Origin: Pseudarthrobacter raffinosi
Lineage (GTDB): Bacteria > Actinomycetota > Actinomycetes > Actinomycetales > Micrococcaceae
DNA length: 64,000 bases
Assembly (NCBI RefSeq): GCF_023913735.1
Contig: NZ_JAMXBH010000017.1
Span: forward strand, 1-64,000
Direction of reading: 5' to 3'
Shown here: in pieces, positions 1 to 64,000 of the stretch
Position numbering within the stretch: position 1 is the stretch's first letter
Layout of the letters: every line of letters begins with the position of its first letter
Made by a program: the position numbers and the translations under genes
Notes under the pieces: generated by a model
What the model was told of the DNA's origin: nothing
Database searches by the model: none
What the model saw: only the letters and a program-made list of their open reading frames with translations

Positions 1-167
1 GGGCGTCCTCAATACCTTGCATCCAACCAGTCTTAACGACCAGCCCGGCAAGTCCAGCAGGCGCGCCTTAAACCACCCAAATTGTTCAGCAGCGTCCTAG
101 GCGCGCTGCCTCTTCCTTGCCAGTCTTCAATCCAGATTGAAGTAAGCTCAGGGCACAAAAAACCTGG

Positions 168-984
168 TCAGGCCTCGGCCTGCGGCAGCACCAGCAGGTA
201 GCCCGCCGGCAGATCGCTGCTCCAGCGTCGCGGCTCACGGACCACGAACTGCGTCGCCAGCTGCTCGGGGCTGAGCAGGCTGTTGGGCGCAGGCGATGGA
301 CCCCACTGCCCGCTGCCGTGCGGGTAGAGCGGATCCTGGACGCGGACGCCGGTGACCGAGAACTCCGGGAACTGGCCGGGATCGCCGAGCGACTCGAACC
401 CGCTCATCACCCACGCGTGGCGACCGCTCCACATGACCAGCCCGACCGGCCGGCCCGTTTCGGTGATGGCACGCGCCGCCGTTTGCGGTGCGTCCTCGTA
501 GTTGGCGATGCTGACAACGGCGTATGGCCCCATCCCCACGTCAGTCAGCACCTCGGCCCAACCCAATGGGTTGGCACCGTTGAACGAGTTGGACGACCGT
601 GCCCGGGCCATCTCCCACAGGTCGTTCTGCTGAGCGCGATCGGCCCACGTGCCGCCCCCCCGTGTCATCGATGAGGTTGTGCGCGATCTGGATGCTCGCC
701 GCCACACACCAGTCGAAGGTGTACTGCGGCACGAAGTCCCCCTCCTGGTAGAGGTTCAGGGCAAACGCCTGGGGCACCGCCGTCGGCGTGGGAACCGGCG
801 TCGGTGTGGGGGCCGGAGTCCGGTGAGGGGCGGGGGCGACGTCGCCAGCGGCTGGCCGGGCCGAGGACGTCGCTATCGGTCGATCGGTGGCGGTCTCGTC
901 AAAGCCGATCGCGGGCGCGCACGCCGTGAGGAGCATCGTCAGGGCAACGAGCCAGGCCAGAAGACGGGGAGGGGCACCGGTCAT
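168..984 (-). pseudogene. C39-like peptidase lipoprotein, frameshifted
   Basis: The 5' part (from ATG at 984) starts with a lipoprotein signal peptide whose lipobox ends LLTAC, then a Pro/Thr-rich linker, then FDWCVAAS, which looks like the catalytic Cys of a papain-like C39-type peptidase. The 3' part in another frame carries SGRHAWVMSGF and VQDPLYP, candidates for the catalytic His and Asp. The two halves join if one base is removed from the seven-C run at 655-661 (G7 on the coding strand). The protein would be about 270 residues, exported and lipid-anchored. Substrate is unknown. The shift could be a true mutation or a homopolymer sequencing error. Confidence 0.7.
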
Positions 985-1138
985 AATCGAAAGTCTAGAC
1001 GATATGAAGTGAGCGGTTAGCTGCTTTGCCAGTCCGGGCCCGGCCACGGCCATTTTTCCTCCGTGCTTGGATGGGAGTGGCCTGGTCCTGACCGGGACTA
1101 TAGGCGCCGCTCGAAGGGCGACTGTTGCCCGCCGTCGT

Positions 1139-1824
1139 TCACCTGGGACGCCTCCTGAAGGAGAAACGCCCGACGGCGGTGGCCGGGCGGGGTGCCTTGC
1201 GCCATGCCCGGCGGTCCAGCGCCACAGTGGCCAGAACCGCGAGGACGACGACGCCGAAGTAGATCAGCTCCGCGCGGTCGGCGCCGGCGCCGGTGAAGCC
1301 GAAGGAACCCATGGTGAAAGTGCCCTGGCTGTTGTGGAACAGGAGCGTCAGCAGGACGCTGCCGCCTGTGCGGTTGAAAAGCCAGACGTAAAGGAAGGTG
1401 ATGGCGAACGTCGTCGGCAAGCCGATCAGGCTTAGCCCGCCAAAGAGGACCAGCGGTAGGTGCCAGAGGGCTATGAGGACGCCGAGAATGGCTGCGGACA
1501 CCAGCGGAGGCCGGGACGCCTGAAGGAGCGCGAGGGCGTAGCCGCGGAACCCGGGTTCTTCGCCCAGTGGTCCGTCCATCGGATTGACCAGCCGGACGGC
1601 GAAGACGGTCAGCAGCCCACTCCACGTCAGCTGTGCAAGGCCCGGGGCGGAGGCCCCGAGTGCCATGGTGATGAGCCCCGTGACCAGGACAAGGACGGCG
1701 GGAATTCCATGCGGGGAATGCGCCCTGTCGCGTAAGCGGGCCACGATGCCCAGGAAATCGCGTAGGTCAGGACAAAGAATGCCAAAAGCCTGTGGTGTTT
1801 TAGCCAGCCAGTGGAACGGCGCAT
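1139..1824 (-). pseudogene. CPBP-family intramembrane metalloprotease with internal deletion
   Basis: A start at 1824 gives MRRSTGWLKHHRLLAFFV, a typical first membrane helix of CPBP (CAAX protease/bacteriocin-processing) proteins. The rest is in a different frame: GEEPGFRGYAL (the EExxxR motif), ALWHLPL and LFHNSQGT, which supply the expected Glu, Arg and His/Asn residues. The frame change falls near 1685-1700. Compared with the usual 280-300 residues, roughly 50 or more residues (helices 2-3) are missing between the two parts. An in-frame start at 1858 would leave a 239-residue protein without a good N-terminal helix. I call it broken. Its original role (membrane proteolysis or immunity) cannot be read from context. 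Confidence 0.65.
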
Positions 1825-1934
1825 GATGGCTCCAAACAGTCACTGCAAGGTGCTCCAATTGTCCGCCCCCTGCCCGCGTGCGCGCCGGTGCTGGACGCCG
1901 GCCTTGACGGCGTTCCCGCAGGCCAGAGCCGGCG

Positions 1935-3176
1935 CTAAACTCCGACGGCGGGGCGGCCCAGGGTGCGCCCCTCGCGCAGGACCAGGACGCGGCGGAAGTT
2001 GCGGTCCACCACTACGACGTCGGCCCGCAGGCCCGCGCGGAGACTTCCGATTTCCTGCCCCTGGCCGATGATGGCCGCCGGAACCGCGGTGGCTGACAAA
2101 ACAGCGGCGGCCGGCTCCACGCCGGCGTTAATGGTCCGCCGCACAACGTCCAGCAATGTGGCCGTCCCGCCAGCGAGGGTGCCGTTGCTGAGCCGGGCCA
2201 CGGCACCGCTGACGGAAACGGCGGCGGGGCCAAGCTCGTAGTCCCCGTCCGGCAGCCCGGTGGCGGCCATGGAGTCGGTCACCAGGACCACGTTTTCAGC
2301 CCCCACCAACTCGAAGACCATCCGGACTGTTTCGGGGTCCAGGTGCGCGCCGTCGGCGATGAGTTCGACGGCAATCGTGCCGGCCCCGGCCAGCCGGAGG
2401 CACGCGGCGACAGGTCCGGGGCTGCGGTGGTGCAGCGGCGGCATACCGTTAAAGAGGTGTGTGATAGTGGGGCGCGATACGGTCCCCAGGCCGGATGCCG
2501 CCAGCAGCTCCGCCGCCCCGGTGAGGGAGGCCGCCGTCGTCCGCGCGTCCGCGTCAGTGTGGCCCAGCGACGGCGTGACGCCGTGCTCGGCGAGCATCCG
2601 CACCACGGCGTCGGCGCCGGGAAGTTCGGGCGCGTACGTCATGGTCCGCAGGTGGCCGCCGGCCGCGGCCAACAGTTCGCCCAGCAGGGGGAGGTCCGGC
2701 TCGCGCAGGTACCGCGGATCCTGGGCGCCGCATCGCGCGTGGGACAGGAACGGCCCCTCGGAGTGGATGCCCGCGATGAGCCCTTCATCGGCAAGCAGCC
2801 GCAGGGTTTCCAGGCCGCGCAGCAGGTCCTCGCGGGACGCGGTCACCGTGCTTGCCAGCAGCGTGGTGGTGCCGCTGCGGTGCAGGAAGTCCACGGCGGC
2901 CCTGGCAGCCCCGCTGTCGCCGCTGGGGAAGTCGCCGCCCACGGCCCCGTGGCAGTGCAGGTCAACGAGGCCGGGCAGAATCAGGCTGCCCCGCGGCAGT
3001 TCGAGTTCCTCAAGACCGGGCAGCGACGCCTCATCCAAGCCCGCGCGGGGCCCTACATACGCGATGCGGCCGTCCGCGACGGCCACCACTGCGTCGTCCT
3101 GGATCGAGCCGTCGGTCAGGACCGTGCCGGCCAGCAGGTAGCTCCCGGACTCAGCGGCGGTGGGCCCGGGCGTCAC
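1935..3176 (-). CDS. nagA: N-acetylglucosamine-6-phosphate deacetylase
   Basis: Cytosolic amidohydrolase-superfamily enzyme that removes acetate from GlcNAc-6-phosphate to give glucosamine-6-phosphate, a step in GlcNAc and sialic acid catabolism. Family landmarks are present in order: DLHCHGAVGGDF near residue 72, HSEGPFL, GHTDADA, HLFNGMPPLHHR, ADGAHLDP and the catalytic LVTDSMAATG. Its length of 413 residues is a little above the usual 380-400. The GTG start at 3176 overlaps the stop of the upstream nanE remnant (GTGA), so the two were translationally coupled. It is the only apparently intact gene of its cluster. Confidence 0.93.
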   Translation of the reverse strand: MTPGPTAAESGSYLLAGTVLTDGSIQDDAVVAVADGRIAYVGPRAGLDEASLPGLEELELPRGSLILPGLVDLHCHGAVGGDFPSGDSGAARAAVDFLHRSGTTTLLASTVTASREDLLRGLETLRLLADEGLIAGIHSEGPFLSHARCGAQDPRYLREPDLPLLGELLAAAGGHLRTMTYAPELPGADAVVRMLAEHGVTPSLGHTDADARTTAASLTGAAELLAASGLGTVSRPTITHLFNGMPPLHHRSPGPVAACLRLAGAGTIAVELIADGAHLDPETVRMVFELVGAENVVLVTDSMAATGLPDGDYELGPAAVSVSGAVARLSNGTLAGGTATLLDVVRRTINAGVEPAAAVLSATAVPAAIIGQGQEIGSLRAGLRADVVVVDRNFRRVLVLREGRTLGRPAVGV

Positions 3177-3688
3177 TTGAGGGTCTCGGCGAACCAGCCG
3201 GTGATGGTGGCCGGGTGCGTGATCGCGGTTCCGACGACGACGGCCGCGGCCTCGACCGCCGCGGCAGCGTCGTCGAACGAGCCGCAGTCCGCCATCACCA
3301 AGGCGTGGGAATCGTGGTGGATGCCCGCCACTGTCTGGGCCAGGGCCAGGGCCAGGGCCAGGGTCAGGCCGTCCGGACGCTCCCGGCGCGTGCCGTCGAT
3401 GGCCACCACGTGGGCGCCCGCGTTGGCCGCCGCCAGAGCATGACGGAGTGTGGGAGTGATGAAGGCGCCGTCGTGACCGTCCTTCCAGAGCCCGATCACC
3501 GGAACCTCCACCGCTGCACGCGTGAACTGCACATCGGCCAGACCCTGGACACGGACGGCAGCGGCGCCGCCGATCACTGCGGAAGCGGCCATCTGCGCCG
3601 TGCTGCGCGGGTCCCGCAGGGGCTCGCCCGGATACGCCTGGCAGGACACGATGAGTTGCCCGCGCAGGGCTTTGGGGGTCAGAATCAC
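3173..3688 (-). pseudogene. nanE: N-acylglucosamine-6-phosphate 2-epimerase, internally deleted
   Basis: The N-terminus (LIVSCQAYPGEPL), the KDGHDGAFITPT segment and VVAIDGTRRERPDG match NanE, the TIM-barrel enzyme converting ManNAc-6-P to GlcNAc-6-P. The frame is open but only 171 residues long, against roughly 220-235 in the family. After LVMADCGSFDDAAAAVE it jumps directly to AAAVVVGTAITHPATIT, so the strand/helix region containing the usual GTTLSGYT and AEGRIHTPE segments is missing. The barrel probably cannot fold. A (GGGCCA)n repeat within the gene encodes LALALALA. It is followed by nagA with a 4-nt overlap. Confidence 0.65.
3337..3366. repeat. Hexanucleotide microsatellite GGGCCA x4 plus GGGTCA
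   Basis: Four perfect and one imperfect 6-bp units lie in tandem inside the nanE remnant and encode alternating Leu-Ala. Unit changes would keep the frame, so this is a candidate length-variable tract. Confidence 0.85.
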
Positions 3689-3746
3689 GGTCGGTTCCTC
3701 TGGAAGGTTGACGGAGCGGGCTGAAGATCAGGGAATGACGAGGTGC

Positions 3747-4280
3747 TTAGGACCGAGTGGTGGTGAGGACCAGTCGCGCGGCGCCCACCATTGCTGCTGC
3801 GTTGCCGAGTTTAGCGGGAGGACGGGGAGGCCGAGCAGCGCGGGCAGGAGTTCGGCGCGAAGGGCGCGTTCCATGGGACGCCACCAGGGCGCGCCGGCGT
3901 CGGAGAGCCCGCCGGAAACCACCACCACTTCGGGTCCAGGATGTTGGCGAGTCCGCCCACGGCCTGGCCGGCGGCAGAGGCGCCCATGCCCACGCCTTGA
4001 TGGCTATGGCATCGCTGTCGCCGGCGAGGGCAAAGACACCGCGGGCGTCCAGCGCCGGTTCCTTGCCGCCGAGCCGCACGTACGCCTCGCGGATGGCGGG
4101 CCCGGAGGCGATGGCCTCAACATGCCCGGCGCCGCCGCAGACGCAGAGAATAGCCTGGCCCTCGTGGAATGCGTACGGCGAGGCGAAGTGGCCCACGTGG
4201 CCGCCCGCATAGCGGTGTCCCAGGACCGGGTGCCCGGCCAGGACAAAACTGCCACCGACGCCGGTGCCGAAGGCCACTAG
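3747..4280 (-). pseudogene. nanK: ROK-family sugar kinase (probable N-acetylmannosamine kinase), multiply broken
   Basis: The segment begins at GTGVGGSFVLAGHPV and includes GHVGHFAS and CVCGGAGHVEAIASG, the glycine-rich and zinc-binding signatures of the C-terminal half of ROK kinases. Homology then moves through three frames: SAAGQAVGGLANILDP (ending near 3930), VVVSGGLSDAG (from 3928) and finally GNAAAMVGAARL back in the first frame. That needs at least three frameshifts. The first roughly 110 residues, including the ATP-binding DxGxT region, are absent: the gene is cut at a junction near 4280 where a sialidase fragment begins. By position in a nag/nan cluster the ancestor was probably the ManNAc kinase. 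Confidence 0.75.
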
Positions 4281-4293
4281 TTATCCACTAGTT
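4274..4293. repeat. 9-bp direct repeat at the kinase/sialidase junction
   Basis: CCACTAGTT occurs twice (4274-4282 and 4285-4293) separated by AT, exactly where the truncated kinase meets the truncated sialidase. It contains the sialidase fragment's stop codon. It could be a deletion scar. Confidence 0.7.
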
Positions 4294-4644
4294 AGGCTCC
4301 AGCCTGGCCGCCGCTTCGAAGAATCCGGCATGCGTACCGGCGGCGTGGAACATAAAGATCCGGCCGGTATCCACGTCCACCAGGAGGCTCGGATCGCCGT
4401 AGCCGTTAAGGCCGCCGCCCGTCCCCACCATATGCTGATCGCCCCAGGTCCGGCCGCTGTCCGTGCTGCGCCGGAGCAGGAGGTCCATCGGGTTGGGCAG
4501 GTCATCGAGGTTGGGGCGGCCGTCATAGGCGGCCAGCAGGGTGCCCTGCCGCGAGACGGCGAGGGCGGGGATCCTGTATTGCCGGTAGCCGCCGGTGCCG
4601 CGGACCGCCAGGACGTGTTCCACGTCGGGCATGGCAGCCGTCAT
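4288..4644 (-). pseudogene. Exo-alpha-sialidase, N-terminal fragment
   Basis: The 118-residue frame starts at ATG 4644 and shows YRIPALAVSRQGTLLAAYDGR (the RIP motif and catalytic Asp region), an Asp-box STDSGRTWG, and GDPSLLVD and MFHAAGTHAGF typical of GH33 sialidases. It stops after LEPN, while the family needs some 350 or more residues for the six-bladed propeller with the remaining Arg and Tyr active-site residues. No signal peptide is visible, so the ancestral enzyme was probably intracellular. The missing C-terminus and the missing kinase N-terminus define one deletion. Confidence 0.75.
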
Positions 4645-4660
4645 CGGCTAGAGGACATGG

Positions 4661-4671
4661 GATGTCACATC
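4661..4671. promoter_or_regulatory. Possible GntR/FadR-type operator between divergent genes
   Basis: GATGT-C-ACATC is a perfect odd-length palindrome in the 83-bp gap between the sialidase remnant and the PfkB kinase gene. FadR/NanR-type repressors use sites of this kind, but no such regulator gene lies beside it. Function is inferred from position only. Confidence 0.25.
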
Positions 4672-4727
4672 TCCATGGTGGGCGACGCGTAACACGCCTG
4701 TGTAGGCAGTCGCATCTCTGGCAGAGT

Positions 4728-5669
4728 ATGACCATGCTCACAGTTATAGGCGAGGGCCTTGTTGACGTTGTCCAGCGCGCCTCCGGAATCGAAGCCCACG
4801 TGGGCGGCAGTCCCCTTAATGTCGCGGTGGGCCTGGCCCGCCTCGACCATCCCGTGCAATTCGTCGGCCGTTACGGCCGCGACGCCTACGGGGATTCGGT
4901 GGCGGCGCACCTGCGCTCCAGCTCCGTTATGCTGCCGCTGGGCCCCGACGAGCTGCCAACCAGCGTAGCCACCGCGGTAATCGACGACGACGGCGCCGCC
5001 ACCTACACGTTCGATCTCGCCTGGGAGCTTCCCGGCCTGGCGGACCGCCTCGCCTTTATGCTGCAGGGAACCACCCTGCTGCACACCGGCTCCATCGCCA
5101 CGATGTTGGCGCCGGGCGCCGCGGCGGTGCTCGCCGCCGTCGAGCACGCCCATCCCGCCGCCACCATCAGCTTCGATCCCAACTGCCGGCCCAGCATCAT
5201 CACCGACGTGGATTATGCACGGACGCAGGCGGAGAAGTTTGTCACCCTCTCGGACGTGGTCAAGGCCTCCGACGAGGACCTGGAGTGGCTGTATCCGGGT
5301 GTGGATGTGCTGGAATCAGCGCGCCGCTGGCTGTCGCTGGGTGGCTCCGAGGGGCCGGCCGTGGTGGTGGTCACGCGGGGCGCGGCCGGTCCGTGGGGAA
5401 TTACGGCCGCCGGTGAAGCCGCGATTGACGCGCCTCGCGTGGAAGTGGCCGACACCGTGGGCGCAGGTGATTCCTTTATGGCCGCGCTGCTTTCGGGGAT
5501 CGTGGACCGGGGCCTGGACGGCGCGCAGAACCGGAAGGACCTGCGCGAGCTTCCGGCCGAGGGCCTGGCTGAGCTCCTGGCCCACGCTGCCCGCGCGGCG
5601 GCCGTCACGGTTTCCCGCCCGGGCGCCAACCCGCCCACGCGTGCCGAACTGAACTCAGTTGCAACTTAG
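4728..5669 (+). CDS. PfkB-family carbohydrate kinase
   Basis: Cytosolic ribokinase-family sugar kinase of about 313 residues that transfers phosphate from ATP to a ketose, deoxyketose or similar sugar. Visible motifs are GEGLVDVV at the N-terminus, HVGGSPLNVAVGLARL (PfkB signature 1 region), DPNCRPS, and the anion-hole/catalytic DTVGAGDSF near residue 250. The start at 4728 (or ATG 4734) is chosen because the conserved first strand MLTVIGEG begins there. Upstream in-frame codons lie in the divergent promoter. It resembles fructokinases and KDG kinases equally. It lies divergent to the decayed sialidase cluster. Confidence 0.88.
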   Translation: MTMLTVIGEGLVDVVQRASGIEAHVGGSPLNVAVGLARLDHPVQFVGRYGRDAYGDSVAAHLRSSSVMLPLGPDELPTSVATAVIDDDGAATYTFDLAWELPGLADRLAFMLQGTTLLHTGSIATMLAPGAAAVLAAVEHAHPAATISFDPNCRPSIITDVDYARTQAEKFVTLSDVVKASDEDLEWLYPGVDVLESARRWLSLGGSEGPAVVVVTRGAAGPWGITAAGEAAIDAPRVEVADTVGAGDSFMAALLSGIVDRGLDGAQNRKDLRELPAEGLAELLAHAARAAAVTVSRPGANPPTRAELNSVAT

Positions 5670-5811
5670 GCTGATTCCGGCATCACCGACCGCCGGCTTG
5701 GCCACGCGGAGGCAACGGCACGCAATCCGATGAGACATCTGCCCTCACCGCAACCGGAGCGCTTTGGGGATCCTTATGCGTGGCGCAATTCCGAAGGCAA
5801 CGTGCCGCAGG

Positions 5812-6588
5812 TCAGCCGGCATACGCGAGGATCGAGAGGCTCCTGACGCCGTATTTCGTGGTCGCCGCACGGGCGCTGTCGGAGAGGAACTCATACGGAT
5901 TCGTCCGGAGCGTTTTCAGCGCGAACCCGCTGCCGGCGATCAATTCCTGGTAGGTGTCTTCCTGCGTGGCGCCACCGATGCAGGCGGCCCAGAGATCAAT
6001 GTTGCAGACAATCTGTTGGGTCAGCGGCCTTTCGGTGACGATATCGGCAACCGCCAGGCGTCCTCCTGGGCGCAGCACGCGTGCCGCTTCGCGGAACACA
6101 GCGGCTTTGTCCGCGGACAGGTTGATGACGCCGTTGGAGATGATGCAGTCGAACCTGGCATCGTCGAAGGGGAGTTCTTCGATGTACCCGTGCGCGAAGG
6201 CGACCTGGGGAAAGCCGCCCTCTTTCCGCAGGCCGTCGGCCTTCTCCAGCTGCTCCTCGGTCATGTCAAGGCCCACCACCTGCCCGCCGGATCCCACCGT
6301 GACGGCGGCGGCGAAGACGTCCATCCCCGAACCTGAGCCCAGGTCCAGGATTTTTTCTCCGGGCCTGAGGTCCGCCAGGTCGAAAAAATATCCCACCCCG
6401 GCGAAGGACTCGACGGCGGCGGCAGGGATCGCGTCCAGCAGCCAGGCCGGGTAGCCCAGCTGCACCGCAAGACCACGTCCCATCTTGAAGTGGTACTTGC
6501 CAGCGGGGTTTTGGGCCACCGCCCGATAGACCTGCTTGACCTTGTCCTCAAGCTCGGTTCGGTCAACTGCAACTGTTCCCATGTCCAT
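5812..6588 (-). CDS. Class I SAM methyltransferase, ArsM-like but lacking one catalytic Cys
   Basis: A Rossmann methyltransferase of 258 residues with the SAM motif ILDLGSGSGMDVF near residue 80, VGLDMTEEQLEKA and RVLRPGGRLAVADI. The arrangement matches arsenite methyltransferases, including LWAACIGGA near the C-terminal Cys. Where ArsM has SNCVINLS, this protein has SNGVINLS, so one of the metalloid-binding cysteines is Gly. Arsenite methylation is therefore doubtful, and another soft nucleophile (thiol, sulfide, selenide) is possible. It lies 15 nt downstream of the OsmC gene in an apparent operon opposite an ArsR-rhodanese regulator. Confidence 0.8.
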   Translation of the reverse strand: MDMGTVAVDRTELEDKVKQVYRAVAQNPAGKYHFKMGRGLAVQLGYPAWLLDAIPAAAVESFAGVGYFFDLADLRPGEKILDLGSGSGMDVFAAAVTVGSGGQVVGLDMTEEQLEKADGLRKEGGFPQVAFAHGYIEELPFDDARFDCIISNGVINLSADKAAVFREAARVLRPGGRLAVADIVTERPLTQQIVCNIDLWAACIGGATQEDTYQELIAGSGFALKTLRTNPYEFLSDSARAATTKYGVRSLSILAYAG

Positions 6589-6603
6589 GGCTATACCCGT
6601 GCT

Positions 6604-7170
6604 TCATACGATTTCGAGGGTGGTTTCAACCGGAACCGGGTTGGCCAGGCAGTCGCGGACCGGTGACGTGTCCTGGACATACCGGCATAGGGACTGAAGC
6701 TGCTCCGGGGTGGCATTCGGGCTGGAGACCCGTGCCTGCGCACGGATGGCGGTGAATCCGGGCCGAGGTCCTTCGAGGCCGAGGAAGGGCCGAACATCCA
6801 GATCGCCTTCGACGTGGAACTCCAGTGAACTGATCTCTATACCCTGGGCGGCCGCATTGGCCGCGTATCCGACGGCGTAGCAGAAGCCCAGGGCCTGCAG
6901 CAGCAGTTCGACGGCATTGGGTCCGGCGTTGTTTCCGAGGAGCACGGGAGGTTCGTCACCCTCGGTCGTGAAGTCTCCGGTCCGGGTGGTGTCGGGTTCC
7001 CCCGCATGGGTGAATCCCAGGATCTTTCCCGAGTTATGGGTGCCGCCGCGCCAGGTGCTGGTGGCTCTGAACGTAAAGCTGCCCTGGGTGGGATCTGCCT
7101 GGATCGCATCGATGGTCCCCAGTAGCTGGTCGACGTCAATGCCATTGCGGAAGGTCGCTGTCGATTCCAT
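6604..7170 (-). CDS. OsmC-family peroxiredoxin-like protein
   Basis: The 188-residue protein has the OsmC/Ohr fold signature: LLQALGFCYAVGYAANA carries the first active Cys at the start of the central helix, and LCRYVQDTSPVRDCLANPVPV carries the second. OsmC/Ohr proteins reduce organic hydroperoxides with a reactive cysteine pair, and some members act on persulfides. The long insertion with RGGTHNSGKI resembles the YhfA/OsmC-like subgroup that carries HNSG. It is first gene of a two-gene operon with the methyltransferase. Its promoter region holds two palindromes facing the divergent ArsR-rhodanese gene. Confidence 0.88.
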   Translation of the reverse strand: MESTATFRNGIDVDQLLGTIDAIQADPTQGSFTFRATSTWRGGTHNSGKILGFTHAGEPDTTRTGDFTTEGDEPPVLLGNNAGPNAVELLLQALGFCYAVGYAANAAAQGIEISSLEFHVEGDLDVRPFLGLEGPRPGFTAIRAQARVSSPNATPEQLQSLCRYVQDTSPVRDCLANPVPVETTLEIV

Positions 7171-7224
7171 CGCAATTCGCCTCTTTTCCGGGTTGTCCCG
7201 GGGTCCGTGGCGCGGCCCGGGTGG

Positions 7225-7246
7225 TATTCAAGTGAATACTTGAATA
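7225..7246. promoter_or_regulatory. Operator 1 for ArsR-rhodanese regulator
   Basis: A perfect inverted repeat with 9-bp arms TATTCAAGT and ACTTGAATA around the spacer GAAT, in the 138-bp gap between the OsmC operon and the divergent regulator. This is the size and symmetry of ArsR/SmtB-family operators. Binding is inferred. Confidence 0.75.
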
Positions 7247-7269
7247 CGACACCCGGTGGGTATATCTTG

Positions 7270-7285
7270 TCAAGTACCTACTTGA
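7270..7285. promoter_or_regulatory. Operator 2 for ArsR-rhodanese regulator
   Basis: Arms TCAAGTA and TACTTGA around CC repeat the core (TCAAGT/ACTTGA) of the first site 24 bp downstream. It lies 24 bp before the regulator start, fitting autoregulation. Confidence 0.65.
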
Positions 7286-7308
7286 ATATGATTTGCGGAG
7301 GATCGGGC

Positions 7309-7998
7309 ATGAGTGACAGGCCGGCAAAGGACAAGCTGTTTGATGCATTTGCTTCCGTGGCCAAGGTCCTTGGCAGTGGTCGGCGCGCCGAGATAGTGGA
7401 TGTCCTGGCCCAGGGTGAGCGCCCTGTGGACGAAATTGCCGAGGAAATCGGGCAGAGCATCGCCAATACTTCGCAGCATCTTCAGCAGCTCCTGCGGGCA
7501 GGCCTGGTGCGCACCCGTCGCGAAGGAACGCGGATCCATTACCGCCTCAGCGGCACCGCTGTCACGCGACTCTGGGCGGCCGTGCGGGAGGTTGCATCCG
7601 AGCATGTCGCAGAACTCGACGAACTCGCCGAGGCCTACCTGGGGGACAGGGCGGCCTTGGACTCCCTGACCCGGACTGAGCTGACCAACCGAATGGCCGC
7701 CGGAGATGTCGTAGTTCTCGATGTGCGGCCTGAGCGCGAATTCCGCTCCGGCCACATCCCGGGCGCGGTTTCGGTTCCTGTCGGAGAGCTGGCGGGGAGG
7801 ATGAAGGACCTGCCGCACGGCCGCATCATCGTGGCATACTGCCGCGGACAGTACTGCGTGTTCGCCGACGAGGCGGTCCGGACGCTGCGGGAACAGGGTA
7901 TGCCTGCCGTCAGGCTCGAGGAGGGCTATCCCGAGTGGGCTGAGGCCGGGCTACCCGTCGAGGCTGGCGCGCCGCGCAAGTCCGGCGCGCCGGGATAG
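7309..7998 (+). CDS. ArsR-type HTH regulator fused to a rhodanese domain
   Basis: A 229-residue protein. The N-terminal winged helix (about 10-100) includes VDEIAEEIGQSIANTSQHLQ and the wing LVRTRREGTRIHYRLSG. The C-terminal rhodanese domain (about 125-220) has VLDVRPEREFRSGHIPGA and the active loop YCRGQYC. A rhodanese cysteine on a repressor suggests sensing of sulfane sulfur or thiol-reactive compounds. ArsR-rhodanese fusions of this general type are known in actinobacteria, though the ligand here is inferred. The ATG at 7309 follows a GGAGG Shine-Dalgarno. It is divergent from the OsmC-methyltransferase operon and probably represses it from the two palindromes between them. Confidence 0.9.
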   Translation: MSDRPAKDKLFDAFASVAKVLGSGRRAEIVDVLAQGERPVDEIAEEIGQSIANTSQHLQQLLRAGLVRTRREGTRIHYRLSGTAVTRLWAAVREVASEHVAELDELAEAYLGDRAALDSLTRTELTNRMAAGDVVVLDVRPEREFRSGHIPGAVSVPVGELAGRMKDLPHGRIIVAYCRGQYCVFADEAVRTLREQGMPAVRLEEGYPEWAEAGLPVEAGAPRKSGAPG

Positions 7999-8113
7999 CC
8001 GCCGCCTTCGAGCACGTCGCTGCGGTCGCGCACGGTGTAGCCTGGTCGCCGGGGAAGCCCGCCAGGGTTAGCCGGGACGGCGCCGGCCGCGGCGTCCGAA
8101 ATCGGCGGGGCAC

Positions 8114-9391
8114 TCAGTTACGGGGTGTTGTACGTTGTGACCAGACCACGACGGGAATCAGAAGGAGGGACAGGACGCCTCCGGCCAGGGACAGAACGGC
8201 GTAGCTGGCGCCGGCGACGACGACTCCGGACAGGGCGCCGCCTGTTGCGCCGGCAAGGGCGATAAGGACATCAATGGAGCCTTGTATCTTGGCCCTGGTT
8301 TCGAGCGGGGTGGCGTCGACGATGAGGGCCGTGCCGCTGATCAGGCCGAAGTTCCAGCCCAGTCCGAGCAGCGCGAGTGCGATCATCAGTTGCCCCATGG
8401 ATTGCGCAGGGGCCGTTGCCGCAAGGATCCCGGCTGCCAGGAGCGTCACGCCCGCGGCGACGGCCATGGGGACCCGGCCGAGCCGGTCGACGCCAGTGAT
8501 CAGCGAGGGCAGGTACATGAAGCCGATATGGATGCCGATCACAACTCCGACTTCGGTCAGGCCGTGACCGTGCGACTGCATGTGGACCGGGGTCATGGTC
8601 ATGATGGCGACCATCGCAATCTGGGTGAGGACCATGACGGTGGTGCCGACGGCGACACCGCGGTTGTTCCCCGGCGGTTCCGGGGTGGACGGCGAATCGG
8701 TGGCCGGGGCAGTCTCCGCCCGGTCCTGGGCACTGATCGCGGTAGCCAGTAGGAGCGGGTCGGGCCGCATCCAGAAATACAGCACCAGGCCCGCGAAGGC
8801 GTAGGCGACTGAGGCGAGCAGGAACGGTCCGGCCAGGGCCGGGATGCCCAAGGCTGTGGCGAATGCGCCCATCGGGGTGACCAGGTTCGGTCCGGCAACG
8901 GCGCCGAGTGTTGTGGACACCATGGCCAGGCTGACTGCGGTGGCGCGCCGCTGGGGTGGCGCGAGGTCGGTTCCGGCGTACCGTGCCTGCAGGTTGGTGG
9001 CCGTTCCGGCACCGTAGACGAGAAGGGCAATGAATAACAGGACCACGCTGTCCGTTACCGCTGCCAGGACGACGCCGGCTGCTCCGATGCCGCCGGCGAT
9101 GAATCCCGAGGCCAGGCCGGCACGGCGGCCCCGGGATTGGGAAATCCGTCCGACCAGGAAGGCCGCCCCGGCTGAGCCGAGCGTGAATAGTGCCGCCGGG
9201 ATGCCTGCCAGCCCTGCGGTGCCGAGCATCTGCTGGGCCAGAAGGGCGCCGACGGTGACGCCGGCGGCGAGACCGGCCCCTCCGAAAATCTGGGAAATGA
9301 TGACGACGGCGAGGGTGCGCCGATAGAGCGCATGGCGGCGCTCCGGGGAAAAGGAGTAGAACTGGACCAGTTTTTCTGGGATCTGCTGCAC
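8114..9391 (-). CDS. MFS transporter
   Basis: A 425-residue integral membrane protein with about twelve hydrophobic helices, the loop motif GRISQSRGRRAG between helices 2 and 3, and a central hydrophilic loop (AQDRAETAPATDSPSTPEPP). It probably exports a small molecule using the proton gradient. It starts with GTG at 9391, 9 nt after the stop of an ArsR-rhodanese regulator on the same strand, so the two form an operon and the cargo is probably whatever that regulator senses. A substrate cannot be assigned. Confidence 0.88.
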   Translation of the reverse strand: MQQIPEKLVQFYSFSPERRHALYRRTLAVVIISQIFGGAGLAAGVTVGALLAQQMLGTAGLAGIPAALFTLGSAGAAFLVGRISQSRGRRAGLASGFIAGGIGAAGVVLAAVTDSVVLLFIALLVYGAGTATNLQARYAGTDLAPPQRRATAVSLAMVSTTLGAVAGPNLVTPMGAFATALGIPALAGPFLLASVAYAFAGLVLYFWMRPDPLLLATAISAQDRAETAPATDSPSTPEPPGNNRGVAVGTTVMVLTQIAMVAIMTMTPVHMQSHGHGLTEVGVVIGIHIGFMYLPSLITGVDRLGRVPMAVAAGVTLLAAGILAATAPAQSMGQLMIALALLGLGWNFGLISGTALIVDATPLETRAKIQGSIDVLIALAGATGGALSGVVVAGASYAVLSLAGGVLSLLLIPVVVWSQRTTPRN

Positions 9392-9400
9392 AGCCGGGGC

Positions 9401-10048
9401 CTATGCGGTGGCGGTCAGGTCGACGTCGCCGCTGGCGCGCCATTCAAGGACGCCTTCATCCATGGCGTACGCGTCGATGCCCTGCCCGCGCATCAGACGT
9501 GCCGCATCACGGGCGAGCCGGCAGAATTCGCCCCGGCAATAGACGATGACCCTCCGATCCCGCGGAACTTCCCCGATCCGGGAGGCCAGCTCGTCCAGGG
9601 GAATCGATGCCGCTCCCGGGTAGTGGCCTGCCTGGTATTCGTGCGCGGGGCGGACATCAAGCATGTATGCCTCGCGGATTTCCTCGATGGTGCGGATCAG
9701 CGGCACGGAGTCATCGCGGCCGCTGCCGGAGTCCTTCTCACCGTCGATGGTGGAGAGGCCGGGGAGGACCCGGGCCGCCATGTTCTTCATCGCCACGAAC
9801 AATCCGGCGACCTCCGGACCAGCCAGCCGGTAGTGGATCCTGGTGCCATCCCTGCGCGTCCGCACCAGGCCGGCACCCTTCAGTACTTGCAGGTGGGCAG
9901 AAACGGTCGTCACCCCCATGCCGGACAAGCGGGACAGGTTGTCAACGGACTGCTCAGCCTGCGCCAACAGCTCGAGGAGTTCGAGCCGGTTTCCGCTGCT
10001 GATGGCCTTTCCAATGCGCGCCACGTGCGCGTAGGCGTCCCGGTTCAC
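9401..10048 (-). CDS. Second ArsR-type HTH regulator fused to a rhodanese domain
   Basis: Paralogue of the 7.3-kb regulator: the winged helix contains VDNLSRLSGMGVTTVSAHLQ and LVRTRRDGTRIHYRLAG, and the rhodanese domain has MLDVRPAHEYQAGHYPGA and YCRGEFC. The GTG at 10048 is chosen because GGAGG lies just upstream and homology begins there. An upstream ATG at 10117 would read through the operator. The protein has 215 residues. It probably autorepresses the regulator-transporter operon through the palindrome immediately 5' of its start. The CRGxxC loop is shared with the other regulator, suggesting the same class of sulfur chemistry. Confidence 0.9.
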   Translation of the reverse strand: MNRDAYAHVARIGKAISSGNRLELLELLAQAEQSVDNLSRLSGMGVTTVSAHLQVLKGAGLVRTRRDGTRIHYRLAGPEVAGLFVAMKNMAARVLPGLSTIDGEKDSGSGRDDSVPLIRTIEEIREAYMLDVRPAHEYQAGHYPGAASIPLDELASRIGEVPRDRRVIVYCRGEFCRLARDAARLMRGQGIDAYAMDEGVLEWRASGDVDLTATA

Positions 10049-10060
10049 TTTCGACCTCCA

Positions 10061-10084
10061 GTATTCCAATGAATATTGGAATAC
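10061..10084. promoter_or_regulatory. Operator of the second ArsR-rhodanese operon
   Basis: A perfect inverted repeat with 10-bp arms GTATTCCAAT and ATTGGAATAC around GAAT. Layout and spacer are identical to the 7225 site, but the inner half-site differs (CCAAT instead of CAAGT). It lies 12 bp upstream of the GTG start. Confidence 0.75.
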
Positions 10085-10129
10085 TATCAGGGCTTGTTCG
10101 CTGCGACGCGGGGTCATGGCGCGTGATCT

Positions 10130-10644
10130 TCAGGGTGTTAGGCCCTGCAGATGCTCCTGGCAGCCCACCGCGCGCAGGCCCGGCGGCCGGACGTCCCCGC
10201 CCAGCACCTGGGCCATAATTTGCTCCACCCGGCGCGCCCGCGTCGACGGGGTTCGGGCGTCCTCAAGGAAGCGCGTCAACTCCCGCCGCTGCGAAACGGG
10301 CAGCTGCCCCCAGTTGCCTGCCGCTCCCACGGCCGCGTCCAGGGCTGCCGATAAATCTCCGGGTGGGATGACCTCGTTGGTGTTGAGCGCTTGAACGTCC
10401 AATGTGACCGTTTCCCCGATGCGCACGCCCGTTGCCGTCCTCAGGCCGCCGGAAAGATACAGGAAGTGCCGTCCGGACCTGAGACCGGCATCACGGTGGC
10501 GTTGAACTCCGTACCCCTGAGCGTGCCGGTCACCCTGATCCGGCCATGCTCCGCAAGCGGCAGCAGCTCAGCCACAGCTGTCGTCGGGACGTCCACGAAG
10601 GGATTGGGACCCCGCAGCTGAACAGTGGCGGTGAAGTGAACCAT
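10130..10644 (-). pseudogene. DUF1905/YdeI-type protein, frameshifted
   Basis: The frame from ATG 10644 encodes the beta-barrel DUF1905 domain (VHFTATVQLRGPNPFVDVP, then VTGTLRGTEFNATVMP). It ends prematurely after SGPDGTSCIFPAA. The other frame continues with HFLYLSGGLRTATGVRIGE, TVTLDVQ and the YdeI/OmpD-associated helical region LTRFLEDARTPSTRARRVEQ. One base change near 10465-10475 would rejoin them into a protein of about 170 residues, normal for this family. Function is poorly known. It may be a sequencing error or a recent mutation. Confidence 0.7.
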
Positions 10645-10696
10645 ACGGTCATTATCGACCCGGCCGGTCGGCCCGAAAAGAAACCCGGAGGGAACG

Positions 10697-10753
10697 CGAA
10701 AAACCCGCCCACCTGTCTGCAATCCGGAGAAGTTGCAGGCAAGCGGGCGGGTT
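10697..10753 (-). terminator. Rho-independent terminator behind the binding-protein fragment
   Basis: Arms at 10702-10722 and 10733-10753 pair over 21 bp with three mismatches around a 10-nt loop. On the minus strand the stem is followed by TTTTT. It would stop transcription of the SsuA-type gene. Confidence 0.7.
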
Positions 10754-10762
10754 GAACGCGGT

Positions 10763-11328
10763 CTACTCCTTGCCGAGCCCGGCAGCCGAGGTCTTCGCCC
10801 CGGTGACCTCGTTGAGGGCCGTCAGGTCGAAGATGCCATTGATGTCTGCCTGCTTGGTGGTGCCGGCCTCCACGCCGTCCTTGAGCAGCTTGGGGTAGGT
10901 TCCGGCGAGCGGATCGACCGTGAAGACGATGTTCTTCAGGGACCGCTCGATCACGTCGGCCTTCAGTTCGGCACCGGCCGCTTCCTTGAGGGCAGCGTTG
11001 ATGACGCTGGCCTTCTCGGCTGCAGCCGCGCTGTTCAGCCAGTCAACGGACTTAGCGTGGCCCTTAAGGAGCGCCTTTACGGTGTCCGGGTGCTCGGCGG
11101 CGAACTTCTTGTTCACAACCAGGATGGTGGTGGGGAACTCGCCGGCCTTGCCGGAGAGTGAGCCGTCCCAGAGGTCCTTTTCGTCAACCAGGACCTTGGC
11201 CCCGGCGGTCAGCACCAGGCGGGAGGCCCAGGGCTGAGGCAGCCACGCGCCGTCGAGCTTTCCGTCCTGGAACAGTTTCAGCGTCTGGGCGTTTTCGGTG
11301 GGGTTGATGGCCACGTCGCCGCTGCCGT
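10763..11328 (-). pseudogene. SsuA/nitrate-type ABC substrate-binding protein, C-terminal fragment
   Basis: The frame holds the second lobe of a periplasmic-type binding protein of the aliphatic sulfonate/taurine/nitrate class: NAQTLKLFQDGKLDGAWLPQPWASRLV, then FPTTILVVNKKF and the helical C-terminus. Only about 185 of the usual 320-350 residues remain. Signal peptide and first lobe are missing, and the frame stops making sense just before 11330. No permease or ATPase gene is adjacent. It is bounded downstream by an intact terminator. I read it as a deletion remnant. Confidence 0.75.
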
Positions 11329-11468
11329 CAACCGTTCACGCAACGACGTGCAGGCTCAACAGAACGTAGCGCGGCGTCAAAAAACGTCGCCGGGCGACTC
11401 CAACAGGCCGGCCCCAGGGAGGAGGCTTCACGGCCCGGGAAGCCCCCTGCCCCACGTAGACTGGCAGG

Positions 11469-12287
11469 ATGCGGCTGGTAGCAAGTGATATTGACGGAAC
11501 GATTCTTGGGCACGACGGAAAGATCAGCGACCGCACCGTCCGGGCCTTCCACGCCTGCCGGGACGCCGGCATCGAGCTCGTTTTTGTCACCGGCCGCCCG
11601 CCGCGCTGGCTCCACCCGCTGGAGGAACAGCTGGGCCACACCGGCACGGTCATCTGCTCCAACGGCGCCGTGGTGTGGGACCTCGAAGCGGACCGGCTGG
11701 TTTCCGCCCGGACGCTGGGCATGGACGCGGTGCTGGAACTGCGGCGGATCATCAAGGAACTGCGCCCGGCCGCTCTCTTCGCCGCGGAAACACTGACCGG
11801 ATTCCATCTTGAGCCCGGTTTCATCGAGAACGGCACCAGCGAGCTGCTGGCCGAATTTACCCCCGCCCCGCTGGCCGAAACGCTCACCCCGGACGACGCC
11901 GTCGTGAAATTCCTGGCGATTGTCAGGGATGGCACCGCGGACGACTTCCTGGCCGCGGTGCGGCCCGCCGTCGCCCACCTGGCGGCCGCCACGCACTCCG
12001 CGCCCACCGTGGCGATGCTGGAACTGTCGCTCCCCGGCGTCAACAAGGCCGTCACCCTGGCCGAATACGCCAACTCCCTGTCCATTGACGCGGCCGACGT
12101 CGTGGCGTTCGGGGACATGCCCAACGACGTCGAGATGCTGCGCTGGGCAGGCCACGGGTACGCCATGGCCAGCGGCCATCCGGACGCCATCAGCGCCGCC
12201 GGGCAGCAGGCACCCCACTTTGACGACGACGGCGTGGCCCAGGTTCTCGAGGCCAGGCTCGCGGCGCTGGGCGTAGAGCTGTCCTGA
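11469..12287 (+). CDS. HAD-superfamily (Cof-type) hydrolase
   Basis: A 272-residue cytosolic phosphatase with motif I DIDGTIL near residue 7 (nucleophile and acid Asp), motif II FVTGRP, a C2 cap region, a Lys in GVNKAVTL and motif IV GDMPNDVEML. Cof-type HADs hydrolyse sugar phosphates, flavin phosphates and similar metabolites with low specificity, so the substrate is unknown. ATG 11469 opens the frame at the first strand. A second protein of the same family lies at 44.8 kb. Confidence 0.88.
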   Translation: MRLVASDIDGTILGHDGKISDRTVRAFHACRDAGIELVFVTGRPPRWLHPLEEQLGHTGTVICSNGAVVWDLEADRLVSARTLGMDAVLELRRIIKELRPAALFAAETLTGFHLEPGFIENGTSELLAEFTPAPLAETLTPDDAVVKFLAIVRDGTADDFLAAVRPAVAHLAAATHSAPTVAMLELSLPGVNKAVTLAEYANSLSIDAADVVAFGDMPNDVEMLRWAGHGYAMASGHPDAISAAGQQAPHFDDDGVAQVLEARLAALGVELS

Positions 12288-12390
12288 TCCCGGCTCTGTA
12301 GCCGGAAATTCACAGCTTCCGCTCACCTTCCGTTCACGTTTGCCGCCTACCGTGGGCAACGGATACACATCCGCGGCTAAAGGGGAAGTC

Positions 12391-12639
12391 ATGGCAAGGA
12401 ACGGCAACCAACGCGCGGCCGAAGCGCCGCTGCGCCCGGCAGAGCCGGCTGCGCACTGGAAGGCACTGAAAGAGGGCGACCGCGTGCGCGTCCGCCGCGC
12501 CCCGGGATACGAAACCAGCGGGTTCGTGGACGCCATCACGTGGGACCACACCGCTGTGTGGGTGGATCTGGACGACGGCCACGGCCGCACGCTGCTGCAC
12601 TGCAGTGACGGCGTGGAGATTGTGCCGCTGGACGCATAG
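12391..12639 (+). CDS. Small hypothetical protein (82 aa)
   Basis: Starts at ATG 12391 behind AGGGGAA. The N-terminus is basic and probably disordered. The rest (residues 25-82) reads like a small beta-barrel: GDRVRVRRAPGYETSGFVD, WDHTAVWVDLDDGHGR, LLHCSDGVEIVPL. The alternating pattern suggests an SH3-like or KOW-like fold, but I do not recognise a family. It stands 28 nt before the GDPD gene and may be co-transcribed with it. Confidence 0.7.
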   Translation: MARNGNQRAAEAPLRPAEPAAHWKALKEGDRVRVRRAPGYETSGFVDAITWDHTAVWVDLDDGHGRTLLHCSDGVEIVPLDA

Positions 12640-12666
12640 CCCAGCGGCTCCGGTACGCTCACAAGC

Positions 12667-13473
12667 GTGACTGAGCCGTTTTTTGATGCTTCCGGCGGTG
12701 CTGCCCGTCCTTCGCATCCCATCGCCATGGCCCACCGTGGATTCTCGCGGGAGGGGCTGGAGAACTCGATGGCCGCCTTCCGGGCCGCCGCCGAACTTGG
12801 CTATGAGTACCTCGAGACGGATGTGCACACCACCTCCGACGGCGTGCTGCTGCTCTTCCACGACGACACCCTGGACCGGGTCACTGACGGCCGTGGCCGG
12901 ATTTCCGAGCTGACCGCCGCCGAGGTTTCCACCGCGCGGATCGGCGGGCGCGAGCCCGTGCCGCTCTTCGATGACCTCCTGGTGGCCTTCCCGGCCGCCC
13001 GGCTGAACCTGGACGTCAAAGACTGGAACTCCGTGCAAAGCCTGGCCGCCGGCATCGAACGGCACGGCGCGCATGACCGGGTCCTGGTGGCCAGTTTTTC
13101 GGACCGCCGACGCCGGGCGGTGCTGGAGCTGCTGAGCCGCCCGGTGGCGTCGTCCGCCGGGATGGTGACGAACGCGCTGTTCGTCCTGCTGGGGCCGGTG
13201 CTTCCGGCCGCGTGGCTGCGATTTGTCCTGCGGGGTCCGTTGCGGGATGTCCAGGCGCTGCAGGTTCCGGTCCGGTACGGGGCGATCCGCGTGGTGACGC
13301 CTGCCTATGTGCGGAGGTCGCACGCCCTGGGCCTGGTGGTCCATGTGTGGACCATCAACCACCCCGCCGAGATGCACCGGTTGCTTGACCTGGGCGTGGA
13401 CGGGATCGTGACGGACCGCGCGGATCTGCTGAAGCAGGTCTTGCAGGAGCGAGGCGAGTGGCCCGGCGGCTGA
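12667..13473 (+). CDS. Glycerophosphodiester phosphodiesterase
   Basis: TIM-barrel GDPD of 268 residues, starting with GTG at 12667. Motifs present are AHRGFSREGLENSMAAF (HRG with the ENT-like metal site), YLETDVHTTSDGVLLLFHDDTLDRVT (the ExD and HD catalytic residues), LNLDVKD, and VHVWTINHPAEMHRLLDLGVDGIVTD at the end. It hydrolyses glycerophosphodiesters to glycerol-3-phosphate plus an alcohol. No signal peptide is visible, so it acts inside the cell. Its stop lies 6 nt from the stop of the convergent EAL gene. Confidence 0.93.
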   Translation: MTEPFFDASGGAARPSHPIAMAHRGFSREGLENSMAAFRAAAELGYEYLETDVHTTSDGVLLLFHDDTLDRVTDGRGRISELTAAEVSTARIGGREPVPLFDDLLVAFPAARLNLDVKDWNSVQSLAAGIERHGAHDRVLVASFSDRRRRAVLELLSRPVASSAGMVTNALFVLLGPVLPAAWLRFVLRGPLRDVQALQVPVRYGAIRVVTPAYVRRSHALGLVVHVWTINHPAEMHRLLDLGVDGIVTDRADLLKQVLQERGEWPGG

Positions 13474-13479
13474 CTTGCG

Positions 13480-14535
13480 TTAGTCGGAGCCGCCGGGACC
13501 GTGGGTGCCGTGATCGGCTGCTGCGGCGAGGCGGTGGAGCCCGTCGGGGTCAAGCGGCGTATTCCATGCCGCCCAATCCTTCGGCTGCACCGAGGGCCGG
13601 CCCAGCAGGTAGCCCTGGCCGGCGCTGAAGCCCAACTCTGTGAGGACCATCAGTTCCTCGGTGGTTTCAACACCTTCGGCCACCAGAATACTGCCGATCT
13701 GCTCCGCGAAGTCCACCAGGCAAGCGGCCAGGGCGTGCTGGGACGTATCCGTGTCCACGCCGCTGATCACGTTCCTGCCCAGCTTGATGAAGTCGGGCCG
13801 CAGATGGAGCATCCGGCTGAGGGCGCCCGCGCCGGGGTGTGAGTCATCGATTGCAATGCGCAGCCCGCGTTCCCGGAGCGGCGTAATTGCGGAAACGAAA
13901 TGCGAGTATTCCTCGTCCGAAATTCCGTCCGTCAATTCGAGCACAATGCGGTCTATTGGCAGCTCGATGTGGTCGAACAATTCGGGCAGCCGGGGATCCA
14001 GGCATGACGTGGGGGAGATGTTCAGGGCGACATAGACTTGCGGGGGGAGTTTTGCGGCTGCGGCGGCTGCGGATGCGAGTGCCGAGAATTCCAGGTTGGC
14101 TCCCAATCCAACGGCGGCCGCCTCGGCGAACCAGAGTTCCGCGCTGGCGCCGTCGTCGCTGACAAAGCGCGACAACGCCTCTACGCCCACTACGGCCTTG
14201 GACTCGAGGCCGTAGATGGGCTGGAACGCGGTCATCAACATCTGGTTTTCCAGCAGCGCGCTGATCCGCGACAGGCTGCGCAAGGAATCCAGCTGCTCGG
14301 CCACCTGTGGCGGCATGGCGCTGGGAGGCTGCGGGAAGCGCGCGGTGTCGGGCGTGTTCGCGTCTGTGGTGTCCTGTTGCCGGCGTTCCAGAAGATATTC
14401 CAGCAGGGCCCGTTCCGGCATGCCGGGGTTTTCCCCCAAGCGGTTGCTAAGGCGCTGACGTATTGCCGCCCCGGCAGGATCGGAATCCGCCAAAACCGCC
14501 GCAATAACTCCCCAAGCTTGTACCCGAACCGTCAT
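13480..14535 (-). CDS. EAL-domain protein (c-di-GMP phosphodiesterase or sensor)
   Basis: About 351 residues. An N-terminal helical stretch (1-90) precedes an EAL domain starting at MTAFQPIYGLESKAVVGVEALSRF. Metal and catalytic positions mostly look kept: EAL itself, N in LNISPTS, E in LELTD, DD in AIDDSHPGAG, K in FIKLGR, E in VAEGVET and QGYLLGRP. The normally strict DDFGTG loop reads DDSHPGAG, so activity may be weak or lost. ATG 14535 is preferred over the TTG two codons earlier. Third gene of the kinase / GGDEF-EAL / EAL series. Confidence 0.88.
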   Translation of the reverse strand: MTVRVQAWGVIAAVLADSDPAGAAIRQRLSNRLGENPGMPERALLEYLLERRQQDTTDANTPDTARFPQPPSAMPPQVAEQLDSLRSLSRISALLENQMLMTAFQPIYGLESKAVVGVEALSRFVSDDGASAELWFAEAAAVGLGANLEFSALASAAAAAAKLPPQVYVALNISPTSCLDPRLPELFDHIELPIDRIVLELTDGISDEEYSHFVSAITPLRERGLRIAIDDSHPGAGALSRMLHLRPDFIKLGRNVISGVDTDTSQHALAACLVDFAEQIGSILVAEGVETTEELMVLTELGFSAGQGYLLGRPSVQPKDWAAWNTPLDPDGLHRLAAAADHGTHGPGGSD

Positions 14536-14708
14536 TAGCAACGCCCCCAGTTGACGAAGTAATGGCTCCTTGGCCCCTTTATTTTCAAATTTCCAGATGC
14601 CTTCGGAATTCGCTACTTCTGATTAATGCCGATCTTCCTGGCCTCGAAGAATCGGATACCGCAACTTGATCGTATATCGGGATGATCCAAAGCGCAGCCC
14701 TTAATCGA

Positions 14709-16247
14709 TCAACCTCTATTACTTTCGGAAGAAGTTTCGGCCAACAGCGCAGGAATCCGTTCGGGCGGAACGGGCTTGCTGAAGAAATAGCCCTGTGCGC
14801 TGAGGCACCCGAGGTTCCGGAGGTGCTCGGCCTGTTCCGCCGTTTCCACGCCTTCCCACACGGCTTCGAGCCCGCAGGCGCGCACTAACTGCAGGACTGC
14901 AGCCACCAGTGCCGGCTGGCTGGGGTCTGTACCCAGGCCCTCGATCAGGGACCGGTCCACTTTGACCCGGTCCACGGGGAGCCGGCGCAGGTAGCTGATG
15001 GAGGAGTATCCGGTACCGAAGTCGTCGATCTCGATCCCGACCCCCAGCCCGCGCAGCCCGCCCAGGGAATACCGGTCCAGTTCGTTGCCCCTGACGATGG
15101 CCGCTTCGGTCAGCTCCAGGACAACCTGCTCGGGACGGACGCCTGTCTCCTTGAGCACGGCGCGGACGTCCTCGATGAACTGCAGGCTCTGCAGATCCGT
15201 TGCAGAGATGTTGATCCGGACGGAAAACCGGCTGTCCACCACGTCGGCATCAATCCAGGTGCGTAGCTGGCCTACAGCGGTGCTGAGCACCCACAGGCCC
15301 AGTTCGGAGATCAGGCCGGCATCTTCTGCCAGCGGGATAAACTCGTCCGGCATGATGCGGCCGCGGGTGGGGTGGTCCCAGCGGATCAGGGCTTCCACCC
15401 CTTCAATGCGGCCGGTGCCCAGTTCAACCACAGGCTGGTAGTGCAGCACCAGACCGTTGCCCTTGATGGCGGCCCGGAGATCCTCCAGGAGTTGGCTGCG
15501 GAGCCTGCGGATGAGCAGGAGCCCGGGTTCGAAGACGTGGAGCCGGTTCTGGCCCTCGGCTTTGGAGGCGTACATGGCCACATCGGCCTCCATCAGCAGG
15601 TCCTCGGCCCTCCGCCCGGCCGCCCCGACGCTGAGTCCTACGCTCGCCCCGCAGCGGACGGTCCGGTCAGGCAGGTCAATGGGTTCCTTGATGGCGGCCA
15701 GGATGCGCTGGCCTACGACGGTGGCCTGGTCGGCGCCCGTGGCCGGCATAACGATGGCGAACTCGTCCCCGCCCAGCCGGGCAACCACGTCGCTGGTCCG
15801 GACGGCGCTGCGGATGCGTTGCGCCACGGTGATCAGGACCTGATCGCCGGCAGTGTGGCCGAGGGTGTCGTTGATGGATTTGAAGGCGTCAAGGTCAAGG
15901 AGGAGGATGACGGGCTGGCTGAGGGGATCGCCGTCGTGGTCCTGGGCGGACTTCAGTGCGGACAGAAGCGCCGAGCGGTTGGCGAGGCCGGTTAGGGGAT
16001 CCTGCATGGCCATCATCTGCATTTCGCGGTGGGCTTCGTGCAGCAGCTGTGTGCGGACCTCAACACGCTGCTCAAGCTCTTCGTATATGATCTGCAGGTC
16101 CTCGGCCAGGAGGTTGGTGCCCATGATGATGGCGTCGAGCTCGTCCCGGGCCGGCGATACTTCTATGCGCGACTGGAGGTCTCCGGAGGCGAGCCGGACG
16201 ATGCCATCGAGCAGCTGGGAGAGCCTGGGGTCATCGTCAGCGAACAT
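14709..16247 (-). CDS. GGDEF-EAL bifunctional cyclic-di-GMP enzyme
   Basis: A 512-residue cytosolic protein. Residues 1-80 are helical with a HAMP-like/coiled-coil stretch (EELEQRVEVRTQLLHEAHRE). The GGDEF domain (about 80-240) has an intact active site ARLGGDEFAI. The EAL domain (about 255-505) has GVEALIRWDHP, INISATDLQ, LELTEA, IDDFGTGYSSI, VKVDRS, EGVET and QGYFFSKP. Both synthesis and breakdown of c-di-GMP are chemically possible. It starts behind AGGAGG, 20 nt after the histidine-kinase stop, so kinase and c-di-GMP enzyme are co-transcribed. Confidence 0.94.
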   Translation of the reverse strand: MFADDDPRLSQLLDGIVRLASGDLQSRIEVSPARDELDAIIMGTNLLAEDLQIIYEELEQRVEVRTQLLHEAHREMQMMAMQDPLTGLANRSALLSALKSAQDHDGDPLSQPVILLLDLDAFKSINDTLGHTAGDQVLITVAQRIRSAVRTSDVVARLGGDEFAIVMPATGADQATVVGQRILAAIKEPIDLPDRTVRCGASVGLSVGAAGRRAEDLLMEADVAMYASKAEGQNRLHVFEPGLLLIRRLRSQLLEDLRAAIKGNGLVLHYQPVVELGTGRIEGVEALIRWDHPTRGRIMPDEFIPLAEDAGLISELGLWVLSTAVGQLRTWIDADVVDSRFSVRINISATDLQSLQFIEDVRAVLKETGVRPEQVVLELTEAAIVRGNELDRYSLGGLRGLGVGIEIDDFGTGYSSISYLRRLPVDRVKVDRSLIEGLGTDPSQPALVAAVLQLVRACGLEAVWEGVETAEQAEHLRNLGCLSAQGYFFSKPVPPERIPALLAETSSESNRG

Positions 16248-16267
16248 CTGGTGCCTCCTTTCCGGGT

Positions 16268-17923
16268 TCAGGTTCCGTGGGACGCGTGGGCTCCAAGGCG
16301 GAGGTTCACGGTGACAGTGGTGCCAACGCCCAGCTCCGAGGTTACGTCAATGCGGCCGCCGTGGCGTTGGACGATGTCCTGCGTGATGGCGAGCCCAAGT
16401 CCGGTGCCCGGAACCGCCCCGGACATCGCGTTCGAGGCGCGGTAGAAGCGGGTGAAGATGTGGGCTATCTCGTCGCTGGAGATCCCTATCCCGCTGTCCG
16501 AGACGCTGACCGTCGCCCAGCGGGTGCCGTCTGCATCTGCCCGCGTCAGGCTGACGACGTCGATCTGTCCGCCGCCGGGGGTGAACTTGATGGCGTTGGA
16601 GACCAGATTCGTGAAAACCTGCTGGAGCTGAACCTCATCGGCAAGGATTTCCTGATCCTCCGAGGCGCGGGCCATCACAATGGCGACGTTCTGCACTGTC
16701 GCGAGCGGCCTGAGCGCGGCGGTGACGATCTCCAGAGTCCGAGCCAGCCGGACAGGGGTCAGGTGCAGCGGGCTTTGTTCATGCCCGTTGCGGGAAACGC
16801 TCAGCATGTCTTCGATCAGCAACCGCAGCCGTTCCGTGTTCCTGACCACGATGTCCAGCATCTGGTGGACCTCGCTGGACACGGGATCGGACGTATTCTC
16901 CTGGATCATGTCCAGGTACGCCATGATCGATGTCAGCGGCGTGCGGAGCTCATGGTTGACGGTGGCCAGGAAGTCGGTTTTGGCTTTGTCCAGCTGCTGG
17001 AGCTGCTTGACCACCTGCTGCTGGCTGGTGATCAGGTGGCTTTGGATCAGGCCGTGGGCGGTATTGCCTGCCACGTGCTGGATCAGTGCCAGCTCGGCCC
17101 GCGACCATTCCCTGGGCGAGTTAAGCAGGGCGATCCAAATAATTCCCAGGGAAGAGCTGCCGTCCCCCATTGGGACGGCCACGGATGCGGCGGCGCGCAG
17201 CTTCGCGAGTTCGGCCGGCAGCTGGACGTCGCCGGTGCCCAGCGGTGCGAACTCTCCGTCCGCCGTCAGGGCCTCAGCCCGCGACCACAGTGCGTCAGCC
17301 GTCCTGCGCGCCGGGTCTTCGTTCGTGAACAATCCTTCGGGCAGCGGAGCAAGGCCGGGCCGCTGCCACTGGGCGGTGATGGGTGGCACCCTGTCGTCGT
17401 CGAATGTGGTCAGCCAGACGCGGTCCGCGCCGAACGTCTCGCCGAACCCCCTGACCACAAAGTCGGCGATCTGTTGCGGATGGTTGGTTCCGCGGACCGC
17501 CGCGGATACCTGCCGCAGCCTTTCGCGGAGCGTCTCCGCTTCCTGCCGCGCTTCGTTCCGGCGGGAGACCAGGTTGATCAGGGCTGTGGCGCGGTGGACG
17601 AGTTCCTTGGCAGCAGGCGGCTTGGCGATGGAGTCCCGTACGCCGGCATGCTCCACTGACTTGACCTCTGCCGGACTGTCGAGATCCACGAGGACCAGCA
17701 CAGGGGCGGTCGCGTCGACGTCGGAGAGTGAACTGTCCAGGATCAGGACGGAAGGCTCGCGCTGGTCCAGAAGCGCCGACAGGCTGGCGGCGTCGCCGGC
17801 AGTTTTGACCGTGAAGCCCGCCGCTTCCAGTGCCGCCGTGGTGAATTCCCGGCGCCCGGCGTCGGGGTCCGCAACGACAGCCAGGTATGGCACGGTTGCG
17901 AAATGTGGTGTGACCGCTGGCAA
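16268..17923 (-). CDS. Receiver-GAF-histidine kinase hybrid sensor
   Basis: 551 residues, TTG start at 17923 behind a G-rich Shine-Dalgarno. Residues 8-110 are a short receiver-like domain (VVADPD, LILDSSLSD with a possible phospho-Asp, AKPP). The stretch after the Asp is about 15 residues shorter than usual, so phosphotransfer may be lost. Residues 150-305 form a GAF domain. A coiled coil leads into HisKA (TVNHELRTPLTSIMAYLD, His near 325), followed by HATPase_c with NLVSNAIKFTPGG, DSGIGIS and GTGLGLAI. No membrane helix is visible, so the sensor is cytosolic. It has no separate partner response regulator here; the next genes act on c-di-GMP. Confidence 0.92.
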   Translation of the reverse strand: MPAVTPHFATVPYLAVVADPDAGRREFTTAALEAAGFTVKTAGDAASLSALLDQREPSVLILDSSLSDVDATAPVLVLVDLDSPAEVKSVEHAGVRDSIAKPPAAKELVHRATALINLVSRRNEARQEAETLRERLRQVSAAVRGTNHPQQIADFVVRGFGETFGADRVWLTTFDDDRVPPITAQWQRPGLAPLPEGLFTNEDPARRTADALWSRAEALTADGEFAPLGTGDVQLPAELAKLRAAASVAVPMGDGSSSLGIIWIALLNSPREWSRAELALIQHVAGNTAHGLIQSHLITSQQQVVKQLQQLDKAKTDFLATVNHELRTPLTSIMAYLDMIQENTSDPVSSEVHQMLDIVVRNTERLRLLIEDMLSVSRNGHEQSPLHLTPVRLARTLEIVTAALRPLATVQNVAIVMARASEDQEILADEVQLQQVFTNLVSNAIKFTPGGGQIDVVSLTRADADGTRWATVSVSDSGIGISSDEIAHIFTRFYRASNAMSGAVPGTGLGLAITQDIVQRHGGRIDVTSELGVGTTVTVNLRLGAHASHGT

Positions 17924-18027
17924 ACCTGCCCCCTTCGCTCCTGAGTGAGCACCTGCTTGCTCCTGACTGAGTACATTGTAGGGTGACGGAGCATACCTGT
18001 TCCTATAAGAATGCGCGGAGGGTAATC

Positions 18028-18414
18028 GTGACGAGTCAGCCTGCAGAAGCGGCCAAGACGGACCTGACGCTGGATGAACGGGGTGTTATCCAGCTGAAGT
18101 GGCCGCGGGGTGTGTCCATTACGGAATCCGACGCTGAGGCGGCCATGCAGAAGGTCAATGACCTGTGCGGCGCCCGCCGACACCCCATGCTGGTGGATAT
18201 GGCCACCACGGCCAAGGTCAGCCGGGGAGCCCGTACGGTTTTTGGCCGCCCCTGCCAGGCCTCCCGCGTTGCGCTGCTGGGGGCGTCGCCCGTTGACAAA
18301 GTACTGGCCAACTTCATCCTGGGTATCAACAAACTGCCCTGCCCCACCCGGTTCTTTACGTCCCGCGACGATGCCATGGCCTGGCTGCTGAAGGAGCCAG
18401 CGGCCACCGCCTGA
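18028..18414 (+). CDS. STAS/SpoIIAA-like small protein
   Basis: 128 residues from GTG 18028, chosen because GGAGGG lies 6 nt upstream; another GTG at 17983 lacks such a site. The alternating strands and helices (GVIQLKWPRGVSIT, AEAAMQKVNDLC, MLVDMATTAKVS, ASRVALLGASPVDKVLANFI, FFTSRDDAMAWLL) resemble SpoIIAA/STAS-like proteins that Arthrobacter relatives carry beside signalling genes. It is divergent from the histidine-kinase operon and may be a partner in that pathway. Biochemical role unknown. Confidence 0.75.
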   Translation: MTSQPAEAAKTDLTLDERGVIQLKWPRGVSITESDAEAAMQKVNDLCGARRHPMLVDMATTAKVSRGARTVFGRPCQASRVALLGASPVDKVLANFILGINKLPCPTRFFTSRDDAMAWLLKEPAATA

Positions 18415-18468
18415 ACGGACCCGCCCGGCCAAACTGCTGCGGCGTGTTCGGCGTCTTATATTTGTACG

Positions 18469-19293
18469 ATGCCATCCCCAGCGAAACCGGTGCTCGCCGC
18501 CTTGCGGAAGTACTTGATCCTGCCCAAACTGATCAGGCTGTCCTGGTCGGCTCCCAAAAACAGGACCGCGGCCTGGGACAGGTATTGGGCCGGAATCGCC
18601 CGGACAGGCGCCCGCAGTGACGTGCTGTGGGACTCCGGCACGGACCAGGAGCTGCTGGGCTACCGGGACATCCTGCAGCGGCACTTCGATCCCAACCTTC
18701 CGGTGGTGGATGTGGGGTGCGGGCACGGCGCCTTCAGCCGCGCGCTGACTGCTTTTTCACCGCAGGTGCTGGGCGTTGACGTGTCTGCGCACGCGGTGGC
18801 CCGTGCCCGGGACGAATCGGCGGGCGTTGAGGGTGTCAGCTACCTGGCCCGTGACATGACCGAGCTGGGGGCTGTCTCCGGGCTGGTGGGATCCACGGAT
18901 GCCAACGTCTTTGTCCGTGGCGTGCTGCACGTTCTGACCGAGGCCGATCAGGCCGCGCTGATGGAAAATCTGAGGCAGCTCGTGGGCGCCCGCGGCACAG
19001 TCTTTCTGGCGGAGACGAACTTCCCGGGCAACCCGGTGGAGTACGTCGCGCATCTGGGTGCGTCGCTGCGGAGCATCCCGGCCCCGCTGGAGCTCGCGAT
19101 CCGGACACTGCCCATGCCGGCCCATTTCGGACCGCAGGAGCTCGCCCGTGTGATGCCCAAGGACCGGTGGACGCTGGTGGAGGACGGGGCCGCGACCATC
19201 GAGACCAACCCGCTGATGGACGCCGCTGGGAACAGCCGCGTACCGGGCTACTTTGCGGTGCTCAAGGCCAAAGATCCCGACGCCCGCCGGTAG
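18469..19293 (+). CDS. Class I SAM-dependent methyltransferase
   Basis: A 274-residue protein with SAM motif I VVDVGCGHGAFSRAL near residue 80, motif II LGVDVSAHAVARA, and VRGVLHVLTEADQ followed by GTVFLAETNF. The N-terminus (LRKYLILPKLIRL) is basic and amphipathic. It resembles small-molecule or lipid methyltransferases, but the substrate is not evident. It sits 72 nt before the glycerate kinase and shares its direction. Confidence 0.8.
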   Translation: MPSPAKPVLAALRKYLILPKLIRLSWSAPKNRTAAWDRYWAGIARTGARSDVLWDSGTDQELLGYRDILQRHFDPNLPVVDVGCGHGAFSRALTAFSPQVLGVDVSAHAVARARDESAGVEGVSYLARDMTELGAVSGLVGSTDANVFVRGVLHVLTEADQAALMENLRQLVGARGTVFLAETNFPGNPVEYVAHLGASLRSIPAPLELAIRTLPMPAHFGPQELARVMPKDRWTLVEDGAATIETNPLMDAAGNSRVPGYFAVLKAKDPDARR

Positions 19294-19364
19294 GGGCGTC
19301 CCGCGCTGTCCGCATGCCGGATTGGGCAAGCGCTTTCCCGGACATGGCTGGCATGATGGACGGC

Positions 19365-20489
19365 ATGCGCATTCTCATCGCTCCGGACAAGTTCAAGGGC
19401 TCGCTCACCGCCGCGGAGGCCGCCGCCGCCATCGCCGAAGGTGCGCTGCGCGTCTACCCGGACGCCGTCGCCAACCAGTTTCCAATCGCCGACGGCGGTG
19501 AAGGAACCCTGGAGGCTGCCGTCTCGGCCGGCTACGAGGAGCGGCTCAACGCCGTCGTGGGTCCCATCCTCGCCCCCGTGGGCGCCGCCTGGGCCATCCG
19601 GAAGAACGCCGACGGCGGTGCTACCGCCGTCATCGAGACGGCGCAGGCCTCCGGCCTGGCCGAGATGGAGCCCACCCCCGCCAACGCCCTGCGGGCCCAC
19701 AGCTACGGCTGCGGACAGCTGATCGCCGCGGCCCTCGACGCCGGAGCCACCGAGATTGTGCTGGGTCTGGGCGGATCGGCCATGACCGACGGCGGCAGCG
19801 GTGCCCTGCGTGCGCTGGGCCTCAAGCCGCTGGACGCCGCCGGCAACGTTGTGCCGCTGGGCGGCGGATCACTCGCCGACGTTACAGCCCTGGACGCCAC
19901 CGGACTGGATCCCCGGCTGTCCGCCGCCTCGTTCAGGATCGCCGTGGACGTCCAGAACCCGCTCTATGGCGCCACAGGCGCGGCCCACGTCTTCGGGGCC
20001 CAGAAGGGCGCCGACGACGAGGCAATGGAACAGCTCGACGCCGGTCTCCGCAACTGGGCGTCTGTACTCCGGGAGGCGACTGGCCGGGACGTCAACATCC
20101 CGGGAGCCGGGGCGGCGGGCGGCTTCCCGGCGTCGTTCCTTGCCTTCACCAACGCCCGGCTGGAAGGCGGGTTCGCGCTCGTCGCCGGGCTCACCGGCCT
20201 CGCGGGCCAACTGGACAACGCCGACCTGGTGATCACCGGCGAGGGTTCCATGGACTCGCAGTCGCTGACCGGCAAGGCCCCCATCGCGCTCGCCGACGCC
20301 GCCCGGGAACGCGGGATTCCGGTGATCGTGGTGGCGGGGCGGATCATGGTGACGCCCGAGGACCTCGCGGCGCACGGCGTGGTAGCCGCCGCGCAGCTGC
20401 TGGATGTCGCGGCCAGCCCGGAAGACGCCGTCGCCAACGCGGCAAAACACCTGGCCTGGGCTACCAGCCAGGTTCTGGAAGGCGCCTGA
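19365..20489 (+). CDS. Glycerate kinase, GlxK/GarK type
   Basis: A 374-residue enzyme phosphorylating D-glycerate with ATP (to 2- or 3-phosphoglycerate depending on subtype) in glyoxylate or sugar-acid catabolism. ATG 19365 opens at the family N-terminus MRILIAPDKFKGSLTA. Further landmarks are PIADGGEGTL, GLGGSAMTDGGSG, IPGAGAAGG and VITGEGSMDSQSLTGK. Length is standard. No glyoxylate pathway partners are adjacent. Confidence 0.93.
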   Translation: MRILIAPDKFKGSLTAAEAAAAIAEGALRVYPDAVANQFPIADGGEGTLEAAVSAGYEERLNAVVGPILAPVGAAWAIRKNADGGATAVIETAQASGLAEMEPTPANALRAHSYGCGQLIAAALDAGATEIVLGLGGSAMTDGGSGALRALGLKPLDAAGNVVPLGGGSLADVTALDATGLDPRLSAASFRIAVDVQNPLYGATGAAHVFGAQKGADDEAMEQLDAGLRNWASVLREATGRDVNIPGAGAAGGFPASFLAFTNARLEGGFALVAGLTGLAGQLDNADLVITGEGSMDSQSLTGKAPIALADAARERGIPVIVVAGRIMVTPEDLAAHGVVAAAQLLDVAASPEDAVANAAKHLAWATSQVLEGA

Positions 20490-20550
20490 AGCCAGCCCCC
20501 GGCGGCGCTGGGCTTACTGCTTGGGCTGCGGCTGACTAGGCGCGCGCCGC

Positions 20551-21212
20551 TCAGGCCCCGGTCTCATAATGCGGCTCGGCCACCGGCTTGGACTCCGGTG
20601 AGCCCTTTTCGCGGAGGTAGACGGAGGCGCCCACCAGGACCGCCACGGCGAGGAATTCGCTTTGCCAGTTCTGGAAGGATTCGAACCAGAACCTGCTGGT
20701 GGCCAGATACTCCAGGATCGTCACTTGGGACTCGCCGTGGCTGAGCTGTTCCTCGTTGTATGCGGACGTGCCGCCGAAGGCGTGCAGTGTGAACGAGGCG
20801 ATGAACAGTGCCAGGAGGAGCAAGGACAGGGAGTGTTCATACAGCTTCAGCACCAGGCCGCCGCGCTTCACCGGCCACGGCGTGGCCTCGCTGATGGTGG
20901 CATCGCGCGGATCCTGGTCCTGCGGCGCAGCCTTGCCCACAGGCTTGGATTCGGAGGACCCTTCTGGAAAAGGAACACGGTCAGGATCACGTACATGGCC
21001 ATCTGCAGGAACTCGGATTCCCAGTTTTCAAACGTGGGCTCCACAAAATTTCCCGTAGACAGGTAGTCCAGAACCGTGACTCCCGGCTGCCCGTGGGCCG
21101 CCTGGTCCTCGCCGTAGGCGGCAGCTCCGGAGAGGATCATGCCAACAAAAAACGCCAGGAAAAGTCCGGCGTTGGCGAGCAAAAGCCCGTGTTCCTTGGC
21201 CCACGTGCGCAT
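20551..21212 (-). pseudogene. DUF6766-type membrane protein, frameshifted
   Basis: Two consecutive frames encode matching halves of one duplicated membrane protein. The first half has one helix followed by YGEDQAAHGQPGVTVLDYLS and FENWESEFLQM. The second has PWPVKRGG, a helix, YNEEQLSHGESQVTILEYLA and FQNWQSEFLAV, ending GSPESKPV. The first half repeats as QKG and then loses frame near 20955. Adding one G to the GGG run there restores a GSSESKPVGK linker and a protein of about 220 residues. ATG 21212 has AGGAG upstream. Function unknown. It neighbours other probable stress-response membrane genes. Confidence 0.72.
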
Positions 21213-21262
21213 GTGCACTCCTTCGAATGGATCCCCAGCAGCTTGCTGGCTTATTGACCTGG

Positions 21263-21757
21263 CTACTGTTCGGCTGCGCGTTTATTGAGCCGCAGCGGGA
21301 CATAAGCCAGCAGCACCAGAAGGACTGCCAGCAGGATTCCGCCGGCGGTCAGGCCGGCGGCTCGGCCGGCCGTCACGTCGAAGACAAGGGCGGCTGTCCC
21401 GACACTGAGCATCCCCACGCCGGCCAAGGCAATTTTGGTAATGGTGTCTGCGCTGGAGACCAGGGTTTCCTTGAGCCTTTGGCGGAAGAGCCGGCGGTGG
21501 ACGCTGACGGGAAGCAGGATAAAGGCGGTGGTCAGCGTCGCGATCACAACGTTGACGAGGTAAAGGGCCACCTGGAAATCGTCCAGGTCCTCGAACCGCT
21601 GCTGGAACGGCAACGTCAGGAGAAAACCGGCCAGGATCTGGACCCCGGTCTGCAGCACCCGGAGTTCCTGCAGCAACTCAGCCCAGTTCCGGTCAAGCTG
21701 CTCCTCGCGGGTTTCATTCCGGCCGGTGCTGCCGGTGAAGTCCTCCACATCCGACAT
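21263..21757 (-). CDS. DUF6328-type membrane protein
   Basis: 164 residues with an acidic N-terminus, a conserved-looking LLQELRVLQTGVQILAGFLLTL segment leading into the first helix, and about four transmembrane helices (residues 40-58, 68-88, 104-125, 130-152). The basic PVSVHRRLFRQRLKETLV loop lies between helices 2 and 3. The family is common in actinobacteria and of unknown function. A clear ATG at 21757. It is upstream of the DUF6766 gene on the same strand. Confidence 0.78.
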   Translation of the reverse strand: MSDVEDFTGSTGRNETREEQLDRNWAELLQELRVLQTGVQILAGFLLTLPFQQRFEDLDDFQVALYLVNVVIATLTTAFILLPVSVHRRLFRQRLKETLVSSADTITKIALAGVGMLSVGTAALVFDVTAGRAAGLTAGGILLAVLLVLLAYVPLRLNKRAAEQ

Positions 21758-21942
21758 GTTTCTCCTTGCTCCGGGGCTGGGCGTGCTCCAAAACTAGGCT
21801 GAAGCTGCGCCAAGGGCAACGTTTGATAAGTTTACTGATTATTTCCTCCGGGCGCTGGACTTTGCTCCTCCGGGCGGGATAGTTTCAAAGAGCCGGTGCC
21901 GGCCGGAGCCCTTCGAAAACCGATTCAATGAAGAGGTGGACT

Positions 21943-22842
21943 ATGAGCGATACGCAGAACCGGACAGGCCCGCCCACAGACCCCCGGGACGGCTATTACT
22001 CCGGGCCCTTCCCGAAGCAGGAACAGAAGCAGCCGGGACTCACCGCGCCGATGGATCCGAAGCCGGACCACGGCGAACTCAGCTACGAGGGGCGCGGTGC
22101 GCTGCAGGGTAAGGCCGCGCTCATCACCGGCGGCGATTCCGGGATCGGCAAGGCGGCGGCCATCGCGTTCGCCCGCGAGGGGGCCGACGTCGCAATTTCC
22201 TACCTTCCGGAAGAAGAGGAAGATGCCCAGGACACCGCCGCCTGGATCCGCAAAGCGGGCCAGCGCGCGCTGCTGCTGGCCGGAGACGGTCGGGAGGAGG
22301 ACTTCAGCACCCGGATCGTCGCTGATGCTGTGGCTGAATTCGGCGGTCTGGACGTGGTGGTGCTCAACGCCGCCTACCAGAAGAACCGCGAGAGCTTCGA
22401 GTCACTCCCCACCGAGGAATTCGACCGCGTGTTCAAGACCAATCTCTATTCCTTGATCTGGACGGCCCGGGCCGCAGTTCCGCACCTGAAAGCCGGCTCC
22501 TCGATCGTTACTACGGCCTCCATCCAGGCCCTTAATCCTTCGCCGGGGCTGATCGACTACGCCATGACCAAGGCAGCGCAGGTTGCCTTCACCAAGGCGT
22601 TGGCCCAGGAACTGGGACCAAAGGGAATCCGCGTAAACGCGGTGGCCCCCGGCCCCATCTGGACTCCGCTGATCCCCGCCACGGAATGGCCGGACAAGCT
22701 GCCCACTTTCGGGCAGGACACGCCGTTGCAGCGGGCGGGTCAGCCGGCGGAGCTGGCCGCGGCGTATGTGCTGCTGGCGTCCGACCAGGGATCCTACATC
22801 TCCGGAGCAGTGCTGCCGGTGACCGGCGGCAAGGGCCTGTAA
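21943..22842 (+). CDS. SDR-family oxidoreductase (YhdG/YhxC-type stress dehydrogenase)
   Basis: 299 residues from ATG 21943 (GAGGTGG upstream). The N-terminal 45-residue extension (GYYSGPFPKQEQKQPGL) is typical of the general-stress SDR group. The Rossmann signature is ITGGDSGIGKAAAI (cofactor-binding TGxxxGIG near residue 63), followed by VLNAAYQ in place of NNAG, TASIQAL with the catalytic Ser, and YAMTK with Tyr and Lys. It ends ISGAVLPVTGGKGL. NAD(P)-dependent; substrate unknown. An acidic protein gene follows 42 nt downstream. Confidence 0.9.
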   Translation: MSDTQNRTGPPTDPRDGYYSGPFPKQEQKQPGLTAPMDPKPDHGELSYEGRGALQGKAALITGGDSGIGKAAAIAFAREGADVAISYLPEEEEDAQDTAAWIRKAGQRALLLAGDGREEDFSTRIVADAVAEFGGLDVVVLNAAYQKNRESFESLPTEEFDRVFKTNLYSLIWTARAAVPHLKAGSSIVTTASIQALNPSPGLIDYAMTKAAQVAFTKALAQELGPKGIRVNAVAPGPIWTPLIPATEWPDKLPTFGQDTPLQRAGQPAELAAAYVLLASDQGSYISGAVLPVTGGKGL

Positions 22843-22884
22843 CGAAGTTTGCACGTCAGATTCACATCCACAACAGGAGGAACC

Positions 22885-23400
22885 ATGAGTCAGGACAACC
22901 AGCGCACAGAACCGCACGTGGAAGTGGGCGGCTACGGCACGCCGACGGCGGAACAGGAGGTGGGCGGCGCGGAGACTAAGCAGTTCGCCCAGCCCCGTGA
23001 GGAAGAGGACTTTGATGCCGCCGGCCTGAACCAGAACAGCCCCGACGGCGAAACGTTCGCCACGGGCACGCCCAATCTCAGCCACTTCGATGAGGAAGAC
23101 AAGGACAGTGCCGGCGAGCCGGGTGCCGGCCGTTTCGGTGGCACCGATGACCAGCACCACGCCGAAAGTGACACCAATGATCCCGGGTTCGAGCCGGGCG
23201 AACCGCCCATCCCGCGCGACGCCGTCGTGCCCTCCGCCGAGGCGGAGATCAACGACGCCAACGCCGATTCGCAGGGTTCTGAACCCTTCTCGTCGGAATC
23301 CGGACAGGATGCTGCCGGCCTGCCGGACGGCAGCGGAACCGACCGCGCCAAGGACGAATCACCGAACGACGACGGCGACGAAAGTTTCGACGCCGGGTAA
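22885..23400 (+). CDS. Highly acidic, disordered protein
   Basis: 171 residues from ATG 22885 with a perfect AGGAGG upstream. The whole chain is rich in Asp, Glu, Gly, Ser, Asn and Pro with no hydrophobic core. Segments such as EEEDFDAAGLNQNSPDG, DEEDKDSAGEPG and DDGDESFDAG are typical. There is no signal peptide or helix. Composition recalls hydrophilin/LEA-like stress proteins, and it follows a stress-type SDR gene in a likely operon. This is inference from composition, not homology. Confidence 0.75.
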   Translation: MSQDNQRTEPHVEVGGYGTPTAEQEVGGAETKQFAQPREEEDFDAAGLNQNSPDGETFATGTPNLSHFDEEDKDSAGEPGAGRFGGTDDQHHAESDTNDPGFEPGEPPIPRDAVVPSAEAEINDANADSQGSEPFSSESGQDAAGLPDGSGTDRAKDESPNDDGDESFDAG

Positions 23401-23524
23401 GCACTGTTCTGTGCCCGGACTGCGGTTTTTATGTGGGTGGTCCACGCCCTGGGGGGCCTTCACCGGACGTATCCTAGAAGCAGGTTTTGCAGTGGGCCAC
23501 GCGTTTCGAACCTAGGCGTGGAAC

Positions 23525-24343
23525 ATGGCCGCGGAGACACCGGGGGAGCCGGGCTGGGAATCGCTTCCCGACCCCCAGGATGTGGTGTTCGACAGCACGG
23601 ATGTTGAAGACTTCCTTGCTGCGGTTACCCGCGAGTTCATGCGCGACATCGATGGCGATTCCCGCGGGATCAGCTGGGCTGCCACCTTCTTCCGCCGCGG
23701 ATCGGCCCGAACCGCCGCCGCCGGCACCCCCGCGGCCCGCGCCGCAGACGAAGAACAGTGCTCGTTTGCAGACGGACCCGTGCTTGAGGCCGTGCGCACG
23801 GGGGATTTTGTGCACCTGGCCGACGTCGCCCGCGACCGGCGATGGCCGGGCTATGCCAGTGCTGCCGCGGACCACGGCGTCAGGTCGCTGCTGTCAATGC
23901 CGATTGCGGCCGCCGCCGGTTGGAGCGCCGCACTGAGCCTCTACGCGTCCACTCCCCACGCCTTCACCAGCGAGGACATCATCAGGACGCGCCGGTATGC
24001 GCGGCAGGTTGCCCGGTCGCTGTGGATGGTGGTGCGGGTGGCGGAGCGGGCCGAAGCCGGCGCGCAACTTGCGGTAGCCCAAAGCTCCATGGTGATTATG
24101 GACCTGGCAGTAAGCGCCCTCAAATCCGATTACGGACTCGGCCATGAGGCGGCCCTGCAGTACCTCCGGACCGTCGCGCGGCATACCCGCCAGGGGCTTC
24201 GTGAGACCGCCTTGAATATTGTGGCTGCCTCGCGCCTGGACCCGGCCGGACGTGGCCGGGAAAACGCCCCTTTCCGGGGACTCGCTGGACTTGAAACCCC
24301 CTCCCTCAGCGAGGGACCCTACAAAACAGGGAGCACGGCATGA
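23525..24343 (+). CDS. GAF domain protein with ANTAR-like RNA-binding C-terminus
   Basis: 272 residues. Residues 25-170 read as a GAF sensor (EEQCSFADGPVLEAVRTGDFVHLAD, SLLSMPIAAAAGWSAALSLYA). Residues about 190-240 (MVIMDLAVSALKSDYGLGHEAALQYLRTVA) have the spacing of ANTAR domains, which bind paired hairpins in nascent mRNA and relieve termination. The usual aromatic and acidic ANTAR residues are only partly kept. It overlaps the SGNH hydrolase start by 4 nt (ATGA), indicating coupled translation. Confidence 0.82.
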   Translation: MAAETPGEPGWESLPDPQDVVFDSTDVEDFLAAVTREFMRDIDGDSRGISWAATFFRRGSARTAAAGTPAARAADEEQCSFADGPVLEAVRTGDFVHLADVARDRRWPGYASAAADHGVRSLLSMPIAAAAGWSAALSLYASTPHAFTSEDIIRTRRYARQVARSLWMVVRVAERAEAGAQLAVAQSSMVIMDLAVSALKSDYGLGHEAALQYLRTVARHTRQGLRETALNIVAASRLDPAGRGRENAPFRGLAGLETPSLSEGPYKTGSTA

Positions 24344-25203
24344 ACGTCTGGAAACAGGACATTGCAGCCAAGAACACCGCTGTGGAACCGGCGCCCCACC
24401 CGTGGCACCGCCTCGTGGCACTGGGCGATTCCTTTACCGAGGGGATCGGGGATCCCGAGCCGCGCAGCGAGGGCGGTTTCCGCGGCTGGGCGGACCGTGT
24501 GGCCGAGGAGCTCAGTGCGAACCAGCCTGATTTCGCCTACGCCAACCTTGCCGTCCGGGGCCTGCTGGTACAGCAGATCCTCGACCACCAGCTTGCCGCG
24601 GCGGTCGCCCTGAAACCTGACCTGGTCACGCTCTCCGCCGGCGGTAACGACATTGTTTTCCGGCGCAGCGATCCTGACCGGCTCGCAGAAAAAATCGACG
24701 ACGGTGTGGCACAACTGGCAAGGTCCGGCGCCACCGTGGTCCTCTTTGCCGGGCCGGACTGGGGTGCGACGCCGGTCTTCAGCCAGATCCGCGGCAAAGT
24801 GGCCATCTTCAATGAGAACCTCCACGCGGTGGCGGCCCGCCATGACGCGGTCATGGTTGACCTGTGGTTCCTGCGCGAACTGTCGAACCCGGGCATGTGG
24901 GATCCGGACCGGCTGCACTTCTCACCGCTGGGGCACCACACCATCGCCGCGGCCGTGCTGAAGGCCCTGGGTGTCCCGCACACGCTGGAGCCCCTGGCGC
25001 CCAAGCCGCCGCTGCCCCGCAGCTGGAAGGAGGCCAGGACCGAGGACCTCATCTGGGCACGGGAATACCTGGTTCCGTGGGTGATCCGGCAACTGAAGCA
25101 CCCGCCAGAAGCGGAGCTGTCCGCCAAGCGTCCCGAGCCGCGGCCGGTCTTCGGCATCGGAACCCCGCCCGGACCATTCATCGGCGGCGGTCGCGCGGCC
25201 TGA
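24340..25203 (+). CDS. SGNH/GDSL-family hydrolase
   Basis: 287 residues with the four blocks of the family: block I ALGDSFTEGIGD (Ser near residue 33), block II VRGLLVQQ (Gly), block III SAGGNDIVF (Asn near 107), and block V DRLHFSPLGHH (Asp and His). It is a cytosolic esterase/lipase-like enzyme, since no signal peptide is seen. The last 60 residues are a Pro-rich extension. Translationally coupled to the GAF-ANTAR gene. Confidence 0.9.
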   Translation: MNVWKQDIAAKNTAVEPAPHPWHRLVALGDSFTEGIGDPEPRSEGGFRGWADRVAEELSANQPDFAYANLAVRGLLVQQILDHQLAAAVALKPDLVTLSAGGNDIVFRRSDPDRLAEKIDDGVAQLARSGATVVLFAGPDWGATPVFSQIRGKVAIFNENLHAVAARHDAVMVDLWFLRELSNPGMWDPDRLHFSPLGHHTIAAAVLKALGVPHTLEPLAPKPPLPRSWKEARTEDLIWAREYLVPWVIRQLKHPPEAELSAKRPEPRPVFGIGTPPGPFIGGGRAA

Positions 25204-25233
25204 CGCAGGAGCCTGACCCGGGGCCCGAAAAGG

Positions 25234-26586
25234 TCAGCGTTTCTTCGGCGCGCGTTTCGCTGCTGCGTTGACGGCGGCCCTCACGGCAGGAGGCAGGCCC
25301 GCCTGCTCCGTTTCCGGTTCAGCCACCGAGCCGCGGGCCTTCGCGATGGCTTTCATGCCGTGGTAAATCACCAGGGCGGCGGCTGAGCCGAGGGCGATGC
25401 CCGTGAACGTCAGTTCCCCTATGGTCCACGTGTAGTCGGCAATACCGATGATCAGCGCGACGGCGGCGGTGGTCAGGTTCACCGGGTTGGAGAAGTTCAC
25501 CTTGTTCTGTACCCAGATCTTGACGCCCAGGATTCCGATCATGCCGTAGAGCATGGTGGCCGCTCCGCCCAGCACGCCCGGCGGGACCGTGGCAATGAGT
25601 TCGCCGAATTTCGGCGAGAAGCTCAGCACAATGGCGAAGACGCCGGCAACCCAGTACGCCGCCGTCGAATACACCTTGGTGGCCGCCATAACGCCGATGT
25701 TCTCCGCGTACGTGGTGGTGCCGGAGCCGCCGCCGATGCCGGCGAGGACCGTGGCGGCACCGTCGGCCATCAGCGCGCGGCCGGAGACGCCGTCGAGGTT
25801 TTGGCCGGTCATGGCCGCCACGGACTTCACGTGCCCGATGTTTTCGGCCACGAGGACCAGTACCACGGGGACAAAGAGGCCAAGCACGCCCACGTGGAAC
25901 TCGGGGGTCTGGAAGTGCGGGAGGCCGATCCAGGCGGCGGCTTCCATTTTTTCGTAGCTCACTTCGCCGCGCAGCATGGCGACGAGGTAGCCCACCACCA
26001 CGCCCACGAGGATGCTGAGCCGGCCGACGATTCCGCGGAAAAGAACGCCGACCAGGATGATGGTGGCCAGCGTAATGACGGCGGTGACGGGGGCGGCGTC
26101 GAAGTTCATTTTCGCCGCGGGTGCAAGGTTCAGGCCGATCAGTGCCACGATGGCGCCGGTGACGATGGGCGGCATCAGCCGGTTGATCCAGCCCGCGCCG
26201 AACTTCTGCACGATCGCGCCGATCAGGGCCAGTGCGACGCCGGCGAGCACCACTCCGCCCAGCGCGCCGGGCACGCCGAACTGCTGTTGGGACGCCATGA
26301 TGGGCGCGATGAACGCGAAGCTGGAGCCGAGGTAGCTGGGCACCCGCCCCTTGGTGATGACCAGGAACAGCAGCGTGCCGATGCCGGAGAAGAAGAGGGT
26401 GGTGGCCGGTGGCATCCCGGTGATGATGGGCACCAGGAAGGTGGCTCCGAACATGGCTACGACGTGCTGCATGCCCACGCCGATGGTCAGAGGCCAGGCC
26501 AGCCGCTCATCCGGAGCAACCACGTGGCCGGGCTTAATCGATTTGCCGGTGCCGTGGAGCTTCCATTTCATTCCGAGCATGCTCAT
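25234..26586 (-). CDS. uraA: Uracil-xanthine permease (NAT/NCS2 family)
   Basis: 450 residues with about 14 membrane helices. TYAENIGVMAATKV is the nucleobase-transporter motif (ENIG as in uracil carriers). Other landmarks are GVGMQHVVAMFGATFLVP near the N-terminus and VAENIGHVKSV in the middle, which holds the substrate-contacting Glu. It imports uracil, or possibly another nucleobase, with protons. The C-terminal tail is basic (KRAPKKR). It is a single gene; the RutE-like gene at 28.1 kb is the only other hint of pyrimidine metabolism nearby. Confidence 0.9.
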   Translation of the reverse strand: MSMLGMKWKLHGTGKSIKPGHVVAPDERLAWPLTIGVGMQHVVAMFGATFLVPIITGMPPATTLFFSGIGTLLFLVITKGRVPSYLGSSFAFIAPIMASQQQFGVPGALGGVVLAGVALALIGAIVQKFGAGWINRLMPPIVTGAIVALIGLNLAPAAKMNFDAAPVTAVITLATIILVGVLFRGIVGRLSILVGVVVGYLVAMLRGEVSYEKMEAAAWIGLPHFQTPEFHVGVLGLFVPVVLVLVAENIGHVKSVAAMTGQNLDGVSGRALMADGAATVLAGIGGGSGTTTYAENIGVMAATKVYSTAAYWVAGVFAIVLSFSPKFGELIATVPPGVLGGAATMLYGMIGILGVKIWVQNKVNFSNPVNLTTAAVALIIGIADYTWTIGELTFTGIALGSAAALVIYHGMKAIAKARGSVAEPETEQAGLPPAVRAAVNAAAKRAPKKR

Positions 26587-26663
26587 GGTCGGGGCCTTTC
26601 AAGGGGGTTGCCGCTGGGGCTGGGATCTTCCGGTGCAACAATACCGCGCGGCCCGGTCCGGGT

Positions 26664-27833
26664 TCAGCAAGTGCTGTCGAGTGCCTTCCGCGCGATCCTC
26701 AATACTTCCCAGGCCAGCTCATTGCTGGGCGCGTACGGGGTGAGGTTTAGCGGTCCAGGTGGATACGCCAGATTAATGGTCAACTGGCGCCTGGCGTCCG
26801 GGGTTGTCAGGGCCATCGTTCCGTATCCTGCCGTGTCGCCCGCGTGGCCGTAGTAGAAGCCGCCTTCGCAGGCGTCGCCCCACCGGTCGAGGCCCAGCCC
26901 GTAGCCCTCGGGCGCCAGCAGCATCTCCTTGACGGTGTCGGGCTTCAGGAGCCGCCCGTCCATGAGCGCAGCGTAGAACGTGTTCACGTCGCCGACAGTC
27001 GAGACGAGGCCGGCCGCGGTGTTGCCGATGAGCCCGGCCAGGTACGCAGTGTCCAGCCGAACGCCGTCGACAGTGATGTAGCCATGGACCATGTTTGCGG
27101 GTGCCGGACCGGGGCCGGTCATATGCGTGCCGGTCAGCCTGAGGGGGTCGATAATGTCTGACCGGAAGATCTGGGCGATGGGCTGGCCGCGCAGGCGCTG
27201 CACGATGAGGCCAAGGGTAATGTAGTTCGCGTTGGCGTACAGCATGCGGTCGCCGGGCGTCAGCACCCAGGGCACGATGGCTGTCAGGGCAAGAATTTCT
27301 TCAGCCGTGATGGGCTGCGTCAGCGCCTGCTGCAGCGTGCGCGACGTCAGTTGCGGGTCGTGATAGTTGGGCATTCCGCTGGTGTGCCGCAGGAGATGCT
27401 CCACCGTGACAGGGCCTGGCGGCTTCATCAGGGTGTCGAATTCGGGGAGGTGTCGTCCCACCGGGTCCTGGATCTGGATGATGCCTTCCTCGACGAGCTT
27501 GAGGACCGAAACGGCGACCATGGACTTGGTGACACTGGCGACGTGGACCGGGTCGGTGACCTCAGCCGGCGTCGACGTTTCGAGGCTGCGGGCCCCGCGA
27601 GCCGACGAAAATGTCTCGCCGTCGATCCGCGCCTCGATCAGGACTGCCGGGGCTCCGAGGTCCAGCATCCTTTTGCTGAATTCCGCCAGGATGGTCCGGT
27701 ACGTCACGGACGCTCGGGTGACCTGCACAGGCGCCGGCGGTGCCGCTGTGCAGCCCGTCAGCACGACTGCCACGATGGCGGCCAGAACGGCGGAGAACCG
27801 GATCCGTGATGGGCGATTCCGAGGCTCCGACAT
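26664..27833 (-). CDS. Serine hydrolase, class C beta-lactamase family, lipoprotein
   Basis: 389 residues. A lipoprotein signal (AAIVAVVLTGCTAAPP) places it on the outer face of the membrane. The active site follows the beta-lactamase/DD-peptidase fold: SVTKSMV (SxxK near residue 100), YANANY (YxN) and YGHAGDTAGYG replacing the KTG motif with HxG. Such enzymes are DD-peptidases or esterases rather than resistance enzymes. Standalone gene with its own promoter region at 27834-28065. Confidence 0.9.
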   Translation of the reverse strand: MSEPRNRPSRIRFSAVLAAIVAVVLTGCTAAPPAPVQVTRASVTYRTILAEFSKRMLDLGAPAVLIEARIDGETFSSARGARSLETSTPAEVTDPVHVASVTKSMVAVSVLKLVEEGIIQIQDPVGRHLPEFDTLMKPPGPVTVEHLLRHTSGMPNYHDPQLTSRTLQQALTQPITAEEILALTAIVPWVLTPGDRMLYANANYITLGLIVQRLRGQPIAQIFRSDIIDPLRLTGTHMTGPGPAPANMVHGYITVDGVRLDTAYLAGLIGNTAAGLVSTVGDVNTFYAALMDGRLLKPDTVKEMLLAPEGYGLGLDRWGDACEGGFYYGHAGDTAGYGTMALTTPDARRQLTINLAYPPGPLNLTPYAPSNELAWEVLRIARKALDSTC

Positions 27834-28065
27834 GTTTTCACGTCCCTGCTGGGGTCGGGCGGCGCAGGGAGCACGATCAGGCAGGCTGCGCCTTTACCGC
27901 CTATGTTCCTCAGGCTTTCTGGAGGGGTCAAGCAGAAATCCCGCCTCCGCTGTGGTGAACGTCACCTGCGTATTGGGAAGAGGTCCGGCCTGCTTGAAGT
28001 TACAACTATGGAAAGCAGACCGCCGGCCCATCATTTGCGATGAGCGGCCCAGCGAAAGGTACGCC

Positions 28066-28671
28066 ATGACTATTGCCCACGAAGAAGCGGTTATCGATTC
28101 GGCCGCCGTCGACGCCATTTTTGCCGAGGCCCGCACGGCCAACTCCTTTACCGGTGAGGTGACCGAGGACCAGGCCCGCGCCATCTATGAGCTCACGAAG
28201 TTCGGCCCCACGGCTTTCAACTCCCAGCCCCTCCGCGTGACCTACGTCCGCTCGGACGAGGCCCGCGCCACGCTGGTCGACACCCTGGCCAACGGCAACA
28301 AGGCCAAGACCGCCTCCGCGCCGCTGGTTGCCATCCTCAGCTACGACACCGCCTGGGCCGAGCAATGGGACAACTTCCTCCCCGAATACAACGCTCCGAA
28401 GGCCATATACGACGCCGCCCCGGACCTGGCTGCGTCCACCGGCAACAACAACGCCCACCTGCAGGCCGGCTACTTCATCCTGGCCGTCCGGTCCCTCGGC
28501 CTCGCAGCCGGCCCGATGACCGGAGCCGACTTCGGTGCCATCGACGCCGCGTTCTTCCCGGCCGGCGACCAGATGAGCTTCCTGGTGGTCAACATCGGCC
28601 AGGCCGGCGCAGACGCCTGGGGCGCAGCGAAGCCCAAGTTCAGCTACGAGGACGTTGTCCGCACCGTCTAA
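28066..28671 (+). CDS. RutE-like malonic semialdehyde reductase / nitroreductase family
   Basis: 201 residues from ATG 28066. FMN-dependent nitroreductase fold with FGPTAFNSQPLRV (FMN-contacting NSQP) near residue 48, then GNNNAHLQAGYFILAVRSLGLAAGPMTG. This matches the HadB/RutE group that reduces malonic semialdehyde to 3-hydroxypropionate in uracil degradation. No other rut genes are adjacent, so the assignment to that pathway is uncertain. The stop codon lies at the edge of a long palindrome that probably ends transcription. Confidence 0.85.
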   Translation: MTIAHEEAVIDSAAVDAIFAEARTANSFTGEVTEDQARAIYELTKFGPTAFNSQPLRVTYVRSDEARATLVDTLANGNKAKTASAPLVAILSYDTAWAEQWDNFLPEYNAPKAIYDAAPDLAASTGNNNAHLQAGYFILAVRSLGLAAGPMTGADFGAIDAAFFPAGDQMSFLVVNIGQAGADAWGAAKPKFSYEDVVRTV

Positions 28672-28787
28672 CGCTCTCTCACTTAATGCGGCTTTAACGC
28701 CGACGCTCTCTCACTTTCTTGACGAAAGTGAGAGAGCGTCGGTCATTTAAGCGCATTAAGTGAGAGAGCGTTTGGTCTTTTTTTGGG
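28670..28787. terminator. Nested double palindrome between convergent genes
   Basis: Outer arms (28670-28690 and 28752-28772, 21 bp, perfect) enclose a second perfect palindrome (28700-28718 and 28724-28742, 19 bp, 5-nt loop). All four arms share the core GCTCTCTCACTT or its complement. On the plus strand the right arm is followed by TTTGG and a run of T. It lies between the convergent RutE-like and pgm genes, so bidirectional termination is likely. Confidence 0.85.
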
Positions 28788-28791
28788 GAGG

Positions 28792-30462
28792 TTAGGCGAT
28801 GACGCCGTCCACCAGCGCCTTGGCTTCCGCCTGGACCTGCTTGAGGTGCTCCTCGCCCTTGAAGGACTCGGCGTAGATCTTGTAGACGTCCTCGGTCCCG
28901 GACGGGCGCGCGGCGAACCAGGCGTTCTCCGTGACCACCTTGAGCCCGCCGATCGACGCGCCGTTGCCGGGCGCCTCGGTCAGCTTGGCGGTGATGGTTT
29001 CGCCGGCCAGTTCAGTTGCAGTGACGTCCGACGGCGAGAGCTTGCCGAGTGCCGCCTTCTGCTCCCGCGTGGCTGCTGCATCAATGCGCGCGTAGACGGG
29101 GGCGCCGAACTGGTCGGTCAGGCCCTTGTACAGCTGCGATGGCGACTTGCCGGTGACCGCGGTGATCTCCGAGGCCAGCAGCGCCAGCAGGATGCCGTCC
29201 TTGTCGGTGGTCCAGACGCTGCCGTCCAGCTTGTTAAAGGAAGCGCCGGCAGACTCTTCGCCGCCGAACGCGCCTTCGCCGGACAGCAGTCCCGGCACAA
29301 ACCACTTGAAGCCCACGGGGACCTCAACGAGTTTGCGGCCCAGGCTTTCCGCCACACGGTCGATGATCGAGGACGAAACCAGGGTCTTGCCCACCACCGA
29401 GTTGGGGTTCCAGCCGCTGCGGTTGCGGTAGAGGTAATCGATGGCGACGGCGAGGTAGTGGTTCGGATTCATCAGGCCACCCACCCCGTCGACAAGAGGT
29501 GTGACAATGCCGTGGCGGTCGGCGTCGGCGTCGTTGCCGGTGGCGACGTCGAACGCGGCTGAACTGCCGCCGTCGGACATCCTGTTGATCAGGGAAGCCA
29601 TAGCGAACGGCGAGGAGCAGTCCATCCGGATCTTCTCGTCCCAGTCCAAGGTCATGAACGCCCACTGGGGATCCACGGTGGGGTTCACCACGGTCAGGTC
29701 CAGGTGGTGGCGCTCGCCGATCTCGCCCCAGTAATCCACTGCAGCCCCGCCCATGGGGTCGGCGCCGATGCGGACACCGGCCTCGCGGATGGCGTCCAGG
29801 TTCAACACGGACGGGAGGTCGTCAACGTAGCTGCTGAGGAAGTCGAACTTGCCGGTGCTGTCCGCGGCGAGGGCGTCGGAGACGGGGATGCGCTTCACGC
29901 CCCGCAGGTCGTTTTCGAGGAGTTCGTTGGCACGGTTGGCGATCCAGCCCGTGGCGTCGGAATCGGCCGGGCCGCCGTGCGGAGGGTTGTACTTGAAGCC
30001 GCCGTCTCCGGGCGGGTTGTGGCTGGGCGTGACCACAATGCCGTCCGCTTCCGGAGTGCCGGGCTGGCGGTTGTTGTTGTATGTGAGGATGGCGTGGCTC
30101 AGTGCCGGTGTGGGGGTGTAGCCGTGCCGCGCGTCGATCAGCACGTGCACGCCGTTGGCTGCGAGAACCTCCAGGGCGGAGTTCTGCGCCGGCTCGCTGA
30201 GGGCGTGGGTGTCCTTCGCCAGGAAAAGCGGGCCGGTGATGCCCTGCCCGGCGCGGTATTCCACGATTGCCTGCGTGATCGCGACGATATGTTTTTCGTT
30301 GAACGACGCCTTGAGGCTCGAGCCGCGGTGCCCGGAAGTGCCGAACGCCACGCGCTGGCCGGGATCACCCAGATCCGGCGTGATGTCGTAATACGCGTCG
30401 AGGAGCGCAGTGATGTCAACAAGGTCCTGGGGTTGGGCAACTGTGCCCGCGCGGCTAGCCAT
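28792..30462 (-). CDS. pgm: Phosphoglucomutase (alpha-D-glucose-phosphate specific)
   Basis: 556 residues interconverting glucose-1-P and glucose-6-P for glycogen, trehalose and cell-wall sugars. ATG 30462 is preferred over an upstream TTG because the family N-terminus ([16 protein letters not shown]) starts there. [10 protein letters not shown] precedes the phosphoserine loop [15 protein letters not shown] (Ser147). The metal loop [10 protein letters not shown], the sugar-binding GEESAG and the phosphate-binding [12 protein letters not shown] all look intact. Monocistronic. Confidence 0.95.
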
Positions 30463-30645
30463 GGCACCAGCATGCCAGACGTGGGCTGGAGTCAAAACGC
30501 GCAGTCCATAATCCGGTCCCTATGACGCGGAAAAGTCCCCGCCGGAGGCTTGGCAGCAAGTAGTTAAAGCGAGTACTGGGCCCAAAAGTACCTATATACC
30601 GGCTCCCCGCGGCGCTGCTACGTTCGGAAAAACTCAGGAAGGAAT

Positions 30646-30675
30646 GCCCGACGGCGGGGAGCGCCGCCGTCGGGC
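30646..30675. promoter_or_regulatory. GC-rich hairpin upstream of the NERD gene
   Basis: Perfect 12-bp arms (GCCCGACGGCGG and complement) around a 6-nt loop, about 75 bp upstream of the NERD start, with no T-tract. The 288-bp gap also has ACTGCAGTAAGT-like repeats near 30676-30720. Role unknown: attenuator, terminator or spacer. Confidence 0.5.
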
Positions 30676-30750
30676 TCTGCAGTAAGTGTCTGGCACTGCA
30701 GTAAGTCGCACACTGCAGCGAGTTGGCAAGCGGGAGCCAGGGGGTAGGTC

Positions 30751-31671
30751 ATGGGGGCAGGAGAAGGCGCGGCCGAGCAGTCGAGGCTTGCTGCAGAACG
30801 GGTGCAGCGGCTGAAACGCCAACTCGATCAGGCCGAACGGGCCACGAAGTCGCGGGACGCCGGTGCTGTGGGCGAACGGCTCGTGGCGGACAGGTTGAGC
30901 CTGCTCATTCCGCACGGCTGGTACCTGCTGAACGACGTCCACTGGCCCGGGCGGCCCAAAGCCATCCTTGACCATGTGCTGGTTGGTCCCGGCGGGGTGG
31001 TGGTGGTCGATGCCAAGAACTGGACCGGCGAGGTCAGTGTCGCCGCCGGTGTCCTGTGGCAGGGCCGATTTGCCAGGACGCAGTCGGTTGACGGGGCATT
31101 GGCGCAGTGCGCCGCCGTCGCGTCCGTGCTGGCGCCGCCCTACCGGCGGTTCGTCCGCCCGTTGATCTGCCTCACCGGGCAGCCGGACCTTTTCGGCATC
31201 ACCAATTCAGACGTCGCCGTGGCAGGGGCAGACCGCGTTGTTGCTGCCGTGCTGGCGCTGCCCCCGGTGCTGGACCAGCAGACGGTGGTGGGCCTGTATG
31301 CGCACCTCGGCGAGCAGCTCACGCAGGAATCTGCGGCGGAAAGTTCTGCGGTGAAGCCGCTGACCGTGAAGCCGCTGACAGTTAAGTCACCGACCGTAGA
31401 GCCGGCTAAGTCACCGACCGTAGAGCCGAAGGGTGGAGGGCCGCCGGTGGCTGGGCCGCCGCGGTCCGGGCAGACAGGGGGCCGGAGCGGGCCCCGGCAC
31501 CCCGCCTATGGCACCCGCCGTGGGGCGCGTAGTGGGGCCGGCAGCGGCGGCTCGGGACGCGCCAGGAAGTCGAAGGCGCAGCACGACGCGGCCAATGGAA
31601 TGACCCGGTTGATGTTCCTGGCTGCCTTTGTGGTTTTTGCTGTCTACGTGCTGCCGTATTGGGGGCGGTAG
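30751..31671 (+). CDS. NERD-domain protein with C-terminal membrane anchor
   Basis: 306 residues. A coiled-coil start (QSRLAAERVQRLKRQLDQAER) precedes a NERD domain (about 35-170): GAVGERLVADRL, ILDHVLVGPGGVVVVDAKNWTGEV with the D and the D-x-K nuclease-like residues, and later LICLTGQ. Residues 200-240 are a repeat-rich Pro/Lys/Thr linker, then a basic Gly/Arg tail and one final transmembrane helix (MTRLMFLAAFVVFAVYVL). NERD domains are related to PD-(D/E)XK nucleases. The anchor would put the domain on the cytosolic face. No defence partners are adjacent. Confidence 0.85.
   Translation: MGAGEGAAEQSRLAAERVQRLKRQLDQAERATKSRDAGAVGERLVADRLSLLIPHGWYLLNDVHWPGRPKAILDHVLVGPGGVVVVDAKNWTGEVSVAAGVLWQGRFARTQSVDGALAQCAAVASVLAPPYRRFVRPLICLTGQPDLFGITNSDVAVAGADRVVAAVLALPPVLDQQTVVGLYAHLGEQLTQESAAESSAVKPLTVKPLTVKSPTVEPAKSPTVEPKGGGPPVAGPPRSGQTGGRSGPRHPAYGTRRGARSGAGSGGSGRARKSKAQHDAANGMTRLMFLAAFVVFAVYVLPYWGR
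31351..31428. repeat. Tandem repeats in the NERD linker
   Basis: Two 15-bp copies of GTGAAGCCGCTGAC(C/A) (31351-31380) are followed by two identical 21-bp units (31384-31404 and 31408-31428) encoding KSPTVEP. All steps are multiples of three, so linker length can change without breaking the frame. Confidence 0.85.
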
Positions 31672-31749
31672 CACTGGATGAGGGCGGCTGTAGGCCCGTG
31701 ATGCAGGCGGCGGTAGGCTGGGAAGCGGAGACTTCGAATGGGGAAAATC

Positions 31750-32355
31750 ATGACTGACCAGCCAACTCCGCGCCCTGATTCGCAAGGGTCCGGTGCGGGA
31801 CCCGGCGATTCGCCGGCAGGCTACGAGCCGCCGCAGTTTGTGCCGCCGCAGGGCCCAAGCATTCCGGCGCCGCCGCCGTATGACCAGAACCCGTACGGCC
31901 AGAATCAGTTTGGCCAGGACCAGTACAGCCAGTCAGGCCAGTACAACCAACCCGGTGCCTACAGCCAGCCTGGCGATCCGTACGGCGCGACGTATGGCCA
32001 GCCCGCAAGCCCTTACGGCCAGGGTGCCAGCCCTTATGGCCAGCCCGCAAGCCCTTACGGCCAGCCGGCGTACGGGCAGCCCGCCTACTACGGCATGCCC
32101 GCCCAGCAGCCAAAGGGCCTGAGCATCGCCAGCATGGTCCTCGGGATTTCCTCGGTCATCCTTGGCTGGTTCATGATTCCGCAGATCGCCGCGATCATCA
32201 CCGGCCATCTGGCCCTCCGCCGGGAACCCTCTGGCAAGGGCATGTCCATCACCGGGCTGGTCCTGGGCTACCTTTGCCTGCTGGGTTACGGGGCGTTCTG
32301 GTTGTTCGTCATCATCGGACTGGCCATGTACCGCTCGTCCGGGTACTCATACTGA
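31750..32355 (+). CDS. DUF4190-type membrane protein with PYGQ-rich N-terminus
   Basis: 201 residues. The first 120 are Pro/Tyr/Gly/Gln-rich with repeated QPASPYGQ and YGQ units, predicted disordered. They are followed by a two-helix DUF4190-like module: GLSIASMVLGISSVILGWF, then IITGHLALRREPSGKGMSITGLVLGY with its conserved-looking basic loop, and a final helix. ATG 31750 is preferred over ATG 31738 because GGGGAAA lies before it. Such proteins are common in actinobacteria with no defined function; the Tyr/Gln-rich tail could form condensates or bind cell-division proteins. Confidence 0.8.
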   Translation: MTDQPTPRPDSQGSGAGPGDSPAGYEPPQFVPPQGPSIPAPPPYDQNPYGQNQFGQDQYSQSGQYNQPGAYSQPGDPYGATYGQPASPYGQGASPYGQPASPYGQPAYGQPAYYGMPAQQPKGLSIASMVLGISSVILGWFMIPQIAAIITGHLALRREPSGKGMSITGLVLGYLCLLGYGAFWLFVIIGLAMYRSSGYSY

Positions 32356-32405
32356 GCCAGCCTGGGGAGGTAACGCACCCGGCCGGCCGCCGGCGTCCTG
32401 ACGGA

Positions 32406-33104
32406 TCAGCGGAGCAGCTCCACGTCCGAGACCAGCTCAATGTGGGCCAACATGGCTGCGGCTGCACCAGTGGGGTCCTGCGCGCGGATGGCGTCTGCAA
32501 TGGTCCGGTGCGAGGCCAGCGACTGTTCGGGCCGCCCCGGCTGTCCCAACGACTCTATCCGCGTTTCCAGGATCATTTCGGCGATGACCGCCATCAGCTG
32601 GGCCAGTACCGCTGAGTGGGCGGCGCCGGTGACCGCCTGATGGAACAGCTCGTCGCCGTGCGCGCCGCGCTCGCCCCCTCCGATTTCGGCGGCCATGACC
32701 TCCAAGGCCGCGTCGATGGCCGCCAGGTCCTCCTCCGTGCGCCGTTCCGCGGCCAGTGCGGCCAGTTTCACCTCAAGGGTGCTGCGCGCCTCCACGATTT
32801 CCGGCAGCCGGCTCTGGTGTTCACGCAGGCCCTTGATCACTGACGCCACGCTGGACCGCCGGGCCAGGACGGCGCCGGTACCGTGCTGCACATCGATCAC
32901 TCCCAGCACTTCGAGCGCCACCAGCGCCTGGGCCAGCGTCGCCCGCGAAACCCCCAGCCGATCGGCCAGGTCGCGTTCGGCCGGCAGCAGATCGCCCGGC
33001 ACCAGCTGGGCGGACTCGATATAGGCCAGGATCTGCTCCACCAGCTGCTCGTACAGCCGTGGCCGCGATACGCGCTCCAGGCCAAGCCGTGCCGTCTTCT
33101 CCAC
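32406..33104 (-). CDS. GntR/FadR-family regulator (MatR-like)
   Basis: About 232 residues from GTG 33104 (GAGG upstream). The N-terminal winged helix has LYEQLVEQILAYIESAQLVPGDLLPAERDLADRLGVSRATLAQAL. The C-terminal all-helical FCD domain includes EIVEARSTLEVKLAALAAERR, DELFHQAVTGAAH and ASHRTIADAIRAQDPTGA, whose Asp/His residues bind a metal and carboxylate effector. Divergent from a MatC-type carrier gene, with a palindrome between, as in malonate mat loci where MatR is GntR-type. The likely effector is a dicarboxylate or its CoA ester. Confidence 0.88.
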   Translation of the reverse strand: MEKTARLGLERVSRPRLYEQLVEQILAYIESAQLVPGDLLPAERDLADRLGVSRATLAQALVALEVLGVIDVQHGTGAVLARRSSVASVIKGLREHQSRLPEIVEARSTLEVKLAALAAERRTEEDLAAIDAALEVMAAEIGGGERGAHGDELFHQAVTGAAHSAVLAQLMAVIAEMILETRIESLGQPGRPEQSLASHRTIADAIRAQDPTGAAAAMLAHIELVSDVELLR

Positions 33105-33153
33105 ATGGGCCTCACTATGTCGTCGGTTTCCCCAAGAATACACGGCAGGCGTA

Positions 33154-33176
33154 TTGACAGATAGACCTAGTGTCTA
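33154..33176 (+). promoter_or_regulatory. Promoter element and GntR operator before the MatC gene
   Basis: TTGACA at 33154-33159 is a good -35 match. It is followed at 33162-33176 by TAGAC and GTCTA arms around CTAGT, an odd-length palindrome of the FadR-subfamily type. No convincing -10 is seen. A repressor bound here would block the operon at 33.2-37.4 kb. Confidence 0.55.
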
Positions 33177-33237
33177 GGAGGCTAGTCCAGTGAGTCAGTT
33201 ACTCACGTCACATTTTTCCTTCCTAGGAGGACCAACG

Positions 33238-34605
33238 ATGTCCGCTCCTGTCTTATCGATCATCATCCTGGCCGCAATGTTCCTGCTCGCCACCGTCCTG
33301 CCCCTGAACATGGGTGCCCTTGCGTTTGTCGGTTCATTCCTGCTGGGCAGCGTGGTGTTGGGCATGTCCACTAACGAGATCCTGGCTAACTTTCCCGGCG
33401 GCCTGTTCCTGACCATCGTCGGGGTCACCTACCTTTTCGCCATTGCGCAGAACAACGGCACCATCGACCTCCTGGTCCGCGGGGCCGTCAGGATGGTGGG
33501 CAACCGGGTGGCCCTGATTCCGTGGGTTATGTTTGCCGTCACCGCGCTCATTACGTCCGTTGGCGCACTGTCTCCCGCCGCCGTCGCCATCATTGCCCCG
33601 ATTGCCCTCAGCTTCGCCGGTAAGTACAAGATCAGCCCGCTGCTGATGGGCATGATGGTTATCCACGGCGCCCAGGCCGGCGGATTCTCCCCGATTGCCG
33701 TCTACGGCGTCACAGTCAACGGCATCCTCGCCAAGACAAACCTGGATTTCAGCCCCACCGCGCTCTTCCTGAGCAGCCTGGTGTTCAACCTCGTCATCGC
33801 ACTCGTGCTGTTCATTGTCCTGGGCGGCCGGGCCCTCCTGTCCTCCCGGGTGAGCCATTTCGTAGAGCAGGCTGCCGAAGCCCGCATGGCCGTGAGTGTC
33901 GGCGCCAAGGCAGGATCAGATGTTCCGTTCAAGGGCTTCGGCTCCGGCATGTACGGCCCCCGCGACCATGCAGGCGACGGCGTCGCAGCCACCAAGGAGC
34001 GGTCGGAGCGGATCCCCCAGCTGGTGACCATCGCCGGCCTGATCGCACTGGCCGTCATTGCCCTGGGCTTCAAAGTCGACGTCGGCTTTGTATCCATCAC
34101 CATCGCCATCGTGCTGGCACTGGTCTCGCCGAAGGCCCAGAAGGGCGCGATCAACAAGATCAGCTGGTCAACGGTGCTCCTGATCTGCGGCATGCTCACG
34201 TTTGTCGGAGTCCTGGAGGAGGCCGGAACCATCCAGTTTGTTTCCAACGGCGTGGCCGCCATGGGCATGCCGCTGCTGGCGGCCCTCCTCATCTGCTACA
34301 TCGGCGCCGTTGTGTCCGCGTTCGCATCCTCCACGGCCATCCTCGCCGCCCTCATCCCGCTGGCCGTGCCGTTCCTCTCCACCGGTGAGATCGGCGCCGT
34401 CGGCGTGATCTGTGCGCTCGCGGTCGCCGCCACCATCGTGGACGTTTCCCCGTTCTCCACCAACGGGGCACTGGTCCTGGCCAATGCCCCGGAAGGCGTG
34501 GACAAGGACAGCTTCTACAAGCAGATCCTCGGCTACAGCGGGATCGTCATCGTGGCCGGACCGCTCCTCGCGTGGCTGGCCCTGGTGGTTCCGGGCTGGC
34601 TCTAA
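33238..34605 (+). CDS. matC: MatC-type dicarboxylate (malonate) carrier, SLC13/IT superfamily
   Basis: 455 residues, about eleven helices. ATG 33238 follows GGAGG; an upstream in-frame GTG at 33190 would overlap the promoter. The N-terminal third (VLPLNMGALAFVGSFLLG, NEILANFPGGLFLTIVGVTYLFAIAQNNGTIDLLV) matches the MatC_N domain seen in Rhizobium malonate carriers. A cytosolic loop sits at about 210-265. VDVSPFSTNGALVLANAP near the end is a likely substrate loop. It is the first gene of an operon with a CoA-transferase and a carboxyltransferase, so malonate or a close analogue is the best guess. Confidence 0.88.
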   Translation: MSAPVLSIIILAAMFLLATVLPLNMGALAFVGSFLLGSVVLGMSTNEILANFPGGLFLTIVGVTYLFAIAQNNGTIDLLVRGAVRMVGNRVALIPWVMFAVTALITSVGALSPAAVAIIAPIALSFAGKYKISPLLMGMMVIHGAQAGGFSPIAVYGVTVNGILAKTNLDFSPTALFLSSLVFNLVIALVLFIVLGGRALLSSRVSHFVEQAAEARMAVSVGAKAGSDVPFKGFGSGMYGPRDHAGDGVAATKERSERIPQLVTIAGLIALAVIALGFKVDVGFVSITIAIVLALVSPKAQKGAINKISWSTVLLICGMLTFVGVLEEAGTIQFVSNGVAAMGMPLLAALLICYIGAVVSAFASSTAILAALIPLAVPFLSTGEIGAVGVICALAVAATIVDVSPFSTNGALVLANAPEGVDKDSFYKQILGYSGIVIVAGPLLAWLALVVPGWL

Positions 34606-34683
34606 GTGCCCGCCCCGATCCCGCCCAGCACGGGCCGCTTTGCCGGCAATTGTGCACCAACCTCACCCCGAAGGAATCCAGCA

Positions 34684-35901
34684 ATGAGCAGAACAGACGA
34701 AGACCACAGGAGCGGCCCACTGTCAGGGCACCTCGTGGTGGACCTGAGCCGGGCGCTCGCAGGACCGCACGCCGGCATGATGCTGGCCGATCTCGGTGCC
34801 CGCGTCATCAAGGTGGAGAACCCCGGATCCGGTGACGACACCCGCGGCTGGGGCCCGCCGTTCGTCGGGCCCGAGGACGATCTGCAGTCCACCTATTTCA
34901 TGTCCTGCAACCGGAACAAGGAGTCCATCAGCCTGGACCTGAAAGGCACTGACGGGCAGGAGGTGCTGCGCGGGCTGCTGGAACGTGCCGACGTCGTCAT
35001 TGAAAACTTCCGCCCCGGCGTGATGGACCGGCTCGGTTTCTCCACCGCCGCGATGCATGACCTCAATCCGCGGCTGGTGATCCTCTCCATCACCGGGTTC
35101 GGGCACGACGGCCCGGAGTCCCAGCGCAGCGGCTATGACCAGATCCTTCAGGGCGAGGCCGGGCTGATGTCGCTCACCGGCTCCGGGCCGGAGGACCCCC
35201 AGCGCGTGGGTGTGCCCATCGCCGACCTCCTGTCCGGAATGAACGGGGCCTTCGGCGTCCTCGCAGCGCTGGTGGAGCGGGACAGGACCGACGCCGGGCA
35301 GATCGTCCGCACCTCACTGCTGGCGTCGCTCATCGGCGTCCACGCCTTCCAGGGGACACGCACCACCGTCGCCGGCGAAGTACCCCAGGCCCAGGGCAAC
35401 CACCACCCGTCCATCGCCCCCTACGGCCTGTTCGCGTGCCGTAACGGGTCCGTCCAGATCAGCGTCGGCAGCGAAAAGCTGTGGTCCTCGTTCGCCGCGG
35501 CCTTTGGCCTCGATCCGGCAGCGACGGGCTTCGCCAGTAACGCGGAGAGGGTGCGAAACCGCACGGCGGTGATTGCCGCCGTCGAACGCGTTTTTGCCGC
35601 GTATGGTGCCGCCGAGCTGCTCGAAAAACTGAACGACGCCGGGATCCCGGCCGGGAAGGTGCGCTCGCTGGACGAGGTGTACGCCTGGGAGCAGGTGGCA
35701 TCGCAGGGGCTGGTGGTTGATGTGGAGCATCCGGTGCTTGGGAAGGTCAGCCTGCCCGGGCCCCCGCTGAGGTTTTTCTCACGCGGCGACGCAGCAGAGA
35801 CCACCCCGACCGAACACGATGCGCCGCCCCTTCTGAACGGGGACGGACAGAAAATCCGCGAGTGGCTGGGCATGTCTGCGGCCGTTGCGGGGGTGAACTA
35901 A
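34684..35901 (+). CDS. CaiB/BaiF-family CoA-transferase
   Basis: 405 residues. Family III CoA-transferase: HLVVDLSRALAGPHAGMMLADLGARVIKVENP at the N-terminus, NRNKESISLDLKG, VVIENFRPGVMDRLG and the catalytic Asp in SGYDQILQ (Asp152 from ATG 34684). These enzymes move CoA between a donor thioester and an acid through a mixed-anhydride/aspartyl-thioester route. Here, between a dicarboxylate carrier and a malonyl-CoA-type carboxyltransferase, the acceptor is probably malonate and the donor acetyl-CoA or succinyl-CoA. Its stop is 1 nt before the next GTG, so translation is coupled. Confidence 0.92.
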   Translation: MSRTDEDHRSGPLSGHLVVDLSRALAGPHAGMMLADLGARVIKVENPGSGDDTRGWGPPFVGPEDDLQSTYFMSCNRNKESISLDLKGTDGQEVLRGLLERADVVIENFRPGVMDRLGFSTAAMHDLNPRLVILSITGFGHDGPESQRSGYDQILQGEAGLMSLTGSGPEDPQRVGVPIADLLSGMNGAFGVLAALVERDRTDAGQIVRTSLLASLIGVHAFQGTRTTVAGEVPQAQGNHHPSIAPYGLFACRNGSVQISVGSEKLWSSFAAAFGLDPAATGFASNAERVRNRTAVIAAVERVFAAYGAAELLEKLNDAGIPAGKVRSLDEVYAWEQVASQGLVVDVEHPVLGKVSLPGPPLRFFSRGDAAETTPTEHDAPPLLNGDGQKIREWLGMSAAVAGVN

Positions 35902-35902
35902 G

Positions 35903-37423
35903 GTGCTGACGACGGAAAAGGTCAGGCACCTGGACGCGGCCGGGCTGCTGGCGGCCGTTGTTGATCCGGGCACGTTCGTCTCCTGGGACATGCCTGTCCG
36001 GCAGCCGGACGCGAACGTGGACTACGCCCGCGACCTCGCAAAGGCGCGGGAACGGAGCGGAACGGACGAATCAGTCATCACCGGATCCGGCCGGATCCGG
36101 GGACACCGGGTGGCGGTCATCGTCAGCGAATTCTCCTTCCTGGCCGGATCGATCGGCCATGCGGCAGCCCAGCGGATCGTCGCCGCCGTGGAGCGGGCTA
36201 CCGCCGAAGGGCTCCCCTTGCTGGCAGGCCCCGCTTCAGGCGGAACGCGTATGCAGGAGGGGACCCTGGCGTTCCTGTCCATGGTAAAGATCACCGGGGC
36301 CGTGCGTGCCCACCGCCAGGCCGGGCTGCCGTATCTGGTCTACCTGCGGCATCCCACCACCGGGGGAGTGATGGCCTCTTGGGGCTCGCTGGGCCACATC
36401 AACGTGGCCGAACCGGGGGCGCTGCTGGGCTTCCTGGGCCCGCGCGTCTACGAAGCCCTGCACGGGGAGGCCTTTCCGGACGGTGTGCAGGTGGCGGAGA
36501 ATCTGTTCAGCAAGGGCCTGATCGACGCCGTCGTGGAACCGTCAGAGCTTGCGGAGATTATCGGGCGGGCACTGGACATCCTCGCGGCGAAGCCCACGAC
36601 GAGTCCCACTGCCGGGCCCGTTCACCGACCGGCAACCCTCGCCGTGCGGCCGGTGGCCGTGGACGCGTGGACGTCCATCGGCATTTCCAGGCAGCCGCGC
36701 CGCCCGGACCTGCGCCAGCTCCTCCGGTACGGCGCCGATGACGCCCTTCCCCTGAACGGAACAGGCCAGGGCGAAAAGGACCCTGGCCTCCTGCTGGCCC
36801 TGGCCCGGTTCGGCGGACAGTCCTGCATCGTCCTGGGCCATGCCCGCCCCCTGCGCAAGGACGCAGCCGGAATGGGTCCCGGTTCCCTGCGGGAGGCGCG
36901 GCGGGGGATGAAGCTTGCCGAGGAACTCCGTCTGCCGTTGCTGACCGTCATCGACACCGCAGGTGCGGCCTTGTCGCAGGAAGCGGAAGAAGGCGGTCTG
37001 GCCGGCGAGATCGCACGGTCCCTCCACGAACTGATCGGGCTGGAGTCGCCGTCGGTCTCGGTGCTGCTGGGGCAGGGCGCCGGCGGCGGCGCGCTGGCGC
37101 TGCTCCCGGCGGACCGGACCATCGCCGCCCAGCACAGCTGGCTGTCGCCGCTGCCGCCCGAGGGGGCCAGCGCGATTGTGCACCGCACCACGGATTTTGC
37201 GCCGCAGATGGCCGACGCCCAAGGCGTCAATGTAGGCGCGCTCTACGCCAACGGCCTGGTGGACCACATCGTGGATGAACGGGACGACGCGTCACTGGAG
37301 CCCAGGGAGTTCTGCGCCCGGATGGCCCGGGCCATCGAATACGAGCTGGGGACCCTGGCTGGTGTTCCGGTTTCTGAACTGTTGGCGGCACGGTCCAGGA
37401 AGTTCCGGGAGCTCGGCGGGTAG
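35903..37423 (+). CDS. Fused beta-alpha carboxyltransferase (AccD-AccA / MdcD-MdcE-like)
   Basis: 506 residues from GTG 35903. The N-terminal half (about 60-230) is a crotonase-fold beta domain: GSGRIRGHRVAVIVSEF, GSIGHAAAQRIV, GPASGGTRMQEG, PTTGGVMASWGSLG. There is no Cys4 zinc ribbon. The C-terminal half (about 285-480) is an alpha domain: RFGGQSCIVLGHARPL, EARRGMKLAEELRLPLLTVIDTAGA, LLGQGAGGGALALLPADR. No biotin carboxylase or biotinyl-carrier gene is in the operon. That fits a decarboxylase of malonyl thioesters (as MdcDE) better than an acetyl-CoA carboxylase. A terminator follows. Confidence 0.85.
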   Translation: MLTTEKVRHLDAAGLLAAVVDPGTFVSWDMPVRQPDANVDYARDLAKARERSGTDESVITGSGRIRGHRVAVIVSEFSFLAGSIGHAAAQRIVAAVERATAEGLPLLAGPASGGTRMQEGTLAFLSMVKITGAVRAHRQAGLPYLVYLRHPTTGGVMASWGSLGHINVAEPGALLGFLGPRVYEALHGEAFPDGVQVAENLFSKGLIDAVVEPSELAEIIGRALDILAAKPTTSPTAGPVHRPATLAVRPVAVDAWTSIGISRQPRRPDLRQLLRYGADDALPLNGTGQGEKDPGLLLALARFGGQSCIVLGHARPLRKDAAGMGPGSLREARRGMKLAEELRLPLLTVIDTAGAALSQEAEEGGLAGEIARSLHELIGLESPSVSVLLGQGAGGGALALLPADRTIAAQHSWLSPLPPEGASAIVHRTTDFAPQMADAQGVNVGALYANGLVDHIVDERDDASLEPREFCARMARAIEYELGTLAGVPVSELLAARSRKFRELGG

Positions 37424-37444
37424 GCGCCCACGTCCGGGCAGCGG

Positions 37445-37471
37445 AAAGGCCCCCGTCAGGGGGCCTTTCTT
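37445..37471 (+). terminator. Terminator of the MatC operon
   Basis: A perfect 10-bp stem, AAAGGCCCCC and GGGGGCCTTT, around GTCA, followed by CTTC. It lies 22 nt after the carboxyltransferase stop. Confidence 0.8.
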
Positions 37472-37493
37472 CAGGTGGGCCTGACTCGCAAAA

Positions 37494-37697
37494 TCAGACT
37501 TTCTCGCGCCTGCGCTCAGGGGCCGGTTCCTGGGCTTCATGGGTCCGCCGGCGACGCGGGAAGGCCCGGAAGGTGAAGTCCTGGGCCGTGTAATGCGGCT
37601 CCGGCCGGTCCGGCGGTGTTTCCTGGTGCGCTTCGGGTTTCCGGTCGGCTTCTCTCTTGTTACGCCACCCGAAATCCTCCATCGATGAATAGCACAT
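37494..37697 (-). CDS. Small hypothetical protein starting MCYSSMEDFGW (67 aa)
   Basis: 67 residues from ATG 37697, which has AGGAGG 6 nt upstream; a slightly longer start at 37712 lacks a site. The N-terminus MCYSSMEDFGW is followed by a very charged chain with HYTAQDFTFRAFPRRRR, then Glu/Arg-rich to the end. No membrane segment. Small proteins beginning this way recur in actinobacteria, as I recall, but I know no function. Confidence 0.65.
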   Translation of the reverse strand: MCYSSMEDFGWRNKREADRKPEAHQETPPDRPEPHYTAQDFTFRAFPRRRRTHEAQEPAPERRREKV

Positions 37698-37780
37698 CAC
37701 AGACCTCCTCATAGTGACTGCCCCTTAATCGTCCTCCGGATCGGCCCCGGAGTCGACACCCGGAGCCGTTCAAACTGGCA

Positions 37781-39277
37781 TCAGAAGCCGAGCTGGGCCG
37801 CCACCTGGAGCAGGAGCAGTTCCGATCCCGCCGGTCCTACAAGCTGGATCCCCATCGGCAGGCCATGCGCTGGTTGCCCGCCGGTCCAGTGCACGGGAAT
37901 GGTGATGGCAGGCAGGCCGCAGACATTCACCATGGAGGACCACGGGGCGAATTCGCACTGCCGGCGGTAGTCGCCGTCGGCGTCCCCGGGCCATTCTGCT
38001 GCCGGCCACGGTTCGTCGCCGTGCGTGGCGCCGGTAAACCAGCCCACGGGGCGCGGCGTCTGCGCCAGGGCCGGCATCAGCATCAGGTCCCAGCCGCCGT
38101 ACTGCGTGATCGTGTCGCGTTCGAATTGCCGCAGGAACGCCAGCGATTCATTGAGTTTTGCGGCGCTGCGCTGCTGGGCCCGGCGCCTGAACGTACGGGT
38201 CAGCGGGGCCAGAAGCGCTTCGCGGTGCGGACTGATCCGGGCGGTTCCGACGGCGGCGGTCCACGCGGTGGTGAAGGCGTCCGGGTAGCGGTTGTCGTAG
38301 CGGATGGCGGCTTCGCTGACGGCGTGCCCGGCATGCTCCAGCATTTCGGTGCCCGCCTGCAGCGCGGCCAGGGCTTCGGGTTCGGGCGTGAACGGAAAGG
38401 TGGCAAACCAGGGGCTTTCCAGGGTCAGGCCTATGCGCAGCGGGCGGGGTTCGTGCGCCACGGCGTCGAGATAACTGCTGTCAGGGGACGGCGCCAGAGC
38501 ATCCATCAGCAGGGCCGAGTCGGCTGCGCTGCGGGCCAGGGGCCCCGCTACGACCAGGCGGGCGGGGTCGCCTGAACTCTCGCCCGACGGCACCACGCCG
38601 CGGCCGGGTTTGAGTCCCACGAGGCCGCAGGCGGCGGCCGGGATGCGGACGGAACCGCCGCCGTCGGTCCCTGGCGCGAACGGAAGCAGGCCCGCGGCCA
38701 CCGCGGCAGCGCTGCCCCCGGAGGAGCCGCCGGAACTCCGGCTCGGGGCATGGGGATTGCGCGACGGCGGTGCGATGCGGTTTTCGCTGTACGCCGTCAG
38801 TCCAAACTCCGGAACCTGCGTCTTGCCCAGTGAGACCACGCCAGCGGCCTTGAGGACTTTGGCGAGTGCGCCATCGGCGGGCGCCGGTTTGTGGTCAAGT
38901 GCAGCGCTTCCATGGGTGGTCACCACGCCGGCGACGTCGGTCAGGTCCTTGAATGCCACCGGCATGCCGTGCAGAAGTGGCAGGGCGCCCGCGCTGCCTC
39001 CGGAGTCCCGCGCAGAGTCGTGCCCGGAGTCTTTTCGGAACTGGACGAACCGGGCATCGGCGGCGGCTGCGTCGGTCATCGCCTGATCCGCCGTGACCGT
39101 GACAAAGGCGCCCAGCAACGGGTTCTGCTCTGCGATCCGGGCCAGGAAATGGGCTGTGGCTTCCCGCGCTGAAAGCTCTCCCGCGCGGAGCGCATCCCGG
39201 AGCCGAACAGCCGGCAGTTTGTGGATGTCAGCCAAGGAAGCGAGGCTCCAGGCGCCTCTCGGAAGCGGTGGTTCCAT
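37781..39277 (-). CDS. Amidase (amidase-signature family)
   Basis: 498 residues from ATG 39277. The Ser-cisSer-Lys centre is present: Lys in GMPVAFKDLTDVAGV near residue 80 and the Gly/Ser-rich signature RSSGGSSGGSAAAVAAGLLPFAPGTD containing cis-Ser and the nucleophile. SVRIPAAACGLVGLKP follows. It hydrolyses an amide of unknown identity (substrate pocket PHGE-type tail not diagnostic). The start overlaps the 3' end of the peptidase E gene by 50 nt. A later TTG start near 39235 is possible and would nearly remove the overlap. Confidence 0.9.
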   Translation of the reverse strand: MEPPLPRGAWSLASLADIHKLPAVRLRDALRAGELSAREATAHFLARIAEQNPLLGAFVTVTADQAMTDAAAADARFVQFRKDSGHDSARDSGGSAGALPLLHGMPVAFKDLTDVAGVVTTHGSAALDHKPAPADGALAKVLKAAGVVSLGKTQVPEFGLTAYSENRIAPPSRNPHAPSRSSGGSSGGSAAAVAAGLLPFAPGTDGGGSVRIPAAACGLVGLKPGRGVVPSGESSGDPARLVVAGPLARSAADSALLMDALAPSPDSSYLDAVAHEPRPLRIGLTLESPWFATFPFTPEPEALAALQAGTEMLEHAGHAVSEAAIRYDNRYPDAFTTAWTAAVGTARISPHREALLAPLTRTFRRRAQQRSAAKLNESLAFLRQFERDTITQYGGWDLMLMPALAQTPRPVGWFTGATHGDEPWPAAEWPGDADGDYRRQCEFAPWSSMVNVCGLPAITIPVHWTGGQPAHGLPMGIQLVGPAGSELLLLQVAAQLGF

Positions 39278-39971
39278 CCGCTCCACCGGCTTCCGCGGTG
39301 ACGATGTAAGCGCCCTTGCCCCGTACCTCGGCAACCGCTTCCACAAGTTCCGTGCCGTGGTAGACCAGCCCCACGCCGTCGTCCGTGCAGTGCGTTTCAC
39401 CCAGCATTCCGTCAGCCACGAGCCGGTGCACCAGCGGGCGCCGCCTTTCCTCTGAGTCGTAATGGACGCCATTGGCGTACGGGAGGAAGGCCAAGCCATT
39501 GGGCACTGCACGCAGCTCCGGCCCAAACGAATCAGTGGTGCCGCCCTGGTACCAGCAGATTGATCCGGCCGAAACCCCCGCCAGCACAACTCCGTGCTGC
39601 CACACGCGGTGGAGGATGCCGTCCAGCCCGTGGGCACGCCAGACGGCAAGCAGGTTCACCACGGAGCCGCCGTTCACCCACACCACGTCCTGCTCCAGCA
39701 GATGCGCCTCCGGGTCTGCGTGGTTTGGCATGGTGAAGAGGTTGAGGTGGCTGAAGTCGAAGCCCGCCAGCCGCGCGGCCTCATCCATTTCCGCATTGAA
39801 CCCGCGCTGATCCCCGGCGGCCGTACCCACGTGGGTGACCCGCGGCGGGCGTCCGCTGGCTCCGGAAAGCTCCACGGCGTAGTGCAGCAGGCGGTCAAAC
39901 TCCAAGCGTGTTCGAGCACCTTGCCTGTAGCCTCCAGACGTGGCCAAAATGGTGGGCTGCTCAGCGGGCAA
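39228..39971 (-). CDS. Peptidase E-like (S51) dipeptidase
   Basis: 247 residues with the class-I glutamine-amidotransferase-like fold of family S51: HVGTAAGDQRGF, VWVNGGSVVNLLAVWRAHGLD, the nucleophile elbow LAGVSAGSICWYQ (Ser near 135) and PHYD-like VHYDSEERRRP with a candidate catalytic His. S51 enzymes cleave Asp-X dipeptides or cyanophycin dipeptides. It lies upstream of the amidase on the same strand, probably as an operon for peptide or amide salvage. Confidence 0.88.
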   Translation of the reverse strand: MPAEQPTILATSGGYRQGARTRLEFDRLLHYAVELSGASGRPPRVTHVGTAAGDQRGFNAEMDEAARLAGFDFSHLNLFTMPNHADPEAHLLEQDVVWVNGGSVVNLLAVWRAHGLDGILHRVWQHGVVLAGVSAGSICWYQGGTTDSFGPELRAVPNGLAFLPYANGVHYDSEERRRPLVHRLVADGMLGETHCTDDGVGLVYHGTELVEAVAEVRGKGAYIVTAEAGGADGTTASERRLEPRFLG

Positions 39972-40082
39972 GGATCCTCCTACGGGTCTTCAACAGCGTA
40001 ACTTGTCCCTGGTTTCGGGAGCGGGACGATCGGCTGGCGCTAGGCTGGAAGGAGACCCGTGATTCTCCGAAAGAGGACTCCC

Positions 40083-40409
40083 ATGAGCGATTTTGATACC
40101 GTGCCCGTCAACGACGTCCCAGCCGACGCCGTGATCCTGGATGTCCGCGAAGACTACGAATGGGTAGCCGGACACGCTGAGGACGCTGTGCACATTCCCC
40201 TGGACCAGCTTCCGGCGCGGCTTGACGAACTGGACCCGGACCAGGACGTCTATGTCATCTGCCGCACTGGCGGACGGTCCTTCCGCGCCGCGCAATGGCT
40301 CACCGGACAGGGCTATACAGCCATCAACGTGGCCGGCGGAATGGACCAGTGGCTCGAGTCCGGCAAGCCACTCGTGTCCGACAACGGCCTCAAGCCGCTC
40401 ATTCTTTAG
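40083..40409 (+). CDS. Single-domain rhodanese-like sulfurtransferase
   Basis: 108 residues, ATG 40083. ILDVREDYEWVAGHAEDAVHIPLDQL and the active loop CRTGGRS (Cys near residue 60), ending GGMDQWLESGKPLV. The short CRTGGRS loop is that of GlpE/PspE-type sulfurtransferases. It carries persulfide sulfur between thiols. It sits 39 nt before pheA in the same direction and may share its transcript. It is not the same subtype as the regulator-linked rhodanese domains at 7-10 kb. Confidence 0.9.
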   Translation: MSDFDTVPVNDVPADAVILDVREDYEWVAGHAEDAVHIPLDQLPARLDELDPDQDVYVICRTGGRSFRAAQWLTGQGYTAINVAGGMDQWLESGKPLVSDNGLKPLIL

Positions 40410-40448
40410 TTCAGCCCGAACCTGCGTCCCGTCACCACAGAGGAATCC

Positions 40449-41387
40449 ATGCCCGCGACACCTGTTACGTACACTTTCCTCGGGCCTCAGGGCACCTTTA
40501 CCGAGGCGGCATTGATGCAGGTTCCGGATGCCGGAGAGGCCTATCGCATCCCGGCCTCCAACGTCAACGCTGCGCTGGACATGGTCCGCGATGGCTCTGC
40601 GGACGCAGCGATGGTCCCCATTGAGAACTCGGTGGAAGGCGGGGTCACGGCCACCCTGGACGCCATCGCCGGCGGGCAGGAACTCCGCATCATCCGCGAA
40701 GTCCTGGTCCCCATCAGCTTTGTCCTGGTGGCCCGACCCGGAGTGGGCATTGATGATATCCGCCGCATTTCCACTCACGGCCATGCCTGGGCACAGTGCC
40801 GTCTCTGGGTGGATGCGAATATTCCAGGTGCAGAATATGTTGCCGGTTCCTCCACCGCGGCGGCCGCCATGGGGCTCCTGGGCGGCGACGCCCACTACGA
40901 CGCCGCGATCTGTGCGCCCATTGTGGCCCAGGAGCAGCCGGGGCTGACCGTCCTGGCGGAAAACATCGGCGACAACCCGGGTGCGGTGACGCGGTTCATC
41001 CTGGTGAGCAGGCCGGGCGCATTACCTGAACGGACCGGTGCGGATAAGACCACCGTCGTAGTCCCGCTTCCGGAAGACCGCCCGGGTGCGCTGATGGAAA
41101 TCCTGGACCAGTTCGCCACGAGGGGCGTGAACCTCAGCCGGATCGAATCCCGGCCGACGGGTCAGTATCTGGGACACTACTTTTTCAGCATTGACGCCGA
41201 TGGGCACATCGCGGACGCCCGTGTGGCCGACGCCTTGGCTGGCCTTCACCGCATCAGCCCGGCCACCCGCTTCCTTGGCTCCTATGGACGGGCGGACGCC
41301 CAAAGCTCCAGCGTCGCGCAACACACATCTGACGAGGCATTCCGGGCGGCGCATGAATGGGTCGGGCGGATTCTGCAGGGGGAATGA
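40449..41387 (+). CDS. pheA: Prephenate dehydratase
   Basis: 312 residues, catalysing prephenate to phenylpyruvate in phenylalanine synthesis. The PDT domain begins YTFLGPQGTFTEAAL and includes IENSVEGGV, SSTAAAAMGLLG and the catalytic GAVTRFILV (TRF motif near residue 195). A C-terminal ACT domain (about 205-285) has LMEILDQFATRGVNLSRIESRPTG, the Phe-binding ESRP motif for feedback inhibition. The monofunctional form without chorismate mutase is usual for actinobacteria. Confidence 0.95.
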   Translation: MPATPVTYTFLGPQGTFTEAALMQVPDAGEAYRIPASNVNAALDMVRDGSADAAMVPIENSVEGGVTATLDAIAGGQELRIIREVLVPISFVLVARPGVGIDDIRRISTHGHAWAQCRLWVDANIPGAEYVAGSSTAAAAMGLLGGDAHYDAAICAPIVAQEQPGLTVLAENIGDNPGAVTRFILVSRPGALPERTGADKTTVVVPLPEDRPGALMEILDQFATRGVNLSRIESRPTGQYLGHYFFSIDADGHIADARVADALAGLHRISPATRFLGSYGRADAQSSSVAQHTSDEAFRAAHEWVGRILQGE

Positions 41388-41511
41388 ACGGAGCTTGACG
41401 CCGCCCGAGGCTTCGCCCACAGCGTAGGCCAAGGTACTTCCCTGTGATAGTTACTGTGCGTATGCTTGCTTGATCCACTTGGGGGATGGCCCCTAATGAA
41501 GGGAACAGGTC

Positions 41512-41721
41512 ATGAGTACCAGCAGCACAGACAACGACGGCCAGGGCATGATCGTTAATCCGAAGCCCACAGCGGACAACCAGGACTGGGACGGGGATGA
41601 CGCTGACCGCGCCGACCGCCTGCGCTTCGAAGAGGAGCAGGCCATGATCCGTGAGCAGTCCGAGGCACGTGCCGCGAAAGCTGCTGCAGAGGCTGGAGCT
41701 GCCAAGAAGGCAACCGCCTGA
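41512..41721 (+). CDS. Small hypothetical protein (69 aa)
   Basis: From ATG 41512 behind AGGG. An acidic N-terminal half (NQDWDGDDADRADRL) is followed by an Ala/Lys/Glu-rich amphipathic helix (EEEQAMIREQSEARAAKAAAEAGAAKKATA) likely to form a coiled coil. No known family. It is 12 nt from the end of the convergent lipid kinase gene. Confidence 0.65.
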   Translation: MSTSSTDNDGQGMIVNPKPTADNQDWDGDDADRADRLRFEEEQAMIREQSEARAAKAAAEAGAAKKATA

Positions 41722-41733
41722 GACGGGACCGGC

Positions 41734-42792
41734 TCAGGCTGGTTGGCCCTTGACCCTTATCAGGAGCGAGCGCGGCTCCACCCGGACGGTGAGCTTGGTG
41801 GCCAACCCGGACGTGTCGCCGTCGATCTGTGTCGGCATGGGCTCCGGGCACTTGATGACGATTCGGCCGGCCCGGTACATCGTCATGATGGGCAGGTTGC
41901 CCTTGTGTTTAAAGAGGATTTTCGCGTACATGGCCAGCCAGCCGATGGCGCTGCGGGGGCTCATGACCACCACGTCCAGCATGCCGTCATCGATCATGGC
42001 TTCCGGGATGAAATCGATCCCGCCCGGGACCAGCCCACAGTTGGCAAAGAGGACGCTGCGGATGTTCCGGACCTGCTCCGGCTTGTCATCCAGCGCGACT
42101 GATACCTTCCGTCGCCGCCCGGGCATGTGACGCATTCCGGCCTCGGTATAAGCAAGCCAACCCACGGCTTTCTTGAGGCCGGCATTGGTATCAGCGAGTA
42201 TTTCGGCGTCCATGCCGATCCCGGCGATAACCAGGAATGCGTGCTCAGACGAGTGTCCCGTGCGGGAATTCTCGATGCCCATCCGCGCGGTATCGATGTA
42301 GCGTTGGTGGCCGAAAAGCGCTGTCTGCACGTTGGCGTGAAGGTCGTTGACATCCAGATCCACGTTTCGCGCCAGGAGGTTTCCCGTCCCCAGCGGAATC
42401 AGGCCCATGGCCACATCCGTGTGTGCGAGGGACTCTGCCACCACCCGCACAGTACCGTCGCCACCGCCCACCAGAACGACGTCGGCCTTGTAGTTCAGGG
42501 CCGACCGGGCCTGGGAGTATCCCGGGTCCTCGGCGGTCGTCTCCAGGAAGAGGGGTTCGTCCCAGCCGGCTGTCAGGCAGGCGCGCCGGATGGCTTCCTT
42601 CGCTTCGGGGGCACGTGCCTTGACGGGGTTGAGGATGACGACCACGCGTTGCTGGGTGAGGCCCGTTTCGTGCGCTTCTTCATGGACCGCGCTGCGGACG
42701 TGCAGGGCCTTGAGCTTCCGGACGCCCCACCAGCTGGAGACGGCGAAAGCCAGCGCCGCCGCGCTCAGGACGTAGAGAAGCCAGTCGTTCAT
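41734..42792 (-). CDS. Diacylglycerol kinase-family lipid kinase
   Basis: 352 residues. An N-terminal membrane helix ([19 protein letters not shown]) is followed by the DAGK catalytic domain: [20 protein letters not shown], the nucleotide loop [30 protein letters not shown] and the C-terminal domain with [14 protein letters not shown]. It phosphorylates diacylglycerol or a related lipid at the membrane, in lipid recycling. Convergent with the small gene before it and divergent from serS. Confidence 0.9.
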
Positions 42793-42883
42793 GGTGCTTC
42801 AACAGTATCCCGGCCGCGGCGCCGCGATTCCCCCCCGTCCGGCCCGGCAGTGTTGGTTCCGCCGGATTCGATACTCTTGTCTG

Positions 42884-44164
42884 GTGATCGACGTAAAAGA
42901 CCTCAGCGAAAACCCGGATAAGTTCCGTGCCAGCCAGCGCGCCCGCGGCGCAGACGAATCAGTGGTGGACGCGATCATGGCCGCAGACTCCGCCAGGCGT
43001 GCCGCCCTGATCCGGTTTGAAAACCTCCGCGCCGAGCAGAACGTCTTCGGCAAGCAGGTGGCGCAGGCCAAGGGCGATGAGAAGAAAGCCCTGCTCGCCG
43101 AGGTCAAGGAACTGGCCAACACTGTGAAGGCCGCATCGGCCGAAGCAGACGCTGCCCAGGCCAAGCAGGACGAACTGCTGCGCAGTATCCCGAACCTTAT
43201 TGAGGGCGGCGTCCCCGAGGGCGGCGAGGACGACTACGTGGTGGTCAAAACCGTTGGAACGCCCCGCGAGTTCCCCGATTTCGAGCCGAAGGACCACCTG
43301 GAAATCGGTGAGCTGATCGGCGCCATCGACATGGAGCGCGGCGCGAAAGTTTCGGGCTCACGCTTCTACTTCCTGCGCGGCGTGGGTGCACGCCTGGAGA
43401 TGGCGTTGCTGCAGATGGCCATGTACCAGGCCATCGAGGCCGGCTTCGTTCCCATGATCACCCCAACCTTGGTGCGCCCCGAAACCATGCAGGGCACAGG
43501 CTTTGATGTAAAGCACGACGCCGAGATCTACCGTCTCGCCGAGGACGACCTTTACCTGGTGGGCACCTCCGAGGTTGCCTTGGCCGGCTACCACGCGGAC
43601 GAGATCCTGGACCTGACGACCGGCCCGATCCGGTTCGCCGGGCAGAGCTCCTGCTACCGCCGTGAGGCTGGCTCGCACGGCAAGGACACCCGCGGCATCA
43701 TCCGTGTCCACCAGTTCAACAAGGTGGAGATGTTCGTTTACACCACGGTGGAGAAGGCCGCAGCCGAACACGAACGGCTCCTGGCCTGGGAAGAGGAGAT
43801 GCTGGCCAAGTGCGAGCTCCCGTACCGCGTCATTGACACCGCCGCCGGCGACCTCGGCATGTCCGCGGCCCGCAAGTTCGACTGCGAAGCCTGGGTTCCG
43901 ACGCAGGGCGCCTACCGTGAGCTGACCTCCACCTCGAACTGCACCACGTTCCAGGCCCGCCGCCTGAACATCCGCGAGCGTGTGGTCAACGACGAAGGCG
44001 TTGCCAAGGGCACCCGTGCCGTAGCCACCCTCAACGGCACGCTGGCCACCACCCGCTGGATCGTGGCCATCCTGGAGCACCACCAGAACGCCGATGGCTC
44101 GGTCAACGTCCCGGCCGCACTGCAGAAGTACCTCGGCGGCATGGAAGTCTTCCCGGTCCTTTAG
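42884..44164 (+). CDS. serS: Seryl-tRNA synthetase
   Basis: 426 residues. GTG 42884 gives the family N-terminus [15 protein letters not shown]; the open frame runs further upstream but without homology. The N-terminal coiled-coil tRNA-binding arm (about 30-105) has the heptad-like [20 protein letters not shown]. Class II motif 2 is [18 protein letters not shown], and motif 3 is [18 protein letters not shown]. Essential for charging tRNA-Ser and tRNA-Sec. Ends just before a palindromic terminator-like element. Confidence 0.96.
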
Positions 44165-44185
44165 GCTCCGGCTGCCTCGCTGACA

Positions 44186-44249
44186 ATTCCCCGCCGCGTG
44201 GTCGATTCCCCTTGTAACGCGAGGGGGATTAGGCCACGCGGCGGGGATT
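44186..44249. terminator. Palindrome between serS and the DUF559 remnant
   Basis: Perfect 14-bp arms TCCCCGCCGCGTGG (44188-44201) and complement (44234-44247), with a weaker inner pairing of ATTCCCCT with AGGGGGAT. The right arm covers the 3' end of the convergent DUF559 remnant. No T-tract. Probably ends serS transcription. Confidence 0.7.
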
Positions 44250-44606
44250 CTTGCGTGTTACTCCGGCGCGTTCAAGTTTCCGCCGCAATAACTCCGGGTC
44301 GGTTACGGCTTTCCAGTCCCAGCGGACGACCTTGTAGCCAAGCGCCCGGAGCCGATCTTCACGCTTCTTCTCGGCCAGGACGGTTTCCCGTGTGCTGCGG
44401 CCGTCCAGGAGGTCGTCGTCGAGGTACTTGGCGTCGCCGTCGAACTCCCCAACGACGCCGCATTCAGGCCAGAAGAAGTCCGTCCGTGCAATGAAACCTT
44501 CATGGTCATAAAAGGAATGCTGCAGGACCGGAGCCGGGAGCCCCAAGATGTGGATGAGTGCTCTGCTCCGGGACTCGCCTACGGATTCCGAAGCCTCGTC
44601 AGCCAA
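44229..44606 (-). pseudogene. DUF559-type PD-(D/E)XK protein, C-terminal fragment
   Basis: A 125-residue frame with the nuclease-like core of DUF559/VSR-fold proteins: SESVGESRSRALIHILGLP, FFWPECGVVGEFDGDAKYLDDD, EKKREDRLRALGYKVVRWDW. Actinobacterial relatives usually carry about 150-200 further N-terminal residues. Here an in-frame stop lies about 30 nt upstream of the first ATG, after RRVLEVLELAD that still looks homologous. I read it as a truncated remnant, though an independent short nuclease domain is possible. Confidence 0.6.
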
Positions 44607-44777
44607 TTCGAGTACCTCCAGGACCCGGCGGGGAATCTACGGCTGGCCGGGAGGCGGACAGCGTGCCCAAGGTTAACACTCACACTGGGGATAACCCTGT
44701 GAGTATTAACCGGGTGTTCATGCGCGCTGTGGCCTGCGTCCTAGCCGGTTTTAGGGGGTCTCTGGTCTACTGGATGT

Positions 44778-45638
44778 ATGACTACATTGACTGAAACCAC
44801 AGTCGCTGGCATCGATGACCAGCGGATCGCAAGCGAAAACAGCACCGCCAAGTTCATGGTTGCCCTGGACGTGGACGGAACCCTGGTGGACCACGACGGC
44901 CACATGTCAGTGCCTGTCCGTGAGGCCGCCCAGGCCGTGGTGGCTGCAGGGCACGACGTCCTCATCGCCACCGGCCGTTCCCTGAACGCCACGCTGCCCA
45001 TCATCGAGCAGATCGGCATCGACCGCGGCTACGCCGTCTGCTGCAACGGCGGCGTGACGCTCCGGCTGGATCCGGACCTGACCGACGGATATGAAATCAT
45101 CCACAAGGCCACCTTCGATCCGGCCCCGGCGCTGAGGGCGTTACGCCAGAAGCTGCCCACGGCCAAGTACGCGCTGGAGGACGAGGACGGCAACTTCCTG
45201 TCCACGGAACGCTTCCAAGACGCCAGCTTCGGCGTCGAGGCCATCGGCGTCGACTTCCAGACTCTGCTCGAAGCCACCGCCGTCCGCCTGGTGGTGTTCA
45301 GCACCGAAAACACCCCGGAAGAGTTCACCGCAACCATCCAGGAGATCGGACTGGCCGGCGTTACCTACTCGGTCGGCTGGACGGCGTGGCTGGATATCGC
45401 CGCAGCCGGCGTCACCAAGGCCAGCGCGCTCGAACGGCTCCGCGGCCAGTTGGGGGCTGAACCCCACCGGACCGTGGCCATTGGCGACGGCCGGAACGAC
45501 ATCGAAATGCTGGGCTGGGCCGGGCGCGGAGTCGCCATGGGCCAGGCCCCGGAGGAAGTTATCGCCGCCGCGGATGAGGTCACGCTTTCGGTGCTCGACG
45601 ACGGCGCCGCGCACGTGCTGCGCAGCCTCCTGTCGTAG
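44778..45638 (+). CDS. HAD-superfamily (Cof-type) hydrolase
   Basis: 286 residues with [11 protein letters not shown] (nucleophile near residue 31), [16 protein letters not shown], Lys in [10 protein letters not shown] and [10 protein letters not shown] near the C-terminus. Broad-specificity sugar or cofactor phosphatase. Its place near serS recalls many actinobacteria where a Cof-type HAD follows serS, so vertical inheritance is likely. A different remnant gene now lies between them. It is about as similar to the 11.5-kb HAD as any two family members. Confidence 0.9.
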
Positions 45639-45661
45639 AGCTGCTTCTGCCGACTTGCCTG

Positions 45662-45722
45662 GAGTTTTTGTCCAGATAATGCCGCCAAACGCCTCCAAAC
45701 GGGCATTATCTGGACAAAACTC
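45662..45722. terminator. Long palindrome between convergent HAD and ThuA genes
   Basis: Arms 45662-45683 and 45702-45722 pair along their whole length with a single unpaired T; the loop is 18 nt. GAGTTTTTGTCC and GGACAAAACTC mark the outer ends. The T-run and A-run at the base give a terminator-like feature in both directions. Confidence 0.75.
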
Positions 45723-45740
45723 GTGGGTGCTTGCCAAACG

Positions 45741-46455
45741 CTAAGCCCCCTCGAACCAGCCCCGGGAAGGGCCGGTACGGATCGGTGCAGCTCAGGCTGG
45801 GCCGCCCAGCGCACGCCGTTTGCGAGGACCCGCTGGATCTGCGGGTGATGGTAAACCGGGTATTCCTGGTCGCCGGGGCTGAAGTAGAAGATTCGGCCCT
45901 TGCCGCGGGTGAACGTGACACCGGACCGGAATACCTCGCCGCCGGCGAAGGAGCTGATGAAGATCAGGTGGTCGGGGTCCGGGATGTCGAACAGCTCGCC
46001 GTACATCTCCTGCTCGGGGATGACGATGGGACTGTCTACACCCTCGGCGATGGGATGCGACGGCTTGACGGTCCACACCAGCTCGCGTTCGCCGTCGTTC
46101 CGCCACGCCAGGGAGCAGCTGGTGCCCAGCAGGCGGGTGAATACCTTGGCGAAGTGCCCCGAGTGGAGCACGATGAGCCCCATCCCGCCCAGGACGTGGC
46201 GGTGGACGCGTTCGACGACGGCCTCGCTCACCTCGGCGTGGGCCATGTGGCCCCACCACAGCAGGACGTCGGTGTCGGCGAGGATGTCCTCGTCGAGGCC
46301 GTGCTCATCGTCGGTGGCCAGGACCGCCGTCGTGATCTCGGCGTCTGGGTAGTAGGAGCGCAGCCCGGCCGCGATGGCACCGTGGATGCCGTCAGGGTAG
46401 ATCTCCCCGATGTGGGACGGCTCGTTGAGGGCCTCGTGGACGCCCTCGTTCCGCC
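45741..46455 (-). pseudogene. ThuA-domain protein, 5' truncated and 3' frameshifted
   Basis: The frame reads [24 protein letters not shown], then [39 protein letters not shown]-like [12 protein letters not shown] and [20 protein letters not shown], all typical of the glutamine-amidotransferase-like ThuA family (trehalose/sugar utilisation). The usual start (Met, then a VVVWxEN strand) is absent: the frame is cut near 46455 where a divergent DUF1761 gene begins. At the 3' end the frame would run on antisense through the HAD gene to 45365. A +2 shift near 45760 gives WFEGA and a stop at 45741. Confidence 0.65.
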
Positions 46456-46806
46456 CTAGCGAGCTTCATCGTGGGAGGGCTCTGGTACTCGGTGCTCTTC
46501 GCTAAGGTATGGCAGCGCGAGGCCGGTGTCACGGCTGAGCAGCTGAAGAGCGGGACCGTGCGGGTTTTTGTGGGATCGTTCCTGCTCGCAGCGGTGATGG
46601 CCGTGGTGCTCGCGGCGTTTATCGGCGACGGCGGTGCCGGATTCGGTGCCCTGGCCGGGCTGGCTGCGGGCGCGGCCTGGGTTGCGGCTGCCCTGGGCGT
46701 CAACTACCTCTTTGAACGCCGCAGCCTCATGCTGTTCGCCATCAATGCCAGCTACAACATCGTGACGTTCACGGCGATGGGGGCGATCATCGGCGCCATG
46801 CAGTAG
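46456..46806 (+). pseudogene. DUF1761-family membrane protein, 5' truncated
   Basis: The frame reads [21 protein letters not shown], with the conserved GGLWYS at the end of helix 1, then three more helices (FVGSFLLAAVMAVVLAAFI, GLAAGAAWVAAALGVNYLF, ASYNIVTFTAMGAIIGAM). Family members begin with some 15-20 more residues (M-x-NWLAV type). Here they are replaced by the truncated ThuA gene. A GTG at 46471 could still start translation but no Shine-Dalgarno is seen. Function of the family is unknown. Confidence 0.65.
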
Positions 46807-46828
46807 CGGCGGCGTGAGTCAGCTGCGT

Positions 46829-47428
46829 TCAGCGCACCTCAAGGATGAGTGCAAGCAACCGTGCAGCAGCGGGGCGGGCAGCGTGTTCCTCGTTCCATTG
46901 GGACCGGGCCACTGCTTTGCTGACGGCCTGGGTGGTGATGCTGAGTTCCTGGGCCACCGCTTTCTGCTGTCCGCGGACGCCGGGAGTCATGAGGTCCAGC
47001 ACGCGCCATTCAGCCCCGGATCTGTCCCGCACTATATGGCCCAAAAGCCGCAGCACGGCCTCGGCCTCGTGGGCGACGTCTGCCAACGGTCCTTCCACTG
47101 CGACCGGGATGCGTTCCTTGCTGTTCCGGAGCCTGTCCACCGCGCGCCGGGCATAGATCAGGCCGTGGCCGGAGGCATCCTTGATTTGGTTGGGAAGCGG
47201 CTCGTTGACCGGCCCGACGCCGAGCCCCACGTACCAGGAGCCGCAGCGCAGGGCGATCAGGGCAGCCTCCACGGCCTGATGCGGGCAGTCCACGATGCCC
47301 TGGACTTCATCCTCCACAGACCGGTCGAAATCCAGGCGCGCGGGTATGTGCCGCAGGTCCTTCAGCAGCTGAGGGACGCGGTCGCCGTCGCGCCGGCTGT
47401 CGGTCTGGTTGATGGTCAACGTGAACAT
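46829..47428 (-). CDS. SatD-like protein with C-terminal helix-turn-helix
   Basis: 199 residues from ATG 47428. The N-terminal 130 (MFTLTINQTDSRRDGDRVPQ, WYVGLGVGPVNEPLP, GLIYARRAVDRL) resembles actinobacterial SatD-family proteins whose fold recalls nucleotide cyclases without catalytic Asp. The C-terminal part (QKAVAQELSITTQAVSKAVARSQW) is a clear helix-turn-helix of MarR/sigma-like type. Probably a DNA-binding regulator. Divergent from the phosphoketolase gene 96 nt away, so it may control it. Confidence 0.7.
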   Translation of the reverse strand: MFTLTINQTDSRRDGDRVPQLLKDLRHIPARLDFDRSVEDEVQGIVDCPHQAVEAALIALRCGSWYVGLGVGPVNEPLPNQIKDASGHGLIYARRAVDRLRNSKERIPVAVEGPLADVAHEAEAVLRLLGHIVRDRSGAEWRVLDLMTPGVRGQQKAVAQELSITTQAVSKAVARSQWNEEHAARPAAARLLALILEVR

Positions 47429-47523
47429 GTGAAACACAGACTACCGGTTAGTAGTTGGCCCAGGGCAAGTCGGCAAGGAGTCCCTTAGGGCCAGGGTTGT
47501 GCCGCGTACCGATAGGTGTTGCG

Positions 47524-50022
47524 ATGGAGGCTCGGCTGCCGACGGCGGCGCGCAGCTACGTGAGGATGGTCATGGCCGGCAGCATGGGGCAGGACAACTT
47601 GGGGGAGGAAACACTGGACCTCGTGGACCGTTGGTGGCGGGCCGCGAACTACCTTTCCGTGGGGCAGATCTACCTGCGCTCAAATCCGCTGCTGCGGGAA
47701 CCCCTTGCTGCGGACCACACCAAATCCAGGCTCCTGGGCCACTGGGGCACCACTCCCGGGCTGAACTTTGTGTACGCACACCTCAACCGTGTGATCCGCC
47801 GGGACCAACAGGAGATGCTCTTCGTTGCCGGCCCGGGCCATGGCGGTCCTGCTGTTGTGGCGAACGCCTGGCTTGAGGGCACGTACTCGGAAATCTACGG
47901 CCAGGTGGGCCCCGACGAGGCAGGAATGGCCGAACTCTTCCGCCAGTTTTCCTACCCCGGCGGCATTCCCAGCCACGCGGCGCCGGAAACCCCGGGTTCC
48001 ATCAGCGAAGGCGGTGAACTCGGGTACGCGCTGGCCCACGCCTACGGGTCCGTGTTCGACAATCCCCAGCTGATCACCGCCGTCGTGATCGGCGACGGTG
48101 AGGCCGAAACGGGGCCGCTCGCGGCGAGCTGGCACTCGCACAACTTCCTGGATCCGGCCGCGGATGGTGCCGTCCTGCCCATCCTGCACCTGAACGGCTA
48201 CAAGATCGCCAACCCCACTATCCTGGCGCGCATGCCGCAGGAACAGCTGGAGCAGCTGCTGCGCGGTTACGGCCACGAACCGTATTTCGTGACCGTCGAG
48301 GACCCGAACGACACGGAGCAGGCGCACCGGGACTTCGCGGCCGCCGTCGACACCTGCCTGACCGGGATCCGCGCCATCCAGGACTCCCGCCGGGGCGGGG
48401 CGGACGGGGCGGGCGGGACAGCGGACGACGGCGGCACTGCGGCCGGTGCCGCAGGAAGCGCCGCTGCGCCGCACTGGCCCATGATTGTGCTGCGCTCGCC
48501 CAAGGGCTGGACGGGACCGCGGATAGTGGACGGACTCCAGGTGGAGGGCACCTGGCGGAGCCACCAGGTCCCGCTGGCGGAAGTCCGCACCAACGGCGCA
48601 CACCTGAAACAGCTGGAGGAGTGGCTGAACTCCTACCGTCCGGAGGAGCTGTTCGACGCCGAGGGCAGGCTCAGGCCCGACGTAGCCACGAATGCGCCCA
48701 CCGGAAACCTCCGGATGAGCGCCACCCCGCACGCCAACGGCGGACTCCTTCGCACACCGCTGAAGCTGCCCGCCTACGCAGCCCACGCCGTCGACGTCGC
48801 GGCGCCGGGAACCGAACGGATCAGCCCCATGATCACCCTGGGCTCGTGGATGCGGGACGTTATCTCGCTGAACATGGAGAACTTCCGCCTCTTCGGGCCG
48901 GATGAGACGGCATCCAACCGGCTTCAGGCCGTCTACGAAGTGACGGACAAGGTCTGGCAGTACCGGATTGACGACGTCGACGAGCACCTTGCGCGTTCGG
49001 GCCGGGTTCTGGAGGTGCTCAGCGAGCACCTGTGCCAGGGCTGGCTGGAAGGGTACCTCCTGTCCGGCCGGCACGGGGTGTTCAGCTGTTACGAGGCCTT
49101 CATCCACATTGTAGATTCCATGTTCAACCAGCACGCCAAGTGGCTCAAGGTCCACCTCAAGCTCCCGTGGCGCCAGCCCGTGGCGTCGCTGAACTACCTG
49201 CTCTCGTCCCATGTGTGGCAGCAGGACCACAACGGTTTTTCGCATCAGGATCCCGGATTCATCGATCACGCGGTGAACAAGAAAGCCGAGGTCATCCGGG
49301 TGTACCTGCCGCCGGACGTGAACACGCTGCTCTCGGTCATGGAGCACTGCCTGGCATCCACCGATTACGTGAACATTGTGGTCAGCGGCAAGCAGCCGTC
49401 GCCCACCTGGCTGGGCCCGGGCGACGCAGCGAACCACTGCCGCCGCGGCCTGGGCATCTGGGAATTCGCGGGTTCGGAGGTGCCAGGGGAGGACCCGGAC
49501 GTTGTTCTGGCCTGTGCCGGGGATGTGCCTACGGTGGAAACAGTGGCCGCGGCCGAACTGCTGAAGCGGGGCGTCCCGGGGCTGAAGGTCCGCGTGGTCA
49601 ACGTGGTTGACCTGATGCGGCTCCAGGACGTGAGTGAGCACCCGCACGGCCTTCCGGCGTCGGACTTTGACGGCATCTTTACCCCGGACAAACCGATCAT
49701 CTTCGCCTACCACGGCTATCCCTCGCTGATCCACCGGCTGGCCTACCGCCGCACCAACCAGGACGGCCTGCACGTGCGCGGCTACAAGGAGGAAGGGACC
49801 ACCACCACGCCGTTCGACATGGCCATGCTCAACGGGATCGACCGCTTCCAGCTGGCCATCGACGCCATTGACCGCGTACCCGGCCTGGCCGAAAAGCACT
49901 CGCTGCTGCGGCAGGACCTTCAGGACCGGCGGATCCAGGCCCGCGAACACACCCGCACGCACGGCGAGGACCCGGAGGAGATCCGGAACTGGACGCTGAT
50001 GGCCCAAAAGGAAAGCAGCTAG
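47524..50022 (+). CDS. xfp: Phosphoketolase (XFP family)
   Basis: 832 residues from ATG 47524; the open frame extends upstream without homology. Thiamine-diphosphate enzyme cleaving xylulose-5-P and/or fructose-6-P to acetyl phosphate. Landmarks are [60 protein letters not shown], and [18 protein letters not shown] in the pyrimidine domain. A Gly/Ala-rich insertion near residues 295-320 ([20 protein letters not shown]) is not usual for the family and probably forms a surface loop. Its stop shares CTAG with the convergent DUF429 gene. Confidence 0.95.
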
Positions 50023-50771
50023 GCCAAGAGATCGGCCAGCTGGCCGGACGGAACGTGGATCCAGCCTTCGGTTAGAGCTGCGGCAGCATAAAGGTCCGGT
50101 GGACGGAGAGTCTGGGTCGCCGCCACGGCGCGGGCGGTCAAAGAGGCGATCACCGCGTCAAAAAGGTCGTCGGAGGCAGTCAGCCGGTCCTCGTTGCCGG
50201 CAAGGTCCAGCCATGGCGCCGCCGCGACCAGCTGCTCCAGAATCACACCAAGACGCTTGGACTCAGGAGTGCCCCGGCCTTTGTAGCCACGGGCCTGGAG
50301 ACCCCAGACTTTGAGGGACGCTGCAGGGTAGACCTCTGCTAAGCGGCCGGACCCGTCCCTGGCCTGCGGCCCGTACTCAGCGGCGATCTTGGCCTGAATC
50401 ACAGCACACCGCATGGCCGGGTGGGCGAGCCGGTCGGCGGAGACGCTTAGCGGAATCAGCCCGGTGTGCCCCGTGACGAAGCGGTCAGTTTCCCGGTAGG
50501 CCAGCAGTCGGCGTCCCTCGATGCCGTCGTGGTCCAGGACTGGATGCGCGTCAAAATTCAGGTGGCCTGTCAGGAACGGCAAGAAGGCGTCCGGCCAGCC
50601 AACTGGGCAGTCGATCGCGGTCATCGAACTGGCGCCGAACAGTTCCACAATTTCCCTGTCATGCACGTCGAGGGCGAGGTGCTCCAGGCGCGCAGTGCCA
50701 GCATCCCATTCCAAGACGGCGACGGCCGTCTTTTTGGTCGCCGCTGCTAGATCGACGCCCAGTGTCCTCAT
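50019..50771 (-). CDS. DUF429 protein (predicted RNase H-like nuclease)
   Basis: 250 residues. [21 protein letters not shown] begins an RNase H-like fold (first Asp), with [13 protein letters not shown] (second Asp), RETDRFV and the acidic [14 protein letters not shown] near the C-terminus. DUF429 proteins are predicted nucleases of unknown role. ATG 50771 overlaps the stop of the upstream carboxylesterase (ATGA), so they are coupled. The 3' end overlaps xfp by 4 nt (CTAG). Confidence 0.85.
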
Positions 50772-52123
50772 CGCGCTGCACGGTACTGCAGCGCGCCGGG
50801 AATCCTGCCCGCCTGCTCAAGGCCGTCGCCGCGGGCAAAGTCAGCCCACAGCCGGCGCATCTCGCGGCCCACGGCGTCGATCTCAGCCCAGGTTGCGCCC
50901 TTGAGGAGCCCGGCGGCGGCCCAGGTCTGCTGGTTTCCGAAGAGCAGCGGCAGGTCAACGGTGTGTGCGGCGCGGTAGAAGTTTCCCGGTGCGCCCCAGG
51001 ACAGCAGGTAGCTGTAGGCCTTGCCTCCCGCGCGGGCGTGACGGCGGGCAAACTTCCGGGCTGCCCGGCCGTAGACCGCCTCCGTCACCGCCCAGTTGAT
51101 GGCTTTCACGGCGGCCGCACCCAGCACCGGGACTTTGCCCAGCAGGCTGACCACGGGACTGCGGGGCAGGAACAGCCGGGCCTCGTCGGACGTGTGCCCG
51201 ATCAGCACTTCGATGCCCGGGGCCGTGGCGTTCCAGGCGGCCTCGACGCGTGATTCCGGCGGCAGCGGGGCGTGGCTGTACTGCGTGCCGAACGGCATGG
51301 CCGCCATCAGGCCGTACTTCCGGGCCACCTGTGACACGTGGTCTTCGATGGCCACAATGTCCAGCATCGGGGTGTCCTCCGTGACGGCTTCGGCGGCGAT
51401 GCCCATGGCACGGCTCATCTTGTGCCGGCCGCGGGTGATCCCCAGCGGTGCACTCTGGATGATGGCCCGCTGGAACAGGGACGGTGCCTCGGGCGTCGCC
51501 ATGAGGTGGGCTACGGAGTCGCCGCCTGCGGACTGCCCGAACGCGGTGACCCGCCCCGGATCCCCACCGAAGGCCGAAATGTTGCGCTGCACCCACCGGA
51601 ACGCTTCCAACTGGTCCAGCAGGCCGAGGTTCGCGGGCCGGCCGGTGCCGGTGGCCAAATATCCGAACAGGCCCAGGCGGTAGGTCACGGAGACCACGAT
51701 GACCCGGTTCTCCGATACCAGGGACTGGGCATCAAAGATCGCCAGGTCGCCGGAGCCGGACGTGTAGGAGCCGCCGTGCAGCCACACCATGACGGGGACC
51801 TGTTCGCCGTCGGCAAGCCCGGCCGGAGCCGTGATCGACAGGCGCTGGCAGTCCTCACTTCCGGGGAGCTCGCCGTACCGGGTACCCAGGACGTCGTCCA
51901 GGAACGGAACGGGGCCCTGCGGGCAGGCGGGCGAGAGGGTGGTGGCAGCAAAACCGGCAGTCCAGTCGGGCGCTGTCACCGGAGGCTGAAAGCGACCCGC
52001 GGTGGCGTAGGGGATACCGGTTGCGCGAACCACCTCACCGTCCCGCCACCCTGTGATGGGCCCGCACGGCGGTTCAAAATACGGCGGCTCAAAATACGGG
52101 GGATTCGAAGGCTCGGAACTCAC
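50768..52123 (-). CDS. Carboxylesterase/lipase, type B family
   Basis: About 451 residues. Alpha/beta hydrolase with LSEDCL-like GSEDCQRLSITAP, the oxyanion loop VWLHGGSYTSGSG, the nucleophile elbow TAFGQSAGGDSVA (Ser near residue 190), IGHTSDEARLF (acid region) and AAHTVDLPLLFG near the catalytic His. No signal peptide: cytosolic. GTG 52123 is chosen because GGAGG lies nearby and an ATG at 52153 sits inside a palindrome. The N-terminus has a duplicated YFEPPYFEPP. Coupled to DUF429. Confidence 0.88.
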   Translation of the reverse strand: MSSEPSNPPYFEPPYFEPPCGPITGWRDGEVVRATGIPYATAGRFQPPVTAPDWTAGFAATTLSPACPQGPVPFLDDVLGTRYGELPGSEDCQRLSITAPAGLADGEQVPVMVWLHGGSYTSGSGDLAIFDAQSLVSENRVIVVSVTYRLGLFGYLATGTGRPANLGLLDQLEAFRWVQRNISAFGGDPGRVTAFGQSAGGDSVAHLMATPEAPSLFQRAIIQSAPLGITRGRHKMSRAMGIAAEAVTEDTPMLDIVAIEDHVSQVARKYGLMAAMPFGTQYSHAPLPPESRVEAAWNATAPGIEVLIGHTSDEARLFLPRSPVVSLLGKVPVLGAAAVKAINWAVTEAVYGRAARKFARRHARAGGKAYSYLLSWGAPGNFYRAAHTVDLPLLFGNQQTWAAAGLLKGATWAEIDAVGREMRRLWADFARGDGLEQAGRIPGALQYRAAR

Positions 52124-52143
52124 CCTCCACCTTAAACCACAAT

Positions 52144-52198
52144 GCGGGGTCACTTCCTGCCCAATTCCGGAGGTGGAATGGGCGGGAAGTGACCCCGC
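52144..52198. terminator. Long palindrome after ppa
   Basis: Perfect 14-bp arms GCGGGGTCACTTCC (52144-52157) and complement (52185-52198), extended inward by TGCCCA-ATTCC against GGAATGGGCG with one mismatch and one gap. It lies 20 nt after the ppa stop on the minus strand. No T-tract. Confidence 0.72.
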
Positions 52199-52217
52199 GT
52201 TGCTGAGACCGTGCGGA

Positions 52218-52706
52218 CTAGTGCGCTGCCGGCACGTAACGCTTGATGGAGGCTTCCAGCTCGGCCTCGGCGGCGGCGCGGTCGCCCCAGCCCTCGGCCT
52301 TGACCCACTTGCCCGGCTCCAGGTCCTTGTAACGGGTGAAGAAGTGCTCGATTTCCTTGATCAGGAATTCGCTGACATCGCTGATTTCCTGGATGTGGTC
52401 AAAACGGGCGTCAACCGGGACGCACAGGACCTTGGCGTCGCCGCCGCCGTCGTCGGTCATGTTGAAAACGCCGATGGGGCGGGACTCAACGATGACGCCG
52501 GGGTGCAGGTCGAAGTCCTGCAGGAGCACCAGTGCGTCCAGCGGGTCGCCGTCTTCGCCCAGGGTGTTCTCGAAGAAACCGTAGTGCGTGGGGTACTGCA
52601 TGGAGGTGAAGAGGACGCGGTCCAGGCGGACGCGGCCGGTCTCGTGGTCAACTTCGTACTTGACGCGAGATCCCTTGGGGATCTCGATGGTCACGTCATG
52701 CTTCAT
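52218..52706 (-). CDS. ppa: Inorganic pyrophosphatase, family I
   Basis: 162 residues. Soluble hexameric-type enzyme hydrolysing PPi. Landmarks: [45 protein letters not shown] with the DGDPLD metal site, and [16 protein letters not shown] 52706 has GAGGAG upstream. Divergent from dacB, as in many actinobacteria. The 154-bp spacer should hold both promoters. Confidence 0.96.
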
Positions 52707-52860
52707 GGAATGCTCCTCGGCAATTGCAGGGGGTTCGCGGCACAGGAGACGAACAACAAAAAGGAGTGTCGGTGCCGCCGACTACTATTGAGGATATAGC
52801 GAGAGGCCCAGGTTTCAGGAACTTGCGGGGAAATTTCAGGACTTGAGGACCAGCACCAGC

Positions 52861-54357
52861 ATGAAGGAAACATCGCGTCCCGCAGGGATAAGGGCGGCGT
52901 TCAGGCGCACGGTCCAGCGCAGACTGCGTGCCTGGCCCAACGCGCTGCTCCTGGCCGTGATCGTTATGCTGGCCCTTCCCGCCGCGTGGCTGGTTGTCCC
53001 TGCTTTCGTCAGCCCGCGTCCTGCGGCGACACCCGAAGTGCCCGCCTGGCAGCAGGCCCCCACCGCGCTTTCCGCCAGAATGGGCCTTTCTCCGCTCACG
53101 GAGTCGGCGCCCATCCCGCTGCCCTCCGCGGTCGCCGCTCAGTTGGGCGGATTGTTAAAGCCCGACGGCGACGGCAGCTTCACGGGGCTGGTCCAGGATG
53201 CGCTCACTGGCCAGGTCCTGTTTGACCGCGGAGGTTCGGAGAGCCGGATCCCCGCCTCCAATATGAAGCTGCTCACTGCCGTGGCCGCCCTGCGCGCAAT
53301 CGGGCCGGACCACCGTTTCAGCACCAAGGTCCTGGCCGGGCCCGCTGCCAATCAGGTGGTGCTCACCGGCGGTGGCGACGTCCTCCTGGGTGCCGGGGAA
53401 TCTGCGCCCAACCAGGTGATGGGCCGCGCCGGACTCGCCACCCTCGCCACCGCCACCGTGAACGCGCTCCAAGCCGCCGGAACAACCGGCGAGCTGACGG
53501 TCCTGGTGGACGACTCCCTGTTCACCGGCCCAACGCTGAACCCCGCCTGGGCGGACGGGGACGTTGCGGCGGGCGAGGTTGCCCCGCTGTACCCGCTTGC
53601 GCTGAACTCGGCGCGCTTTGACCCGGCCGTGACCACCGGACCCCGCCCGCAGGACTCTGCAATCACCGCCGCCGAGGCGTTTGCGGCGCAGCTCAAGACG
53701 GCGGGTGCCGCTGCGGGACTCACGGTAGCGGCCGGCGTCGAACGTTACACCGCACCCTCGGGCGATGCGCCCCCGGCAGAAGAGCCGGCGGTGCTTGCCG
53801 AGGTCCAGTCCGCCACGGTTGGCCAGCAGGTGGACCTCATGCTGCAGACCTCGGACAACTACCTGGCGGAGGTCCTGGGCCGAATGGCCTCGGCGGCTGC
53901 GGGGGAGCCCGCCAGCAACGACGGCGCCACTGGAGCAGTCCGCGCACAGCTCGCGGATTTGGGCATCCCTACGGACACCATGCGGCTCGCGGACGTGTCC
54001 GGGCTGGCGCTGGGCAACCAGGTCTCTGCCCGCCAGTTCGCGGAAGTGGTGCGTGCCATCACCAGCGGGACCGACACCCGTTTGCGGGCCGCGCTGGATG
54101 GATTTCCGGTCGCGGGGCTGACCGGAACACTGGACACCCGCTACGTCGATGGCTCCACGGCCCGCGGTGCCGGCCTGGTGCGGGCCAAGACCGGGACCCT
54201 GAATTCGGTCATCGCCCTCAGCGGCTACGTGGTGGACGCCGACGGCCGGCTCCTGGTCTTCTCCTTCATCGGCAACGACCTGAAGCCTGGCGCCGCCGGG
54301 AACCGGGAAGCCCTGGACCGAGCCGCCACGGCGCTCGCCGCCTGCGGCTGCCGCTGA
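52861..54357 (+). CDS. dacB: D-alanyl-D-alanine carboxypeptidase/endopeptidase (PBP4 type)
   Basis: 498 residues from ATG 52861 (a TTG at 52843 is an alternative). A basic N-terminus and one long hydrophobic segment (ALLLAVIVMLALPAAWLVVPAF) form an uncleaved or cleaved signal, exporting the enzyme. The S13-family sites are SNMK (SxxK near 132), SDNY (SxN) and KTGTLN (KTG). A large domain is inserted between the first two, as in PBP4. It trims or cleaves peptidoglycan peptides. First gene of the conserved dacB / metalloprotease / tilS / hpt series, now interrupted by the lipoprotein gene. Confidence 0.92.
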   Translation: MKETSRPAGIRAAFRRTVQRRLRAWPNALLLAVIVMLALPAAWLVVPAFVSPRPAATPEVPAWQQAPTALSARMGLSPLTESAPIPLPSAVAAQLGGLLKPDGDGSFTGLVQDALTGQVLFDRGGSESRIPASNMKLLTAVAALRAIGPDHRFSTKVLAGPAANQVVLTGGGDVLLGAGESAPNQVMGRAGLATLATATVNALQAAGTTGELTVLVDDSLFTGPTLNPAWADGDVAAGEVAPLYPLALNSARFDPAVTTGPRPQDSAITAAEAFAAQLKTAGAAAGLTVAAGVERYTAPSGDAPPAEEPAVLAEVQSATVGQQVDLMLQTSDNYLAEVLGRMASAAAGEPASNDGATGAVRAQLADLGIPTDTMRLADVSGLALGNQVSARQFAEVVRAITSGTDTRLRAALDGFPVAGLTGTLDTRYVDGSTARGAGLVRAKTGTLNSVIALSGYVVDADGRLLVFSFIGNDLKPGAAGNREALDRAATALAACGCR

Positions 54358-54865
54358 CCTGCTCCTACCGCAACCGGGTTCCTACCGTAACCGCTGCCCT
54401 GCGCCGCAATAGCGGTGCCGGGCAACACCGTTCGTGCGGGTCCGGACCGCTGTTATGCGGGCCTGCTCTTTTGGGAGCAAGTACTTGCGGCGCGGCGGGC
54501 GGAAAAACAAGTACCGGCTACTCGTGACACTTGACGGAGGCCAGCCCTAGGCTCAACCACACGCGGGCTCCGTGTTTGGCTACGCACGGAACCTCCGACG
54601 TCGAAACCGTCATTAGGGGTGAGGCTGGTGTCCATTTCCGATCAAATTCCGTGATGGCGTCCCGACCCGCTCCCGCCAAGGCGCGGCACGGCCTGACCTT
54701 GTGCTCGAGGCCGCGTGTTCGGCGGCTCTCCGCGCTCCCGTACAGAGGTCTTCGGATCGGTCCCAGACCCGGCGCGGTTTCGACAGCGCTGCCCCTCGGT
54801 GAGCTCCTAAACGGGGCGCCCGTGACAGTTGCTGAAAGCAATAAATTCCGAGAGTGAAGGCCACA
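54358..54865. other. 508-bp gap between dacB and the lipoprotein gene
   Basis: No convincing gene on either strand. Two imperfect copies of CCTACCG(C/T)AACCG lie at 54364-54392. Short open frames cross 54530-54850 on both strands but without recognisable motifs or Shine-Dalgarno. Together with the next gene it splits an otherwise conserved gene order, so it may belong to an insertion. Confidence 0.5.
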
Positions 54866-55840
54866 ATGATGTTCCAGCCAAATAAACGACTATCAGCCCT
54901 TAGTTCCGCTTTCACGCTGCTTCTGGCAATGTCGACGGTGGCGTCGTGCGCGGCGCCGGATGCCGGGCAAGCGCAGCCCACCTCCACCGGCACTTCGGAG
55001 CCGGCATCGCCGTCAGGGTCGCCGACAGCGACGTCGCAGGCGCCAGAGCTGTGCGGGCCAGGGTCTGCGGTCAACTTCGACAAGACCACCTTCCAAAGCT
55101 CTCCGACGATCGACAACAAGTGGTTTCCGCTAAAGCCAGGCACCGTGTATTCCACCACCGGCACGGTCGCCGCTGAAGATGACACCACCGAACGCAGGGT
55201 CACACACACCGTAACCGGCCTGACCAAGGTCATTGACGGTGTGAAAACCCTGGTGATGTGGGACCGCGATTACCAGGACGGGGCGCTGGTTGAATCGGAG
55301 CTGGCCTTTTTTGCCCAGGATAACGCTGGAGCGGTTTGGCTCTTCGGTGAGTATCCCGAGGAGTTCGAAAACGACAAATTTATTGGGGCGCCCAATACTT
55401 TCATCCACGGGATTTCGGGGAGCCAAGCCGGCATTGCAATGCAAGCGCAGCCACGGACCGGCACGCCGGAATATGTTCAGGCTCACGCGGCTTCAGTGGG
55501 TTTCCTCGATTGCGCGCGTGCCTACGAGGACAACGTAGCGCTATGCGTCCCCACCGACTGCTACGAAGGTGTGCTGGTGATTGATGAGCACAATCCGCTG
55601 GAACCGGATGTAGGCCACCAGCGTAAGTTCTATTCAGCCGGCACTGGGCTGGTAAGGGTGACAGCCGAGGGTGGCGTGAAACAGGAAACCCTGGACCTCG
55701 AAAAAATCGAACAGCTCTCCGACGCCCAACTGGCCGACGTCAATGAACAAGCACTTGAGCTCGACCAGCACGGATATGAGGTCAGTAAGGACGTCTACGC
55801 CAAGACGGCTCCTGCCGAAGTTGCCACCAAGACTCCGTGA
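54866..55840 (+). CDS. Secreted lipoprotein of unknown function
   Basis: 324 residues from ATG 54866, which has GAAGG upstream. Lipobox TVASCAAPD, then a Ser/Thr/Pro linker (residues 30-65) and a folded domain with strands such as DNKWFPLKPGTVYSTTGTV, VIDGVKTLVMWDRDYQDGALVESELAFFAQDNAGAVWLFGEYPE split by turns, and four Cys (FLDCARAY, ALCVP, TDCYEG). GTVYSTTG-, WDRDYQDG- and DNAGAVWLFGE-type sequences recur in actinobacterial surface proteins of no known role. Base use is a little less GC-biased than its neighbours, fitting a recent arrival. Confidence 0.8.
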   Translation: MMFQPNKRLSALSSAFTLLLAMSTVASCAAPDAGQAQPTSTGTSEPASPSGSPTATSQAPELCGPGSAVNFDKTTFQSSPTIDNKWFPLKPGTVYSTTGTVAAEDDTTERRVTHTVTGLTKVIDGVKTLVMWDRDYQDGALVESELAFFAQDNAGAVWLFGEYPEEFENDKFIGAPNTFIHGISGSQAGIAMQAQPRTGTPEYVQAHAASVGFLDCARAYEDNVALCVPTDCYEGVLVIDEHNPLEPDVGHQRKFYSAGTGLVRVTAEGGVKQETLDLEKIEQLSDAQLADVNEQALELDQHGYEVSKDVYAKTAPAEVATKTP

Positions 55841-55975
55841 CGTGGGTGAAGGACAGCGCAACCGGCCGATTTCTGAAACGAACCACACACAGGCGCAGGT
55901 CACCGGATGCCCCGAGCCGTTCGCCGGTCAGCGAACTTAAGGACCATCCGCCGTCCGCTGTGATGTGATGGGGCT

Positions 55976-57109
55976 ATGGAGTCCACTGTGCGTGATTCGT
56001 CAGCCCCGGCATCATCCAGCCCGGCCCCGGCCCTGATCAACTGGGACCTGGCCGCGTCCACGGCGGCCCGGCTGGCCTCCGCGGGGCCAACCCTCAACTC
56101 GGCGGAAATCGGCGAAGCCGTGGACAGCCTGCGCCGCCTCGCCGACGCCTCCGTCCCGCACGTCCACGAAATCACGGGCCTCGAAGCCGCGCGGGACCTG
56201 CGCGACTCCTCTGTCCTGGTGGTGGACCGGGCCAATTGGGCCAAGGCAAACACACAGAGCTTCGCCGTGATGCTCAAACCCGCCATGGATAAAATGCTCG
56301 AAAGCCGCCGCGGCAACGTCAGCCCGGCGGCGGCCAGCGTCAGCGGCGCCATCACGGGCAGCCAGCTCGGCGCTGTCCTGGCGTTCCTGTCCAGCAAAGT
56401 CCTGGGCCAGTACGATCCGTTCGCCGCGCTCGCCGAAGGTTCCAACGCGCCCGCGGCTGGCCGGCTGCTGCTTGTGGCGCCAAACATCGTGGCTGTGGAG
56501 CGCGAGCTCAACGTCACGCCGGAGGATTTCAGGCTCTGGGTCTGCTTGCACGAGCAGACGCACCGGGTGCAGTTCGCGGCTGCGCCCTGGCTCCGCCACC
56601 ACATGCTTTCCGAGATCGACAACCTCAGCGGGCACCTGCTGGGCAACGTTGATTCGCTGATGGAGCGTGCCTCCGCCGCCGCGCGTTCCCTCAAGGACCG
56701 GACCGCCACCGGCAATACGCCCGGCCGCGGCGCCATCCTGGACCTGCTGCAGAACCCCGAGGAGAAGGCGTCCCTGTCGCACCTGACGGCAGTGATGAGC
56801 CTGCTGGAGGGCCACGCCAACGTGGTGATGGACGCCGTCGACGCCAGCATCGTCCCCTCGGTCAGGACCATCCGGCAGCGCTTCACCGACCGTGGCAAAG
56901 ACCGCGGCGTGATGGAGAAATTCATCCGCAGCCTCCTTGGCCTGGACGCCAAGATGCGCCAGTATTCCGACGGCGCCAAGTTTGTCCGCGCCGTAGTGGA
57001 GCTGGTTGGCATGGAGGGCTTCAACAGGGTGTGGGAATCCGCGGATAACCTTCCCACCGAGCCTGAAATCCACGATCCCAAGCTGTGGGTTGACCGGATG
57101 GGCCTATAG
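55976..57109 (+). CDS. Zinc-dependent metalloprotease (DUF2342, F420-biosynthesis-associated type)
   Basis: 377 residues. LHEQTHRVQFAAAPWLRHHM carries an HExxH zinc site near residue 190. FEGHANVVMD-like LLEGHANVVMDAVDA supplies a further Glu/His. The rest is mostly helical (STAARLASAGPTLNSAEIGEAVDSLRR at the start). The family sits between dacB and tilS in most actinobacteria and is named after genomes with F420, but its function is unproven. It is followed by tilS with no gap. Confidence 0.9.
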   Translation: MESTVRDSSAPASSSPAPALINWDLAASTAARLASAGPTLNSAEIGEAVDSLRRLADASVPHVHEITGLEAARDLRDSSVLVVDRANWAKANTQSFAVMLKPAMDKMLESRRGNVSPAAASVSGAITGSQLGAVLAFLSSKVLGQYDPFAALAEGSNAPAAGRLLLVAPNIVAVERELNVTPEDFRLWVCLHEQTHRVQFAAAPWLRHHMLSEIDNLSGHLLGNVDSLMERASAAARSLKDRTATGNTPGRGAILDLLQNPEEKASLSHLTAVMSLLEGHANVVMDAVDASIVPSVRTIRQRFTDRGKDRGVMEKFIRSLLGLDAKMRQYSDGAKFVRAVVELVGMEGFNRVWESADNLPTEPEIHDPKLWVDRMGL

Positions 57110-58267
57110 GTGCCGCACGCCCCAAAGGTGCCGGACGCCCGCACGGCTTCAAGCGGACGACGACGGCCCGGCCGGCTTGCGCCCGTCGTCGGCAAGGCGC
57201 GCAAAATGGTCCAGAACGCCCTGGCGGACGCCGGCTATCCGGCCCACGTGCTGGTGGCCTGCAGTGGTGGACCGGATTCGCTGGCCCTCGCGGCGGTGGC
57301 AGCCTATTTTGCCCGCCGCGGCCACGTTGACGGGTACCCACTGACGGTCGGCGCCGTCGTGGTTGACCACCAGCTGCAGGAGGGCTCGGCCCAGGTGGCT
57401 GCGGCCACAGTCCAGACACTGAAGGAACTGGGTCTTTCCCCGGTGGACCTCCGGACCGTCACCGTCGCCAGCACCGGGATGGGCCCGGAGGCCGCCGCCC
57501 GGGATGCCCGCCATGCAGCGTTGGAGGCTGCGGCCCACGAGCACCGAGCCGCGGCCATCCTGCTCGGCCACACGCTGGACGACCAGGCCGAACAGGTCCT
57601 GCTGGGTCTTGCCCGCGGCTCCGGCACGCGCTCGCTGGCTGGAATGCGGCCAGCCCGCGGCCTGTTGCTCAGGCCCTTCCTCGGCCTGCGCCGCGCAGAG
57701 ACCCTGGAGATCTGCGATGTCGAAGACCTCGAGCCCTGGCACGATCCCAGCAATGCAGACCCGTCGTTTGCCCGCTCCCGGACCCGGGTGGAAGTGCTGC
57801 CGATGCTCGAGGAAAAACTCGGGCCCGGCGTGGCTGAATCCCTGGCCCGGACCGCGTCCATCCTGCAGTTGGACGCCGACTATCTGGAGGACGTGGCAGA
57901 TCGCACATTTGCAGCCTTGGCCGAGCGGTCCGGACCGGAGGTCAGCCTCCCGGAGGAGGCTCTGGGGGAACTTTCCCCGGCCATCAGGTTCCGGGTCATC
58001 GCCAAGGCAGCGGCCGACGTCGGGGGCCAACAGCCCAGCTACCAGCGCCTTCTGGCAGCGGAAGCGCTGCTGCGCCGGCAGGGTTCCGCCGGTCCCGTGG
58101 AGCTGCCTGGCGGTGTGAGCGTGTACCGGCTGTCCCTCGCCGAGCTGGCCCAGCGGGACGCTGCGGAAACGCGGCCCGACGGTCCCGACGGCGGCGCCCC
58201 CGTTCCCCGTGAAGCGGCCCGCTGTGGGAAGCTAGTATTCCGGCCTCAAAAACCGCCCCAAGAATAG
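57110..58267 (+). CDS. tilS: tRNA(Ile)-lysidine synthetase
   Basis: 385 residues from GTG 57110, directly after the stop of the metalloprotease gene; an internal ATG at 57207 would still keep the active site. N-type ATP pyrophosphatase with the PP-loop VACSGGPDSLALAAV near residue 48, GHTLDDQAEQVLLGLARGSGTRSL, and LLRPFLGLRR. It converts C34 of the CAU-anticodon tRNA-Ile to lysidine so that it reads AUA; essential. The C-terminal tRNA-binding part is short, as in other actinobacteria. Confidence 0.94.
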   Translation: MPHAPKVPDARTASSGRRRPGRLAPVVGKARKMVQNALADAGYPAHVLVACSGGPDSLALAAVAAYFARRGHVDGYPLTVGAVVVDHQLQEGSAQVAAATVQTLKELGLSPVDLRTVTVASTGMGPEAAARDARHAALEAAAHEHRAAAILLGHTLDDQAEQVLLGLARGSGTRSLAGMRPARGLLLRPFLGLRRAETLEICDVEDLEPWHDPSNADPSFARSRTRVEVLPMLEEKLGPGVAESLARTASILQLDADYLEDVADRTFAALAERSGPEVSLPEEALGELSPAIRFRVIAKAAADVGGQQPSYQRLLAAEALLRRQGSAGPVELPGGVSVYRLSLAELAQRDAAETRPDGPDGGAPVPREAARCGKLVFRPQKPPQE

Positions 58268-58297
58268 TCGCACCCCGCATCTACACAGGAGCCATTG

Positions 58298-58849
58298 GTG
58301 GATTCAAACGACGTCCAGGCAGACCTCAAGCACGTTCTCTACACCAAGGAACAGATCCAACAGCGGATCGCTGAGCTCGCTGCGCAGATCGACAAGGACT
58401 ACGAAGGCCGCGAAATCCTTCTGGTCGGTGTACTCAAGGGCGCTGTGATGGTTATGGCCGACCTCGCCCGCGCGCTCCACAGCCACGTTTCGATGGACTG
58501 GATGGCAGTGTCCTCCTACGGCTCCGGCACCCAGTCCTCGGGTGTTGTCCGGATCCTCAAGGACCTGGACACGGACCTGATGGGCAAGGACGTCCTGATC
58601 GTCGAGGACATCATTGACTCCGGCCTGACCCTGTCCTGGCTCAAGACCAACCTGGAATCCCGCGGCACCGCTTCCGTGGAGATCTGCACCGCCTTCCGCA
58701 AGCCCACGGCCGCCAAGGTGGAGATCGACGTCAAGTACGTCGGCTACGACATCCCCAACGAGTTCGTGGTGGGCTACGGCCTGGACTACGCCGAGAAGTA
58801 CCGCAACCTGGACTTCGTGGGCACGCTCGCCCCGCACGTTTACGAGTAG
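58298..58849 (+). CDS. hpt: Hypoxanthine phosphoribosyltransferase
   Basis: 183 residues from GTG 58298, placed 6 nt after AGGAG (a TTG just before it is too close). Type I PRTase: [14 protein letters not shown], the PRPP loop [15 protein letters not shown] near residue 108, and [14 protein letters not shown] at the end. It salvages hypoxanthine and guanine to IMP and GMP. The last nine codons and the stop are duplicated in tandem just downstream. Confidence 0.95.
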
Positions 58850-58883
58850 CCACTCTCGCCCCGCACGTTTACGAGTAGCCACT
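58826..58883. repeat. 29-bp perfect tandem duplication at the end of hpt
   Basis: Copies 58826-58854 and 58855-58883 are identical and start CTCGCCCCGCACG. A third partial copy (CTCGCC) follows. The unit contains the hpt stop codon, so only the first copy is translated. It directly abuts a 21-bp palindrome. Confidence 0.9.
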
Positions 58884-58888
58884 CTCGC

Positions 58889-58945
58889 CGAGATGGCATT
58901 TCACGGCAGTCGCACCAACGGACGCTGCCGTGAAATGCCATCTCG
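58889..58945. terminator. 21-bp perfect palindrome after hpt
   Basis: Arms 58889-58909 and 58925-58945 are perfectly complementary (outer ends CGAGATGGCATT and AATGCCATCTCG) around a 15-nt loop. It lies 39 nt after the hpt stop and 27 nt before the LacI start. No T-tract. Likely a terminator of hpt. Confidence 0.78.
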
Positions 58946-58972
58946 CTGCATTGCAGAGGACGTGGGAGACCG

Positions 58973-59916
58973 TTGAGCAACAAGAACATTGGGATCAAGG
59001 ACGTAGCAGTCGCCGCCGGGGTGTCTGTTACCACGGTCTCCCATGTCCTGAATGACGTGTCGTACGCACGGATCAGCCCGGAAACCAGGGACAAGGTGAA
59101 GTCCGCCGCTGAGCAGCTCGGCTACGGCCCTAACCGCCTGGCCCAGGCGCTCCGCACCCGGCGGACCGGAATGCTGGGCCTGGTCAGCGAGGATATCGCC
59201 ACCACACTCCATGCAGGTCGCATCATCCTGGGCGCGGACGAGGCCGCCCGTGCCCGCGGCTACAACCTGATGATCATCAATACGTCCGGATCCGCGAGCC
59301 CCGAATCCAGGGATGCCGACGTCGAGGCCTTCCTGGAGCGCCGGGTTGATGGCATCCTTTACGCCACCATGTACCACCGCCACGTGCAGCTGCCCGTCAA
59401 CCTTGGCAGCGTACCGGCGGTGCTGGTGGACTCCGTCAGCACCGGCGGCGGCATCACGGCCGTGGTGCCCGACGAGGAGGGCGGTGCCCGCACCGCCGTC
59501 GGAATCCTCCTGGCCTCGACGGCGACGCGGCACCTGTCGAGTCGGAGCTCTCCGAAGTGCAGGGAGGCTATGCGGCGGTCCGCCGGATGTTGGGGCGTGA
59601 AGACAGGCCCACCGGGCTGTTCTGCTACAACGACCGGATGGCCATGGGCGCCTACCGGGCCGCTGCGGAGCTGGAGCTGTCCATCCCCGGGGACTTGTCT
59701 GTGGTGGGCTTCGATGACCAGGAACTCATCGCGGCAAACCTGTACCCGGGCCTGACTACGGTGGCCCTGCCGCACTACGAAATGGGTGCCTGGGCGGCCG
59801 AGAACCTGATCGACGCCATCGAGGGCAAGACGGACCTGGCCCTCATGGCGCTCCACCCGACCATCCTGGACTGCCCGCCGGTACTGCGCGATTCGGTGGC
59901 GGCGCCCGCGCGCTGA
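58973..59916 (+). pseudogene. LacI-family regulator with internal deletion
   Basis: From TTG 58973: DVAVAAGVSVTTVSHVLND (LacI helix-turn-helix), then RLAQALRTRRTGMLGLV and VDGILYATMYHRHVQLP up to GGARTAVGILL. The frame then changes near 59515-59525 and homology resumes with DGDAAPVESELSEVQGGY, AAVRRMLG, GLFCYNDRMAMG, LSVVGFDDQE and LTTVALPHYEMG. Some 25-40 residues of the linker between sugar-binding lobes are missing as well as the frame. It would have been a sugar-responsive repressor. It interrupts the usual hpt-ftsH neighbourhood. Confidence 0.75.
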
Positions 59917-60103
59917 TCCGTTGGCTGATCTGGGGAGTCCCGTTTGCCTCCCACATCCCGCTACGCCCAGAGGGAACTTTTGCGCAGCACCGTGCGTGAA
60001 TTACTCCGAACGGTGTATAGCTAGTAGCTGATGCAGCATCACACGCGCGCAGACCATTCGCCGTGCAGCACTACCAGGAGGGACGGGGCCAGCCCCCGAA
60101 CAG

Positions 60104-62170
60104 ATGAAAGCTAAGAGTTTCTTCAAGGGCCCGGGCATCTGGATCGTTGTTGTGATCGCCATGCTTCTCGTGGCCTTTGCAACACTGGCTCCCGGTGGTG
60201 CGGCACGGATCGACACGGACAAGGGCCTCGAGCTCCTCGCCGACAGCGGCAAGGTGGAGCAGGCAAAGATCTTCGACGGCGAAAACCGCGTTGACCTGGT
60301 CCTGAAAGACACCCTGCAGGTCGACGGTCAGGACAAGGGCAAGAGCGTCCAGTTCTACTTCGTCGACGCCCGCGCCATCGACGTCGTCAAGGCCGTCACA
60401 GCCGCCAAGCCCGCCAATGGCTACACGGACCAGCCGATTGAAAGCAACTGGTTCTCCGGCCTGCTCTCGCTGCTGATCCCCGTCATCCTGCTTGGTGCAC
60501 TGTTCTGGTTCCTGATGACCCGGATGCAGGGCGGCGGCTCGAAGATCATGCAGTTCGGCAAGTCCAAGGCCAAGATGGTCAACAAGGACATGCCGCAGGT
60601 GACCTTCGTTGACGTTGCCGGCGCGGACGAGGCTGTGGAGGAGCTCCAGGAAATCAAGGAGTTCCTGCAGGAACCGGCCAAGTTCCAGGCCGTGGGCGCC
60701 AAGATCCCCAAGGGCGTGCTGCTCTACGGCGCTCCGGGAACCGGCAAGACCCTCCTGGCCCGTGCCGTCGCCGGTGAGGCCGGCGTGCCGTTCTTCTCCA
60801 TCTCCGGCTCGGACTTCGTGGAAATGTTTGTCGGCGTGGGCGCGTCCCGTGTCCGCGACCTCTTTGAACAGGCCAAAGCCAACTCTCCGGCCATTATCTT
60901 TGTCGACGAGATCGACGCCGTCGGCCGTCACCGCGGTGCCGGCATCGGCGGCGGCAATGACGAACGTGAGCAGACCCTCAACCAGTTGCTGGTTGAAATG
61001 GACGGCTTCGACGTTAAAACCAACGTCATCCTGATTGCGGCCACCAACCGCCCCGACGTCCTGGACCCGGCCCTGCTGCGTCCGGGCCGTTTTGACCGCC
61101 AGATCTCGGTGGACGCCCCGGACCTGATCGGCCGCGACCAGATCCTACAGGTGCACGCCAAGGGCAAGCCGATGGCCCCGGGCGTTGACCTCAAGGCGGT
61201 CGCGAAGAAAACCCCCGGCTACACCGGCGCGGATCTCGCGAATGTCCTGAACGAGGCCGCCCTGCTGACCGCACGCTCCAACGCCAACCTCATCGATGAC
61301 CGCGCCCTGGACGAGGCCATCGACCGCGTCATGGCAGGCCCGCAGAAGCGCAGCCGCGTGATGAAGGAACACGAACGCAAGATCACCGCGTACCACGAAG
61401 GCGGACACGCCCTGGTGGCGGCAGCCCTGCGGAACTCGGCGCCGGTCACCAAGATCACCATCCTGCCCCGCGGCCGCGCCCTGGGCTACACCATGGTGGT
61501 CCCGGAGAACGACAAGTACTCCATCACCCGCAACGAACTGCTGGACCAGATGGCCTACGCGATGGGCGGCCGCGTGGCGGAAGAGATCGTCTTCCACGAT
61601 CCCTCCACGGGAGCCTCCAACGACATCGAAAAGGCCACCTCCACGGCCCGCAAGATGGTCACCGAGTACGGCATGAGCGAACGAGTCGGCGCGGTACGCC
61701 TGGGCCAGGGCGGCGGCGAACCCTTCCTGGGCCGCGACGCAGGGCACGAGCGCAACTACTCGGACCAGATCGCCTACGTGGTGGATGAGGAAGTGCGCCG
61801 CCTGATCGACCAGGCGCATGACGAGGCCTACGCCATCCTCACCGAAAACCGGGACGTCCTGGACCAGCTGGCCCTGGAACTCCTGGAACGGGAGACCCTC
61901 AACCAGGCTGAGATCGCGCACATCTTCACGGACATCCGCAAGCGTGACTTCCGCGAGGTGTGGCTGTCCAAGGAGACCCGTCCGGTCCAGCAGGCCGGCC
62001 CCGTGGAATCCCGCCTGGAGAAATCTGAGCGCGAAGCCCAGGAGGAAGCCAAGCAGGCCCGTCTCGAGGAACCGCTGGACGCGCTGCCGCTGCACCCGCA
62101 GGGTGTCCCGGATGACGCCTCGTTCCAGGGCGGCATCCCCGACTCGGGGCCTGACGCCACGCACGGCTAA
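60104..62170 (+). CDS. ftsH: ATP-dependent zinc metalloprotease FtsH
   Basis: 688 residues. Membrane-anchored AAA+ protease degrading misfolded and regulated membrane proteins. Helix 1 ([17 protein letters not shown]), a short extracytoplasmic domain, helix 2 ([19 protein letters not shown], about 115-134), then AAA+ with Walker A GAPGTGKT near 209 and Walker [12 protein letters not shown]. The arginine-finger stretch is in [10 protein letters not shown], and the protease site HEGGH is near 431. The Asp/Glu-rich C-terminal tail is typical of actinobacteria. Gap of 187 bp upstream holds its promoter. Confidence 0.97.
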
Positions 62171-62180
62171 GCTTTCTTCT

Positions 62181-62825
62181 GTGACTCACTTCGACGACGA
62201 CGACGCTCCCGCCTCCGCCGGACACCCGGCGGAGGACGGATCCCACCACAAAAAGCACGAGAAAGTGGACCGGCCCCGGATTGAGGCGGCCGTCCGTGAA
62301 ATCCTCCTGGCCATCGGGGAGGACCCGGACCGCGGCGGCCTTGTGGACACCCCCAGGCGGGTGGCCAAGGCCTACGCTGAGGTGTTCTCAGGGTTGCACC
62401 TTGATCCTGCGGACGTCCTTTCCACCACCTTCGACCTGGACCACGAAGAACTGGTCCTGGTCAAGGACATCCCGTTCTACTCAACGTGCGAGCACCACCT
62501 GGTGCCGTTCCACGGGGTTGCCCACGTCGGCTACATTCCCTCCCACGAGGGCAAAGTGACCGGACTCAGCAAGCTGGCGCGCCTCGTGGATATCTACGCC
62601 CGGCGCCCCCAGGTGCAGGAGCGCCTCACCACGCAGATCGTCGAAGCAATGGTCAGCCACCTCAAGCCGCGTGGCGCGATTGTCGTTGTCGAATGCGAAC
62701 ACATGTGCATGTCCATGCGCGGTGTCCGCAAGCCCGGAGCAAAGACCGTCACCAGCGCGGTCCGCGGGCAGCTTCATGACCCGGCCACCCGTGCCGAAGC
62801 CATGAGCCTCATCCTCGGAAGGTAA
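62181..62825 (+). CDS. folE: GTP cyclohydrolase I
   Basis: 214 residues from GTG 62181, 10 nt after ftsH. Makes dihydroneopterin triphosphate from GTP, the first folate step. [16 protein letters not shown], then [20 protein letters not shown] with zinc Cys and His near residue 102, [22 protein letters not shown], and [11 protein letters not shown] with the second zinc Cys. The first 30 residues are an acidic His-rich extension ([15 protein letters not shown]). Operon with folP and folB. Confidence 0.96.
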
Positions 62826-62835
62826 GTAACAGACC

Positions 62836-63756
62836 ATGGACTCACTCGCTGCAGCCCCGGGAACCGGGCCCGCAACATCTCCGCTGCCCATCCTGCGCAA
62901 ACCGCGCCCGGCCGCGAAATTCGCGGACCTGCCCACCGGCCGCACCCTGGTCATGGGCATCCTGAACGTCACCCCGGACTCCTTCAGCGACGGCGGAAAG
63001 CATGCGACGGCGGACACCGCCATCGCGGCGGGCCTGCGGATGTTCTACGCCGGAGCGGACATCATCGACGTCGGCGGCGAATCGACGCGCCCCGACGCGG
63101 AGGACGTCAGCCCGGAGGAAGAACAGCGCCGGGTGATCCCCGTCATCGAAGCCCTGGTCAAAGCGGGCGCCCTGGTCAGCATCGACACCACCCACGCCGC
63201 CACGGCAGCTGCTGCCCTGAAGGCCGGCGCCGCCATCATCAACGACGTTTCCGGGCTGACCATCGAGCCGGAGATGGCCGAGCTCGTAGCCGCGTCCAAA
63301 GTGCCGTATGTCCTCACGCACCGCCGCGGCGACGCCCGCACCATGAACTCGCTGGCCGAATACCAGGATGTGGCCGGCGAAGTGGTGGCTGAACTGGCCG
63401 GCGTCCGCGACAAGCTCTACGCAGCCGGGGTGAGCAAAGAGCAGATCATCGTTGACCCGGGCCTGGGCTTCGCCAAGAACGACGCCCAGAACTGGGAGCT
63501 CCTGCAGCACCTGGACCAGCTGGACAGCCTGGGGCACAAGGTCCTGGTGGCCGCCTCCCGCAAGCGCTTCCTGGGCACACTCCTCACAGTCGCCGGCAAG
63601 TCCGCCGCACCGGAGGAACGCGAGTCCGCCACGGCCGCCATCACCGCGATCAGCGCGTTCCGGGGGGCCTGGGCCGTCCGTGTGCACGACGTCGGTCCAA
63701 GCCTTGACGCCGTCAAGGTGGCCGCGCGGATGGCCGCCGCCCCTACCACCACCTAG
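62836..63756 (+). CDS. folP: Dihydropteroate synthase
   Basis: 306 residues, ATG 62836, 10 nt after folE. TIM barrel joining pABA to the pterin pyrophosphate; target of sulfonamides. Motif 1 MGILNVTPDSFSDGGK near residue 35, motif 2 DIIDVGGESTRPDAE, then INDVSGLTIEPEMA, VPYVLTHRRGDARTM and IVDPGLGFAKNDAQNWELL. AASRKRFLG is the substrate Lys/Arg loop. The first 25 residues are an extension before the barrel. Confidence 0.96.
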   Translation: MDSLAAAPGTGPATSPLPILRKPRPAAKFADLPTGRTLVMGILNVTPDSFSDGGKHATADTAIAAGLRMFYAGADIIDVGGESTRPDAEDVSPEEEQRRVIPVIEALVKAGALVSIDTTHAATAAAALKAGAAIINDVSGLTIEPEMAELVAASKVPYVLTHRRGDARTMNSLAEYQDVAGEVVAELAGVRDKLYAAGVSKEQIIVDPGLGFAKNDAQNWELLQHLDQLDSLGHKVLVAASRKRFLGTLLTVAGKSAAPEERESATAAITAISAFRGAWAVRVHDVGPSLDAVKVAARMAAAPTTT

Positions 63757-63767
63757 GCCGGGCACCC

Positions 63768-64000
63768 ATGGACAAGATCACGCTGAGCGGCGTCACCGCC
63801 GTCGGCCATCACGGCGTCTTCGATTTCGAGCGCCGCGAGGGCCAGCCGTTTGTGGTGGACGCCGTGCTGCACCTGGACTTCGCCAAAGCCGCAGTATCCG
63901 ACGACGTCCGGGACACTGCCCACTACGGCGAAGTGGCTGAGCGGATCAAGGACTGGATCACCGGGGAGCCGCTGAACCTGATCGAGGCCCTGGCCGTCCG
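63768..64000 (+). CDS. folB: Dihydroneopterin aldolase, cut by the window end
   Basis: Starts at ATG 63768, 11 nt after folP, and runs off the window after about 77 residues. KITLSGVTAVGHHGVFDFERREGQPFVVD carries the family signature (GHHGVFDFE with the catalytic Glu), and RDTAHYGEVAERIKDW supplies the conserved Tyr. It converts dihydroneopterin to hydroxymethyl-dihydropterin. folK is expected next. Confidence 0.93.
   Translation, partial: MDKITLSGVTAVGHHGVFDFERREGQPFVVDAVLHLDFAKAAVSDDVRDTAHYGEVAERIKDWITGEPLNLIEALAV

Follow-up and report, generated by a model that had tools for sequence, protein, structure and literature searches.

A divergent ArsR-rhodanese/OsmC/methyltransferase locus of Pseudarthrobacter raffinosi as a candidate reactive-sulfur detoxification unit

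Composition and layout of the locus

We analyzed a 64,000-nucleotide stretch of DNA from Pseudarthrobacter raffinosi (contig NZ_JAMXBH010000017.1, positions 1 to 64,000; hereafter "the window"), in which an earlier reading of the letters alone (hereafter "the original prediction") had placed genes for an OsmC protein and an ArsM-like methyltransferase (hereafter MT) opposite a divergent gene for an ArsR-rhodanese regulator. All three genes are present in this arrangement (Table 1), and the only correction concerns the start of the regulator, which is the ATG at 7309 instead of the mechanically assigned GTG at 7207. The OsmC gene precedes MT, with a gap of 15 nt between them. The ArsR HTH_5, rhodanese, OsmC and class I methyltransferase domains of the window proteins all score above the curated Pfam cut-offs. 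The adjoining MFS gene and the second regulator probably form a unit separate from the trio; the synteny of the MFS gene is repeated in loci L005-L007.

Table 1. Features of the ArsR-rhodanese/OsmC/MT locus (positions in the window)
Feature	Coordinates	Strand	Basis
MT (P0003), SAM-dependent methyltransferase with predicted ArsM fold, 258 aa	5812..6588	-	Pfam Methyltransf_31, 115.5 bits
Codon of MT Cys203 (CmArsM Cys224; in-frame TGA/Sec site in related groups)	5980..5982	-	
Codon of MT Gly153, SNGV motif (in ArsM, As-binding Cys174)	6130..6132	-	
OsmC-family protein (P0002), 188 aa	6604..7170	-	Pfam OsmC (PF02566), 68.8 bits, cut-off 27.5
Codon of OsmC Cys97, place of the family's first reactive Cys	6880..6882	-	
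Divergent regulatory region, OsmC to regulator	7171..7308	.	sequence
Putative operator 1, TCAAGTGAATACTTGA, within the longer palindrome TATTCAAGT-GAAT-ACTTGAATA	7228..7243	.	
TTGACA, -35-like, OsmC-MT direction, overlapping putative operator 2	7268..7273	-	sequence
Putative operator 2, TCAAGTACCTACTTGA, 42 bp from operator 1	7270..7285	.	
ArsR-rhodanese regulator (P0001), presumed repressor, 229 aa	7309..7998	+	Pfam HTH_5 + Rhodanese
Codons of the regulator loop CRGQYC (Cys178, Cys183)	7840..7857	+	
MFS transporter, adjoining	8114..9391	-	Pfam MFS_1
Second, diverged ArsR-rhodanese regulator, CRGEFC loop	9401..10117	-	39% identity to the first regulator

The regulator and its putative operators

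The regulator comprises an HTH region (residues 25-68), assigned to the ArsR family by the NCBIfam model NF033788 (73 bits, cut-off 55), and a rhodanese domain (residues 122-212; PF00581, 62.4 bits, cut-off 22.2), i.e. the sulfurtransferase domain with a CRGxxC loop that had been noticed originally. The loop, CRGQYC, holds the only two cysteines of the protein, Cys178 and Cys183, and both are kept in 52/52 homologs; outside the loop, Cys occurs at any one reference column in at most 8 of the 52, a number reached at column 68 alone. The ArsR domain itself contains no cysteine, and therefore lacks the two sensing residues by which the BigR/SqrR type is recognized. Support for sulfur or thiol sensing by the regulator is indirect, and comes from its sole Cys pair being located in the rhodanese loop of all 52 homologs and from the MBL(-rhodanese)/DsrE neighbors found in 8 of 35 loci (see below).

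The sulfane-sulfur repressors SqrR, BigR, SoxR and sHdrR resemble this protein in being ArsR-type repressors of sulfur genes. SqrR is a single-domain protein. In the passages available on them, SqrR, BigR and SoxR are described as two-cysteine sensors (for the ArsR-type SoxR, sensing of sulfane sulfur with two cysteines, PMC10451225), and SqrR is said to use Cys41 and Cys107, whereas here the pair resides in the fused rhodanese domain. The window regulator also scores only 41.5 bits against the BigR model, for which the cut-off is 155. The best solved match to its ArsR half (9e-22) is the mycobacterial 2kko/3gw2, presumably the Rv0324 ortholog, whose solved chain of 108 residues covers that half only. 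Our literature searches gave no paper combining ArsR, a rhodanese domain, sulfane sulfur and a repressor, no match for ArsR-rhodanese phrases, and likewise none for Rv0324 together with rhodanese.

The region 7225-7285, proposed originally as the operator, contains two TCAAGTnnnnACTTGA palindromes, which are the only perfect matches in the 4.58 Mb genome; with at most one mismatch the pattern occurs at 6 places, below the 16 obtained for a reversed-pattern control. Among the same-genus regions that carry MT, the motif (at least one site with at most one mismatch) accompanies the regulator in 12/12 cases and is absent from the one region that lacks it (0/1). It is also present in the distant loci L125 and L126, between a DsrE2-MBL-MT(TGA) run, to which L126 adds a cupin, and an MFS-regulator pair. 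A promoter scan of the gap 7171-7308 found no full sigma-70 promoter at the threshold of the tool. The TTGACA of the OsmC-MT direction is also readable in the sequences of relatives.

The OsmC-family protein

The reactive Cys pair attributed to the OsmC protein turned out to be half correct: the first residue, Cys97, is present, but the usual second Cys is replaced by Ser169, both positions being placed according to what we take to be the canonical OsmC/Ohr pattern. Cys97 and Cys162, the latter seven residues before Ser169, are invariant in 21/21 close homologs, all of which also have Ser at the second-Cys position; the canonical pair is seen in three paralogs of the same genome. The nearest solved chain is 2opl.

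The methyltransferase and its relationship to ArsM

The characterization of MT as ArsM-like but altered proved apt. Its AlphaFold model (pLDDT 91) has ArsM as the best solved relatives (Z 26.7, rmsd 2.2, 223 residues aligned, 30% identity), and MT is thus predicted to share the catalytic-domain fold of ArsM/AS3MT (CmArsM 6cx6 and 4fr0; CrArsM 5evj; pNRC100 ArsM), together with one Cys; however, it is shorter, aligns to ArsM residues 39-280 only and has different gene neighbors. Val65 and Gly153 replace CmArsM Cys72 and Cys174, while Cys203 matches Cys224, so that one of the three As-binding cysteines is kept, versus the at least two usually expected. Cys203 and His33 are each invariant (39/39). 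In related groups the position of Cys203 is occupied by an in-frame TGA (Sec), where 21/21 TGAs fall, and SelB exceeds its cut-off in 17 of the 20 TGA genomes examined versus 4 of 10 without TGA, with none in G000.

The best named NCBIfam family for MT is arsenite methyltransferase (NF008823), with 206 bits for the window protein and 242 for a haloarchaeal one, at a cut-off of 263. Since four Cys-type ArsM controls score lower still (190-197), this model does not separate MT from ArsM, and we dropped the argument that MT, being below the cut-off, is not ArsM. The second to fourth best models are the selenoprotein families ArsM_AhpD_UU (NF041537), MTase_UXPK_star (NF047649) and ArsM_DUF2284_UU (NF041536), on which the window MT reaches 198, 185 and 176 bits (cut-offs 510, 460 and 575) and the same four controls reach 108-124 bits or are unlisted. 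In the available part of their description these families are listed with UxxG motifs, in agreement with Sec at the Cys203 position. One of them carries a fused AhpD domain, and AhpD-type genes adjoin some haloarchaeal MTs; the window MT, with a Cys codon instead of Sec and no fusion, falls outside these families. The work of Haft and Tolstoy (2025) is reportedly the most relevant earlier account of such selenoprotein families, and may describe some of these neighborhoods.

Phylogenetic distribution and genomic neighborhoods

The distribution of MT in the genus is patchy (13/150 genomes). Thirteen regions from the 12 other MT-bearing genomes contain the regulator in 12 cases, OsmC in 9 and the full trio in 8; the regulator occurs without OsmC in 4/13 and OsmC without the regulator in 1/13. 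Outside the genus the regulator is found near MT in 4/22 loci (P 0.077 vs ArsM-like loci), and at L030 and L045 it has ArsM close by. The exact trio is narrow: apart from the genus, it was found, in a looser form, at a few loci only. The original prediction knew of no described system with exactly this trio, and our literature search gave no paper joining ArsR, rhodanese, OsmC and a methyltransferase.

On haloarchaeal plasmids, the OsmC-MT pair is present in 6 of the 7 regions read, with other regulators (MarR-family genes in 4/7), and an AhpD-type gene is present in 3/7; two of these three give weak matches, of 36-38 bits, to a model for an arsenosugar-associated peroxidase whose cut-off is 120. 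In haloarchaea true ArsM is encoded apart from MT: the pNRC100 ArsM is SNCV-type and adjoins arsD, arsA and an ArsR gene, and in Haladaptatus pallidirubidus YIM 93656 the two types occur on different plasmids, an SNGV-type MT adjoining OsmC on one and an SNCV-type arsenite methyltransferase, with an ArsR gene nearby, on another. Mobility of MT on bacterial plasmids was set aside, since the plasmid orthologs at E 1e-50 (8 records) are all haloarchaeal; at E 1e-15 there are 67 records, and among the best 60 of these the others have at most 50% identity and are mostly annotated as arsenite methyltransferase. Linkage is conserved in relatives, since the divergent arrangement is repeated with its motif within the genus and the OsmC-MT pair extends to haloarchaea; a lack of such linkage would have spoken against the original prediction. 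The lasting core is MT with a thiol-redox partner.

To count neighbors within 5 kb we used homology searches with TGA read through, since a composition-scored gene caller misses genes split by TGA. OsmC is found at 17/35 ortholog loci vs 0/47 ArsM-like loci, MBL(-rhodanese) at 7/35 vs 1/47 and DsrE at 3/35 vs 0/47, a comparison that is biased against finding distant versions at ArsM loci, because the neighbor queries were taken from the window and the ortholog/related loci themselves. MBL or DsrE is present at 8/35 ortholog loci; neither is present at 27/35, which counts against the main reading proposed below. The MBL(-rhodanese) genes resemble persulfide dioxygenases. In L148 OsmC, MT and MBL-rhodanese are contiguous, and the nearest solved chains of the MBL-rhodanese in L013 are 3tp9, 3r2u, BpPRF and ETHE1. 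Pfam analysis of 102 neighbor genes from 30 ortholog loci (best 25 of 116 families) brought up additional methyltransferases in 5 as the one further recurrent partner, and no ars families near MT.

Proposed function and alternative explanations

We tentatively propose, at somewhat less than even confidence, that the locus is a self-contained unit for detoxification in response to reactive sulfur, in which S-methylation is coupled with a thiol-redox partner. The layout suggests repression: the ArsR-rhodanese protein, bound to the two TCAAGTnnnnACTTGA palindromes, would keep both divergent promoters off. The signal would be sulfane sulfur, as persulfide or polysulfide, or else a thiol-reactive compound. 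It would react with Cys178 of the rhodanese loop, and Cys183 would close a di- or polysulfide bridge, upon which DNA would be released and OsmC and MT produced. As the families and neighbors of these proteins suggest, MT would transfer the methyl group of SAM to a small soft nucleophile at or beside Cys203; H2S, a persulfide and a small thiol are the likeliest candidates, and the product would be a volatile or inert methyl sulfide. OsmC (or the AhpD-type protein beside some relatives) might keep the substrate or Cys203 reduced, or remove co-occurring peroxides or persulfides. The original suggestion, that a sulfur- or thiol-reactive compound is sensed and then reduced and methylated, is a plausible hypothesis.

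The function proposed for MT resembles that of the Mdd proteins MddM1 and MddM2, SAM methyltransferases of Actinomycetota, as described in the available parts of their report: they methylate H2S and methanethiol, their transcription rises with H2S, methanethiol and H2O2, and they are 210 and 204 aa long versus 258 aa for MT (PMC12904073). This likeness is one of description only, and the text of that paper nowhere mentions OsmC, rhodanese or ArsR (PMC12904073).

A bolder version, which we consider unlikely, is that MT with OsmC/AhpD represents an undescribed bacterial and archaeal machine for persulfide methylation. Cys203 (Sec in related groups) would hold sulfane sulfur as a persulfide, the outer sulfur would be methylated by SAM, and the OsmC/AhpD partner would reduce the product and free methanethiol; the switch in Arthrobacter-type bacteria would be an ArsR repressor with a built-in rhodanese active loop as its sulfur-sensing site.

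Methylation of a metalloid or soft metal (As, Se, Te, Sb, Hg) would instead have the element held by Cys203/Sec203 and a second ligand, e.g. the invariant His33, and methylated by MT, with OsmC or AhpD re-reducing the cysteine or the product. This explanation, which we regard as somewhat unlikely, draws on the predicted ArsM fold, on the match of Cys203 to the As ligand Cys224 and on arsenite methyltransferase being the best named family, although the scores on NF008823 do not separate MT from the ArsM controls. Although two of the three As-binding cysteines are gone, arsenic is compatible with their loss, since a single-Cys arsenite methyltransferase, TtArsM, for which two His ligands are proposed, has been published (PMC8649762, in its available part). 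Likewise, the available part of a review has a table entry for an arsenite methyltransferase selenoprotein with the motif UxxG, and assigns selenoproteins of this kind to resistance against metals or metalloids (PMC13188914). However, the 40 Cys153-type sequences form a group separate from MT (support 1.0), the ArsR domain of the regulator has no Cys, and the haloarchaeal arsD and arsA genes accompany the SNCV-type ArsM, while the SNGV-type MTs go with OsmC. An arsenic operon is also disfavored by ACR3, which exceeds its cut-off in just 2 of the 13 MT-bearing same-genus genomes (the window's included), in both cases far from MT; there are three weaker matches besides.

OsmC and AhpD belong to peroxidase-type families, and such partners, together with MFS genes near 9/35 ortholog loci and the patchy spread of MT, would suit a defense against an organic electrophile, a hydroperoxide or a thiol-reactive antibiotic, in which OsmC would reduce the compound and MT would cap the resulting thiol by S-methylation. 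We consider this quite unlikely, since OsmC lacks its usual second Cys, is missing from 4/13 same-genus regions and is mostly deleted in L008, where MT and the motif remain. A chance neighborhood, i.e. an ordinary regulator opposite two unrelated genes, would fit the narrowness of the exact trio and the related regulators that have the same motif and face other genes (in 12/18 regions a protein of ~167 aa without a Pfam match), but it is already disfavored and very improbable, given the co-occurrence of motif and regulator, the side-by-side placement of OsmC and MT in both bacteria and archaea, and the enrichment of OsmC at the ortholog loci relative to the ArsM-like ones.

Implications

Our findings point to a methyltransferase family near ArsM with a broken arsenic site. 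Its single invariant thiol is replaced by a selenol in relatives, and in both bacteria and archaea the family is accompanied by thiol-redox proteins. They also provide a sulfur-sensor design open to experimental test, in which an ArsR repressor would read sulfur via an attached sulfurtransferase domain and not via cysteines of its own. Assignment of a substrate to MT would bear on several selenoprotein families that are now named by their resemblance to ArsM.

Organization of the locus

The three genes that the original prediction placed at 5812-7998 are confirmed by gene layout and by Pfam families, all above cut-off: an ArsR-rhodanese regulator (P0001, ArsR HTH plus rhodanese), an OsmC-family protein (P0002) and a class I methyltransferase (MT; P0003). 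The closest named relatives at this locus of the 4.58-Mb genome are Arthrobacter and Pseudarthrobacter, the MT being 98% identical to that of Arthrobacter sp. Soil762. A GTG at 7207, given as the regulator start by a mechanical ORF list, was rejected, as it would overlap the palindromes.

Features of the window and of compared loci (L-numbers)
Feature	Position	Strand	Remarks
MT, SAM-dependent methyltransferase	5812-6588	-	258 aa; 15 nt past OsmC
OsmC	6604-7170	-	188 aa
Motif copy	7228-7243
Motif copy, regulator-proximal	7270-7285
ArsR-rhodanese regulator	starts 7309	opposite to OsmC-MT	best start ATG; 229 aa
Sialic-acid-type genes, apparently broken	3173-4644		NanE ORF of 171 aa; ROK kinase ORF spanning just the middle of its profile; 118-aa ORF (590-636 aa in relatives, L005/L007)
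MFS transporter and second ArsR-rhodanese	8114-10117		CRGEFC; 39% identity to the first; synteny in L005-L007
NMT1-like substrate-binding protein fragment	10763-11314		only profile end matched
Internal in-frame OsmC loss, Arthrobacter cavernae	L008:5798-6000		about 24 codons left, from two ends
SelB gene and TGA-bearing methyltransferase gene	L127 (G370:C88:7192-9909)		about 145 bp apart
ArsR-rhodanese genes at most 5 kb from Cys-type ArsM	L030:3630-4286; L045:1143-1820		Gallionella, Nitrosomonadales MAGs

The 138-nt gap between OsmC and the regulator holds two copies of TCAAGTnnnnACTTGA 42 bp apart, a spacing that would amount to four helical turns. They are the only perfect matches genome-wide; with up to one mismatch there are four further places, a total of 6 vs 16 for a reversed-pattern control over the whole genome. 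With so few sites the regulator looks, from sequence, dedicated to its own divergon. The regulator-proximal copy contains TTGACA reading towards OsmC-MT, which would fit a -35 element under a repressor; a consensus promoter scan of this site found no promoter.

Conservation of the linkage in bacteria

MT occurs in 13 of 150 same-genus genomes. The 12 other genomes, five of them the same assemblies as loci of the MT homologue search, yield 13 regions, in which the regulator adjoins MT in 12 and OsmC does in 9; the full trio, which the original prediction proposed to look for elsewhere, was found in 8. The motif (at most one mismatch) is present in all 12 regulator-bearing regions, twice in 11 of them, with a spacing of 42 bp in eight and 50 bp in three, and is absent at that threshold from L153, the sole region lacking the regulator. 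Less perfect copies occur in Pimelobacter (L013), a Nocardioidaceae MAG (L021) and two distant genomes of the same phylum (L125, L126). With up to two mismatches none was found in L012, L019, L027 and L028, nor in L014 and L016, although the latter two possess the regulator gene.

A wider survey covered 35 orthologue loci (near-copies dropped), 14 further loci, mostly from the TGA-bearing groups (with an in-frame TGA read as Sec), and 47 ArsM-like controls, 38 of which were checked for the Cys motif.

Neighbours within 5 kb on either side (40 bits), with uncorrected Fisher P values; loci are non-independent, taxonomy differs between groups, and the queries, drawn from the window and orthologue/related loci, favour matches there
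Family	Orthologues	Further loci	ArsM-like	P, 35 vs 47 loci	P, outside genus (22 loci)
OsmC	17/35	3/14	0/47	3e-8	9e-6
Regulator	16/35	2/14	2/47 (L030, L045)	8e-6	0.077
MBL-fold	7/35	2/14	1/47	0.018	0.011
DsrE	3/35	3/14	0/47	0.07	0.029

The MBL-rhodanese of L013 matches 3tp9, 3r2u, BpPRF and ETHE1. L126 has the order DsrE2, MBL, cupin, MT(TGA), divergent from MFS and the regulator. There the motif separates the two arms and recurs ahead of the regulator; DsrE2 of this locus scores 190 bits against a sulfur carrier model, under the cut-off of 210. A gene cluster (c9), ECF sigma factor-like by eye, lies near the methyltransferase in L019, L118 and L131.

Cysteines of the three proteins

The predicted model of the MT (METHYLTRANSFERASE; pLDDT 91) adopts the ArsM fold (Z 26.7 against 6cx6, 223 residues aligned), but CmArsM Cys72 corresponds to V65 and Cys174 to G153, and only Cys224 is retained, as Cys203. 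The enzyme foreseen as ArsM-like but altered is, by its sequence, without the cysteines that define ArsM. His33, Phe34, Gly37, Val65, Gly153 and Cys203 are invariant in 39 distinct sequences (above 250 bits, window MT included, duplicates dropped), and other cysteines vary. In a tree of 99 sequences, from which short matches had been removed, all 40 with Cys at column 153 form one group (support 1.0). The window MT belongs to a group of 33 (support 0.83), whose neighbour is a group of 20 members; a third, smaller group lies further out. A single in-frame TGA is frequent in the latter two: the 20-member group has 18 such cases and the small group 3, and all 21 TGAs that lie in the aligned region coincide exactly with column 203. 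In 30 genomes, a subset of the 87 with a match, SelB exceeds its cut-off in 17 of 20 with TGA (misses: G070, G200, G184) vs 4 of 10 without. The replacement of Cys203 by Sec in relatives argues for a chemically active Cys203 thiol. A SelB gene lies close to the TGA-bearing gene of L127.

P0002 is closest to 2opl. Of the reactive Cys pair expected in it, Cys97 stands, and the usual second Cys, retained in three other OsmC-family proteins of the genome, is replaced by Ser169, with Cys162 seven residues earlier; all 21 close homologues compared share these three residues. Arthrobacter cavernae (L008) retains MT, regulator and motif despite its reduced OsmC, so MT is able to persist without it.

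The only cysteines of P0001, Cys178 and Cys183, lie in the rhodanese loop CRGQYC. Both are kept in 52 of 52 distinct homologues (duplicate loci removed beforehand, reference columns only; commonest form CRGPYC, 25); at any other column, Cys occurs in at most 8 of the 52. The closest solved structure to the ArsR half is the mycobacterial ArsR protein 2kko/3gw2. In SqrR, BigR and SoxR the Cys pair is located in the ArsR domain itself, whereas the only possible sensing pair of P0001 is that of the fused sulfurtransferase loop, which may sense sulfur; judged by cysteine placement the regulator is not a BigR/SqrR. PMC9774590 (SqrR, BigR) and PMC10451225 (SoxR) describe those three proteins as sulfane-sulfur-sensing ArsR repressors using a Cys pair. 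In the 150 same-genus genomes, 13 of 15 regulators with at least 65% identity adjoin MT. Lower-similarity paralogues face other genes: in 12 of 18 regions examined (L176-L179, L181-L187, L191), what lies opposite such a regulator on the far side of the same motif is a gene for a protein of about 167 aa that looks hydrophobic by eye and has no Pfam match. Two more of the regions hold this gene in a different arrangement.

Haloarchaeal plasmids

At E 1e-50 the MT orthologue is found on eight haloarchaeal plasmids, seven of which were examined. In six, OsmC is the gene immediately upstream of MT, at gaps of -1 to 14 nt. Three, among them the region that lacks OsmC, contain a gene annotated as carboxymuconolactone decarboxylase family within the stretch, and two of these exceed the cut-off of the AhpD core model. 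Four regions carry MarR-family genes; the gene table, which is incomplete, lists no ArsR-rhodanese within about 4 kb. HF..GR, SNGVINL and WAACIGGA are kept in six checked MTs, the latter two also in the seventh. By eye, the haloarchaeal OsmCs compared keep Cys at the first position and have none at that of Cys162; two OsmC groups are involved, mutually not detectably related. This linkage and the published fusion family ArsM_AhpD_UU suggest a lasting unit of MT and a thiol-redox partner, with an exchangeable regulator. Five SNGV-type proteins (Gly at column 153) score 192-223 bits with the ArsM_AhpD_UU model vs 108-124 for four Cys-type controls.

Proposed function

Probably, the ArsR-rhodanese protein represses the divergon, sulfur modification of the CRGxxC loop would relieve repression, OsmC and MT would then be produced, and MT would act at Cys203, S-methylating a small sulfur nucleophile, while OsmC would provide the thiol redox chemistry. 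The trio chemistry originally predicted is partly supported. Layout, motif and conservation are observed, and we infer the repression, ligand, substrate and partner role of OsmC. A precedent for the proposed S-methylation comes from Actinomycetota, where, according to PMC12904073, MddM1 and MddM2 methylate H2S and methanethiol and their transcription rises with H2S and H2O2. Counting against a sulfur substrate are the ArsM ancestry of MT, the single-Cys arsenite methyltransferase TtArsM (PMC8649762), the regulators near ArsM in L030 and L045, and the lack of MBL or DsrE genes within 5 kb of 27 of 35 orthologues.

The alternative, that MT acts on arsenic, is favoured by an arsenite methyltransferase selenoprotein with motif UxxG, which a review includes with a remark on metal/metalloid resistance (PMC13188914). 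Against it, both kinds of enzyme are present in one haloarchaeon, Haladaptatus pallidirubidus YIM 93656, on different plasmids (SNGV-type and SNCV-type); the arsenite methyltransferase of pNRC100 carries SNCV and, unlike the SNGV-type MTs, its neighbours are arsD, arsA and an ArsR gene. The arsenite methyltransferase model NF008823 (cut-off 263 bits) does not decide, since neither the window MT (206) nor any of the four Cys-type ArsM controls (190-197) reaches it, and an argument against arsenic from the MT score was dropped for that reason.

We rate the trio as a variant on known kinds, its MT set apart from ArsM, and its regulator from BigR/SqrR, by their cysteines. With a Cys/Sec swap and an OsmC/AhpD partnership that spans two domains of life, the question of the MT substrate becomes directly testable.
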